DNA of 64,000 bases, from positions 151,652,221-151,716,220 of the forward strand of contig OZ024930.1 in assembly GCA_964017235.1 (NCBI GenBank). The letters are read 5' to 3'. Positions 1 to 64,000 of the stretch are shown piece after piece. The notes under the pieces were generated by a model that worked only from the letters and a program-made list of their open reading frames with translations, made no database searches and had not been told where the DNA came from. Origin of the DNA: Sabellastarte sp. h YS-2021. Its lineage: Eukaryota; Annelida; Polychaeta; Sabellida; Sabellidae. Both the position numbers and the translations under genes were made by a program. Positions within the stretch are counted from its first letter, which is position 1; each line of letters opens with the position of its first letter.

Positions 1-1544
1 ATAACCATGTCTGTCTATAATCAATATTATAATAATCACTCTTCTGTTTTTTTTTGTTTTTTTTTCTGTCAATAGATCAACAAATTTAACATATTTTTAA
101 AATTGATAGCCATAAAACGTTTATGAAAAGATCATAAAAGCATCAATATTTAGCTTTTCTAGCTAACCAGGAACTAGTTTTAGGGATGGTGATGGCAAAA
201 GAATACATGAATACACTGTCAACATATACTGTAACAACATAAAAGAAACTTCAGGAAAATATAATAATCTAATAAGTATTTGTCCTTAATAAATTTGTTT
301 TAAAGGTAATTACTCTGAAAGAAATAACAATTTTACAAAAAAGAAAATTATTTTGCAATTCTTGGCCCAAAGGTATTTTTCACCCACTGTAAGATTTGGT
401 ACCGATGATGCAATGAAAAGTGCAAGTTTTGGTTCATTGTGTAGACCCTCTAAATGAAAAAAATAGCATATATTGTTCGAATAAAAAATAAATGTTATTT
501 GTACATAAATAGAATAATTCTTAATGTCAAGGATAAATAAAATACTTTTTACAAATGCAAATATGTTTTATTCTTACAAGGAATTTTACTTTATTTGATT
601 GAACCAAAATTATTGTGTACAGGTTGCAATACATTCACCCCCTGTAAAATCGTTGTATTGTTTTCCATCTCTAGTGGGTAAATATTATTTAGTTGCAATA
701 AATAAAACACGTCTACTCTTTGTACATAAAATGACTGACACGGAATTTTGTACTTAATATTGACGTGGAATACAATAAAAATATATAGATATACTTTAAA
801 TTAAAAGGTATTACTGGCTGCAAAACTGCGAATGTTGTCTGTTGATTGACAGCTCAATTTAACCCTTTGATGTTCTACTCTTTAGACGTTGTCCATATGC
901 AAAACAAATTGGTTCTCTTAACCGTACATTTTAAATAATATACATGTATCTAACTATAATATGTATATATTGTAGTATTTCTATTAATGAAATTCATCTT
1001 TATATTGTTTGTATAATATTTTAGTGTGAGATAAATCTTTTATTAATTTGACGAGGCATTGGCCAAAGAAAATTTAGTAGAACAGCCAAGAAACCCGCCC
1101 TGTTTGTATGACTGACGGGAGAATCTCAAATAAACTGTCATGCTTGTGGAATAGTAAATAAATAATAAAAATGTGCCTTTCAACTTACATTACAGGCCCT
1201 TGACACTTCCCTGCTTAATGAATGTGTAACTTTTCAGGAAATACAGTTTATTGGAACTACGAGTTTATGAAAAATGTACTGAATACGTACAGTGTTTTTT
1301 CTTTGAAAATTCAGAGTCTTGGGATAGAGCAGAGTATCACCAGGAAGCTGCAGGCTGCTGGTACAAGAATAGTTTTAGTGTACTATCATTTCGTGGCTGG
1401 ATGTGAAAATCTCAAAACGTTCAGGAAAATTGGATTATAAGTAATACAGTGTTCAAATGTTAGGATACCAATCAAACGTTTCTGTTTATTAAGTATATAG
1501 GTGTGGGTTGTAAATGATCTTTTATTTAAATTTTTAAAATGTAG
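1..1544. other. AT-rich region upstream of the first coding exon
   Basis: I see no convincing protein-coding exon here. The stretch is AT-rich with homopolymer runs near the start. A pyrimidine/T-rich tract ending in gtag at 1541-1544 looks like a weak splice acceptor just before the first coding exon, so a 5' UTR exon and the promoter may lie upstream, possibly outside the window. A 72-codon open frame at 1222-1440 has no recognisable domain and I do not call it a gene. Confidence 0.5.
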
Positions 1545-1595
1545 TACCCAAAGTTGTGGATTATAAAAGTGTCTTTTAGAGATTTGCTGCAGAAG

Positions 1596-2862
1596 ATGGA
1601 TGTATTACTAAGGACCATGTGGATAACTCACAGATCTAGAGGATTTCTCATAACATTTTGTGTACTATTTCTTCCTCACCTGTGTTCTGGATTGAATTTA
1701 GAGTTTTCAGTCCCACACACAGCAAAGTATGGTCATGAAATTGGATCTTTGGCACTTTCAGGATTAAAACATAAAGCTTGTTATCTGTATAGGCCAATGG
1801 GACCATTAGATCCCACAAAATATTTCAATGTAACATCATCAGGTCACTTATATACAGTGTCATCAGTATCTGCATTAGTGCACCAACGTGTCGATATTGT
1901 AGTGAAATGTGAATCTGGAGTAGAATCAAGCACCTATTCCTCTCAGCATACAGTGACCATCCATATAGATAATGGCCATTCTGCGCTATTCTTTCCTTTG
2001 CCAAGCTACGATGGTCACTTGGAAGAAAACCTACCAGCTAATTCTGTTGTGCAGGGCCTAGAGAATCTCTTTGCTTCAACTGAGTCATATAGTCATGCAG
2101 ACATAGATTATACAATAATTTCAGGTGCTAAAAATGTATTCAAACTTGTGAAGCACAAATGGGGTATTCTCACCGTAGTCTCCCTGCAACCCATAGATCG
2201 AGAAGAAACCCCTTCTTATCTGTTGCAAGTCAAAGCATGCTTAAAGCCTTGTATAGCCTCAGCTGTAGCACACATAACCATACAAATAGATGATGTTAAT
2301 GACAATGTGCCATATTTTGACAAGTCTGATTATTATACTACTATTTCTCAAAGTACACCTGCACCCAGTACTGTGTATTTTATTGGGGCAAATGATTTGG
2401 ATATTGATACAGTCACCTATTCCATGGAGCCGAGTGACACATTTTCCATTGATACTTCACGGGGTCATGTCCTATTAAACCCAGGGAAAAAACTAATGTC
2501 ACCATTATATGATCTGACTATTCAGGCAACTGATTCAGATGGCCAGAAAAGTAGAAAAGTACGCCTTCATATTCGTGTCGATGTTGTTCTTAGATTCAGA
2601 CCACATTCCGTTAAACGTCGCTCAAAGAGAAATAGCCATCCAGCTAAAGAGGTAGAAATTCCAGAGAGTTATATCAATACACTGGTGCGGATTAACAAGA
2701 GTGCCACAGATCGCTTCAGATTTAAAGAGCCGTCCCCGGATATGCTGGAAATCAATCGAGTTACTGGGATAGTGAGCCTGAAAAGTGGATACAAACTGGA
2801 TTATGAGACCCAGGCAGTCATTGAATTTACTGTGGTGATAACTAAGATGAATGATCCATCCT
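1596..2862 (+). CDS. CadN: Type III classical cadherin (CadN-like), exon with signal peptide and first cadherin repeats
   Basis: First coding exon of a neural-cadherin-like adhesion receptor: a cell-surface, calcium-dependent homophilic adhesion protein. It gives 422 codons plus one base (phase 1). The ATG at 1596 is chosen because the upstream part of the frame opens only at TTG; the ATG at 1617 has A at -3 and is an equally good alternative. Residues 17-32 form a hydrophobic signal peptide ending in CSG. Degenerate cadherin-like repeats follow. DVNDN at 233-237 closes the second; the third ends without a canonical calcium motif. A basic RRSKR at 341-345 resembles a furin site. A further repeat contains LDYE and continues into the next exon. 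The exon ends at T|GTAAGT, and joining to 28842 makes a Tyr codon and keeps the frame. Assignment rests on the order and wording of repeats across all four exons, which resemble Drosophila N-cadherin as I know it. Confidence 0.85.
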
Positions 2863-2965
2863 GTAAGTACTACTGTAGAAATTTTCATTTTATTTTGTTC
2901 AGAGAGAAGTAAAATAAGATCTACTAAATCTGTGTAAACCACATTAGGTTCATTGATCAATGTCT

Positions 2966-3165
2966 TTGATGGTGAAATGGATAGCACACTCAGCTGTTAC
3001 AGCTGAAGTTTTAGGTTTGAACCTTGGCCCTGGCCTTGATTGGGAAAGTTGAGAATTGCCTGGTAATGATTTGTTGTTAACAGTACAGAATCTTTTTCCC
3101 CAAGATGCTAATTAATGTGATACAGGTTGTGTGGCTCATATAGAAATTAATAATAAATGTCAAAT
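2966..3165 (+). mobile_element. tRNA-derived SINE-like repeat
   Basis: The sequence from tggtgaaatggatagcac (A-box-like) to aggtttgaacctt (B-box-like, GGTTTGAAC) resembles a tRNA head. A body follows containing tgggaaagtt and aacagtacagaa, which recurs in the copies at 24960, 42225 and 43808. It is degraded and cannot be folded into a functional tRNA. AATAAA-type A/T-rich sequence follows the body. Confidence 0.6.
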
Positions 3166-4105
3166 TTTGCACAAAGAGTTCGGTTTTATTATGCAGATTG
3201 TTGACAAACTAGACTATTGTTTTTCTTTGATTCTTCTAAGTGACCAAATATGTAACTTTGTAACATACATGGATTGATTTATCGAATTATATCTGTTAAC
3301 CAGTTTTACTTGTGAAATTGATTTTCCCTCTGGTATAATATAATGTAAAAGCTAAGACTACTCGGTCCAAAAATTATTGGATCATATGTTGGAAAAAGTG
3401 TTATATTGATAATTTCTTATAAATATAGAGATTTGGAATCATCGAGGTAACTCAGGGTCACATGCAAACTGTACAGTGTGACGTCCACATCATTTTTTGT
3501 CTCAGTGTAAAACATTTCCACTTAGAATACTGTGTTTCCCCATATTTCTTAGTGAGTTTTTATGTCCATACATAAAACTTTTCTGTGGTGTCCCCATAAA
3601 GCAGACTCGGTGATGTGGCAGGGAGTGTGGAAATAATTTAGGGAGGGCGGGGGGTTTCCGGGGGACCCACACCATGAAGCCTATTAGACAGCTGCCATTT
3701 TACAAGTGACAAATATGTGGAGAGAAAAAAGGAAATACAGGAGAGGGTAGGGCTGTCATGCATATGTGAATATCCAACAAGCAACGTTCATCCTTGTCTT
3801 TGAATGAAAGGCCAATTCAGTCTGAGATCTCCCTAAATGTTCTCTCTCAATGGGAGACTCTTGTCTTCTGAAATATATTTTAGAATTATTTTGGATCAGA
3901 GATGTTGTCATTCTGTTGTTTATGTGATGTCATCTAAGGTAGCTGTGGAGGAGAGCAATCCATACTGGTTAAGGTGGATTTGTACATCCTTACCAGTGGA
4001 CATTAGCAAGCAATTAATAATCCGCCGCTGGATTATGGTCTCCCTTGAATAACTTCTTAGCCTTTCAAATTTTTCTTTCCTTCTTATCTTTCTTTAAAAC
4101 TATAG
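3166..4105. other. Intronic sequence without recognised features
   Basis: I see no exon, RNA gene or clear repeat. A G-rich patch lies at about 3640-3670. Short open frames here have no recognisable motifs. Confidence 0.5.
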
Positions 4106-5126
4106 GGGCGGGAAAAATTTTTGAGATACTTTGCGCAGACCTTAAGCTTTACTTAAGGTAACCTTAAGCATAACTCCAAAACACCTCGTCATCGCGTTTC
4201 GGAAAAAACCACACACACCTGTGCTATAAAATTTATCAGGTACATTCTAGACCAAATTTCCAGGTCGGAAAGGATTTTCTCATCAATCGGACCATAGATG
4301 CCTGAATGGGAGGCCTTTTATTTTCGTAAAGTTTTTAAAAATGGGTACTTGGTCTGTATCTCAAAAACGGTCAGGATTTCGGCGTTTTGTTGGAATAACT
4401 TATTCAGCTACTTTTTAATACAATAATACTTATGGTCACCTTAAACTCTCAGTATGAATGGAGTTGTAGCCACCTTAAAGTGAAATAAGGGGGTTTTCAG
4501 CCTCCAAGTATCTTATTGTTCGACTGACCTCAGTTAAACTTTGCACACTTATGAAGGATGGCAAACCAAAGGGTTATCCTGACTTTAAGGTGACCTTAAA
4601 CTGTTAATATAATTTTGGCCCCCCTAAAGTCATAACATTTGAATAAAGCCATCTGACTCCTTTCTTTTTCCATATCTAACATATATTGATATTGAAGGGA
4701 CATTCTCATATTATGGTAACCTTAAAGTCGCAGTATGAATGAAGTTATGGTCACCTTACAGTGAAAAAGGAAGTTTCAGCCTCCAGCTATATTATTGTTC
4801 AACTGACCTGAGCTAAACTTTATGCACTAAAGGATGAGAAAAGGGACATTCTTATTTTATGGTCACCTTAAAGTCCCCATATGAATGAAGTTATGGCCAT
4901 CTTGCAGCGAAATTACGGAGTTTTTAATCTCCAGCTATTGTATTGTTCAGCTGACCTAACTTTATTTGTGCGCACTCATTAAAGATGAAAATAGGGACAA
5001 GTAACATACACAATGCAATAAAGTTCACAGTTTCTATTGCTTATGATGCATATGTTGACATCTTTTATGGGTGACTTCTTTTTCATCAGGGCCGCTTCGT
5101 TTTTGTCAGCAAAAACATTCTTCTAG
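4106..5126 (+). mobile_element. Helitron/HINE-like non-autonomous element with hairpin-CTAG 3' end
   Basis: The 3' end is textbook Helitron-like: a hairpin GTTTTTG-tcag-CAAAAAC at 5099-5116, six bases, then CTAG at 5123-5126 followed by T. The interior repeats a loose unit around 'gtcaccttaaag...atgaatgaagttatgg' (near 4435, 4715 and 4860), and that wording recurs in the element beginning at 21684. The left boundary near 'ggggcgggaaa' is a guess. It has no open reading frame of its own, so it would depend on a Rep/helicase encoded elsewhere. Confidence 0.55.
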
Positions 5127-5445
5127 TTGAAATAATAACTCCCATTTAAAGTCAGATTATGTGTATAAATCTACAACATCAGACAGAATGCCAGTATGTT
5201 AACAATACTAGAACAAGTGTTCCTCATTCACTTGAGGAATTTAAAGCTATTTTGTATATATCTCTTGAATGATAATAAGTACTTGTCAAATAAGGTGAAA
5301 GAAAAGGAATTGTTTGCATAAATTTAAAAACAGATATTCTGTGGGCCAAATGGATTGAAAAATAGAAGGAATTTATTTTTTAACCTAATCTGAAGACAGT
5401 AGAAATTATTGTAAAGTGTATCCCTCATTTCATGACTATTTCTTT
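5127..5445. other. Intronic sequence without recognised features
   Basis: AT-rich sequence between two repeat elements. I see no gene or repeat. Confidence 0.4.
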
Positions 5446-5530
5446 TAAAAACAAGACCACTGCCGCGGTGTGTATCTCCCGCCGAGCATTAAAGGGGAGG
5501 AAATACCTTTTCCGAGATATTCACAATTTT
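5446..5530 (-). mobile_element. Inverted fragment of the 133-bp-satellite element (post-array segment)
   Basis: The block with CCGCGGTGTGTATCTCCCGC, the attaaag stretch and 'ccgagatattcacaattt' is the reverse complement of the segment that follows the 133-bp arrays at about 17193-17275 and 52587-52675. Here it stands alone, inverted, directly before the hairpin at 5533. It is a truncated piece or a shared end module. Confidence 0.65.
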
Positions 5531-6790
5531 TACCCCACAGCCCTTAATGGCTGTTGGGGTATTGTTTTCGGTATTGTGTCCGGATGGTCGGGCGGGTGGG
5601 CGGGCGGCGGGAAATAGTTTGTCCGGGCTGTATCTCAGAAACCGTAAGGTGTAGGAAGTTCATACTTGGTAGGGACATTGGTTAGGGGGTGTAGCTGTGC
5701 AACGTCATGGTCTGACCTTGATTTGACCTTTGACCTTGCCGTAGTGACCTTGAGTTTGAAAATCTTGTCCGGGCTATATCTCGGAAACTGTAAGGTGTAG
5801 GAAGTTGATACTTGGTAGGGACATTGGCTAGGGGGTGTAGTTGTGCAACGTCATAGTCTGACCTTGATTTGACCTTTGACCTTGCCGTAGTGGCCTTGAC
5901 CTATAAAATCTTGTCCGGGCTATATCTCGGAAACCGTAAGGTGTAGGAAGTTGATACTTGGTAGGGATATTGGTTAGGGGGTGTAGGTGTGCAACGTCAT
6001 GGTCTGACAGTGATTTGACCTTTGACCTTGCCGTAGTGACCTTGACCTATAAAATGTTGTCCGGGCTATATCTCGAAAACTGTAAGGCTTGGGAAGTTGA
6101 TATTTGGTAGGGACATTAGTTAGGGGGTGTAGGTGTGCAACGTCATGGTGTGACCTTGATTTGACCTTTGACCTTGCCGTAGTGACCTTGACCTATAAAA
6201 TGTTGTCCGGGCTATATCTCAGAAACCGTAAGGTGTAGAAAGTTGATACGTGGTACGGATATTGGTTAGGGGGTGTAGGTGTGCAACGTCATGGTGTGAC
6301 CTTGATTTGACCTGTGACCTTGCTGTAGTGGCCTTGACCTATAAAATCTTGTTCAGGCTATATCTCAGAAACCGTAAGGTGTAGGAAGTTGATACTTGGT
6401 AGGGATATTGATTAGGGGGTGTAGGTGTGCAACGTTATGGTCTGACCTTGATTTGACCTTTAACCTTGCTGTAGTGACCTTGACCTATAAAATATTGTCC
6501 GGGCTTTATCTCGGAAACTGTTAGGTGCAGGAAATTGATATTTGGTAGAGACATTGGCTAGGGGGTGTAGGTGTGCAGCATCATGGTGTGATCTTGATTT
6601 GACTTTTGACCTTGCCATAGTGACCTTGACCTATAAAATCGTCAGGGCTGTATCTCGGAAACCGTAAGGTGTCGGAAGTTGATACTTGGTAGGGACATTG
6701 GTTATTGGCTATACGTGTGTATTATCATGGTGTGACCTTAATTTGACCTTTTACCTTGCCGTAGTGACCTTGACCTTTAAAATCTTGTTG
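5531..6790. repeat. 146-bp tandem satellite, about 8 copies, preceded by a hairpin
   Basis: A hairpin (TACCCCA-CAGCC paired with GGCTG-TTGGGGTA, one bulge, about 5533-5563) and a GC-rich stretch (gggcgggtgggcgggcggcg) precede the array. The marker 'gtccgggct' or its variants falls at 5621, 5767, 5913, 6059, 6205, 6351, 6497 and 6641, that is every 146 bp except the last (144). Every unit carries a 'tatctcggaaaccgtaagg'-type core. Units also carry tandem TGACCT half-sites; five carry TGACCT-N-TGACCT. The array decays at its right end near 6785. I read it as the core of a Helentron/HINE-like element whose 3' end I could not fix. Confidence 0.85.
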
Positions 6791-7234
6791 CACCTTTGGG
6801 TCTGTCTTTTGATGCAGATTAAGCAAAAGTCATATTAGAATTTATTAAGAATTTTACTTTCATAACTTCCCATTGTAAGAGATAGAATTTCATCAAGTGA
6901 GCCGCAGATTTTACTCCAACACCACACATAAGCATTCATTAAATGTATTACCACTTCTGTATGCATGGTAATATTCAAACCATCTAAACCATAATTCGGA
7001 AATGCAGATGTATATAAAGAGTGTTGAATTTTAGTTTGCTGATTAATGCTGTCATCTTGTCATTGAATTATCTTGTTTTAATACTTCATCTTTATATGCA
7101 TTATCTTTCTTTTAAACATTATTTCTCCATTTAAACATTGTTTGGACCTTTATATAACTGACAGTGCTCTGAAAGTATCCTGAAGTTTGTACTGGCACAG
7201 TACTTCTATATCTCATGGTGTTGAAAATATTTCC
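6791..7234. other. Intronic sequence without recognised features
   Basis: AT-rich sequence with no exon or repeat that I can recognise. Confidence 0.4.
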
Positions 7235-9545
7235 CAAGGCTATGGGGTACGGGCATCTCTGATGCTATTTTTCATTTTCCGCTAAAATCCAAGATGACAT
7301 TTTTCCCTTATGCACAGAATACTGTTGTACTACCCTGTGGGTAAAAAATTCTCTTGAAATCGCTCTGTCTGTTACCATTTCAAAGATATTTTCAATGTTT
7401 ATTTTCTGCTAAAATCCAAGATAGCCGCCAAAAGTGGCGAAAATTGAAATTTTTCCCTTTTGCATAGTATACTCATGTACTACCCTGTGGGTCAAAAATT
7501 CACTCGAAATCGCTCTATCTCTTACGGTTTTCGAGATATTAACACTTTTTCATTTTCCGCAAAAATCAAAGTAGCTATTACTCAGTTAGCTATGGACGTA
7601 CAGGTCTCAAAATTTGCCATTACACAATACATTAAAAAGTAGGTGAACAACATATTTGACAAAAATCCTTTAAATTCAACAGTTTTGCTGTGATAAGCGA
7701 TTTACTCAATGGAAAACCATGAAAGTAGCTATTACTCAGTTAGCTATGGACCTACAGCTCTGAAACTTTGCCATGACACAGAACATTAAAAAGTAAGTAC
7801 ATGAACAACATATTTGACAAAAATCCTGTAAATTTAATAGTTTTGCTGTTATAAGTGATTTACTCAATGGAGAACCATCAAAGTAGCTATTACTCAGTTA
7901 GTTATGGACTTACAGGTCTCAAAATTTGCCATTACACAGTACATAAAAAAGTAGCTAAACAACATATCTGAGAAAAATCCTTTAAATTCAACAGTTTCGC
8001 TGTTATAAGTGATTTACTCAATGGAGAACCATTAAAGTAGCTATTACTCGGTTAGCTATGGACCTACAGCTCTCAAAATTTGCCATTTCGCAGTACATCA
8101 AAAAGTAGGTGAAGAACATATTTGATAAAAATCCTCTAAATTCAACAGTTTTGCTGTTAAAGGTGATTTACTCAATGGAAACCCTCAAAGTATCTATTAC
8201 TCAGGTAGCTATGGAGATACAGCTGTGAAAATTTCCCATGACACAGTACATCAAATAGTAAGTGAACAACATATTTGACAATAATTCTCTAAATTTAATA
8301 GTTTGGAGTTATAAGTGATTTACTCATTGTTGAAATTCAAAGTGGCCATTACTCAGTTAGCTGTGGAGATACAGCTCTGAAACTTTTCCACGACACAGAA
8401 CATTAAGAAGTAACTGATTAACATGTTTGACAATAATTCCCTAAATTCAATAGTTTTGGAGGTATAAGTGATTTATTCAATGTTGAAATTAAGAAATTTC
8501 AAAGTAGCTATTACTCAGTTAGCTATGGACTTACAGCTCTGAAAATTCACCACGACACAGTACATCAAAAAGTAGATAAACAACATATTTGACAAAAATC
8601 CTCTATATTCAATAGTTTTTGAGTTATAAGTGACTTGCTGAATGGTCAAATGTTAAACTTAGTGTAGCTATTACTCAGTTAGCTATGGTGCTACACTTTG
8701 GAAACCTCACCATGATATAGTACATGAAAGAGTTGTTCAAGAACATATTTGAGACCAATATTGTAAGTAACAGTTACAAAGATAAAAGCAACTTACTCAT
8801 TTTGGTCATTGTTAAAAACAGAAAATAGCTATTACTCACTTAGCTATCAAGATAGACCCCTAAAAATGGTACCATCTTGTAGGCCTAGAGAAAGTAGCTG
8901 AACAACATATTTTACAGAAATGCTCGAAATGCAGTCATTTTGGAGTTCTGAGCACTTTACTGAAAGTAGCCACCATTGCTATTACTCACTTAGCTATGGA
9001 CCTATGTCTGAAAAAACAGCATCAAATGAAAAGACATAAGCAATAAGGTCATAAAACATTGAAAAGGCCAAGGAGAAACTGGTGAGGATACCTGCAACAG
9101 TTTTCTTTGGACAGACCTGTAGGCCTTACATTCTGCTATTTGCAGAGATTTGGCAAGGCTCTTTCGGCCATGTTGTTTTTCAAAATAGGCCCAAAATCAA
9201 TACCAAGCAGGCTATTTTTAGGCTGTATAAAAGTGCAACTACAGACTTATGGCAGCCATCTAAATCAATGAAAAAAAACCCATGGCAGAACACCTGGAAA
9301 AAAAACAATGGCAGCCATCTTGTTAACACCCGTGGCGGCCATCTTGTTTTTCAGAATCAGCCGAAAAAAGATTCCCAGGCAAGTTTTTCCAATGATGAAT
9401 TTATCCTGCAAATTTGGAAGCTCTAGCTATAATATTTTAAGAGATAGAAAGGCTTTTGTAAAAACGTGATGAACGGACGCACGGACGGACAGAGGGCATT
9501 TTATAATCTCCCGTAAGGGCCTATCGGCCGGCCGGAGATAATAAT
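7235..9545. mobile_element. Satellite-carrying element with a degenerate ~155-bp array
   Basis: It starts with units of the 'ctaaaatccaagatgac' / 'ccctgtgggt' type. From about 7571 to 9010 a degenerate tandem follows, marked by 'gtagctattactcagttagc' at 7571, 7725, 7883, 8037, 8190, 8342, 8504, 8664 and onward (spacing 152-162). The right part (9310-9350) has GGCCATCTTG-type repeats. It ends in a GC-rich inverted repeat (tctcccg ... ccggaga) at about 9509-9540. Old compared with the other arrays, because the units differ widely. No coding capacity. Confidence 0.6.
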
Positions 9546-11895
9546 TGAAAAAAACATGTAGATAGAAATTGATACAAAAGAAAAAATATCAATTTATGTA
9601 ACAAAATTTGATGTGAAACGAATTTATTAGCTGGTTTGAATATTTGTAATAATCTTTTGAGATTACTTGTGGTCCTTTTTAAAAGTTGTGTATGTGACTC
9701 AAGTACCATGGTTGTGAGGAAAATCTATTCTCTTATTTATTTGATAAGCACATAAAGAAATGAATCCAATGCATGTGGTATGTACAGACATTTGAGTCTT
9801 GTAGAATTACTCGTAAGGTAAATTGTTATGATTTTCACCATCTGATCAATTGATTCACTATGTGTTGGTGGTTTTATCTGGAGAACTCATCAATAGAAAC
9901 ATGCAGAGAACAATAAGTGAGTCTTACAAGAGTGGTTTGGGACAAATTCCTCTTTTTGATCATTATTGTTATTGATAAGTTTTTGTCTGCATAATGGCTT
10001 ACATGGATTATAAAAAAGATGGAGGAAGTTTTTAGTTACTTCACTTCGATTCTGTTGTTAGCTTTGTTTCCCCAAGGACAATTGCCATCCCCAGATTTGT
10101 GATTGGTGATGCGTGATGTACATGTATTAGTGTATAAGCAGAACCTATCTGATGTTCTTTAAAGAAGCTATTGTGTAAAGTTATTTCATAGCAGATTTTG
10201 TGGATTCTTTCACCTATTTTGTCCATATTGACATAAAACATGTACTGACAAACACTAGCACCTTTCTTTCTTGACATCCGTTTATTATTTACTTACTGAT
10301 TACCATTTTTTTGCATTAATTCTAATTCTAATAGTATTTTTATAGCGCCTAATCTCTATCCAAAGACAGACTCTAGGTGCACCAAACAGAAGCACAAAAC
10401 TGTAATCTTAAACCTGAGACATAGCAAGGGTCAGCGAAAGAGATAAAATAAAGCATCAACAGTGTGGAAACACTCCCTGATAGAAGTTGTTTGGCCAGTG
10501 GGATTGTGTGGATCCAAACATGTGCACAATGGTTCATGCTTTAAATTTTAAGTTGAAAATCTCATATTTTTTTGTCTTTGCATGCACCATGAAAAACCAG
10601 GAAATGATTTGTATGTTTTGCATCAAATACTTCATTAATAATTTGATACTATGCTAGTCCATAGCTGAAGCTCTTTTTGGCCAAATTTCATAGTTTCTTG
10701 TTAAAAGAAAATTACAGATTTAAGGTCAATTTTGTGAAAATATTTTTCATTATGCTTGTAACCAGTGTTTTCCAATGCAGATCCTCAATAACTTAATTAT
10801 GAAGTGCGCTTTATAACCTGATTCTGTGACTTTCCTTAATACTGCTAAGTTAAAATGTGATGTCCGGGTTTTATAAGAAACCGTTACTATTCTGCTTGAA
10901 AATAATTTTAATACTATTTCAGATAGCTGCTTGGTGTGTAAATATACTTGTGGATGTTGTGGTAGAAAGTCATATCTGGTAGAATTTCAGACTGCCAAAT
11001 TGGACTTTCTATCAACTTGGTGGAAATTTAGCTTGATAATTTACAGAGGTTATTCTTTTAGGTTCTCATTAAGGCTATGATGATGGTGGCAATATTTTAA
11101 TGAATTGTATCAATTCAGCTTGTTTCTGTCATGTTGGTAATAATCAATCATATTTACTCAGAGTTTTATTCTTTTTAATTCATTGCATACTCTTAAATTT
11201 AGCCTGAGTAACTTTGGATCATTAAAGAATTATTATTTGCATTATCTTGTCCATTATTTACAGTAAAAACAAATTTGGTGAATGAATCTTGAAATCACTG
11301 GGTAATGAGAAAACCATTGGCAGCACTATTGCAGTATTGTATAGATCAATAGTATGCCAAGTTTTATGGGTAGCAGGTGTTCTGCCAGCTAAATGAGGTT
11401 TGATTGAGCCATGGGGTGATTTAAGATTCTTCAGATATGCCCAGTGTCTGGATAATTGTCTTGGGTCCCTTCTGGGGACAACACTCACTGTAAAAAACAA
11501 CATGGTGAATTATCTGAAACAACAAATTCATCAGTATTGGATCAAATAAATAATAATCAGCAATTGGAAATATTGTAGTTTGAAAAGCATTTATAATTGA
11601 ATTTATGGCTGATACATTGATGTATCTGGAGCTCATAGAATTAAGGTAATAGTGCCTGCTATAAAATCAGGTTTCTGTTCTTACAGGTGTACATAGCTAG
11701 GAAGAGTGACCAAATAATCTTCCATGCATACTACATACCTTCTATTGGGTACCCTTTTCAGTGATAAAACATACATGTCCAATGCTCAACCATGTTTTGC
11801 ATAATCAGCTTGTCAGGTTCTATAAAACTATGAGAATTTGGCCAGAAAAGGCATTTTATTCTCAGTTTTTTTCTCTAGAAACTCAATGCCATACG
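9546..11895. other. Intronic sequence; one LINE tail fragment
   Basis: Mostly unremarkable AT-rich intron. At about 10335-10385, 'tttttatagcgcctaatctc' followed by aggtgcacc reads on the - strand as a GCGCTATAAAAAT-type end, typical of L2/CR1-like LINE 3' tails. Nothing else could be supported. Confidence 0.45.
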
Positions 11896-13189
11896 TTAGA
11901 ATAAGAAATCTAAAATTCGCCAGGAATCTAAAAATCGCCACCTAAAACCTTAGTTAATTTTATGAAGAAAATGATGTTTTTATCTAAGAATTGGTATTTT
12001 TCAGTTCAAAAAGCCATAATTGTATCCACCAGATAGCATCCGGTGGATACTATGGATTTCGCTTCGTTATGCCGCCGCCGCAGTGTGTAGAGAGATTTCA
12101 CCGTTACCGCTCTAACGAAAAAAACATTATAGGTAGCCTTCTCAGATTTGCAGGATATATTCATAACCATAAAATCTTGCCTGGGAATATTTTTGGTCTC
12201 ATTTTGAAAAACAAGATGGCCGCCACGGGCGTTTTTTCGACTTTCAGCAAGGACTTTTGTTGGCCCTCTAGAGTAAAGGGTATTATAGGTAGAGATCTCA
12301 AATTTGCAGGGTATGTTGCTCATTACAAAATCTTGACTGGGAATATTTTTGGCCTCATTTTGAAAAACTAGATGGCCATCACGGGCATTTCTTTGTCAGT
12401 CATAAAAAGTGCTTATATCTCCCTTATTATTGGTCCTAGAGTTTTGGGATGGTAAACCAACCTATAGGAAATCATGGGCTGGGAATCTTTTGGCATGGTC
12501 AGATTTGACCTTGGACCCCTCCTTCAAGGTCAAACGAGGATAGCCAAACTTAAAAGTGCTTATAACTCGCTTATTATTGGTCCTAGAGGTTTGGGATGGT
12601 AAACCAACCTACAGGAAATCATGGGCTGGGAATCTTTTGATATGGTCTGATTTGACCTTGGACCCCTCCTTCAAGGTCAAATGAGGATAGCCAAACTTAA
12701 AAGTGCTTATAACTCGCTTATTATTGGTCCTAGAGGTTTGGGATGGTAAACCAACCTATAGGAAAACATGGGCTGAGAATCTCTTTGTGTGGTCATTTTT
12801 AAGCGTCCCGCAAGGGACGCTTGTTTGTGTATGGGAGAGCTTCAGGCTCCATTTTGTTTTCCTTATAACTCTGTAACCGTTAGGCGGATTCTTTTCAAAT
12901 TTGGCAGGTTTAGGCAGTAGCCTTGGGGAATTTTTTTGAATATGCTGCAGTGACATTTCAACCAATCAGAGAGGTCACATGACCAAAAATGTCTTTTTTC
13001 GGTGGGGAAGCTTGTCCGGATGATAACTTGAAAGGAATTTTATCAATTCACCTGAAACTTGGCAAATACATTCATTCTATTAAAATCTGGAAATCATTAG
13101 ATTTTGGCATTGATTGGTCAAGAAATGGCCGAGTAATTAATGATTAATTAATCATTACGAATTTTCCAAATAAGGAAAACACAAAAATG

Positions 13190-14110
13190 TTTATATCTCG
13201 AAAACCGTGCTAGATAGAGCGATTTCGGCGAAATTTTTGACCCACAGGGTATCTTTGCAGGGTAGCCATGTCAATTTTCAAAATATTTTTGTCTCGCCCA
13301 AAATGGCGGCCATTTTGAATTTTCGAAATTTTCGCAAAAATTGCAAAACACAAAAATGCTTATATCTCAAAAACCGTGCTAGATAGAGCAATTTCGACAA
13401 AATTTTTACCCCGCAGGATATCTCTGCGGAGTACTTTTCCCAATTTTCAAAAAATTTTTGTCTCGCCAAAAATGGCGGCCATTTTGAATTTTTGAAATTT
13501 TCACAAAAATTGCAAAACACAAAAATGCTTATATCTCGAAAACCGTGCTAGATAGAGCGATTTCGACGAAATTTTTGACCCAAAGGGTATCTCTGCAGAG
13601 TAGCCATGCCAATTTTCAAAAAAAATTTTGTCTCGCCAAAAATGGCGGCCATTTTAAATTTTCAAATTTTTCGCAAAAATTGCAAAACATAAAAATGCTT
13701 ATATCTCGAAAACCGTGCTAGATAGAGCGATTTCGACGAAATTTTTGGCCCACAGGGTATCTCTGTAGGGTAGCCATGCCAATTTTCAAAAAAATTTTGT
13801 CTCGCCAAAAATGGCGGCCATTTTGAATTTTGGAATTTTTCGCAAAATTGCAAAACACAAAAATGCTTATATCTCGAAAACCGTGCTAGATAGAGCGATT
13901 TCGACGAAATTTTTGACCCACAGGGTATCTCTGCAGAGTAGCCATGCCAATTTTCAAAAAAATTTTATCTTGCCAAAAATGGCGGCCATTTTGAATTTTC
14001 GAATTTTTGCGCAAAAATTGCAAAACACAAAAATGCTAATATTTCGAAAACCATGCTACATAGAGCGATTTCCACGAAATTTTTTATCTTCAGGGTATCT
14101 CTGCAGAGCA
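13190..14110. repeat. ~169-bp tandem repeat, 5 units (GGCGGCC family)
   Basis: ATGGCGG recurs at 13303, 13472, 13642, 13811 and 13979 (spacing 168-170). Each unit has 'tatatctcgaaaaccgtgc', 'gatagagcgatttc' and 'cagggtatctctgc'. It is related to the larger ~168-bp array in intron 2. Open frames on both strands here are products of the repeat and not genes. Confidence 0.85.
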
Positions 14111-14120
14111 GCTATCCCAA

Positions 14121-17100
14121 AGAGCTTTCACTTGGTGAAGTTTCAGACCCATAGCTAATTACTCACCTACTCAAAATGAGTAAATGCGAATTATCTCTAA
14201 AAGTATTGCAGATAGCCAATTTTTCTCAAATAACTCATTCACCTACTTTTGGGAGAGCTTTCACTTGGTGAAGTTTCAGACCCATAGCTAATTATTTACC
14301 TACTCAAAATGAGTAAATGCGAATTATCTCTAAAAGTATTGCAGATAGCCAATTTTTCTCAAATAACTCATTCATCTACTTTTGGGAGAGCTTTCACTTG
14401 GTGAAGTTTCAGACCCATAGCTAATTACTCACCTACTCAAAATGAGTAAATGCGAATTATCTAAAAGTATTGCAGATAGCCAATTTTTGTCAAATTAATC
14501 ATTTACCTACTTTTGGGAGAGCTTTCACTTGGTGAAGTTTCAGACCCATAGCTAATTACTCACCTACTCAAAATGAGTAAATGCGAATTATCTCTAAAAG
14601 TATTGCAGATAGCCAATTTTTCTCAAATAACTCATTCACCTACTTTTGGAAGAGCTTTCACTCTGTGAAGTTTCAGACCCATAGCTAATTACTCAACTAC
14701 TCAAAATGAATAAATGCGAATTATCTCTAAAAGTATTGCAGATAGCCAATTTTTCTCAAATAACTCATTCACCTACTTTTGTGAGAGCTTTCACTCTGTG
14801 AAGTTTCAGACCCATAGCTAATTACTCACCTACTCAAAATGAGTAAATGCGAATTATCTCTAAAAGTATTGCAGATAGCCAATTTTTCTCAAATAACTCA
14901 TTCACCTACTTTTGTGAGAGCTTTCACTTGGTGAAGTTTCAGACCCATAGCTAATTACTCACCTACTCAAAATGAGTAAATGCGAATTATCTCTAAAAGT
15001 ATTGCAGATAGCCAATTTTTCTCAAATAACTCATTCACCTACTTTTGGGAGAGCTTTCACTCTGTGAAGTTTCAGACCCATAGCTAATTACTCACCTACT
15101 CAAAATGAGTAAATGTGAATTATCTCTAAAAGTATTGCAGATAGCCAATTTTTCTCAAATAACTCATTCACCTACTTTTGGCAGAGCTTTCACTTGGTGA
15201 AGTTTCAGACCCATAGCTAATTATTCACCTACTGAAAATGAGTAAATGTGAATTATCTCTAAAAGTATTGCAGATAGCCAATTTTTCTCAAATAACTCAT
15301 TCACCTACTTTTGGGAGAGCTTTCACTTGGTGAAGTTTCAGACCCATAGCTAATTATTCACCTACTCAAAATGAGTAAATGCGAATTATCTCTAAAAGTA
15401 TTGCAGATAGCCAATTTTTGTCAAATTAATCATTTACCTACTTTTGGGAGAGCTTTCACTTGGTGAAGTTTCAGACCCATAGCTAATTACTCACCTACTC
15501 AAAATGAGTAAATGCGAATTATCTCTAAAAGTATTGCAGATAGCCAATTTTTCTCAAATAACTCATTCACCTACTTTTGGGAGAGCTTTCACTCTGTGAA
15601 GTTTCAGACCCATAGCTAATTACTCACCTACTCAAAATGAGTAAATGCGAATTATCTCTAAAAGTATTGCAGATAGCCAATTTTTCTCAAATAACTCATT
15701 CACCTACTTTTGGGAGAGCTTTCACTCTGTGAAGTTTCAGACCCATAGCTAATTACTCACCTACTCAAAATGAGTAAATGCGAATTATCTCTAAAAGTAT
15801 TGCAGATAGCCAATTTTTCTCAAATAACTCATTCACCTACTTTTGTGAGAGCTTTCACTTGGTGAAGTTTCAGACCCATAGCTAATTACTCACCTACTCA
15901 AAATGAGTAAATGTGAATTATCTCTAAAAGTATTGCAGATAGCCAATTTTTCTCAAATTAATCATTCAGCTACTTTTGGGAGAGCTTTCACTTGGTGAAG
16001 TTTCAGACCCATAGCTAATTACTCACCTACTCAAAATGAGTAAATGCGAATTATCTCTAAAAGTATTGCAGATAGCCAATTTTTCTCAAATAACTCATTC
16101 ACCTACTTTTGGGAGAGCTTTCACTCTGTGAAGTTTCAGACCCATAGCTAATTACTCACCTACTCAAAATGAGTAAATGTGAATTATCTCTAAAAGTATT
16201 GCAGATAGCCAATTTTTCTCAAATAACTCATTCACCTACTTTTGGCAGAGCTTTCACTTGGTGAAGTTTCAGACCCATAGCTAATTACTCACCTACTGAA
16301 AATGAGTAAATGTGAATTATCTCTAAAAGTATTGCAGATAGCCAATTTTTCTCAAATAACTCATTCACCTACTTTTGGGAGAGCTTTCACTTGGTGAAGT
16401 TTCAGACCCATAGCTAATTACTCACCTACTCAAAATGAGTAAATGCGAATTATCTCTAAAAGTATTGCAGATAGCCAATTTTTCTCAAATAACTCATTCA
16501 CCTACTTTTGGGAGAGCTTTCACTCTGTGAAGTTTCAGACCCATAGCTAATTACTCACCTACTCAAAATGAGTAAATGCGAATTATCTCTAAAAGTATTG
16601 CAGATAGCCAATTTTTCTCAAATAACTCATTCACCTACTTTTGTGAGAGCTTTCACTTGGTGAAGTTTCAGACCCATAGCTAATTACTCACCTACTCAAA
16701 ATGAGTAAATGCGAATTATCTCTAAAAGTATTGCAGATAGCCAATTTTTCTCAAATTAATCATTCACCTACTTTTGGGAGAGCTTTCACATGGTGAAGTA
16801 TCAGACCCATAGCTAATTACTCACCTACTCAAAATGAGTAAATGCGAATTATCTCTAAAAGTATTGCAGATAGCCAATTTTTCTCAAATAACTCATTCAC
16901 CTACTTTTGGGAGAGCTTTCACTTGGTGAAGTTTCAGACCCATAGCTAATTACTCGCCTACTCAAAATGAGTAAATGCGAATTATCTCTAAAAGTATTGC
17001 AGATACCCAATTTTTCTCAAATAACTCATTCACCTACTTTTGGGAGAGCTTTCACTTGGTGAAGTTTCAGACCCATAGCTAATTATTCACCTCAAAATGA

Positions 17101-17180
17101 GTAAATGTGAATTATCTCTTAATAGTATTGCAGATAGCCAATTTTTCTCAAATAACTCATTCACCTACTTTTGGCAGAGC
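14121..17180. repeat. 133-bp tandem satellite, 23 units
   Basis: The marker 'agagctttcac' recurs at 14121, 14254, 14387, 14518, 14651, 14784, 14917, 15050, 15183, 15316 and 15449, up to 17176. The spacing is 133 bp, with one 131-bp unit. Units differ at few positions (for example cttggtg versus ctctgtg) and contain 'taattactcacctactc' and 'aaaagtattgcagatag'. The low divergence points to recent expansion or homogenisation. Confidence 0.92.
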
Positions 17181-17689
17181 TTTCACACACGAAAATGAAA
17201 ATTGTGAATATCTCGGAAAAGCTATTTCTTTTGCTTTAATGCTCGGCGGGAGATACACACCGCGGCAGTGGTTTTGACAAAAATTTTTGTCTCCCCAAAA
17301 ATGGTGGCCATTTTGAATTTTCAAAGTTTTTGCAAAACACAAAAATGCTTATATCTCGAGAACCGTGCTATATGGAGCGAACTCAACAAAATTTTAGACC
17401 TGCTGGGTATCTCTGCAGAGTAGCCATGCCAATTTTCAAAATATTTTTGTCTCGCCAAATATAGCGGACATTTTTAATTTTTTTATTTTTTGCAAAACAC
17501 AAAAATGCTTATATCTTGAAAACCGTGCTAGATAGAGCAGACTGCGCTTACTTTGGTTGCCACAACAGTATAAGGCTAGAAACGAAGCATTTTCTTAATA
17601 CTTTAGCACTCACCTTTATATCCTTTTCGGGACTTTTTATTTTTGCTATGCAAAAACATTATCTTTTTTTTTTGCGAGCGATCCTCTAG

Positions 17690-18760
17690 TTGACCTTGTA
17701 CCGCTCCTTTAAGGTCAAACGAGGATAGCCAAACTTAAAAGTGCTTATAACTTGCTTATTATTGGTCGTACAGGTTTGGTATGGTAAAGCAACCTATAGG
17801 AAATCATGAGCTGGGAATCTTCTGGTGTGGTCAGATTTTAGCTTGGACCCCTCCTTCAAGGTCAAACAAAGATAGCCAAAGGTAAAAGTGCTTATAAATC
17901 ACTTATTATTGGTCATACAGGTTTGGGATGGTAAACCAACCTATAGGAAATCATGGGCTGGGAATCTTTTGGTGTGGTCGGATTTGACCTTGGACCCCTC
18001 CTTCAAGGTCAAACGAGGATAGCCAAACTTAAAAGTGCTTATAACTCGCTTATCTTTGGTCCTAGAGGTTTGGGATGGTAAACCAACCTATAGGAAATCA
18101 TGGGCTGGGAATCTTTTGGTGTGGTCTGATTTGATCTTGGACCTCTCCTTCAAGGTCAAACAAGGATAGCCAAACTTAAAAGTGCTTATAACTCGCTTAT
18201 TTTTGGTCCTAGAGGTTTGTTATGGTAAACCAACCTATAGGAAATCATGGGCTGGGAATCTTTTGGTGTGGTCTGATTTGACCTTGGACCTCTCCTTCAA
18301 GGTCAAACAAGGAGAGCCAAACTTAAAAGTGCTTATAACTCACTTATTATTGGTCCTAGAGGTTTGGGATGGTAAACCGACTTATAGGAAATCATGGGCT
18401 GGGAGTCTTTCGGTGTGGTCGGATTTGACCTTGGACTCCTCCTTCAAGGCCAAATGAGGATAGCCAAACTTGAAAGTGCTTATAACTTGCTTATTATTGT
18501 TTGCAATGTGAAACCACCTTATAGGAAATCATGGGCTGGGAATCTTCTGATGTGGTCTGGTTTGACCTTGAGCCCCTCCTTCATGGTCAAATGAGGACAG
18601 TCAAACTTAAAAGGGTTTATAACTCATTTATTATTGATCCTAGAGGTTTGCAATGTGAAACCAACTTGCAAGATATTGTGGGCTGGGAATCTACTGATGT
18701 CCGATTTGACCTTTGACCTCTCCGTCAAGGTCAAACGATGGTTCACTGGCTTTGGAGAGT
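17690..18760. repeat. 147-bp tandem satellite, ~7 units (continuation)
   Basis: These are the same units as at 12430-12795: 'aagtgcttataactcgctta', 'gtcctagaggtttggg', 'gaaatcatgggctgggaatc' and TTTGACCTTG ... CAAGGTCAAA. The last units are more diverged. It is the right part of the array split by the 133-bp element. Confidence 0.88.
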
Positions 18761-18871
18761 TGTCTTTCCAGTGGATACAGATTTGCACCGGTTCTCCGAT
18801 GCGTAGGTCTAGTTTATTTTCACATGTGGCCAATTTCAGATATGTGGCGAATTTTAGATTTCTTACTCTAA

Positions 18872-19676
18872 CAAATATTTTAGTACTCTAATAGCCTTGT
18901 GTATCATATATATTAGGAGACAGAAACTCTTATCTAATTTAATTATTTACTAAATGCTTAAAAGTTAAATTTTCTGTCAAAATCAGTAAATCTTTATATT
19001 TGATAATCATTATATTTACACTATACAAGACTGCAAAAGAAATGCAATTGAGAGTACCAAGTAATTTCATAATGTCCAATAAATATAATGTTATAAAACA
19101 ACACTGAATTTGTAAAATTATGCTAATGTTGTTACTTATTGATATTTATACAGAATTTTAATGTTGGTGGGAACCATTTGGACTGCTTCTCACATATACA
19201 CGCATCTCACAAGTTTTTAGGGTACATATTTTAAATACTAGTAAATGTTTTTGCCCACCACAGAATTTTCTATTAAAAAATAAACGTTATGTAGAATCTC
19301 TGGTTAAATAGAATGTGTTTTTGGATCCCTATCGATTTTTTCTGGCTATTTGTCAGCTGGAATTGTAATCTGACATCAGTTTAGCAACCATTAGGGATAA
19401 ATCCTTTTACAGGTTTCAGTGAAGGAAATGAGATTTGATTGCAAAGGAAATTGATATGTCAAAACACAATCACAAGTTGATTGTCACCAAGGTAATTGTG
19501 CCTTCTAGGGATTTTTTTTTGTAATCCTTGTGTCTCCATCTGAGACACCAATGATTAACCTTGACTTAGTATCATAGAATACTGTGGCTAATTTCTTCTA
19601 GAGTTTGATCGCATTGAATGACTACCAGACTTGAATGTTTACCTTGTGTGTAAGTTACTGTAATGTATGAGTTATT
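18872..19676. other. Intronic sequence without recognised features
   Basis: AT-rich. I see nothing beyond short homopolymers. Confidence 0.4.
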
Positions 19677-20040
19677 ACCTCCACCAAAGGGTTATGTTTT
19701 TGGGTGCATTAACACGTCTGTTCGTCTGTGTTCACAGTAACTCCAAAAGTAATGAACTGATCTGACTTTTTTATGTTGGGAGTGTCTGACCAAAATAATA
19801 AGTGATTAAATTTTGGAAATGGTCCTGATAATATTCTCGATATAAAAAATCCCAAATTTTCAAAGGTCCTATTTTCAATTTATTTTCAATTACTTTGGCT
19901 TCCCGGTTGACATAGACTGATCTTCATGAAAATTTTTATGTGGGAATGGACTGGCCAAAGGAAGAAGTGATTATCTTTTGGTAAAGATCCAGATATTATT
20001 CTGGATACAAAAATCCCAAATTTTTGTAAACAATCATCCA
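19677..20040. repeat. Dispersed repeat of two ~160-bp diverged units
   Basis: Two units share 'gtctgaccaaaataataagtg' / 'ggactggccaaaggaagaag' and 'ataatattctcgat' / 'atattattctggat', ending in 'aaaatcccaaattttt'. The opening 'acctccaccaaagggttatg' and the fret 'cgtctgttcgtctgtg' look like other hairpin-headed elements, but I could not define the ends. Confidence 0.45.
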
Positions 20041-20608
20041 GGTGAAGTCTGCACACTACGGGTGCTTTCTAGACTCAAGTTATAAATATTGAGGTACATA
20101 GATTCGGCATATATCTAGTGCTTTGTCAACCCGCACTCAATTTAGTCAGAATGTCACAGTGTGGTTTGCTTTCAGACTTACTTAAAACCAATGAAAAAAT
20201 GAAACTTTGGATGGATCAGTTTTTCTGACTGTTTGTAGACATAAAGACTAGACAAAACATATTTTCTATCCTATGATTTCCTGTGTAGGCAGTAATTGTC
20301 TCTTCAACACATTACGGATCCTAATTACCACCTCGGTGACCCATCTGCAAGTGTACACAAGTGGACAAATAATCCCTCAGATAATTAGCATCTCCATACA
20401 AATGGACCAATTGTTAGGGGCCCATGTGGACATCCAATGTAAATAGTTTTTCCTCTGTTTATAGAATTGTCCTGTTTTTCCCTGGGCTGCAATATGCTCA
20501 ACACTTGTCAGTCTAATGTAGCATTCAGACTGTAGAATTAATTCAGGGGACCTCCATTGAAGTAGATTATGGTTTAGTGTGAATGCTCAGAATCTGGGTT
20601 GTTTTATA
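20041..20608. other. Intronic sequence without recognised features
   Basis: I see no gene or clear repeat, apart from a possible outer flank (gcattcagactgta, gtgtgaatgctcag) of the foldback element that follows. Confidence 0.4.
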
Positions 20609-21385
20609 CCCTGTTCACACTACAATCCGTGTTGACAAGGATTGAGGGTTGAAGCAGATTGAAGCAGATTCATCTCATTCCTGATTGAGTGTCCACTCTA
20701 CAGAGTTTAATCTGGATTGAGAAGTTTCATAAAACTGAGTACAGTAAAACCTCAAAAATTATCTTTATAAACAAATTTGTTAACATAACAATTATTTTCC
20801 TAATTTTGACAAATTTGATACACTTAATATTGATTATTTATAATTTTTATTATTTACCCCATAGGTAAAATCTTACGAAGTAATTATTTTAAACCAAACA
20901 AAAATATTTTATTGTTAAGAATGTCTTACTTGTGCAAAACAGATCAAAAGTAATCATATTATTAATCTATTATCCTGTTATATATGCAAATTTTCTGATA
21001 TACAGTTTATTCATAATTGCAATCATGTAAAAATTACTGAAGGGTATACTCTAATGGTCTTTGATTTAATTAGGTCCTTCTGCTAACAAAGGATTAAGGT
21101 AGAGATAAGTGACACATGAGTACTAGTTTAAGCATTTGTTTCATGACCATAAGTCAATTGTTTACAGTATCAGTGCACTCAATCCTTGTCAACCCGGATT
21201 AAGAGGGTTCACACTATAAAGAGGGTTGAACCAATCTGCTTCAGTCTGCTTCAATCCACCTCTTGAGTGGGGTTGAGATTTACCCTTGTCAACCCGGGTT
21301 GTGAGCATTCAGACTTGTCTCCAATCTGGTTCAATCTGTGTCAGTCTGAGTTGAATCACTAGTCTGAACGCCAGGATAGATAATG
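20609..21385. mobile_element. Foldback MITE-like element, (A)CCCT(G)TTCACACTAC family
   Basis: The left end has taccctgttcacactac followed by 'gttgacaaggattgagg' and 'gttgaagcagattgaagc'. The right part (21180-21360) has the inverted versions ('cactcaatccttgtcaac', 'tctgcttcaatccacc'). The arms are about 150-200 bp, imperfect, around an AT-rich centre. It has no coding sequence. It may belong with the elements at 42895 and 45209. Confidence 0.5.
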
Positions 21386-21680
21386 TCTTAAGTGGCCTGT
21401 TCCCTATTCACGTTTGCAGTCCCCTGTAGGTTCCCACCCTATAAATTATCCATTCAGGAGGTGGACCTGTTCATTCTGAATGCTTGTGATCAATGTTTGG
21501 AACATTTGGGATCGACTTTGGAACTGGCAGTTTTTGTTTTGATCTGGATCATTTTGAAGTGTTTGGGAGTGGATCCTGTGTGTTTCTGTTTGAAATTATC
21601 ACAAACTATTGCTGATCCTTATCAGATCTTGCACTTGTGCATAAACCTCTCTTAAAAGCTCTCTTAACATTTTTAGAACA
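21386..21680. other. Intronic sequence without recognised features
   Basis: An 87-codon open frame lies here but has no recognisable domain. I treat it as chance. Confidence 0.4.
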
Positions 21681-21683
21681 ATC

Positions 21684-24130
21684 TTTATATCCCCAGACGA
21701 AAGTCGGGGATATATTGGATTCAGGTCCGTCGCGCCGCCGCCGCCGCCGCCGCCGCCGTAGAAATTTCCTTGTGGACGCGATAACTCAAAAACAAATTAA
21801 TATTTTTTTTTCAAACTTGGTACACATGTTAAGGGTGCCCAAAGGAAGATCCCTATTTTAAGGTGACCTTAAACTCCCAGTAAAAAAGAACTTATGGCCA
21901 CCTTAAGGTCAGAAATTGCACTTTTGGCCACTTAGAGCCCTGTAGGTCACAAACTATGATGCTCAGCTGGCTGAAATTTTACCTGACAACACATTAATAT
22001 GTTCTTAGTACATGTGCCGAAAATCACGACTTTAAGTTGAGGAGAAAATTGTGTTTGAGGCCCATAAATACCCCCACTTAGGGATTTTTTGCTATACTTT
22101 ACACATATTTTGCCCTATAATTTGGAAGTGATAATTCTGATGAGTCTCAAACTGCGCTAGGTATAACTTTGATATGTAATCCTTGTCTGTAGAAAATTTT
22201 AGGGCTGTAGGTTTACCCAAAGGGGTCGACTTAAGGTCTCAAAAGTGCCCACAGAGACCCAATTTATGCACTTTTTGCCACTTTCAAGCACTGTAGCTTT
22301 CAAACTATGTCTCTCATCTAAGTTAAATATCATCTGGGAATATATCTATGTGTTTTCTTATATGTGCCCCAACATTTAGGCCTTTAATAGACAGTTAACC
22401 TGTGTATCAGGACCATAAACACCCACCCGAGTGACCCTTATAAGACATTTTTCACATCTTTTTCCCTGTAACTTGGAAATGGTAAGTCTGAGAAGTTTCA
22501 AACTGTATTAGATATATATTCTGTGTGTAATCTTAGTATGTAACAGATTTTAAGTCTGAAGCTTTAATTTTGAAGGTCAAATTGAGGTCTCTAAAAGGCT
22601 CCCAAAGACCCAATATTTGGACTTTTTGCTACTTTTAAGCCCTGTGACTGTCAAACTATGTGACTGATAGAGCTCAAATCCTATCTGAGAAGATATTAGT
22701 ATGTTATTTTTATATGTGCCAAAAATTAAGGCTTTAAGAAGACATTTAACCTGTGTATGAGGACCATAAATCCCCACCCGAGTGACCATTTTTAGACATT
22801 TTTCACATATTTTTCCCTGTAACTTGGAAATGGTAAGTCTAAGAAGTTTCAAACTGTATTAGATGCATATTCTATGTGTAATCTTAGTATGTGACAAATT
22901 TTAAGTCTGAAGCTTTAATTTGAAGGCCACATTTAGGTCTCTAGAAGGCCCCATAAAGACCCAGTATTTGGACTTTTTGCCAATTTTAAGGCCTGTGACT
23001 GTTAAACTATGTGACTGATAGAGCTGAAATCTCATCTGGGAATACATTATTATGTTCTTTTTACATGTGCCAAAAATCAAGGCTTCAAGTAGACATTTAA
23101 CCTGTGTATGAGGACCTTTAACACCCACCTGAGTGACCCTTTTAAGACATTTTTCACATATTTTGCTCTGTAACTTGGAAATGGTAAGTCGGAGAAGTTT
23201 CAAACTTTATTAGATACATATTCTATGTGTAATCTTAGTATGTAACAAATTTTAAGTCTGAAGCTTTAATTTGAAAGCCACATCGAGATCTCTAAAAGGC
23301 CCACAATGACCCAATATTTGGACTTTTTACCACCTTTAAGCCCTGTAACTGTTAAACTATGTGATTGATGGAGCTGAAATCCCATCTGGGAATGCATTAT
23401 TATGTCCTTTTTACATATGCCGAAAATCAAGGTTTTTAGTAGACATTTAACCTGTGTATGAGGGCCATAGACACTCGCCCAAGTGCCTTTTTTGACATTT
23501 TTTCCGTATTTTGCCCTGTTATTTGGAAATGCTTAGTGTGACAAGTCTTAAACTGTATTATATATGATTTTTGTTTGTTATGTATGTCCCCCCAAAAAGT
23601 TTCAGATCTGTAGTTTAATTGCTAAGGTCTCTTTAACAATTGTAAAATGCTCACAGAAACCCAATTTATGGATATTATGCCACTTTAAAGCCCAGTAACT
23701 GTCAAACTATGTGGGTTATAGAGCTGAAATCTTTGAATTTTTAAAAGGAAATGCCTGTCTATTTAAATTTTGAATATTAATAATGTTATGGCTATCTTAG
23801 TCTTTTAAGAACTTATTTTTGTGTGTTATACCTCTGCTTGCTGAGTTTTTCACTTTTTAAAATGAAACTGGTGAAACATATTGAAGTAGACAAAATGGAC
23901 ACTTTAAGTGAGCTTTAAGTCCCAATATTAATGAAATTATATCCTTATGTAGTAAAACTAGGGGATTTTTAACCCTCAACTAGCCCAGTTTTATTCAACT
24001 TGCCTCAGTTAATTTTGGCACAGCTCCTACAGTTATGAACTCATTTCAGTTGATAATCACATACTTAAAATTCTCAATTCTTTTTGTATTTGAGTACCCC
24101 TTTTATATAGATTGTTTGTTTACCATTTAT
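21684..24130 (+). mobile_element. Hairpin-headed element with 350-bp tandem repeat
   Basis: It starts with the hairpin TATCCCC-agacgaaagtc-GGGGATA (about 21690) and then a run of about nine CCG triplets (21730-21757). A leader sharing 'ggtgaccttaaactcccag' with the element at 4106 follows. Next come six units of about 350 bp: the marker '(g)tcaaactatg' falls near 21948, 22299, 22650, 23001, 23351 and 23701. The right end is unclear; C-rich sequence lies at about 24140-24175. No coding capacity. Confidence 0.65.
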
Positions 24131-24489
24131 GCTCAACCCACATCCCCCCACCCGGATTCCCCCCACCCACCTCTGGGACCTCCAGCTATATTGAGTGACA
24201 CTAAATAAACAAAGGTATTTAATGATATCAGATGAGAAACAAAGAACTCAATGGGGTTGCAGATCTTGTGTAATAGTGAGAGAGGTGTGGAGAAGGGGAG
24301 AGGGGTGGGGGTGGGAGGTGGTGGGCTTCATTACATATAACACAAAGGGGAGTCAGAACTGAGATTGTGTCACATATTTAGGTTGCATATATATGGACCA
24401 CATATATAGGTATAGAGGAAATGAATAACTGAAAACAATTTGCAAATTCTAAAAATAATATAATAAAATAATAATATAAATAATTTTTT

Positions 24490-24780
24490 TTAAATAATAT
24501 TTTATTTGTGAACAAATATAGAAACAGATATGCGCTTTTGGGATTATGAATTTTAGAATGGACATTGAATCATCAATCATTTAAATACTTTGAAGGAAGA
24601 TTGAAAAATATGATGAGTTGAGTTAAAAAATAATATTTTATTTGTCAACAAATATAGAAACAGATATGCTCTTTTGGGATTATTATTTTAGAATGGACAT
24701 TCAATCATCAATCATTTAAATACTTTGAAAATAGGTTTAGAGTTATCATTGCAGGAAGATTGAAAATATAATTTGAGTTA
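24490..24780. repeat. Tandem duplication, ~136-bp offset
   Basis: 'taatattttatttgtgaac' at 24495 and 'taatattttatttgtcaac' at 24631 begin two copies. Each continues through 'aatatagaaacagatatg', 'ttttagaatggacatt' and 'atcatcaatcatttaaatac'. The copies differ by a few substitutions and small indels. Confidence 0.8.
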
Positions 24781-24959
24781 TGTATTCGGCGTCTGGGGAT
24801 ACACCATCTTCCTTGGGGAGATATAAACAGAGCAGACTGATGTGCTGAAGTTCATATAATAATGGGTAATTATGTTTTAAAAAATTCCCGATCAAAACCT
24901 GTGGCGTGAGTGATGACCTGTCTGGGGATATGTTGGCGCCGAGTTGGCCCAATCTAGTT

Positions 24960-25135
24960 TCATTTTGTTGGTGATTCAGTGGTATAGTGGGTAACACACT
25001 TGCCTCCCATTTCTGGGTTGGCTGTACAAACCCCGGGACCCAATGTGGTAAAGTGGGGTAGCTGCTTACTGCTGGGGCTGTTTACATAGCAGAATTGTGA
25101 CCAACTAGTATGGTTTCCTCTGCTCATAAAAACTA
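24960..25135 (+). mobile_element. tRNA-derived SINE-like repeat
   Basis: 'tggtatagtgggtaacac' (A-box-like) and 'ggctgtacaaaccccggga' (B-box-like) spaced as in a tRNA head. The body 'aaagtggggtagctgcttac' and 'tttcctctgctcataaaaac' resembles the other SINE copies in the window. It is degraded and not a tRNA gene. Confidence 0.6.
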
Positions 25136-27564
25136 GATGTCATGATATGACCTATACAATGTGGTGAAAGTGATATTAAAACCATATAAACAAATAAAAT
25201 TTAAGTCAATCCTATCTATTGTATAGGCCTTTGTAAGATTTGTAATCCATTGTGTAGAGGAACTGGGAGCCAAGCAGCATGTTTTCGGGGACCGATACAA
25301 AGCCATCAGAGACACGAGTATCGCACTGAGGCGGTAACCCATCCATAAACTAACAAAAGCCCATTGCTGCGTAACTTGAAAAAAAAAAAAACCCGAAAAA
25401 AAGCAATCTCTGGAAGCGCGAGTCTTGTTTGAGTTCGTGCTTAAATGTTACACATGCTCAGTTTGAGAAAGCTGTCAGACAGATGGCACCAATCTGAGAT
25501 TATCTACGGTTAAAACAGTGTAATTCAAACAAAGCATAATGTTGACACTAACAGATCATTTAAAATTTTAAAAGTTTAGAAACATGACTGGTGTTGGATG
25601 AAAACAACACAAGAAGGCCAGTTAAGACTTTGCACCTTCATAGTTTGGAACACTCTGAAATGTCTGGGATGAGGTTTATTATAGTCTTTTTTACAGACAC
25701 ATTTTTCAAACACAGATTATATTGTGGAAGTATGGTTAGGATATTAATCTACTTCAGCCCTCAATCTTGTTTAGTTGGATTGTGTCTGAAGCAGGCCTCT
25801 GGTAACTGTGTCCTTTGTGAACTGATTGGATGAAATCCATCAAACCTGAGATCAGCTGTGGCCCTTGGTGAGTTGTCCTGTGAATTGACCAGTGGGGTGC
25901 AGTGGCAGGAGTAGAACAATGGCCATAACTCATTCAGAAAAGTGACTTTTGTGTTGAAAACTCCCCACTGTGTCTATAAACGCCAATGTATCATAATAGT
26001 AATTTATGAGCTAGGGAAGTGTCATAAAATATATTGTAGAATCCATAAAGTCCTGCATTTATGAGAGTGGGACAGAAAAAATAAAAAAATATATGTAGCA
26101 AATGTGTTAAAACCATAAGCTAACTTTATTATATGAGATACAAATACATAATATGTATGCCATGTGTCATCTTCAGTGGAAATACTTCAATTAAGATAGC
26201 CCATTTTATCATTTAGAAATAAAAGAAGTAGCAAATTGCCTTAATACTTATGTGTAAAACCATTATTAGTATGACACAATTATTTCTATTGAAAAAGTCT
26301 TTTAAGTATACAAAATAATGACATAATGCTGTTGTTTCTAGTTCAGTATTTAGATCTAGTTAAAATGGAGTTAAATACTTGGAAGTGAAATGTTAAAATA
26401 TGTTTTTTCAAAAGTATAAGTGATTTCACCTCTTTCATTGCAGAGCACGTAATACTTTACCATCAACAAACTGCCTGAGAATGCACAAACCCTGGTCTGT
26501 GGGTAATGCTGAAGAATCATAAAAACAGTGTTGAATTTGTGGTTCAGATCTAGACTATCATTTAGGTGGACCAAGCCATGGTCAGACCCATCTTGTGTAC
26601 AAATTGACTCAGATCTGATGTATAGTTTTTGAGTTATGCCAACGGACAGACAAACAAAAAGACCCAATTCAAATACCCCATATTTAAGCTATTTTGAAAT
26701 GTAATTTGTACTATTATTTGCACATATTTAAAGTCTGACATGAAGCATATATCAAAATACATCTTGTTTCACACTTAGGTAAAAGATGAAGGATCAAGTT
26801 TTTAACTAGTTAAAATGTAAAAAAAACGTTATTTTTGAAACTGTCAAACCAAGGTATTTCAACTCAACTACATTGTTGAAATGTGAAATTGTTTTCATCA
26901 TTTGTCCTTTTTGTGAAGCAACTTGGGGCAGAGTGATATTTCTTCAGTATGTTCAGATTTTTTTCAACGAATCTACTGGTTAGTATGAGTCATACAAACA
27001 TTTTGAAATACAGCCACCATATACATGCAACCTGTAATGATATAAATCCTCCACATGGTCCATGACTTGCTAGGTACTGCTGAGTGCTGATACATGTAGC
27101 AAATCAAACTGGAAAAGTACAGTAATGCCAAGAAAATCTGGCTTCTTGTAAATTTGAACCACAATCTCAAAGTTTTGTGTATGTTTTGATGAACTGCTTT
27201 TAAGTTTTGCTTAAAGAGCTTTACCTGTTGATTCAAAATGGCCAAATATGCCAAGGTTTAGGATAAAATGTATCTAATTGGATTTAATTCACTTGGATAT
27301 TGTAAATGTTTTTTTCCTGTGGAATTTATTGTAGTCTGTGTGTTGTGGTATCAGTATAAGTACTGTAGATAAACTCACACATGTTGTCACACACAGTTTG
27401 GTATCGGGTATTCAGCTGGCTTTGTTTTATCCCGCCTGTCCTTGAGCACTCCCTGCCAAGTCTATAGTTTTTTGTGTACTAACCTGTCCGAGACTGGAGT
27501 CACACGGCTAGAGTATGTGAGTGTATGGCCACTTTATCAGGCAGTGTAAGGAGAGAGACTTTTA
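25136..27564. other. Intronic sequence without recognised features
   Basis: Long AT-rich stretch with a poly-A run at 25378-25392. Several 60-98-codon open frames lack domains and codon-like composition. No repeat could be supported. Confidence 0.45.
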
Positions 27565-27680
27565 GTGGATCCTATAGGTTGCCAGGATCTGGGTTCAAAC
27601 CCATAATGACAGAAGTGTGAGCCTAGTTATCAAATATCAGACTTGTAAACCACTTAGCCACTCAGAATTGTGTCAGTGAA
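27565..27680 (-). mobile_element. tRNA-derived SINE-like repeat, reverse strand
   Basis: Read on the - strand, it starts with 'gtggctaagtggtttaca' (A-box-like) and reaches 'gggtttgaacccagatc' (B-box, perfect GGGTTTGAACCC). The middle is longer than in a real tRNA. It is likely the head of a SINE and not a functional tRNA gene. Confidence 0.55.
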
Positions 27681-28841
27681 AGGTCAAATCAGGGTCGAAT
27701 TTGGTGATGCCACAATTGTATAAATGATAAGTTGGTAATTACTTATAACAAAGAACACGCCTTACCGAGTCTAGTGTATGATTCATTAATAGTTTGTTTT
27801 GCCTTCAAGGTATGTGTTTTGTTTATGTAATATTTTATGGGTGTTTTATGTGCATGCAAGCAGGTGCTGCTGGATTCATATCATTGTATAATTATTACCC
27901 AGATAAAAACCATAAATCCAAAATGAAATGGCAAACTTCAGTCTAGTCAACTTGGCAACAGTTGCCATGTTAGTCAAGCAAGGAAAGGAAAATTTCTAAC
28001 AAATGAAGTAGTATTTTCTAAGTAAACAGTAAACACTGGCAATTTACAACAACATTTTGTTTAAGTACATCAATAAGTGTCCTAGGGTTTCTTATGAGAT
28101 ACTTTATGAAGTTCAAGTATGGTACTTTTAAGGGAAAACTGTTAAATATTCATAACTTTTGCACATAATCACAAATTAATGAGTAATGATCATACAATGA
28201 ATTTTATATTGTGGAGTGATTTTCAACTGTAATAAGTACACCAAGTAAAATAAGAGTTGATAAAATATTTAAATATGATTTTAATACCTTCACTACTTGA
28301 TTCAGAATTCTTCTTTAGTTTTTCCAATGTAATCAAGTTTATCTGAAAGTATAGAGATGGCTGACTATATCTATTCACTCATATTGTATGGAGATTTTCA
28401 AAAACAGAGTTGACTCATTTTGCCCATTTGACCAGTCCAGTCTTTAAACAATCCCTTCCATGTTGGAAAACCAAATAGGAATTGAAGTGTATTTTTTTTC
28501 ATGATTCCAATAAATATTAAATACATTACTTTTTGATAGAGGAAATATTTCACTATTTATGGTTATTGGTCAGAATTCAGTTACAGAAAAATTATGTTGC
28601 CACCACATTTTATTTGCTAAAAGTTGACTGAACTCAAGTACCTGTGTACAGTTATCATGACTGCACTAAACTGATTTGAATCATGTTTAGTAACTATGGT
28701 GATGAGACTCTTGGTTAGTGTTTTCTATTCCGACAACAGATGTGATCCTTGAAACTTTATCTTAACATTAGGAATATCACAAAACATGTTTTGGAGACTT
28801 TGACATTTTCTTTCATGGTTTTCTCTGTTTTATTATCACAG
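27681..28841. other. 3' part of intron 1, no recognised repeat
   Basis: AT-rich. It ends in a T-rich tract and cag at 28839-28841. No other feature seen. Confidence 0.5.
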
Positions 28842-29027
28842 ATCGGCAGGAGGAGAATGTGCGCATCAAGCTGATTGATGAGAATGATGAGGTGCCATAC
28901 TTTGTGAACCAGCCGCGTCCTTTTCTGGCCACAGTCTCAAAAAATGCAGGCCCGGGCACCAGTGTGTACCACCTCATTGCCAGGGATCCCGACCACAACA
29001 GCGAGATTCGATACAATCTGGAGTCCG
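28842..29027 (+). CDS. CadN: CadN-like cadherin, second coding exon
   Basis: Entered at phase 1: bases 28842-28843 complete a Tyr codon. 61 codons plus one base follow. It encodes residues 423-484 of the joined protein. IDENDEVPYF at 434-443 is the calcium-binding linker that ends one cadherin repeat and starts the next. DPD at 471-473 is the next repeat's calcium motif, followed by EIRY. Donor is G|GTGAGT at 29028. The GC content and codon use are clearly higher than the surrounding intron. The linker and the following repeat resemble the matching part of Drosophila N-cadherin, which is the main reason for the CadN name. Confidence 0.9.
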
Positions 29028-29099
29028 GTGAGTGGGGCAATATGGTAAAACATAGCTGGGAGACACAACTTGAAAATAAGTTAGTTGAAAAGGGTTAGG

Positions 29100-31560
29100 G
29101 TAAGTGTCATAATCTAAATCAATCCCTTGATAAATCATGGCCCATTTTGCTTAAGATACAATGCATAATGTGGTAAAATATTAATCATAATAATGAATGA
29201 CATTAATATAGGCCAAACCTAGAGAGTGTACACAATTAACAGCTACCCGATGTCTGAGATTGGCAACTAGTCTCATGGATCTGTATATCATTGTCAAGTA
29301 GAGGTTTGGTTGTAGCTTTGGCTCTCAGTTGTTGCCTTCTGTAAGTTGTTTTCTAATGGTTGTTTTCTGTAATTTTGTTTTCTTCTTGTCCTGAGTTTCT
29401 ACTTGATAATTGGTGTATTTCATAAAAAATCAGTTTGTTTTTAGGCTTACATTTTAACAAAGTTGTAAAACAAAAGTTTACAAGTTCTGATAGTGATGGT
29501 GCTTCAATTAGCTCAGCTTGGTGTCATTGTTTGCCTCCTTATAACCTCATGGTCTCACTAAAACTGGTCATATTGACTCTTTTTATAACAAATTGTAGAA
29601 TGCTAGTCTTGAGTCACTAAAAGTCCTCTATCTGGAATGCCTACAGGAACTAATGGTCACATGTTCACCCCCAGGCATTTAATCAGATGAATATGGTAAT
29701 CTTGTTATGTAGTCATGTTGGGAGAGGAATATGCCCACATACAAGTTAGTTAATCAGTTAGTCAACCAGTTAGTAAACGGTTAATGCAAACAACTGCCTG
29801 ACTAGCAATTTATGTTAATCATTTCAGTTTTAATAAATTAAAGGTCTTGAAGCAAAATTAAAAAGATCAACTGTCGTGACCAGTGACTACATGGAACTAT
29901 GTGAACAGGCCTTTACACACTACACTCGGTGTTATTCTCATTTACTGACATGCTTGAGCCATCTGCAGAACTTTTAATCGAGCTGACTTTTAATTCAGGA
30001 CACATTAACTGATACTATATAATCCAATTGCATTCTCATGTAAGCCTACTCAACTCCCTGAAGGGGTGTTTAACTTGATCATGTTTGGGTTCAACTAACT
30101 TGTACTCTAACTTTGATACTTGTTATTGTAGAAAACCCTGTTATGTTAGCTTGTCCAGTGAGTAATATATCATAAAGTGTCAAGTGTCAGCACACTAGTT
30201 TCTCAGTCTTGTGTCAATAATGAGGTGCTATACAAAGACAGAATATAAACAGCTTAAAGCTTATACCTTACTTACTTCCTGTAATCATGTACAAAGGCTA
30301 CATTGTCATTGAATGTAATAAGGGCCATTAGGTAGAAAAAGGAGCTTGTTTTTGTGGCTTTGATAAGTTATTGGAATATTTTCCTTCAAGTTTTAAAGTA
30401 TGTTGGGGTATATGTTCTAGGTATAGGTTACCTTTTGGAAATGTATGGTTAGTAAGATCCTGATGCAAATAATTTTTGAAATGTACACAGTCTAAGCAGA
30501 CACAAATTACATGCTTTTATAAATCATTCTTAACATTAAAACAGTGACATAAGTGGGTTAATATTGGCTCACAAACTTGTAGAGGTTTTGGTCGAGTATC
30601 TTTTGGCTAAGTGCAAAATCTATTGAAATTAAAAAATACCCTGTAACTTCTAAAATGATGAGAATTGGGTCATTTTTACCTCAACTGATAAAGTCTTGCA
30701 ACATAGTTTGGCCAGGCTCTGGTAGTTCTGGTAATCTGAATAAAATTTACATAGTATTTACATAGTATATATCTAAAGCTGAAAAACTCATCTGGTATCA
30801 ACTTGTATTAATGTACAGTACTGTTCATACACAATTTCTGAGAAATCAACCAGAGAGTAACCTGCCAAGCAAATAGCCAAAAAGTGTACAGAGTTTTAGG
30901 TGCTTTTAGTTTTTCTGTTCACCAGAAAATAGCTTTTTACAAAAACCTTTACCTTTTAAAGGTATTTCTCAGATCTTACAGCAACTCTAAAACAACTAAC
31001 TAACTGTAACACATAAGCTATATAAATCCGTCATTTTTTTGCATAAGAATGGTTTAAATACGATAAAAACATACAGTACTTACACTATATTATCCCTAAT
31101 TGTGACCCTTTTGGTCAGAAAAATTAAATTAAACTTTCTTTACATTAACCTCAGCAGCATCTAAAATCAGTGGTCTGTATGTAGAAATTTTGTCTTTTTT
31201 TCTGTTTTCTCCCATAAATATGAATGGATTTAGGAAAGCTGAACACAGGTAAATAGGCCAGGTAAAATGTACTCGCATAACTGACACTGTCACTTCAATA
31301 AACTTCCATTACAGGACTTCCTATCTCACTAAAACCAGGGTAATAGTCATATTACAGCCACATCATTAGAAATATGGGAGCAAAGGACACTAGCATTACT
31401 TGGATTGTGTGTATTTAATATTATTGCAGCCAGACATAACAAACCCTAATCTCACAGATGAACCTCTGATTTTCATGGGACAAGGAATTCAGGATAATTT
31501 AGTAAATTATAATGGGGGAAGGCCCCTCAGAGGAACGGAGACTTGCTTCAATGTAAAAGT
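29100..31560. other. Intronic sequence without recognised features
   Basis: AT-rich. A short low-complexity run of 'agttagt/tcagttag' lies at 29740-29780. No gene or mobile element supported. Confidence 0.45.
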
Positions 31561-31634
31561 GATTTGAATAAACCACTTAACATGGTACTGTTTTACTGAT
31601 TTGAATAAACCACTTAACATGGTACTGTTTTACT
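31561..31634 (+). repeat. Perfect 37-bp tandem duplication
   Basis: Two identical 37-bp units starting 'gatttgaataaaccactt' at 31561 and 31598. They lie just left of the satellite-bearing element. Confidence 0.9.
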
Positions 31635-31639
31635 GAAAC

Positions 31640-34600
31640 ATTGTTGAAATATTCAGACTTTTGTACCTGTTACAGTAGCCCTAAAAAATATCCAAAAAAA
31701 GTTGAAATCATATTTGAGAACGTAGTCATTTTCTTCAAATCATTTTCACGCCAACTTTGTCGGGACATTGGGGGTGGACATATTATTTTTGCTTTTTCCG
31801 GCGTCACACTTGGTTTCCAGACATTTTAGGCAACAGTTCTTATCCTATATTTACCAAATTTGGCATGCAGGTTTATTGGGTTAATAGCTTGTATGGGATT
31901 GCTTTTGGTGATGATAGCTCTATAGCTAACTGAGTAATAGCTACTTTGCTACTTTTGAGTAGCGCTTTGGTTTCCAGACATTTTAAGGAATGCTATTAAG
32001 CCTATCTTTCTGAAATTTGGTATGGAGGTTCATTGGGTTAATAGCTTGTATGGGATTTCTTTTGGGGAGAATTGCTTCATAGATCAGTGAGTAATTAATC
32101 AAATAAATGAGTAATTGGCTATTTTGAGTACTGAAAAAGGCAAATGTGCTCGTATCTCCTAAACCGTGCGAGATTGAGTGATCTCGTCGAAATTTTCGAC
32201 CCACAGGGTGTCTAAGGAATGTACTCTTTGCAATTTGCAAAAAATTTTCCCCTTCTCAAAAATGGCGGCCATTTTGAATTTTCGAATTTTTGCCCAAAAT
32301 GGCAAAACACAAATTTGCTTCTATCTCCTTAACCGTGTGAGATAGAGTGATTTCGTCAAAATTTTCAACCCACAGGGTATCTAAGGAATGTACTCTGCAA
32401 TTTTGAAAAAATTTTCCCCTCCCCAAAAATGGCGGCCATTTTGAATTTTCGAATTTTTGCCAAAAATGGCAAAACACAAATTTGCTTCTATCTCCTTAAC
32501 CGTGCGAGATAGAGCGATTTCGTCGAAATTTTCGACCCATAGGGTATCTAAGGAATGTACTTTTTGCAATTTTCAAAAAATTTTCCCCTTCTCAAAAATG
32601 GCGGCCATTTTGAATTTTCGAATTTTTTGCCAAAAATGGCAAAACACCAATTTTCTTCTATCTCCGTAACTGTGCGAGATAGAGCGATTTCATCGGAAAT
32701 TTTCAACCCACAGGGTATCTGAGCAATATACTCTTGGCAATTTTCAAAAAATTTTCCCCTCCCCAAAAATGGCGGCTATTTTGAATTTTCGAATTTTTGC
32801 CAAAAATGGCAAAACACAAAATTGCTTCTATCTCCTTAACCATGCGAGATAGAGCGATTTCGTCGAAATTTTCGACCCATAGGGTATCAAAAATGCACTT
32901 TTGGCAATTTTCAAAAAAATTTCCCCTCCCCAAAAATGGTGGCCATTTTGAATTTTTGCCAAAAATGGCAAAACACAAAGTTGCTTCTATCTCCTTAACC
33001 GTGCGAGATAGAGCGATTTCGTTGAAATTTTCGACCCACAGGGTAGCTAAGGAAATTTTCCCCTCCCCAAAAATGGCGGCCATTTTGAATTTTCGAATTT
33101 TTGCCAAAAATGGCAAAACACAAATTTGCTTCTATCTCCTTAACCGTGCGAGATAGAGCGATTTCGTCGAAATTTTCGACCCATAGGGTATCTAAGGAAT
33201 GTACTTTTTGCAATTTTCAAAAAATTTTCCACTTCTCAAAAATGGCGGCCATTTTGAATTTTCGAATTTTTTGCCAAAAATGGCAAAACACCAATTTTCT
33301 TCTATCTCCGTAACTGTGCGAGATAGAGCGATTTCATCGGAAATTTTCAACCCACAGGGTATCTGAGCAATATACTCTTGGCAATTTTCAAAAAATTTTC
33401 CCCTCCCCAAAAATGGCGGCTATTTTGAATTTTCGAATTTTTGCCAAAAATGGCAAAACACAAAATTGCTTCTATCTCCTTAACCATGCGAGATAGAGCG
33501 ATTTCGTCGAAATTTTCGACCCATAGGGTATCAAAAATGCACTTTTGGCAATTTTCAAAAAAATTTCCCCTCCCCAAAAATGGTGGCCATTTTGAATTTT
33601 TGCCAAAAATGGCAAAACACAAAGTTGCTTCTATCTCCTTAACCGTGCGAGATAGAGCGATTTCGTTGAAATTTTCGACCCACAGGGTAGCTAAGGAAAT
33701 TTTCCCCTCCCCAAAAATGGCGGCCATTTTGAATTTTCGAATTTTTGCCAAAAATGGCAAAACACAAATTTGCTTCTATCTCCTTAACCGTGCGAGATAG
33801 AGCGATTTCGTCGAAATTTTCGACCCATAGGGTATCTAAGGAATGTACTTTTTGCAATTTTCAAAAAATTTTCCCCTTCTCAAAAATGGCGGCCATTTTG
33901 AATTTTCGAATTTTTTGCCAAAAATGGCAAAACACCAATTTTCTTCTATCTCCGTAACTGTGCGAGATAGAGCGATTTCATCGGAAATTTTCAACCCACA
34001 GGGTATCTGAGCAATATACTCTTGGCAATTTTCAAAAAATTTTCCCCTCCCCAAAAATGGCGGCTATTTTGAATTTTCGAATTTTTGCCAAAAATGGCAA
34101 AACACAAAATTGCTTCTATCTCCTTAACCATGCGAGATAGAGCGATTTCGTCGAAATTTTCGACCCATAGGGTATCAAAAATGCACTTTTGGCAATTTTC
34201 AAAAAAATTTCCCCTCCCCAAAAATGGTGGCCATTTTGAATTTTTGCCAAAAATGGCAAAACACAAAGTTGCTTCTATCTCCTTAACCGTGCGAGATAGA
34301 GCGATTTCGTTGAAATTTTCGACCCACAGGGTAGCTAATAAATGTACTCTTAGCAATTTTCAAAAAATTTCCCCTCCCCAAAAATGGCGGCCATTTTGAA
34401 TTTTCGAATTTTTCCCAAAAATGGCAAAACACAAATTTGCTTCTATCTCCTTAACCGTGTGAGATAGAGCGATTTCGTCAAAATTTTCGACCCAGAGGGT
34501 ATCTGAGCAATGTACTCTTTGCAAAAATTTTCCTCTTCCCACATATGGCGGCCATTTTGAATTTTCGAATTTTTGCCCAAAATGGCAAAACACAAAATTG

Positions 34601-35015
34601 ATTCTATCTCCTTAACCGTGCGAGATAGAGCGATTTCGTCGAAACTTTCGACCCTTAGGGTATGTAAGAAATGTACTCTTGGCAATTTTCAAAAAATTTT
34701 CCCCTCCCCAAATATGGCGGCCATTTTGAATTTTCGAATTTTGGCTCAAAATGGAAAAACACAAATTTGCTTCTATCTCCTTAACCGTGCAAAATAGAGT
34801 TATTTCGTTGAAATTTTCGACCCATAGGGTATCTAAGAAATGTACTCTTGGCAATTTTCAAAAAATTTTCCTCTTCCCAAAAATGGCGGCCATTTTGAAT
34901 TTTCGAATTTTTGCCAAAAATAGAAAAACAGAAATTTGCTTCTATCTTCTTAACCGTGCAAGATGGAGTGACTTCGTCAAAATTTTCAACCCAACCAGTG
35001 CAAAAAGGTATGAAG
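31640..35015. mobile_element. Satellite-carrying element with ~168-bp array (GGCGGCC family)
   Basis: The left part (31810-32100) has two ~165-bp units with 'ttggtttccagacatttta' and 'gggttaatagcttgtatgg'. From about 32150, ~168-bp units follow: 'aaatggcggccattttgaa', 'gccaaaaatggcaaaacac', 'ttctatctccttaaccgtgc', 'gagatagagcgatttc' and 'gacccatagggtatct'. About 17 units run to about 34990. Many open frames exist on both strands and are artefacts of the repeat. The element ends could not be fixed. Confidence 0.7.
32410..34340. repeat. 644-bp higher-order repeat, three near-identical copies
   Basis: Four satellite monomers (about 170, 170, 168 and a shortened 136 bp) form a 644-bp unit repeated three times, with ATGGCGG starting units at 32429, 33073 and 33717. 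The only difference I noticed between copies is an A at 33231 where the others have C. In the third copy the last monomer is full length: 'ggtagctaa' continues to 'taaatgtac' instead of jumping to 'ggaaattttcccc'. That marks the recombination join. Young amplification or an assembly duplication. Confidence 0.9.
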
Positions 35016-35880
35016 CTGAAATAATTTACATGTACACTAATAAATATTTAAGCATCATTGATATATTTTACAAATGAAACGGGGTCTTGTAAGACTGTAC
35101 AATTTTTGCAAAAGGTTCATGGGGTGGACATTACACATGATAATGTGTGTTCTTCTATGCTATCCTGTTTCTATTCATATGTCGCAGCTACTATCAACAG
35201 GGCGTCCTATTTCTAGTTTTTCTCCAAATCATTCTCTTCCAAATCTATTTGGCCCAAATTGTAAAAAGGGGACATTTCTTCCCACCCCAAATTTTTTCCC
35301 CCCAAAATTATGGTTTGGATCCCAACTGTCCAGTATTATGTTTAGTTGTTTTCACTTTAGTTTCCTCACCGCTACTGCCGCATTGTGGTCGAATATCTCC
35401 CTTATTATTGGAAGCGTTCCAACCATATTTGACAGTTATAAACCTTAGGCGTGGGAAATTTTTTCACATGCTTAAATTTGGCCTTTGATCTTTATCAAGG
35501 TCACATGATTGAAAAATAGTTTTTGGTACACCTGCCCCTATTGCTGCTCAGCAAAATCTGCTAACTGCAGAGACTTGTTATTTCCTACACATGTTCATAC
35601 TATCAAAAATGCGAGTTGATAAGATTTTGGGAGCGATCCGATGAAAATTGACAGATTTAGATTTGGTAAGGTAGGTAAAACATTGCTCTAGAATCAAGTT
35701 TGCGTGATCATGCCTTACTTTGAATCAGTTCTTCCTTGTAACAGTTCTGATCCTCTGTGAAAATATCATGACAATCCGTTCAGTAGTTTTGGAGTTATGC
35801 TATAAATAATCAAACAAACTTATAAACAAACAAGCAAATGACTGGGTGATATACTTTGCAAAAATTTGGCAAAGTAGTAA
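35016..35880. repeat. Dispersed repeat ending in an ACTTTGC/GCAAAGT hairpin
   Basis: It contains the 'atctcccttattattgg' phrase, 'tttgatctttatcaaggtca', and a tail 'gttttggagttatgct' with 'caaacaaac' runs. A hairpin ACTTTGC-aaaaattt(g)-GCAAAGT follows at about 35852-35876. It resembles the hairpin-ended elements elsewhere in the window. Open frames at 35074-35488 show no domain. Confidence 0.45.
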
Positions 35881-36917
35881 ACTGCCACAGAATAAGAAAT
35901 TTGACCAGAATATCAAAAAGTTCAAATTAAACTAGAGGTAAATTGATTTCTTCATTTTTAGGTAAATTTTTAAAATGTCTGTGTTGCCTATACAATGTAT
36001 GGTAGAAAGTGCCTCAAATTATGAGTTACTCCATTTAACTATTCTCGATGGCTCAGAAGCTTTTTGATGTCATCAAATCCACCCACTGAAGTTGATTAGA
36101 GAAAGCACTGACAAAATGGACTGTTTGATCTTAAAAGATCTTAGATGAACAGAATGACAAGCTCTTTAATGGTCATGTAGGGTATGTTTCCATACATCCA
36201 GGTATAATCTGCAGGTGTAATGTTCTCCCTCACAGGACCAATAAAATGTATATAAACATACAATTTTTGATATTTTCTTCCACATTTGGTCAATATTTAT
36301 TTGAGCAGGATATTCTGTCTATATCGACATAAAAATATAATCCAAAAATATTTGCATTCATGGAAACACAAAATCACAAATTATGCTCAGAAACAGGGAA
36401 ACATGCACATACAGCAGAGCTGAAAATTGTAAATTTACTGAGAGATGAAGGCATAATGGTCTCTAAAGCTTCATGCCATTATAGTAACTTAACAGGAGAA
36501 GCCAAATGTACTAAACTTCTTCAGATGTTATATGTCATGGGAATTATATGGGAAAATAATGACTGTGAAAATATGGAAAGAAGGACATTTACTAAGTCTA
36601 CATACCCAAACTTGGAAGTAAAACAATAAGTTTTTCTAAGAATGTACTGTCATTCAAAATATAATAATTGTAATTTCATTTCCCCAATGGTAAAATTCAC
36701 ATAGTATGAAAAAGTTTACAAAATTTTGACAGTTAAAAACCATTCACAGGCTAATAAAGATCAATATTATCAGCATTTTCTTTGTAGTTGATCAAAATCT
36801 AGATTAAGAAAGTAAAAAGGATATTAAGATGAGACCATTGTCCCTGTTAGGCTGTTAGGGAAAGTGCCAAGGATCTGTTGCAGATCGTGGGGTTTGGGGA
36901 GGGGGAATGTTTGAAAA
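35881..36917. other. Intronic sequence without recognised features
   Basis: AT-rich. An 89-codon open frame at 36360-36629 has no recognisable domain or homologue known to me. Confidence 0.4.
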
Positions 36918-36929
36918 GTGAGTGATTTA

Positions 36930-37180
36930 CGGATGCGTCACGGATAACTCTCTGAATGATAGGGATGCCATAAGGATGTTAGGGATGCATTGCATTGTTT
37001 GCGGATGACCTCCGGATACTCCTCCGTGACCTCCCGCAGTGCAGTGGAAAGACCCCAGGACATGCCAGGACAACATAGGGATGCCTCAGGACGTCTCAAG
37101 GACACTCCGGATGGGTTTACGGACCTTGCGGACACTCACGGATGGGTTTTACGGATCTTTATTTCTCTCACGGATGTCAG
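36930..37180 (+). repeat. Left subterminal repeats of the Harbinger element (GGATG/CGGAT)
   Basis: Short motifs such as acggatg, gggatgc, aaggatg and ggacac recur about every 10-25 bp. The mirror set (atccgtg, gcatccg, tgtccgt) occurs at about 41450-41877 near the other end. Such subterminal clusters are plausible transposase or Myb-like protein binding sites. Confidence 0.6.
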
Positions 37181-37373
37181 CTTGTTGATAAGGATATTTT
37201 GTCAACATAACATTACACCTGTCTCCATGGGAGGTGTTGACCACAGGATATCTGGATGCCTGGATGCCAATAGCTATAAAAGGGGGTAAGGTCCAGCTCA
37301 CTAGCCAGATACAATGTAGATACCAATATGGATAGACACGAAAGAAATCAACCTTCAACTCTTACTGTTAGAA

Positions 37374-38584
37374 ATGGGGAGGCAGTTACTCATCATTTCA
37401 GCTATGATAGACCAGTTGAGAAGCAGATGGGGTCTGCCAGGGGGTCTGCCAGTTATTAGACAGAGAAGACACAGAAGATATAGGTTCAGGCCCTGGCCAA
37501 CCCGGGCAGAGCTCGAAGAAGCGGGTCAGTACAGCAGACCGATGCCAATGCACCACTTAGATGACCCTATGGCATATAGAAACTTCATTGAGATGCCGTC
37601 TGAGCTCTATCAAGAGCTGGAGCAGATTATCACTGCTGAGTTCCAGAGGGACAGGACCTTGATGAGAGATCCCGTCAGTCCAGGAGTCAAGTTAGCAGGA
37701 ACCCTCAGACATTCCGCCACTGGTGACTGCTAAACCACTCTGAAGTATGCTTTCAGGGTAGCCAGTCCGACCATTGAGAAGTTTGTGCTGGAGGTCTGCG
37801 ACGCTATCACCAGGGCCTATCAAGATCAGGTGATGCGGTGCCCCACACTCTCAGAGGATTGGTTGCTGGTTGAGTCTTTCTTCCGTTGGAGGTGGAAGTT
37901 TCCACATGCCCTGGGTGCCCTGGATGGAAGACATATTCCAATCAGATGTCCATAAGGGGGAGGCAGCCTCTCCTGCAACAGTAAGGTCTTCCACTATATT
38001 GTATTCTTGGCCCTGGTGGATGGAGATTCCAAGTTCCTTTGGGTGGACATGGGGGCAGCTGGGTCAGTTTCATATGCTTAGATTTTCAAGCACACACCGA
38101 TTTGAGACATAAAATAGAGGACGGGAGCATCGGCTTCCCTGACAGTGAATCTCTGGGGATTGGTGGACCAAAGGTGAACTTTTTCCTTCTTGGGGACGAC
38201 GCCTTCCCCCTCATGCTCTGGTTAATGAGGCCCTACTCGAGCCATATGGACTTGAAGGAGATGGTCTTCAACTATAGGATCAGGCGGGGAAGAACTGTGG
38301 TCGAGAATGCCTTCAGCATCCTGAAGTCTTGCTTTAGGATTTTTTAGAGCCCGTTGCAGCAGGAGCCCACGGTGGTCAACAGGGTTTTCATGGCCTGCCT
38401 AATACTGCACAACCTACTGAGGTTAAGATACCCTCAACATGAAGATATTGGGGGGGAGGGCCAGCGTACGGTAGTGCTCGAGGGCAATGACATTTTCGGC
38501 GTTAACGCTCTCAGAAGAAAACTACACCAGCTAGGTTCACCAAATTTGCAGGAGATCTTCATTGGTAAGCTTCTATGGGACTGA
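37374..38584 (+). pseudogene. HARBI1-like DDE transposase, inactivated
   Basis: A transposase/nuclease that would cut and join Harbinger ends. The reading runs from MGRQLL through a basic patch to the DDE_Tnp_4 motifs: GALDGRHIPI with the first Asp (codon 37923), LVDGDSKFLWVD with the second Asp (38019), LLGDDAFPL (Asp codons 38195 and 38198) and RRGRTVVENAFSIL with the Glu (38303). The C-terminal LILHNLLR follows. It is broken by in-frame stops at 37731, 37953, 38079 and 38345, and by a frameshift at about 38090-38100 next to an ACACAC run. All catalytic acidic residues are still visible, so decay looks moderate. The start is uncertain. It cannot encode a working enzyme as it stands. Confidence 0.85.
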
Positions 38585-39490
38585 AATTAGCCTCATTCTG
38601 AAAAACAAGATGGCCACCACGGGCATTTCTTTAAAAATTATCTACATTTTTCTACTGGCTGTTTCTCATAGGTAGAAGGTTGAATCTCTTCATAGGTGAT
38701 ATGTATGACAGATATATATGTCCACTACAACCTTGTAGACATTTGACCATGAAGCTCTTAATTCAAGATCATCCACGGAGTGTCGAAGTAACCCACATAG
38801 CAGACTTTAAAAGTGCTTATTTCTCCCTTATTATTGGTCCTAGAGGTTTGCAATATCAAACCAGCCTATAGGAAATCATGTGCTGGGAATCTTCTGATGT
38901 GGCCAGATTTGACCTTGGACCCCTCCTTCAAGGTCAAACGAGGATAGCCAAACTTAAAAGTGCTTATAACTCGCTTATTATTGGTCTTAGAGGTTTGTGA
39001 TGGTCAACCAACACATAGGAAATCATGGTCTGGGAATCTTGTGCTGTGGTCGGATTTGACCTTGAACCCATCCTTCAAGGTCAAACGAGGATAGCCAAAT
39101 TTAAAAGTGCTTATAACTTGCTTATTAGTGGTCCTAGAGGTTTGAGATGGTAAACCAACCTATGGGAAATCATGGGCTGGGAATCTCTTTGTGTGGTCGG
39201 ATTTGACCTTGGGCCCCCTCATTCAAGGTCAAACAAGGATAGTCAAACTTAAAAGTGCTTATAACTTGTTTATTATTGGTCTTAGAGGTTTAGGATGGTA
39301 AACCAACCTATAGGAAATCATGGGCTGGGAATCTTATGGTGTGGTCAGATTTGACTTTGGATCCCTCCTTCAAGGTAAAATGAGGAGAGCCAAAGTTTAA
39401 AAAGCTCATAACTCGCTTATTATTGGTCCAAGAGGTTTGGGATGGTAAACCAACCTACAGGAAATCATGGGATGGAAATTTTTTTGAAAA
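38585..39490. repeat. 147-bp tandem satellite, ~5 units, inside the Harbinger element
   Basis: It begins with 'aaaacaagatggccaccacg' and 'gggcatttcttt', as in the element at 12021. Units then carry 'aaaagtgcttataactcgc', 'cctagaggtttg', 'gggctgggaatctt', 'tttgaccttgg' and 'caaggtcaaacgagg' to about 39480. It separates the transposase from the partner gene, and is either a later insertion or a captured block. No hairpin-CTAG end was found. Confidence 0.8.
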
Positions 39491-39502
39491 GAACAATAGA
39501 GC

Positions 39503-41173
39503 TCAAATAAATGTTTGTGGAAGATTTGGTGGCCCTGAGAAGGGCCTATAAAAATTATCAGCTATTGCTGATCTGCTGGATGGCTGACTACTGGTTTCCT
39601 GAGGCTGGTTGGTCTGGTTGGGTGGTTGATGTGTCTTCGACTGGCTGGAACTGAGGTGTGTTGATGACACTGAAGCTGACATCATGTGACATGTTTGGAA
39701 TGTTGCTGAATAGTGGCTGTCAACTGAGGGTGGATTCGTTGGTGGTGAGAGGGTGAATCCTGTTTGTTTGCTGGTCAGTGGTGGGCTGCCTTGGCGTCTA
39801 ATGTCTGGCATTGTAGCGGGTGGTGACATGACACGCAGCTGTGATGATGAAGTGGTGCTCTATGAAGTTTGCTGACTGTGTTGCTGTGGGGTTGCTGCTG
39901 CTGCTGTACTGGCTGCTGTGACTGTATGGAATGCTGTGGTTGAATTGCCTGCTCTTGCTGCATCAGGTACAAGTGTTGCTGTGGCTGCATGCTTTGCTGT
40001 GGCTGCATGCTTTGCTGTGGAGTGTGTTGCTGTGGCTGCATGCTTTGCTGTGGAGTGTGTCCGATGATCTGCTGCTGAGCTGGTGCATGCGGCTGTGTGA
40101 ATGTCTGTTGAAAGTGCTGCTGTGACTGCTGCAATTACTGCTGTGCAAGCCCTTGCGGTACGTGTGTAAAAGTCTGTTGCTTCTGGTGATGTGATGCCTG
40201 CATCTGTGTGAGACATTGGGTAATGGTGTGATGTCGAGGCTTGGCTGTAGGCGCCAATGTTCGTGCCCAGGCTTGTCTTCAAACTTTTTCATCACAATGT
40301 CTTTTAACTCTGTTATCCCCCTCTGCGATTCGGCAAGAGCTGCTTGGAGGTCTGAATCTGCTAAACTTGACGTCACACTGACAGCATGGGATTGGGTCGT
40401 AGGCGTATATGTATCCAGGTGCGAGATGTCTGAAGGGTTGACTCTGGACGAGAAGTATCCTGGAACGGTTCCATCCGTTTGGATGATGAGCCTGCTGCTG
40501 TACTGGCTTGAGAAACAGACCCCTTGAGAGCCCTGAATTCACTTTTTGCTGTAAGATGGCACTCGATGTGGTCCCCGAGGAAGTCAAAATTGTCTCTGGT
40601 CCATTTCTGCCTCTCTGTCAGCACTGGTTCCCCCTGGCCAGACTTTATGTGTGTGACTTTCCCGAAGAGTGTGTGCTGGCTCTGGAACCACTTTTGGCAG
40701 GCATCTTTATTCAAATTGTTCTCACAAAACTTTGCCCACACAGCCTCCCTCTTGGACCTATCCTTCGGCTTGTAGTCCATTAAACGCTTGTTAAGAATTT
40801 CATTGTCACGCAGAAAGTCCACTAACTTCTGTTCCTGCTCAGCACTGAAGAAAACTGGGGGTTTCTTGCTCCTTTTGTCAGCCTTGTCCTTCCCTGTGGC
40901 CTTGCCCTTCTGTGTAGCTGCAGCAGCTTGTGTATCCTGTGTATCCTCATCACTTGTATCTGATTCGTGCTGTGTCTCCAGCCCAATGTCACCCTGTTCT
41001 GTATCCGACATCTCCAGAAAATCCTCCACTCTCACCACCAACTCCTCCACCCCAGCTGCCTGCTGAGTCTCTGGTACACAACTTAATTCATCCACCTCTG
41101 GAGTCCTGGTCCTGATGGACATCCTGTCTGTCTCCTGACTGCCTTTCCTCTTGGACCTCTTCTTTGGTGGCAT
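39503..41173 (-). pseudogene. Harbinger-associated Myb/SANT-MADF-like protein with Q-rich tail, inactivated
   Basis: In Harbinger elements this second protein binds DNA and helps bring the transposase to the nucleus. It reads from ATG at 41173. Residues 3-10 are a basic nuclear signal (PKKRSKRK) and residues 50-82 are acidic. Residues 110-200 form a Trp-containing helix region (W146, W162, W191), best matched to Myb/SANT or MADF trihelix domains. The first frame ends at 40373. Coding-like sequence continues in other frames: DLQAALAESQRGITELKDIV at about 40310-40360, then a Gln-rich stretch at about 39870-40190 with an in-frame stop near 40135, and a Ser/Pro/Thr-rich end at 39503. At least two frameshifts and one stop are needed to read it through. 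Opposite-strand open frames are shadows. Confidence 0.75.
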
Positions 41174-41894
41174 TTTACATAAGTATTCACCAAATTTCCT
41201 ATTTTAAAAAAACCCAGAACCTCTAAAATTTTGACTAAATCTGTATGCCAACAAAATATATCCTCAAACATATACAGTATAAGCTGTAAACTTCCAAAAA
41301 TTGATGTATGCACATTGAATTGCAGAAAGTGTATATTACCAAAAGCCAAGCCAAGTGCCCCTTATATAGGCTTTCGTGCATGAGAAAGCATCTTGCCGTA
41401 AGTTCCCGAGTGTCGTGGGAAACTACAGTTCTATCTGTAAACCCTGCCCTTATTGTCCTTGAGGCGTCCTTTTTGTCCGTAGATATCAGTGCATATCCGC
41501 AGACAAATAACATCCGTGACCTTCACAGATCGTCCCTATTGGTCCTTGTGGTTTCTGGCAATGTCTGTTAACTTCTGGTGGCGTCCTTACAGCCTGCGAA
41601 CACCGTCCGGGAATATCCGTAGCAATCCATCATTATTGGCATTGGTGAGTCAAGGATGTCCTGGATGCCACAAGGAGATCTACAGGTGCTGTAAGGACGA
41701 TACAGATTACATACAGATTAGTTGCGGATATTAATTACACCTGGCATCCGCAAACCTTTCACAGAAAATTCTAGCAGTTTAATTTTTCCGTGGCGTCCCC
41801 ACGGACACTTCGCATCCGTGGCGGATGCCACAAGGATATTACAGACTGTACGGACATGTTCACGGATGAAAAGTATGATCCTTAAATCACTCAC

Positions 41895-42224
41895 AATTTT
41901 CCATAGTTGGTAACCTGCTGCGATCCAGCGGTATATCTGGCCATGTGTAACTGGGGTCTAAAGCTTTGACGAGAAGCCATGAGGGCCAGATCACTGGCAC
42001 AAAGCCGAGGGTTCAGGGTACATAACCTGGCTGAAAGGCTCTGATTTGATGTTGTTCAAAGTATTGAATATTAATTATGTTTACCATTTACACTTTTCTG
42101 TCATAGTGGACAGAGACTCCAGTTGGCATAATGCGCAGTTCTTGCAATTAACCAGGGTGCCTAATTCTTTATACAAGTCAATACAATATCATGAAACATA
42201 ATGGCTTTTGATATCATTATTATT
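41895..42224. other. Intronic sequence without recognised features
   Basis: A GC-richer patch at 41930-42050 has no recognisable motif. Confidence 0.4.
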
Positions 42225-42345
42225 GTGGTGTAGTGGCTAATCACTCATCTCCCAACGCTGAGGTGGTATGTGTAAATCCTTGCCTCAACCTTCAGTTGGA
42301 AAGTTGGTAGTTACTTACAGAAAGTTAGTAGGTCCTTAGTGTGTA
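42225..42345 (+). mobile_element. tRNA-derived SINE-like repeat
   Basis: 'tggtgtagtggctaatcac' (A-box-like) and 'ggtatgtgtaaatcct' (decayed B-box) precede 'ttggaaagttggtagttac', the same body as in the copies at 2966 and 43808. Confidence 0.6.
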
Positions 42346-42894
42346 ATGAATACTTTGTAATGTTTAATCTATGTCTACAGACTCTTTCAAAAGTTGTGAC
42401 ATATGGGAGAAATAGGGATTTGTTTCAATTATTTTAACTTAATAAACCCATTTTACCCCATATAAAATCAAAGTTTGGGTTAAATAAATATATACAAATA
42501 AATAAATTTATAGTTATCATCTTCAAAATACCAGCCATGAAAAAGCATAAAAAATGGAGATTTCTAGTTTCCTGTTCTTTACTTTTCATTGTGGTTATTA
42601 CTCTTTCAGCTACAACCAAACTAATGGCAGATTGTTGATTTAACATTCCTAAAACTGACATACACTGTATGGAGTGATGAATTAAAGGGCCAGTTGAATT
42701 AATCAAAGGTAGTCCTTGCCTACATCCAGGCTAGTTTTCCCATCTATTTAATGATGTCACCAAGTTCAGTTTTTATGTCCTTTAAGCTGTGTCTCAAAAG
42801 GGATGAGCCCAAAGTAATTTTTGTTTCAGTGAAAAGAACAAAAAAAAATTAGTATTGTAACAGGACTACTCAAAATATATTGGTGATTTACTAT
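42346..42894. other. Intronic sequence without recognised features
   Basis: AT-rich. Nothing supported. Confidence 0.4.
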
Positions 42895-43405
42895 TACCCT
42901 ATTCACACTACAGGCTGTATACCCCGTGGTTAGAAGTTTTATGCCGCCCAAGGAAGCCTAATATCTTCCACAATTAGATATACCCATAAGGTGTTACACT
43001 CATGCCAACTGTTTGGACATGGTGTGTAACCATAAATAACAATAGGATTGCAGCAGAATAAGAGCAGAATAGTATGAACATGTTTCTCTGAGAGAGACAA
43101 CATCCATTAACTTCCTCTCACCTTATGTCACCATCGGACTAATATGTTACACTGAATCAAGACCGAATCACAACCTTGTATAAACCACACCTTCAGTTAC
43201 TATAGGAAACAGTTAAACTACGCATGCTGATGGTTCCAAATTTCAAATTTAAATACTATAACATTTCCATAGCAAATGCAAGGAATTGGAGAATTCGCCA
43301 CTGTCACAAGTTCGCATACGGGCATCAGATAGTAGTTGAAGGACAGGGTTGTTTCACCCAATGCCTATAACCGCAGGTTATACCACCTATAGTGTGAAAG
43401 GGGTA
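42895..43405. mobile_element. MITE, TACCCYNTTCACACTA terminal repeats, 511 bp
   Basis: The left end taccctattcacacta (42895-42910) and right end tagtgtgaaaggggta (43390-43405) are inverted with two mismatches. The similarity extends inward (gtggttag / ccgcaggt). No coding sequence. Same family as 45209-45749. Confidence 0.75.
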
Positions 43406-43807
43406 TAAAAAAGATGGGTGTGTTTTGATCCCTACCAAATGCCAAAGTTTCACATTTGTAATTGTTCACACAGACAAAACATGCCCATTGTGAGTATTTA
43501 TCCTTACACTTCCAACAATCTAACCGTGACTAAGATCATTAAAATTTCAATCAGTTCTTTGCTTGATTCTAATTTACATACTTTAATATCAGTTATTTCA
43601 AACATGCTGGAAAAATAGAGATTTTTTTTGGATAATGGGCATTTCAATATAAACTAGTATTAAAGAGTAAATTTGGGAGATTAAGAAATAAGTTCTCAAA
43701 TACTTGATACTTAATAGAAGGTCTTGCATTCTATTGTGAATTGTGTGAGGGTTTGCCTGGAACCTGTGTGGCACTTTCTTTATATTTCAAAAGGTTAAAA
43801 GGGGAAT
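43406..43807. other. Intronic sequence without recognised features
   Basis: AT-rich. Nothing supported. Confidence 0.4.
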
Positions 43808-44075
43808 GGTAGAACTACAGTGGTAACACACTCTCCTCCTACCTCTGAGATTAGGGTTTGAATCATGGCCTGACCTCATGTGGGAAATCTGGTAGTTGCT
43901 TGCTATTAGTTGGTAGTTTACAGTACAGAACCTTGATGAACTGTATTACTGGTCTCCTCTGCCCTTTCAACTAACTGTCACAATATAAGTGATAAGGTAC
44001 CATGCATGATGTAAAACACTTAATAAAAATAAGTAAATAACAAAATAAATTATAAATAAGTAAATAAAGTTAAGA
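43808..44075 (+). mobile_element. tRNA-derived SINE-like repeat with A/T-rich tail
   Basis: The best-preserved SINE here. It has 'acagtggtaacacactctc' (A-box-like), 'agggtttgaatcatggc' (B-box-like) and the body 'tgggaaatctggtagttgc' to 'tttacagtacagaacc'. It ends in an 'aaataagtaaataa' tail from about 44020. It lies only about 60 bp upstream of the third coding exon. Confidence 0.7.
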
Positions 44076-44133
44076 GGACCGTTTTCAAGTATATTCCCTA
44101 GTTATGTATTTCATTATGACTGTTTTTATACAG

Positions 44134-44371
44134 GAGGAGAAAACCGTTTTGAAGTGGACTCCCATGGTGGGGTGGTGCGCACAAAAGGTATAGAGCCATT
44201 TAGGAGGGGCAAGGAGTACGAGATCGGGGTGTCAGTGAGTGACATCAATGGTGGGCGCAGTCAGAAGTCACCGACCCACTCACTTAAAATACTGGTGGGA
44301 GAAAGGGAGCCACAGTTCTTTGAACTCATGTATGAGGCAAAGGTGTCTGAAGCTGCTGAACAACAGAGAGA
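44134..44371 (+). CDS. CadN: CadN-like cadherin, third coding exon
   Basis: Entered at phase 1 (44134-44135 complete a Gly codon) and left at phase 2. It encodes residues 485-563. The FEVDSHGGVVRT stretch is the central strand motif of a cadherin repeat. LKILVGEREPQFF stands at the next repeat boundary in place of a canonical DxNDN linker. The next repeat starts with MYEAKVSE. Acceptor is atacag (ends 44133) and donor is GA|GTGAGT at 44372. The weak linker fits the matching region of fly N-cadherin, where this boundary is also non-canonical as far as I recall. Confidence 0.9.
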
Positions 44372-44799
44372 GTGAGTTATTTTGATGTTTAATATATCCT
44401 GGCATAAATTCTTCAATACTGGCAAAGGTGTCTGAAGCTTCATGACAGCAGAAAGTCAGAAATTGTGCAAAATGCCATGGCATTTGTTCTTCAGTTCTTA
44501 GGGTCAAAGTTGGTGTTTTATGTCCCATTCAACAGCCAGAGTCGTATTAGAACATGTCCTCAGTATTGCCACTTGTACATGTCATACATGCTCTGTTTCA
44601 TAATGTCAGATGTTAATTTTTCAGATCTTCAAGCTCGTGTAGAATATGAAGTGGCCAATAGCCTCAATATTTAATATGTTCCAGTGTTAATTAAACAGTG
44701 TGACACTTTATAACCTACTTTCAAGCTGTGGTTAATGTTCAAAAGAAATTGTTTGTTAATAAGTACTTAAATATGTAAAGGCTGTTCAAATAATGAAAA

Positions 44800-45065
44800 A
44801 AGAGCACTCAGAGAGTGCATACCTCTGTCAAGATGCACAATAATAAGTAAATGGGAAAATCTGGAATTTTTTTATCAGGATGGTGATCCAGATGCATATC
44901 AAAATTAATGGGGTCAAAGTTGAACCGAGATCCATCTTTTGATTTTTTTTTCAGGAAGATCCAACCAGTAGTTTTTGTGTAATCCTGCTAACAAACAAAT
45001 GGATAGACAAATGGACAAACGGACAAACTCTCATTAAAGTAATACCTCCTTAGCAGAGCTAACAA
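44800..45065 (+). mobile_element. Hairpin-headed short repeat
   Basis: A perfect hairpin, GCACTC-aga-GAGTGC (44804-44818), is followed by 'ataccctctgt'-like text (atacctctgtc). It ends near 'aatggacaaacggacaaac' and 'taatacctccttagcag'. A short version of the hairpin-headed elements without a satellite array. The ends are uncertain. Confidence 0.45.
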
Positions 45066-45208
45066 TAAGTGATTCAATAATTGTTAAATATTAACTTATA
45101 GCATGGTAGACTGGATGTTAATCAGGACATAAAACCCCAACTTTGGCCTTTGACCTACAGCAGGCCAGAACTGAAGATTTTGGATTATTTTTTAGACAGC
45201 TGTACTAA

Positions 45209-45749
45209 TACCCCTTTCACACTACTGGCAGTATCGCCCGTGGTAGGCTGAGTTTGGGGAAACATCCCTGTCCTTGGATCGCTGTCTGATGTCCATGTAC
45301 GACCTTGTGAGTCGGTGGCGAACCGTCCATTACCGGAAGTTTTAATCTGTTTAAAATTTCCACCTCTGATTTTGGTATTGTGAGCATGTACACAAGTTTC
45401 GCGCAGCGCACATGATTTACCTACTACGGTAACCGAAGGTGTGGTCCATGGTGTACATAAGGTTGTGATTCGGTCATCTTTTGGTCTGATATGGCAACAT
45501 AAGGTGAGTTAAGGTATTGGACGATTGCCGAAGGCGAGTTAAGGTTCATGGAGGTTGTCTCTTGGTGACCATCGTTTGTGGTACTGTCATCCGACTGTTA
45601 TTGATAGTTAAAACACTGTGTCCAATCAGTGGCCATCCGGCTGTAGCGTGAACAACTCAGACAAAATGGGGTGACTTGGGGGGGGGGGGGGTCCACAGCC
45701 GAGAAAAACTTCCAACCGCGGGATGACCGCCTGTTGTGTGAAAGGGGCA
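45209..45749. mobile_element. MITE, CCCCTTTCACAC terminal repeats, ~540 bp
   Basis: 'acccctttcacactactgg' at the left and 'ctgttgtgtgaaaggggca' at the right are inverted. The similarity extends about 40 bp inward with mismatches (cgcccgtgg / ccgcggga). A 14-base G run lies at about 45678-45691. No coding sequence. Confidence 0.75.
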
Positions 45750-46360
45750 TAAGATGTACATGAGAAATCTGAATTAAGCATCCCGCAAGGGACGCTTGTT
45801 TGTGTATGGGAAGCCTTCAGGCTCCGCCGGCTCCGCATTTTGTTTTCCTTATAACTCTGTAACCGTTAGGCGGATTCTTTTCAAATTTGGCAGGTTTAGG
45901 CAGTAGCCTTGGGGAATTTTTATGTCAGCTGACTTGTCAGTCAGTCAGCTGACATTATGTCGTCACTCTGCGGCGTGGGCGTACGCATACGCGTACGCGT
46001 CCGCGTGAACAACTTCTCCTCCAAAACTACAAGGCCTAGAGACGTGCTGTTTTTTTTAAAAGATACCTTATCTATCGAGGATGAAAAATTGTTCAAGGCA
46101 TGCAAATCTGTCTCTTCGTCTGTTTGCTAGAGACATTACAAGGGGGGTACCCCCACCAAAAGTGTGAAAATTTCAACACTTAATCAGAATTTTCTCAGTG
46201 ACTATTGCAGGGATTTCTCTCATATCTTGCATATATGTACTAGGCCACAGGTAGATTCTCTTGTGTGAGTATGAGACCTGGATCTGTCTTACTTTTTTTT
46301 TAATAAATTTTTTTAATAATTTTTAATGCATTAAAATTCATGAAATCATGCACAAAATCA

Positions 46361-49316
46361 TTTATAACTTGAAAAGTGTTGCATTTAGAGCATTTTGTTA
46401 AAATATGTTATTCAGCTACTTTTTTCATAGCTACAATATGGTGAGTAAGTTGGGTGCCTGTCTCAATAGCTAAGTGAGTAATAGCTACTTTTGGGCTTTT
46501 CAGTAACTTCCATCATGAGTAAAATCACTTGTAACTTAAAAACTATTGCATTTAGAGAATTTCGTATAAATATGTTATTCAGCTACTTTTGGGTCAGGTA
46601 TAACATAGTAAAATTTTAGACCTGTAGCTCATGGCATAGCTGAGTAATAGCTACTTTTAGGTTATCACTGTTGAGTAAATCGCTTATAACTTCAAAACTA
46701 TTGCATTTAGAGAATTTCGTATAAATATGTTATTCAGCTACTTTTGGGTCAGCTATAACATAGTAAAATTTCAGACCTGTAGCTCATGGCATAGCTGAGT
46801 AATAGCTACTTTGAGGTTATCACTGTTGAGTAAATCGCTTATAACTTGGAAACTATTGCATTTACAGTATTTTGTTTCAATATGTTATTCACCTATTTTG
46901 GGATCAGCTATAACATAGTGAAGTTTCAGATCTGTGGCTCATTGCATAGCTGAGTAATAGCTACTTTGAAGTTCTCACTATTGAGTAAATCACTTGTAAC
47001 TTAAAACCTATTGCATTTAGAGAATTTCGTATAAATATGTTATTCAGCTACTTTTGGGCCAGCTATAACATAGTGAAATTTCAGATCTGTAGGTCATGGC
47101 ATAGCTGAGTAATAGCTACTTTAAAGTTCTCACTATTGAGTAAATCAGTTGTAATTGGAAAACTATTGCATTTAGAGAATTTCGTATAAATATGTTATTC
47201 AGCTACTTTTGGGTCAGCTATAACATAGTAAAATTTCAGACCTGTAGCTCATGGCATAGCTGAGTAATAGCTACTTTTAGGTCATCACTATTGAGTAAAT
47301 CAGTTGCAACTTGAAAACTATTGCATTTACAGTATTTTGCTTAAATATGTTGTTCACCTACTTTTGGGTCAGCTATAACATAGTAAAATTTCAGACCTGT
47401 AGCTCATTGTATAGCTGAGTAATAACTACTTTGAGGTTCTCACTATTGAGTAAATCAGTTGTAATTGCAAAACTATTGCATTTAGAGAATTTCGTATAAA
47501 TATGTTATTCAGCTACTTTTGGGCCAGCTATAACATAGTGAAATTTCAGATCTGTAGGTCATGGCATAGCTGAGTAATAGCTACTTTGAAGTTCTCACTA
47601 TTGAGTAAATCAGTTGTAATTGGAAAACTATTGCATTTAGAGAATTTCGTATAAATATGTTATTCAGCTACTTTTGGGTCAGCTATAACATAGTAAAATT
47701 TCAGACCTGTAGCTCATGGCATAGCTGAGTAATAGGCTACTTTTAGGTCATCACTATTGAGTAAATCAGTTGTAACTTCAAAACTATTGCATTTACAGTA
47801 TTTTGCTTAAATATGTTGTTCACCTACTTTTGGGTCAGCTATAACATAGTAAAATTTCAGACCTGTAGCTCATTGCATAGCTGAGTAATAACTACTTTGA
47901 GGTTCTCACTATTGAGTAAATCACTTGTAATTGCAAAACTATTGCATTTAGAGAATTTAGTATAAATATGTTATTCAGCTACTTTTGGGTCAGCTATAAC
48001 ATAGTAAAATTTCAGACCTGTAGCTCATGGCATAGCTGAGTAATAGCTACTTTTAGGTCATCACTATTGAGTAAATCAGTTGTAACTTGAAAACTATTGC
48101 ATGTACAGTATTTTGCTTAAATATGTTGTTCACCTACTTTTGGGTCAGCTATAACATAGTAAAATTTCAGACCTGTAGCTCATGGCATAGCTGAGTAATA
48201 GCTACTTTGAGGTTATCACTGTTGAGTAAATTGCTTATAACTTGGAAATTATTGCATTTAGAGTATTTTGTTTCAATATGTTATTCACCTATTTTGGGGT
48301 CAGCTATAACATAGTGAAGTTCCAGACCTGTGACTCATTGCATAGCTGAGTAATAGCTACTTTGAAGTTCTCAATGTTGAGTAAATCACTTATAATTCGA
48401 AAACTATTGCATTTAGAGAATTTAGTATAAATATATTATTCAGCTACTTTTGGGTCAGCTATAACATAGTAAAATTTCAGACCTGTAGCTCATGGCATAG
48501 CTGAGTAATAGCTACTTTTAGGTTATCACTGTTGAGTAAATCACTTATAACTTGGAAACTATTGCATTTAGAGTATTTTGTTTCAATATGTTATTCACCT
48601 ATTTTGGGGTCAGCTATAACATAGTGAAGTTCCAGACCTGTGGCTCATTGCATAGCTGAGTAATAGCTACTTTGAAGTTCTCACTGTTGAGTAAATCAGT
48701 TGTAATTGGAAAACTATTGCCTTTACAGAAATTTGTGCAAATATGTTATTCAGCTACTTTTGGGTCAGCTATAACATAGTGAAATTACAGACCTGTAGCT
48801 CATGGCACAACTGAGCAATAGCTATTCTCAGGCACTGACTGTTGAGTAAATCGGCTATAACTTGAAAAATATTGCATTTGGAGTATTTTGTTGAAATATA
48901 TTGTTCACCTACTTTTGGGTTAGCTATAACATAGTGAAATTACAGACCTATAGCTCATGGCATAGCGGAGCAATAGCTATTTTCAGGTTCTCACTATTGA
49001 GTAAATCAGTTGTAACTTGAAAACTATTGCATTTACAGTATTTTGCTTAAATATGTTGTTCACCTACTTTTAGGTCAGCTATAACAGAGCAAAAATTCAG
49101 ACTTGTAGCTCATTGCATAGCTGAGTAATAGTTACTTTGAGGTTCTCACTCTTGAGTAAATCAGTTGTAACTTGAAAACTATTACATTTAGAGTATTTTG
49201 TTAAATATGTTATTCACAGACGTTTTGGTCAGCTATAACATAGTGAAATTGCAGACCTCTGTGTCATGGCATAGCTGAGCAATAGCTTCTTTCAGGTTCT
49301 CACTGTTGAGTAAATC
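46361..49316. repeat. 155-bp tandem satellite, ~19 units
   Basis: 'ttgagtaaat' recurs at 46671, 46826, 46981, 47136, 47291 and 47446 and then at 155-bp steps to 49306. Units contain 'gaaaactattgcatttagag', 'ttcagctacttttgggtcag', 'atttcagacctgtagctc' and 'agctgagtaatagctac'. They are related to the 133-bp units. Confidence 0.92.
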
Positions 49317-49319
49317 ATT

Positions 49320-50135
49320 GTATCCGACCTGTAGGAAATCATGGGCTGGGAATCTGTTAATATGGTCCGATTTGACCTTGGAACCCTCCTTCAAGGTCAA
49401 ATGAGGATAGCCAAACATAAAAGTGCTTATAACTCGCTTATTATTGGTCCTAGAGGTTTGGAATGAAAACCAACCTATAGAAAATCATGAGCTGGGAATT
49501 TTTTGGTGTGGTCGGATTTCACCTTGGACCCCCTCCTTCAAGGTCAAATGAGGATAGCCAAACTTAAAAGTGCTTATAACTCGCTTATTGTTGGTCCTAG
49601 AGGTTTGGAATGGAAAACCAACCTATAGAAAATCATGGGCTGGGAATCTTTTGGTGTGGTCGGATTTCACCTTAGACCCCTCCTTCCAAGTCAAACGAAG
49701 ATAGCCAAACTTAAAGTGCTTATAACTCGCATATTATTGGTCTTGGAGGTTTGGGATGGTAAACCAACATATAGGAAATCATGGGCTGGGATTCTTTTGG
49801 TGTGGTCAGATTTGACCTGGGACCCCTCCTTCAAGGTCAATTGAGGATAGCCAAACTTACAATTGCTTAGAACTCGCTTATTATTGGTCCTACAGGTTTG
49901 GGATGGTAAACAAGCTACAGGAAATCATGGGCTGGGAATTTTTTTGTGTGGTCGGATTTGACCTTGGACCCCTCCGTCAAGGTCAAACAAGGATAGCCAA
50001 ACTTAAAAAGTGCCTATGACTCATTTATTATTGGTCCGAGAGGTTTGGGATGGTAAACCATCCTAAATTCTTTGGCTGGGAATCTTTTGGTATGGTCAGA
50101 TTTGACCTTTGGACCCCTTCTTCGTGGTCGAACGA
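49320..50135. repeat. 147-bp tandem satellite, ~5.5 units
   Basis: Directly abuts the 155-bp array at about 49320 ('taaatcattgtatccgacct'). Same unit as elsewhere, with 'gggctgggaatct', 'tttgaccttgg' and 'caaggtcaaa'. Two unrelated satellites thus sit head to tail in one element. Confidence 0.88.
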
Positions 50136-51381
50136 GGATATTGCATTTATAGTATTTCTCTAAATATTTTTAACCTACTTTTTACACTTAAACAATTACC
50201 TTGTTACTTTATTTCATAATACCATTTGCAGGGCACAACTTTTTTGTCCTTTTCTTCTGTCAGCTTCGGAATATCTTTCGAACATGCTGTTCAGTTACCA
50301 TTTACTGTATTTCTGTACAGCCCTTTCCCTGATAATTATGCTTTCCTCTCATTATCACCATCACAAATCAAAAACATTCAGTCAGCTGACACAGTGCCCG
50401 TTCACGGGCACTCTCCTCTTGTTTTGAATATGCTGCAGTGACATTTCAACCAGTCAGAGAGGTCACATTACCAAAAATGTCTTTTTTCGATGGGGAAGCT
50501 TGTCCGGATGATAACTTGAAAGGAGTTTTATCAATTCACCTGAAACTTGGCAAATACATTCATTCTTGCGGGACGCTTGTTTGTGTATGGGAGACCTTCA
50601 GGCTCCGCCGGCTCCGCATTTTGTTTTCCTTATAACTCTGTAACCGTTAGGCGGATTCTTTTCAAATTTGGCAGGTTTAGGCAGTAGCCTTGGGGAATTT
50701 TTTTGAATATGCTGCAGTGACATTTCAACCAATCAGAGAGGTCACATGACCAAAAATGTCTTTTTTTCGATGGGGAAGCTTGTCCGGATGATAACTTGAA
50801 AGGAGTTTTATCAATTCACCTGAAACTTGGCAAATACATTCATTCTATTAAAATCTGGAAATCATTAGATTTTGGCATTGATTGGTTAAGAAATGGCCGA
50901 GTAATTAATGATTAATTAATCATTATGAATTTTCCAAATAAGGAAAACACAAAAATGCTTATATCTCGAAAACCGTGCTAGATAGAGCGATTTCGACGAA
51001 ATTTTTGACCCACAGGGTATCTCTGCAGAGTAGTCATACCAATTTTCAAAAATTTTTGTCTCGCCAATAATGGCGGCCATTTTGAATTTTCGAATTTTTC
51101 GCAAAAATTGCAAAACACAAAAATGCTTATATCTCGAAAACCGTGCTAGATAGAGCGATTTCGACGAAATTTTTGATCCACAGGGTATCTCTGCAGAGTA
51201 GTTATCCCAAGTTTGAAAAAAATTTTTGTCTCGCCAAAAATGGCGGCCATTTTGAATTTTCGAATTTTTGCACAAAAATTGCAAAACACAAAAATGCTAA
51301 TATTTCAAAAACCGTGCTACATAGAGCGATTTCGACGAAATTTTGGATCTTCAGGGTATCTCTGCACAGCAGCTATCCCAA

Positions 51382-52585
51382 AGAGCTTTCACTTCGTGAA
51401 GTTTCAGACCCATAGCTAATTGCTCACCTACTCAAAATGAGTAAATGCGAATTACCTCTAAAAGTATTGCAGATAGCCAATTTTTGTCAACTAATTCATT
51501 CACCTACTTTTGCAAGAGCTTTCACTTGGTGAAGTTTCAGACCCGTAGCTAATTACTCATCTACTCAAAATGAGTAAATGCTAATTATCTCAAAAACTAT
51601 TGCGGATACCCAATTTTTATCAAATAACTCATTCATGTACTTTTAGGAGAGCTTTCACATGGTGAAGTTTCAGACCCATAGATAATTACTCACCTACTCA
51701 AAATGAGTAAATGCGAATTATCTCTTAAAAGTATTGCAGATAGCCAATTTTTCTCAAATAACTCATTCACCTACTTTTGAAAGAGCTTTCACATGGTGAA
51801 GTTTCAGACCCATAGCTAATTACTCACCTACTGAAAATGAGTAAATGCGAATTATCTCTAAAAGTATTGCAGATAGCCAATTTTTCTCAAATAACTCATT
51901 CACCTACTTTTGGGAGAGCTTTCACTCTGTGAAGTTTCAGACCCATAGCTAATTACTTACCTACTCAAAATGAGTAAATGCTAATTATCTGTAAAAGTAT
52001 TGCGGATACCCAATTTTTATCAAATAACTCATTCATCTACTTGTGGGAGAGCTTTCACTTGGTGAAGTTTCAGACCCATAGCTAATTACTCACCTACTCA
52101 AAATGAGTAAATGCGAATTATCTGTAAAAGTATTGTAGATAGCCAATTTTTCTCAAATAACTCATTCACCTACTTTTGGGAGAGCTTTCACTCTGTGAAG
52201 TTTCAGACCCATAGCTATTTATTCACCTACTCAAAATGAGTAAATGCGAATTATCTGTAAAAGTATTGCGGATACCCAATTTTTATCAAATACTCATTCA
52301 TCTACTTGTGGGAGAGCTTTCACATGGTGAAGTTTCAGACCCATAGCTAATTACTCACCTACTGAAAAATGAGTAAATGCGAATTATCTTTAAAAGTATT
52401 GCAGATAGCCAATTTTTCTCAAATAACTCATTCACCAAATTTTGGGAGAGCTTTCACTTGGTGAAGTTTCAGACCCATAGCTAATTATTCGCCTACTCAA
52501 AATGAGTAAATGTGAATTATCTCTTAATAGTATTGCAGATAGCCAATTTTTCTCAAATAACTCATTCACCTGCTTTTGGAAGACC
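51382..52585. repeat. 133-bp tandem satellite, 9 units
   Basis: 'agagctttcac' runs from 51382 in 133-bp steps to 52581 (there agacctttcac). Units are more varied than in the 23-unit array (extra forms with 'gcggatacccaatttttatc'). Confidence 0.9.
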
Positions 52586-53076
52586 TTTCACACACGAAAA
52601 TGAAAAATTGTGACTATCTCGGAAAAGCTATTTCTTCTCCTTTAATGCTCGGCGGGAGATACACACCGCGGTCTTGAAAAAAATTTTTGTCTCCCCAAAA
52701 ATGGTGGCCATTTTGAATTTTCAAAGTTTTTGCAAAACACTAAAATGCTTATATCTCGAAAACCGTGCTATATGGAGTGAACACAACAAAATTTTTGACC
52801 TGTTGGGTATCTCTGCAGAGTAGCCATGCCAATTTTCCAAATATTTTTGTCTCGCTAAATATAGCGGACATTTTTAATTTTTTGCAAAACACAAAAATGC
52901 TTTTATCTTGAAAACCGTGCTAGATAGAGCAGACTGCGCTGACTTTGGTTGCCACAACAGTATAAGGCTAGAAACGAATACTTTAGCACTCACCTTAATA
53001 GTTTATATCCTTTTCGGGACGCTTTGTTTTTGCTATGCAAAAACATTATCTTTTTTTTTTGCGAGCCATCTTCTAG

Positions 53077-53851
53077 TTTTTTTAAAGTTTTAATTTTGAA
53101 TCTTTCCCTTTCAGCATGAGTTTCTAAATTATATTATATATTTGTAAATCACTACTGTTTTTGTATGGTATGTGTCATACTGAAGAAGACAATTGTAATA
53201 TTTGTTAAATTTTTCATTCTGTGAAAACATGCACTAAACCAAGATGTCAGAAGCAACACAGTAGGCTGAGTGATTAGGCACAAGATATCTGTCTTATTGC
53301 TATAATCACTTGCGTTTTTTGAATACATGTTATGTTAAAGTTAACAATATTAAAAGTTATAAATGTTTAGTTATTAAATAATGGTATATTGATTTCCCAA
53401 TATTTCCATTACATTTGTACACCCATATACTGGGTATTTGTAGGATTAGGCTAATTTCATTTCAGATAAAATTTTTATTTTGTGAGAGTATAATAAAATA
53501 TGAATGTTAAATGACTTCATTAAATGACATGGTACAGGAAATACATTAGACTTGGTTACTCAATAAAAAGTACCAACACAAAGAGTAAAAGTGTTTTGCA
53601 CCGAGTGATCTATCCCATGATGGTTTCTTAATGTGCTTTCCCAGCTAGTTAGCTTTTAGTGCCAAAACAAATGTATGGGTCATTTGCATTAATTTACTGA
53701 AAGTCCTAATCTCTGTCAAGTTAATAATAAAATACACAAACTACCACTTTCACTGGGCTTGTCCTAACTTTAACATTTTGTATGGTGGAAATTAGCTTTC
53801 ACAATACAAATACTCAATATGTCAGACAAATAAATGTGGGAACATCAGCCT
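53077..53851. other. Intronic sequence without recognised features
   Basis: AT-rich. 'ggctgagtgattaggcac' at about 53267 resembles an isolated tRNA A-box, but no B-box follows. Confidence 0.4.
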
Positions 53852-54327
53852 ACCGTATTTATTCGTACAAACCCCAAGGGGGCGATGCATTTTTCCAAAA
53901 AAAGGGGGGGGGGGGGGGGGACTAGTAGCTATAAAAAAATCAACTCTCAAGTCCAGTGGCAATGGGCGATAATGGACACTTACAGCCTAGATCTCGCTTG
54001 CCAGCATGTATAATGCCGAGTGAGCTTAAAATATTGGAAACAAACCTAAAATTTGAAGAAATTATAAAGTTTATCTCATATTTTTGCAGATTTCATTGCG
54101 TTTATGATCATAATTGCTTTGTTTTGTTGTGACTTTCTTTATTTTTAAGCGGTATTCAATTGGGGAAGTACTAAAACGCATCTTTTTTTGGATTTTTGGA
54201 ATCCCGGAATTGCAAAGGTGCTGGCTGTTGAGAGGGATGTAAAACAACGAAATATGAACTTTGCAAAGGTAGACAGGAGGGGGGGGGGGACTAATAGGGA
54301 GGGGGCGTTAATACGGATAAATACGGT
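53852..54327. mobile_element. MITE with ACCGTATTTATYCGTA terminal repeats, 476 bp
   Basis: ACCGTATTTATTCGTA (53852-53867) and TACGGATAAATACGGT (54312-54327) are inverted with one mismatch. Inside, two G runs, each followed by gactagtag or gactaatag, lie near the two ends. No protein domain is seen. A clear target duplication was not found. Confidence 0.75.
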
Positions 54328-55188
54328 CTTTATACCTTTGCTAGCCTTGTGTCAGGCTGACGATTTCAGCTTTGTTCTTTTGGCCAAAGGTTAAACATGA
54401 GATTTTATAGACTTTTTAACAGCTGGAGGTCATATTGGAACATACCGAGTTTCCCATTTGTTAAGCTAAGACCCACAACCTCTGAGCTATAAGGTGATGA
54501 TTTGTTAGTAATCTATGGTAACTGCTCCATCATGGGTGACCTAATATATTTGTGGGGCCGGAAGTTTAAATCTGCAGTTTGTTTTTGTCACATAGGAAAT
54601 TTCTCAACTTTTTTTATATAAAGACAGGTAAGTACAAGGTTTGAGCCACTTACCAGACTAGTATATCCTTTCTCTGCTGTTCTTGTCTAATTCATGAAAA
54701 ATTAATTACAGCTTGTATCAGTAGGAGACTTAATAATGCAATACTAAATAAAAAAGTGAAATAAAAAATCCTCTGTGATAATGAGGGAGTATTGATGAAA
54801 GCATACCTTCTTCATCAGCATAAAAGCATTTTTTGGCCATCCAAAGACTGACAAACAGAGAATGGCATTTCTTTGGAAGCAAATTTGTAAGATTTAGTGG
54901 GACACTATTGGAAGTCAAGCATTAAATCGATAATGGAACGGTGTCTGTGAAAAGAACAGGGCCCCTGTCTAGTTTGATCTACGGGCATAAAATTACTGTC
55001 AATGTTTCAGGCAAGTTGTTAGCCTTTCAAGAAGGCACATGTTTTAGCTGGTGTACATCTGATTCAGCTCAAAACTGCATTTTCACCCTTCTCCTGCATC
55101 TATATGACCTTTATCAGACCATGAATAATCCATATATCTTAGAGAATAAGCCCTAAAATTTCATCTTGTTATGGAATAGAATCTATTT
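54328..55188. other. Intronic sequence without recognised features
   Basis: AT-rich. Weak SINE-like phrases at about 54430-54660 ('gtttaaatctgcag', 'aaggtttgagccac') are too decayed to call. Confidence 0.4.
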
Positions 55189-56950
55189 GTATCCACCAGA
55201 TGCCTCCGGTGGATACTTTGGAAATCCAACCTATAGGAAATCATGGGCTGGGAATCTTTTGGTGTGGTCGGATTTGAGCTTGGGGCCCTCCTTCAAGGTC
55301 AAACGAGGATAGCCAAACTTAAAAGTGCTTATAACTCTCTTATTATTGGTCCTAGAGGTTTGGGATGGTAAACCAACCTATAGGAAATCATGGACTGGGA
55401 ATCTGCTGGTGTGGTTGGATTTGACCTTGGGCCCCTCCTTCAAGGTCAAACAGGATAGCCAAACTTAAAAGTGCTTATAACTCGCTTATTATTTGTAATA
55501 GAGGTTTGGGATGGTAAAACAACCTATAGGAAATCATGGGCTGGGAATCTTTTGGTGTGTTCAGATTTGACCTTTCGTTCAAGGTCAAACGAGGATAGCC
55601 AAACTTAAAAGTGCCTATCACTCACTCATTGTTAGTCCTAAAGATTTGGGATGGTAAGCCAACCTATGGGAAATCATGGACTGGGAATCTTCTGGTGTGG
55701 TTGAATTTGACCTTGGGCCTCTCGTTCAAGGTTAAACGAGGATAGCCAAACTTGGAAACGGTATGAGATAGAGCAATTTTGACAAAAGTTTTGACCCTCA
55801 GGGTTTCTGCAGAGTCTATTGGTGACTTTTCCCAAAAATTGCTTTCCCGCCATTTTTAGCGGCCATCTTGAATTTCTACGTAAAATGCAAAAACGCATTT
55901 ATCTTGGAAACTCGGAGACCCAGAGGGTATCTGCTGTGTGTACTGGTGACTTTTTGCAAAAATCACTTTCCTGCCATTTTTGGCGGCCATCTTGAATTTC
56001 TGTATAAAATGCAAAAACGTATTTATCTCAGAAACAGTGCGAGTTTGAGCGATTTTAACGAAATTTTTGACCCGGAGAGTATCTGCAGACTCTACTGGTG
56101 AATTTTTGCAAAAATCGCTTTTCCGCCATTTTTGGCGGCCATCTTGAATTTCTGCGTATAACTTAAAAACTCATTTATCTCGGAAACAGTGTGAGCTAGA
56201 GCAATTTCGATGAAATTTTTGACCCCCAGGGTACCTGCAGAGTTTACTGGCGCCTTTTCCTAATAATCGGTGTCCCGCCATTTTTCGCAGCCATCTTGAA
56301 TTTCTGCGTAAAATGCAAAAACGCAGCCATCTTGAATTTCTTCATAAAATGTAAAAACACATTTATCTCAGAAACGGTGCGAGATAGCGCGATTTTGACC
56401 AGAGTTTTGACCCGGAGGGTATCTGCAGTATCTACTGGCCACTTTTCAAAAATATCGCTTTTTGGCGGCCATCTTGAATTTCTGCTTGCAATGCTAAAAC
56501 TCATTTATCTTGGAAACGGTGCAAGTTAGAGTGATTACAACAAAAATTTTGACCCACAGGTGTGTACAGGGTCTACTGGTGGCTTTTCCCAAAAATCATT
56601 TTCCAGACATTTTTGGGCAGCTATCATGAAGTTCTGCATAAAACGCAAAAATGCATTTATCTAGATAACAGTGTGAGATAGAGCGATTTTAACAAAATTT
56701 TTGACCCGCAGGGTATCTGCAGGGTTTCCTGGCGAGTTTTCCCAGAAATCTTTTTCCTGCCATGTTTGGCGAAACAAAAGAAAAAAACAAAAACACATTC
56801 ATATACAAAACCTTGCATTTTGGCACAAATGGAAAAACATATTAAACCCAGGAAAATGTTCATTTCCACAAAATCATTAATACTTATTGGGACGCTTTGT
56901 TTTTGCTTTGCAAAAACAATTTCTTTTTCTCTTGCGAAGTAATACTCTAG
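55189..56950 (+). mobile_element. Chimeric hairpin-CTAG element: 147-bp units plus ~125-170-bp GGCGGCC units
   Basis: The head hairpin GTATCCACC (55189-55197) / GGTGGATAC (55208-55216) is the same as at 12021. About 3.7 147-bp units run to 55755. Then come about seven units with 'ggcggccatcttgaatttc', 'aaaatgcaaaaacgcattta', 'atctcggaaacagtgcgag' and 'gacccggagggtatctgcag'. The right end has GTTTTTGC-ttt-GCAAAAAC (56899-56917) and CTAG at 56947-56950, which is the end type of the 133-bp elements. It lies about 110 bp before the fourth coding exon. Confidence 0.7.
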
Positions 56951-57063
56951 TTTTTTTACTCTTTTTGAATTTATGGGTCACTGTTTTTGCATATGACAGG
57001 TAAATGCAATGGAATACATTGAAGTAAAAATTTGTTAAGCTTTTCTGTGCATTTCTTTTCCAG

Positions 57064-57280
57064 GGTGGTGAATGTCAAAGCCTACTCCTTCCAGGGGTTT
57101 CCCATCACCTATGAACTGACTTCGGAGGCTGGTAAACCTCAGAATGACTTTGCCATCAACACTAACACTGGGGTGGTGGACTTACTGCGCACACTGGATT
57201 ATGAGAGAGATCCGAGTGAATATCATCTCATTGTAAAAGCCAAGGAAAATGGTCAAATACCCCACACCAGTACTGTAAAT
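57064..57280 (+). CDS. CadN: CadN-like cadherin, fourth coding exon
   Basis: Entered at phase 2 (57064 completes a Glu codon), then 72 codons to Asn, ending at phase 0 before GTAAGA at 57281. It encodes residues 564-636: VNVKAYSF, ITYELTSEAG, FAINTNTGVV, LDYERDPSEYHLIVKAKENG. This is the body of one cadherin repeat with the conserved LDYE (608-611). The repeat's closing DVNDN linker is not present and must be on the next exon. GTAAAT at 57274 is a weaker alternative donor. Acceptor ttttccag ends at 57063. Confidence 0.88.
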
Positions 57281-57423
57281 GTAAGATTGTTTAATTCTTT
57301 TAACATATTTATCAATGTAAGAAATTTTCCTTTTAACTTGCTTATGTAACAAGTAACACTTTCATCAATACTGTCAATATAAGCTAACACATATCTTACC
57401 AGTTCCATTCCATTCTGTACCTT

Positions 57424-57905
57424 TATAGCACTTAATCTCTACATTTAAAGTGCACCAATCATAATCAGTATTGCAAAATTCATTAGTCCATTACCATAGT
57501 TGTAGGAGCATCAAAAGCGAAGATATGACCCAATTGATTATTTGATTTGTGCAAGGATGGAATAAAGTGAGGAACCTCTGGGAACCTTCTTGCGGGTCTT
57601 CCTCATCTTGTTTTGTATTTATTGCTACAGGATATCGGAAATGGTCTAAAGTAGTGAAGATGGCCAATGCTTAGAAACTTGTAGACAAGGGTTACCACCT
57701 TAAACCATGGTATCAAACAGGCAACTGTTTAGGATAGCTCTGGTGTATTTACTACAGTTGGTGACAATCAGCGCAAGAATATTTTGTATATTTTGTAGTT
57801 TGCTTTGGTTAAAATTAGACAAACTTCTGAAAAGGAAATTGCAGTAGTCCCACCGACTGCTGACAAGAGCAGCAAAGACAGCATCACAACTGTCTTATAT
57901 TTTCT
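57424..57905 (-). mobile_element. L2/CR1-like LINE remnant, 3' end
   Basis: Read on -, the stretch at about 57770-57890 gives SRWDYCNFLFRSL and KLQNIQNILA. This is the decayed form of the reverse-transcriptase C-terminal motif (SRLDYCNSLL, KLQRVQN) known from L2/CR1-type elements. 57424-57465 reads as a GTGCACTTTAAA and GCTATAAAGG tail. It has stops and cannot be functional. Confidence 0.6.
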
Positions 57906-57989
57906 ATAGTGCAAAGATTGGAGACATGATCTGCAAAAGAGAGGTCTGCATTAAACAAGGCACTGAGAGTCTTCACTTTCCCAGTTAAA

Positions 57990-58335
57990 ATATATATTAA
58001 CTCTTTCCCTTCACTTAAGATAGTAATTTTTCAATAGTTAGTAAGAATTAACCCTTTCATCCCTACTGCCAACATAGGTTTAACAACAATTCCAACAGTT
58101 GAACTACTAGTTAACTCTTTCCCCGCCACTATTAACATAAGAAATTAACTCTTTCAACAGTTACACTAAGAAATAACTCCTTCACCAGCACTGAAAATAT
58201 AAGAACTTAACTCTTTCAATATCCTGTGTAATGACAAACCTTGTCACCACCCTTGGCAATGATTATAATTAATGATTACAACTTTTACTATCAACAAAAC
58301 CATTTAATTCCTCACGAGCCAACAAAAGAAATTAA
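57990..58335. repeat. Degenerate tandem repeat (ttaactctttc units)
   Basis: 'ttaactctttccc', 'ttaaccctttcatccc', 'taactctttccccgcc', 'ttaactctttcaacag' and 'taactccttcaccagc' recur every ~30-60 bp with 'taacataagaaa'. Poorly conserved. Confidence 0.5.
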
Positions 58336-58554
58336 CTCTGCTCCATACACTAAAATAATTTAAACTGAAAACCCAGCTGCCTATTATATTAGCTCTCATC
58401 TTTTGACAGTAAAATTTTATAGGATTACTTATGTTCTAGCAGTCTGACTCATGGAAATAGACTACCAGTTTCCTCAATCTGTCCTAAAAAATGGTCACTG
58501 GCAGGGGTGATTTTGCCACAACCACACCAGTGTAATAGAGCAGCTTACCAGTGT

Positions 58555-58745
58555 CCAGTCTCAGTAAACTATCTTAGGTTTTAGGAGCCACCTGAAGGCC
58601 TATCTGTTCAAACTGGCATATTCATCCACAGTCACTCATTCCTTGCTGAAGCTTGAGGGTAACAACTCCTGCTTAGTTTATAACTCCCTTTTTCGATTTA
58701 AGCGCAATAGAGGATTCACATCATTTTTGCACTATAAAAATGCAG
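58555..58745 (+). mobile_element. L2/CR1-like LINE 3' end, opposite orientation
   Basis: The + strand reads FRSHLKAYLFKLAY (58580-58620), close to the FKxxLKTHLF motif at the C-terminus of L2-like ORF2. It continues to 'ttgcactataaaaatgcagc', a GCGCTATAAAAATGC-type 3' tail. Non-functional remnant, possibly the same family as 57424-57905 on the other strand. Confidence 0.55.
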
Positions 58746-61278
58746 CTAATGTTTCACAGCAGCCATATGTGTTTGATATATGCATCAATTATGAGGCACC
58801 TGTGATGAATATCAAGATGTAATATTGTGTTCTCATATTTAAGGATCAAATAATTCTAAATGACATTTAACCCTTTGTCTTTACATTTTAAAGTGAATGA
58901 ACCAAATATCTATGATATTAAAAACCATTACAAAAAGTGCTGTCACTTTTGGCCAAAAATCAAATTGATTGCTCTTAGTTCTGTGTATTTCAGTGTGAGG
59001 CTTGATATTATGTTATAATCTCTCTTGTTAAGCCAATATTCAATTTTATGAAATCTTTTTTACTCAATAAAATTGCTATTTCCCATTCTTTTATACTGTT
59101 CTACCTTTTTTCGTGTTACATTCTATTATCTGAACCAAGTCCTGTGAGTGTGGCAGGGTGATGCCTCATAAACTGTGTATATTTGACACACAAATTATAA
59201 CATTAGTTTACATGTGTACAGAAATTAAGTGCATTCAAAGTCTGATAAGACTCATTCTGAGCAAAAACAAAATTCTTTTCAAGTGGAGAGGACAAAAAAA
59301 AATTAATTAACTTACAGGGAAGATTATAGGATTACATGAGGTCTGAAAGAAATACAGTGATACCTAATCCAATTAGTCTGAGGAGGAAGAAAACCTCAAG
59401 GAAAACTGTGATGAGAAATGCGATGAATTTGAGATGACAAATTGTATAGAGAGAAAAAGTCAACGTGATGATAAAACTTTGAAAGTGACACGTTCATATA
59501 TTTCATAAACTAGATTAAACTCTAGGTCAGACACTTTTTAAATAGAAAGCAGATGTTGTATTTTTAAGCTAATCTGTATTGGTTCAATACATGTAGAACC
59601 CCTTTAAGTGAAAGCCTGTTAAGTTTAACTCTTTTAGTAGAATTCTAATGCAACAGAGCTATCTCAGTGAATCTGATCGAGAAGAAAAAATTTTTTGATT
59701 ATAACTCTGTGTTATAGTCAGCCCAATTATCGCCGATATAAAAGTGTTATTTCAAAGCATTATGTCGTCATTATGTGCAAATTTTGTCCACTTAATAATT
59801 GAAAATATAGGACCTAATATTTACTTCAATTTAAAAGGAACTCTTCTTAACATGAACAAAAGAAAAATAGAAAAGGCGTCAAATCCCTCCAATATTATAT
59901 CCCTTTTTCTGTTACTTTAGGGCTCACTGAATGTTGGGTTGCCCATGTTAAACTAGATGGTAACTCTTTGCATCACATTAGAATTATGTACAGCTACCTT
60001 TCTCTTTTGAAGTCACAGTCTAAATTAGAAAACAAATGCACATTCATGCTCACTTTTCCTGTCATGTTTGGTCTGTACTGAAAACATGTCTGATGCAACA
60101 GGTGCGTGTGAAGGCCCCATGGAGAATGTTGGAAGTAAAAAAGAAAATCCCATTGATCGTGGATGATGTGTATGTTTTATGGTCTGTTACAGATCATAAG
60201 TTTGCCATTATTTTTTGTCCCTTCAGGCCAGATAATATGACATTTTGTTGTTAAGGAATGTCTTTTACTTTTGGATATCACAGATTAGATCATGTGACCT
60301 GGCTATTTTTCGATCAATAACCCTCGGGTTTCTTTTGTTTCTTCAGTCTGATGGTAAAATAGAATGAGGCACATTGTATTTATAAAAAAACAAATCCTTG
60401 GACTTGAAGTCATTGTTTTTGGTTTAAAATTATCTATTTCATGAAACACAGGAATGTTTGTTAATTTATGTTCTATGACTTGTTGGGGCCCTCAGTAATC
60501 AGACCAGTCTGAAGGCAGATGGTCAGTTTAAGGGTGTGGTCATAGCACTTAGCTTTAGTACTGGATAGGGGGATATCTCCACACAAAACACAAAGAATAA
60601 TAAAACTCGAGTGAAAAAAAAAACATGTCTCCTACTATAGCATGGCTCCAACAGATCTTGTCACATAATTCATGCTGCGGAGGGTGTTTATGTGGAAGAA
60701 GAATCGCCTTTAAATTGTGTTACAAAAAGAGAAATATACCGAAAGCTATGTTAATAAGTTTGCGTTTTTGTTATATTAACCATTTAAAGCAATGTTGGCA
60801 ATCAGGCAGTTAAAGCATATAGCATCCCCAGAACTCTGTCAAAGTGAAAAAGTTGAGAACAGCAGACTAATGCCTGAGTTTCCTGCTATATAAAAGTCTA
60901 TAGGAGATGCAAAATAAATTGTCTAACAGTGTAAGAAATGGGACCATTGGTTGTGTTGCCAGCAAAATAAGATGCAGTATTTAACTCTTTCATGACAAAC
61001 TGTTCAAAATACTACTGTAACAAAGACTAAAAATATAACATTTTATAGATAAGTGTGACATTGAGTGTACATTGTGAACCATCTGTGTAGGTTGAACAGT
61101 TACTATTTGTCCTTGAATTTTAATGGTTGACACAACTTAACTGCTGTAATCTAATGTGTAAAAATACTCCAAAAAGATAAAAAAACACGCTATGTATATT
61201 GATTTTCCCCAGTGGAACCTTTACCTGAGAACAGTGGTAAGGTTTATTATTTTATATATGCAGTTGAAAATCGTGGTA

Positions 61279-61509
61279 TTAGAGTAAGAAATCTAAAATT
61301 TGCCACATATCTGAAATTCGCCACAGGTGAAAATACTAATAAAATAAATGAATTGTGGTGAGATTTGTTGACTGTATAGTAAATTAAGGCTTTTTGAACT
61401 GAAAAATACCAATTTTTAGACAAAAACATCATTTTCTTCATAAAATTAACTAAGGTTTTAGAGGTGGCGAATTTTAGATTCCTGGCAAATTTTAGATTTC
61501 TTACTCTAA
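61279..61509. mobile_element. Palindromic MITE, 231 bp, nearly complete
   Basis: 'ttagagtaagaaatctaaaa' at the left and 'ttttagatttcttactctaa' at the right are inverted. The arms extend ~45 bp through 'tttgccacatatctg' and 'attcctggcaaa'. TGGTA lies beside each end and may be a target duplication, but it is offset by one base. It matches the split copy at 11896-18871, in reverse orientation. Confidence 0.8.
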
Positions 61510-64000
61510 ATGGTAATTTTAATATCAACCTTCAATTTACCATTGCATATTGAAATTTACCATTACATTGTTGTTTTGTGTACATAGTTTAAGTTATCAC
61601 TAGTTTTACAAAGCATTAATAAGCACTGAAATTAGTTATATCTCAAAATAATTCATTAATCATGCAAGCCAAACCTTAAGGATTTTCTGGTGTAGTAATT
61701 GTTTGAGAATATTAATTCTCACTCATTTCTGGAATAAAATATCAAAATTGACACTTTTAATATCAGTAATAAAATTCATAACCATTGTTAATCAATATTG
61801 ACTTTTGATATCAACACTAGTACCTGTACTTAGTATATATTGTAAGGATGTTGCAGTTATTTAAATGAACCCTGATGTAACCTAATTGTAGTTTTCATCA
61901 CTGGATTATTTATTTAAAACAGGTGGCTTATGTAACTAATATTAATATTAATACTATTATACTAATATTATACTGATATTAAGGCCAGTTTAACCCTTTC
62001 ACAGCCACAGAATAGATGCACCTAGGCGCCTTATTTGCCATATTTTGTTTTTCTTTGTACTACAGGTATATCTAATGCTATAATTAATTTTATCAAAATG
62101 CATTAAGATTAAAAAGGTTTCTTCAGACAAAGAAAAATATTTTGACCATTTTCATGAGTTTACTGAAATTATTTTAGGTAAAAAGTTATAGAAAAGCAAA
62201 ATTGATGTATTGGAATATCAGGAACGATATTTTTGAAATAATGGTTTACATGCTTTTTTTGGAATAATAAAAATAAATAACAAACAAGAGAGCTAATGAG
62301 AAAGAAATAATAAATACTATAAGTGTTCATAGTAAATTTTAAACACCCCTTTATTGTGTGTAAATTACAACAAAACATTTCATTTAAATTCTATAATTGA
62401 AAAGTAGATTCCAGACATGTAATGTGATGTCAAAGAGCAGTATTGTGACATCACAATCCTTTAAACTACATTAGGAGACCCAATGTATTTCATATGATTG
62501 GTAGCTCAGGAGCCTTTCAAAATATCACATACATAGCCATAAAATGTCATAATTACTGGCAATCATTGCTTGAGCAGATCCAGTACATAGGCACCAAAGT
62601 AAAACAATATCTGTTGTGTGTGATCCAGCACATAGGTAACAAAGGGGTTAACATTATAATATTCAAGCCATATATGGAAAAATATATGGTGTATAAAACT
62701 CATGGTGGTCAAATAGCAGTTTTGAATGGTAAAGGTTGAACCAATAATAAGTGTATGTCTTTATGTATGCAATTTTGATCTGAAATATGGGAGGATTTTG
62801 ACAATATTTAACAGGTAAACGGCAATAAGTTCCAGCCAGATATGGTCTTTAATAGAAATCACATTTTACCACACTTGAGAAAAAAACATTGCAAATAATA
62901 TGTATGGAAACATATTTTGTAACACCTTTAGAACCCTGTGCATTGAAACATTACCCAATGCAACATAAATGTTAATATTATATTGTATCATTTTACATTA
63001 CATATTTCACTGCAACAGAATAATAGTAATATAGCGAAACATAGCTGTCAAGGTTATAACATAAATATTAATATATTTCTTCTGTTGGGGACATTTTGAC
63101 TAAATGCACTCTGTTTCTGTGACATTATTTATTTCCAAGGAAGTTCTGATGTTACATAAAGGCCAAGTGTTTTCCAGTGGCAAAGTGATTACATTGTGAA
63201 AGCCCTGTAGATGTGATGAATTAATTTTCAATGCATAAAGGAAGCAATAATGCTGCAATAAAGATGCTTAGCAGGCTCCATTTTCTTAGTATAGACGTGT
63301 GGCCACAGAAAAACCCCAACAATATATGTATTTATGACCCTGGCCTTTGTTTCAACCCCCTACTTTTTCTTGTAACCCGATGAAGTTAAATAAATGCTGG
63401 GCCGTCTCTTCTCCATTGATCTTCATTGCATTACAAATGTGCAGGTAGGTTATACCCCAGTCTGTAGGAAAGTCCTAAATCCCTCTACTTCTACAGCAAG
63501 TGTTTTCCCTAAACAATACATGTTATATTTTGTGGGTTCATAGATAAGGCAGGTGTGGAAAATATATCAGTGATTTTTTCCTATTTTGACAATTGAATTT
63601 GTGAAAAGGAAAATTTGTAGTGTCATTCCAGAGATCAAGCTGAAATTGGTGCTGACATTTGTTCCTTTAGTTTAAGGCCAACATGACTGTAATTGTGCTG
63701 GGTAACTGGCTGCTTTTAAAAGGGCTCAGGAAGGATGCTGTGTAAATATTTATAGCTCTCTTCCATGTTTCTCTGCCCATGCAATATAAGCAATTCTAAG
63801 CATCTCATATTGAGGCTGGATTCGTCGAGATATGCTATTTTTCCAATAGATGGTTCAATGATATTTATTTCAAAAACTAGTTGACAAGGTATTTATTAAA
63901 ACAAGTCCTCTTTTTTAAATATAAAAAAGACAGCGGCAAAATTGAAATCAAGTCCCAACTTTGTAAAATTCCAATCAAATTGGAACTCAAAAGCATATAG

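Follow-up and report, generated by a model that had tools for sequence, protein, structure and literature searches.

A MITE interrupted by a 147-bp-satellite element that is itself interrupted by a 169-/133-bp-satellite element: a nested locus with two HINE-like inserts

Layout of the nest

Three layers of inserted DNA were found between positions 11896 and 18871 of the window, which is the whole stretch of 64,000 nucleotides analysed here (C4:151652221-151716220 of a 1.786-Gb genome). The outermost is a MITE in two parts (11896-12019 and 18813-18871). It encloses element A, which carries a 147-bp satellite (12020-18812), and A in turn encloses element B, which carries 169-bp and 133-bp satellites (approximately 12798-17689). 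All parts are on the plus strand. An earlier note had described a MITE split at 12020/18813 by a 147-bp-satellite element, whose own array was split at 12800/17690 by a 133-bp-satellite element. The nest is confirmed with near-exact coordinates: the MITE halves align to an intact sister copy, and the inner insert is bounded by the ends of its own family. The three layers are real, and their local order is readable.

The sister MITE, delimited by alignment with the split copy, is found on the minus strand at 61279-61509. The left part of the split copy, in an alignment that includes the sister and seven fetched copies, runs up to the A of an A|TTTA target and is 93.7% identical to sister positions 61509-61384. 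In the right part, 18815-18871 is 94.7% identical to 61335-61279. The seven fetched copies were taken from 39 other matches listed, and align to the sister over 230-231 bp. As a possible target duplication of the MITE, TA flanks both sides in 9/9 copies as judged by eye, although this TA also fits the terminal repeat. At the insertion point the intact MITE reads AA-TTTA, and the right flank of the split copy reads TTTA and then jumps, with 46 bp (sister 61336-61381) missing just 3' of the right junction. This stretch is kept in all eight other copies examined (the sister plus the seven fetched), and the shortened join has no match elsewhere in the genome at up to one mismatch. TA is found immediately before the lost 46 bp and again at its end. 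The first join is an A|TTTA join with no target duplication, plus a 46-bp deletion, and due to the missing MITE sequence it is not seamless. The 46 bp may have been lost with the insertion of A, after it, or before it, privately in the split copy.

Element A starts TTGTATCCACC and ends in CTAG, with the 3' end reading GCGTAGGTCTAG, and these ends recur in other copies. A 5' subterminal repeat and its inverted copy (GTATCCACC...GGTGGATAC) are found at 12022-12050 on the plus strand (predicted DNA fold -8.9 kcal/mol, z -4.0). The left arm of the 147-bp array covers 12405-12797 (+), where TRF reports 12405-12787 and alignment to the consensus continues to the border; the right arm, also found with TRF, covers 17690-18738 (+) and starts at monomer position 0. 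The 3' terminus (18768-18812, +) consists of the subterminal AGTGGATAC, which at 18770-18778 is complementary to the A 5' subterminal repeat in 8/9 bases, the palindrome GCACCGG-TTCT-CCGATGC with one mismatched pair (fold z -0.89, not significant), and CTAG. In relatives of A the palindrome reads GCATCGG-TTCT-CCGATGC.

Element B (12798-17689, +) is also HINE-like, and extends from TTTAAGCGTCCC to GATCCTCTAG; it starts TTTAAGCGTCCCGCAAGGGACGCTT and ends TTTGCGAGCGATCCTCTAG. Its first base is uncertain by a few bases, as the Ts of a T run at the left border (12796-12800) are assignable to either side, and this run also hides the A|T test for B. A 5' palindrome, AAGCGTCCC-GCAA-GGGACGCTT, is found at 12801-12822 (+; DNA fold -11.1 kcal/mol, z -6.0). 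It is followed by two arrays identified with TRF, one of 5.6 copies of the 169-bp unit (13176-14120, +) and one of 23.1 copies of the 133-bp unit (14121-17186, +). The 3' subterminal region of this copy reads GGGAC and then a changed stretch, and a different fold is predicted for its 3' end (z -2.05). A relative of B in the window has GGGACGCTT at 53016-53024 and a 3' palindrome, GTTTTTGC-TAT-GCAAAAAC, at 53026-53044.

Family ends of A and B in the genome

The 5' end of A was read in 28/29 other fetched loci and the 3' end in 27/29; among the loci with the 5' end, L025 and L026 have a flank in common. The base before TTG is A in 23/28 copies and also at the MITE site, so A may insert between A and T. 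As the similarity query for A 3' ends contained TT, the frequency of TT was counted by exact pattern instead: 863 exact A 3' ends are present genome-wide, and TT follows in 815 (94.4%). An uninterrupted copy of A without B was read end to end at C11:79693487-79695971 (2,485 bp), with the A 5' region at 1-378, the 147-bp array at approximately 383-2411 and the A 3' region at 2412-2485. In the stretch fetched for a second copy, no 3' end was seen. B-like matches are present inside or beside A in 4/29 fetched loci around A 5' ends and 5/29 around A 3' ends, as counted with a 133-bp query to which the 154- and 155-bp satellites, being related, may match as well. At two loci (L016 and L034) a tail-to-head arrangement is seen, with element A starting right after the CTAG of another element.

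For B, TTTAAGCGTCCC is present in 20/20 fetched 5' ends and GATCCTCTAG, with its CTAG border, in 17/17 fetched 3' ends. These 20 and 17 ends come from 39 other matches listed for each, all found by similarity to the ends of the window copy. The flanks are mostly unrelated, the exceptions being one flank common to L072, L074 and L075 and another common to L078 and L079. The fetched 3' ends are followed by TT in 16/17 cases and by TC in one (L104). Genome-wide, there are 7,889 exact B 3' ends, with TT following in 7,797 (98.8%). When the flanks of A and B ends were compared with eight satellites of the window, 9/92 matched at E 1e-3 (3/37 for B and 6/55 for A), not all of them directly at the border. 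With these satellite flanks and the B-like matches near A ends, nesting or close neighbourhood of A and B elements is not rare here.

Joins, divergence and order of insertion

Against the 147-bp consensus, the left array arm can be followed to monomer position 2, and the right arm picks up from position 0; close to its end, the left arm is missing 2 bp. Across the second join the array keeps its 147-bp register to within 2 bp and shows no target duplication, which is the outcome of a check that the earlier note had proposed. Its statement that the broken ends match on both sides at each level holds in that the MITE halves and the array arms align, but the MITE is without 46 bp and the left arm without 2 bp. 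A composite made by array recombination, with B placed between two adjacent 147-bp elements by unequal exchange, is highly improbable. In its favour, 147-bp blocks adjoin other arrays in the window (49324-50140 and 55219-55753). Against it, the arms of the nest keep their register, the two borders of B are those of its family and TT follows the right one, a single 5' end and a single 3' end of A are present, and two other loci, read on both sides, show repeats in the same A-B-A layout.

The 147-bp monomer contains 14 TT positions. The junction GCGATCCTCTAG-TTGACCTTG is found genome-wide in 10 exact instances (the window's own included) and in 23 at one mismatch. Three other junction loci were fetched, of which L130 and L132 continue as 147-bp array (95% and 91%) and L131 does not. 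Both of the loci that continue also carry 147-bp repeats to the left of B (read as L136 and L137). L136, on the reverse strand of C1 near 60.54 Mb, consists of an A 5' region (92%), less than one monomer, the B 5' region from base 17, with the first 16 bases absent, and a 147-bp repeat from position 1; an A 3' end follows approximately 0.9 kb beyond the end of B. L137, on C3, has an A-like 5' region that matches weakly (70%), approximately 2.7 monomers, a B of 3,255 bases (versus 4,892 in the window copy), and then a monomer from position 1. GTCAT precedes B in the left arm of all three nests (the one at 11896-18871, L136 and L137), and the consensus GA is lacking there. This common 2-bp gap may derive from the insertion or from the site. 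The further nests were found by searching with the window's junction, and are therefore no measure of site preference.

These loci also bear on whether A and B moved together, that is, whether B entered A first and A then carried B into the MITE. An A element that contains B still has both of its own ends and would be able to transpose as a single rolling-circle unit, and A with B does occur elsewhere, as L136 and, in a more distant form, L137. However, neither resembles a donor. L136 is 92% like the window copy in the A 5' part plus left arm, its left arm of less than one monomer compares with 2.6 in the window copy, it is without the first 16 bases of B, and its flank is different; L137 departs in its weak A 5' region and in the length of its B. 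Among 40 matches scored, of 916 candidates, no other carries the left A-B junction or reaches beyond B into the 147-bp arm on its left, which argues against a joint move of A plus B. Such a move is thus considered quite unlikely.

Differences from the majority of fetched copies amount to 6/180 positions (3.3%) for the MITE, with 8 other copies, 7/284 (2.5%) for A (5/211 with 28 copies and 2/73 with 27), and 6/867 (0.7%) for B (2/378 and 4/489, with 10 copies each), where the counts are small, the relatives are the best matches of the window copy, and the A and MITE stretches are cut one base off the border. The difference between B and A has a Fisher p of 0.022, that between B and the MITE 0.009, and that between A and the MITE 0.58; A copies also vary from one another, with a 5' median of 3.3% and a maximum of 22%. 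The divergence is consistent with B being the youngest of the three, with the MITE and A not separated. Since A is the older of the two under either scenario, divergence fits an insertion of B ahead of A's move into the MITE as well as one after it, and it says nothing against a joint move; the nesting, too, is compatible with both.

The order proposed in the earlier note, MITE, then 147-bp element, then 133-bp element, is supported by the nesting itself and by the family borders at the ends of both inserts. Three successive transpositions, of the MITE, then A, then B, are very probably the origin of the locus. Matching MITE halves, recurrent borders, TT after the 3' ends, the register of the array and the graded divergence all point to this history, as do the uninterrupted copy of A, the two other loci with B at the same monomer position between 147-bp repeats, and the Rep/PIF1 frame at L133 described below. 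First, a MITE with terminal inverted repeats would have inserted. A HINE-like element with the 147-bp satellite (A) would then have inserted between A and TTTA within the MITE, the 46 bp of neighbouring MITE sequence having been lost then, later, or previously in this copy alone. Lastly, a second HINE-like element (B, 169-/133-bp) would have entered one 147-bp monomer at a GATTTGACC site, just ahead of its TT, presumably when A already sat in the MITE. Both families may be mobilised in trans by Helentron proteins, through rolling-circle transposition.

An opposite nesting is seen at 45774-53076. Here a B-type element, with its 5' region partly duplicated, is interrupted at 45925-50418 by a palindrome-ended insert (GTCAGCTGAC ends) that contains a 155-bp array and a 147-bp block. 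B-type elements thus receive insertions as well as make them, and because of this opposite nesting, the order read at 11896-18871 is one of events at that locus, and not of family ages.

Further arrangements of satellites are present in the window. The 147-bp block at 49324-50140 is flanked left and right by 155-bp sequence (right arm score 48, versus a shuffled maximum of 27). An inserted A was considered for this block, but its sole 5' sign is 8 bases that are nearly contained in the 155-bp unit, and an A 3' end was not seen there. At 55184-56950 there is a chimera, in which an A 5' end and 147-bp array are followed by a 152-bp array and a 3' end that is 79% like that of B. Two groups of satellites are clearly related, 169/167/152 and 133/154/155/157 (154 and 157 in reverse orientation). 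The 147-bp unit shares approximately 30 bp with the 169-bp unit (score 36 versus a shuffled maximum of 31), and the 146-bp unit has weak matches only. One core common to all satellites of the window is unsupported in pairwise comparisons of 10 units against first-order shuffles. Elsewhere in the window, a 452-aa open frame with a cadherin domain (Pfam E 2.8e-16) is found at 1554-2912 (+), and a 266-aa open frame, a putative MADF-type protein, at 40373-41173 (-).

The locus is a readable stratigraphy of three transpositions, and nests of this kind are markers for ordering bursts of satellite-carrying transposons. A much-copied HINE-like family, with its 7,889 exact 3' ends, inserts into the arrays of another family, and the nesting of B in A is one route by which satellites differing in length become neighbours. 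The view of the mechanism is unchanged by the nest. A broader reading is that HINE satellite arrays act as landing pads at a preferred monomer position, with families repeatedly invading one another and patching arrays together. This is doubtful; the counts that bear on a B hot spot in 147-bp monomers come from the junction search. If it were true, satellites would be spread and mixed by mutual HINE invasion.

HINE-like features and comparison with known systems

Both inserts look like HINE-type elements (non-autonomous Helentrons), a kind that is already published and that is abundant in this genome. HINEs are described, in the parts of PMC7492417 and PMC4067079 drawn on here, as having subterminal inverted repeats, of which the 5' one has a further inverted repeat close by, a palindrome at the 3' end, central repeats, a preference for TT and no target duplication. 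The 5' subterminal repeat with a nearby complementary inverted repeat is present in both A (z -4.0) and B (z -6.0). The TT preference is seen in both (815/863 for A and 7,797/7,889 for B), target duplication is absent from the joined MITE and from the joined 147-bp monomer, and the 147-, 169- and 133-bp arrays are central satellite-like repeats. Relatives of A and B show a clear 3' repeat and palindrome, but those of the window copies are imperfect.

The Helitron Rep domain is found at 24 places in the genome. At one of these, a 2,244-aa open frame (L133:2533-9264) carries Helitron_like_N, PIF1 and an Exo_endo_phos match below the Pfam cut-off (21.4 bits versus 24.5), and from these domains it is a candidate autonomous Helentron. 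A and B ends were absent at the 2/24 Rep-domain places checked, where the stretches read may fall short of the element ends; the sole match, 11 bases to the start of A with one mismatch and without the palindrome, was judged to be chance.

Canonical Helitrons have a 5' TC and a 3' CTRR. The 3' CTAG of A and B fits CTRR, and there is no target duplication in either case. However, the 5' ends of A and B, reading TTGTATCC and TTTAAGCG, are palindromic and do not start with TC, and the two elements also differ from canonical Helitrons in having TT on the right and a central satellite array. Canonical Helitrons insert between A and T, as stated in the part of PMC4067079 used here.

DINE-1 of Drosophila and the HINEs of mites have, as described in the same part of PMC4067079, subterminal inverted repeats, with another inverted repeat close to that at the 5' end, a 3' stem-loop and a TT target. 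A and B resemble them in this, with the 3' repeat and stem-loop imperfect in the window copies. Central repeats are shown for the mite HINEs, whereas in the copies of A and B the arrays make up most of the insert; the likeness is one of description. Satellite-bearing HINEs are also already published, and no novelty is claimed for nested ones. Cg_HINE of Crassostrea gigas is described, in the relevant part of PMC7492417, with a left module, satellite arrays, a right module with a palindrome, TT and no target duplication, and a similar layout is seen here, with the palindrome imperfect in the window copies, the likeness being by description. A and B differ in being nested in one another, and the word "nested" is absent from the main text of that paper. 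Cg_HINE arrays come from one cluster or, exceptionally, from two that follow each other, and B, with its 169-bp array followed by its 133-bp array, resembles the two-cluster type (PMC7492417, same part).
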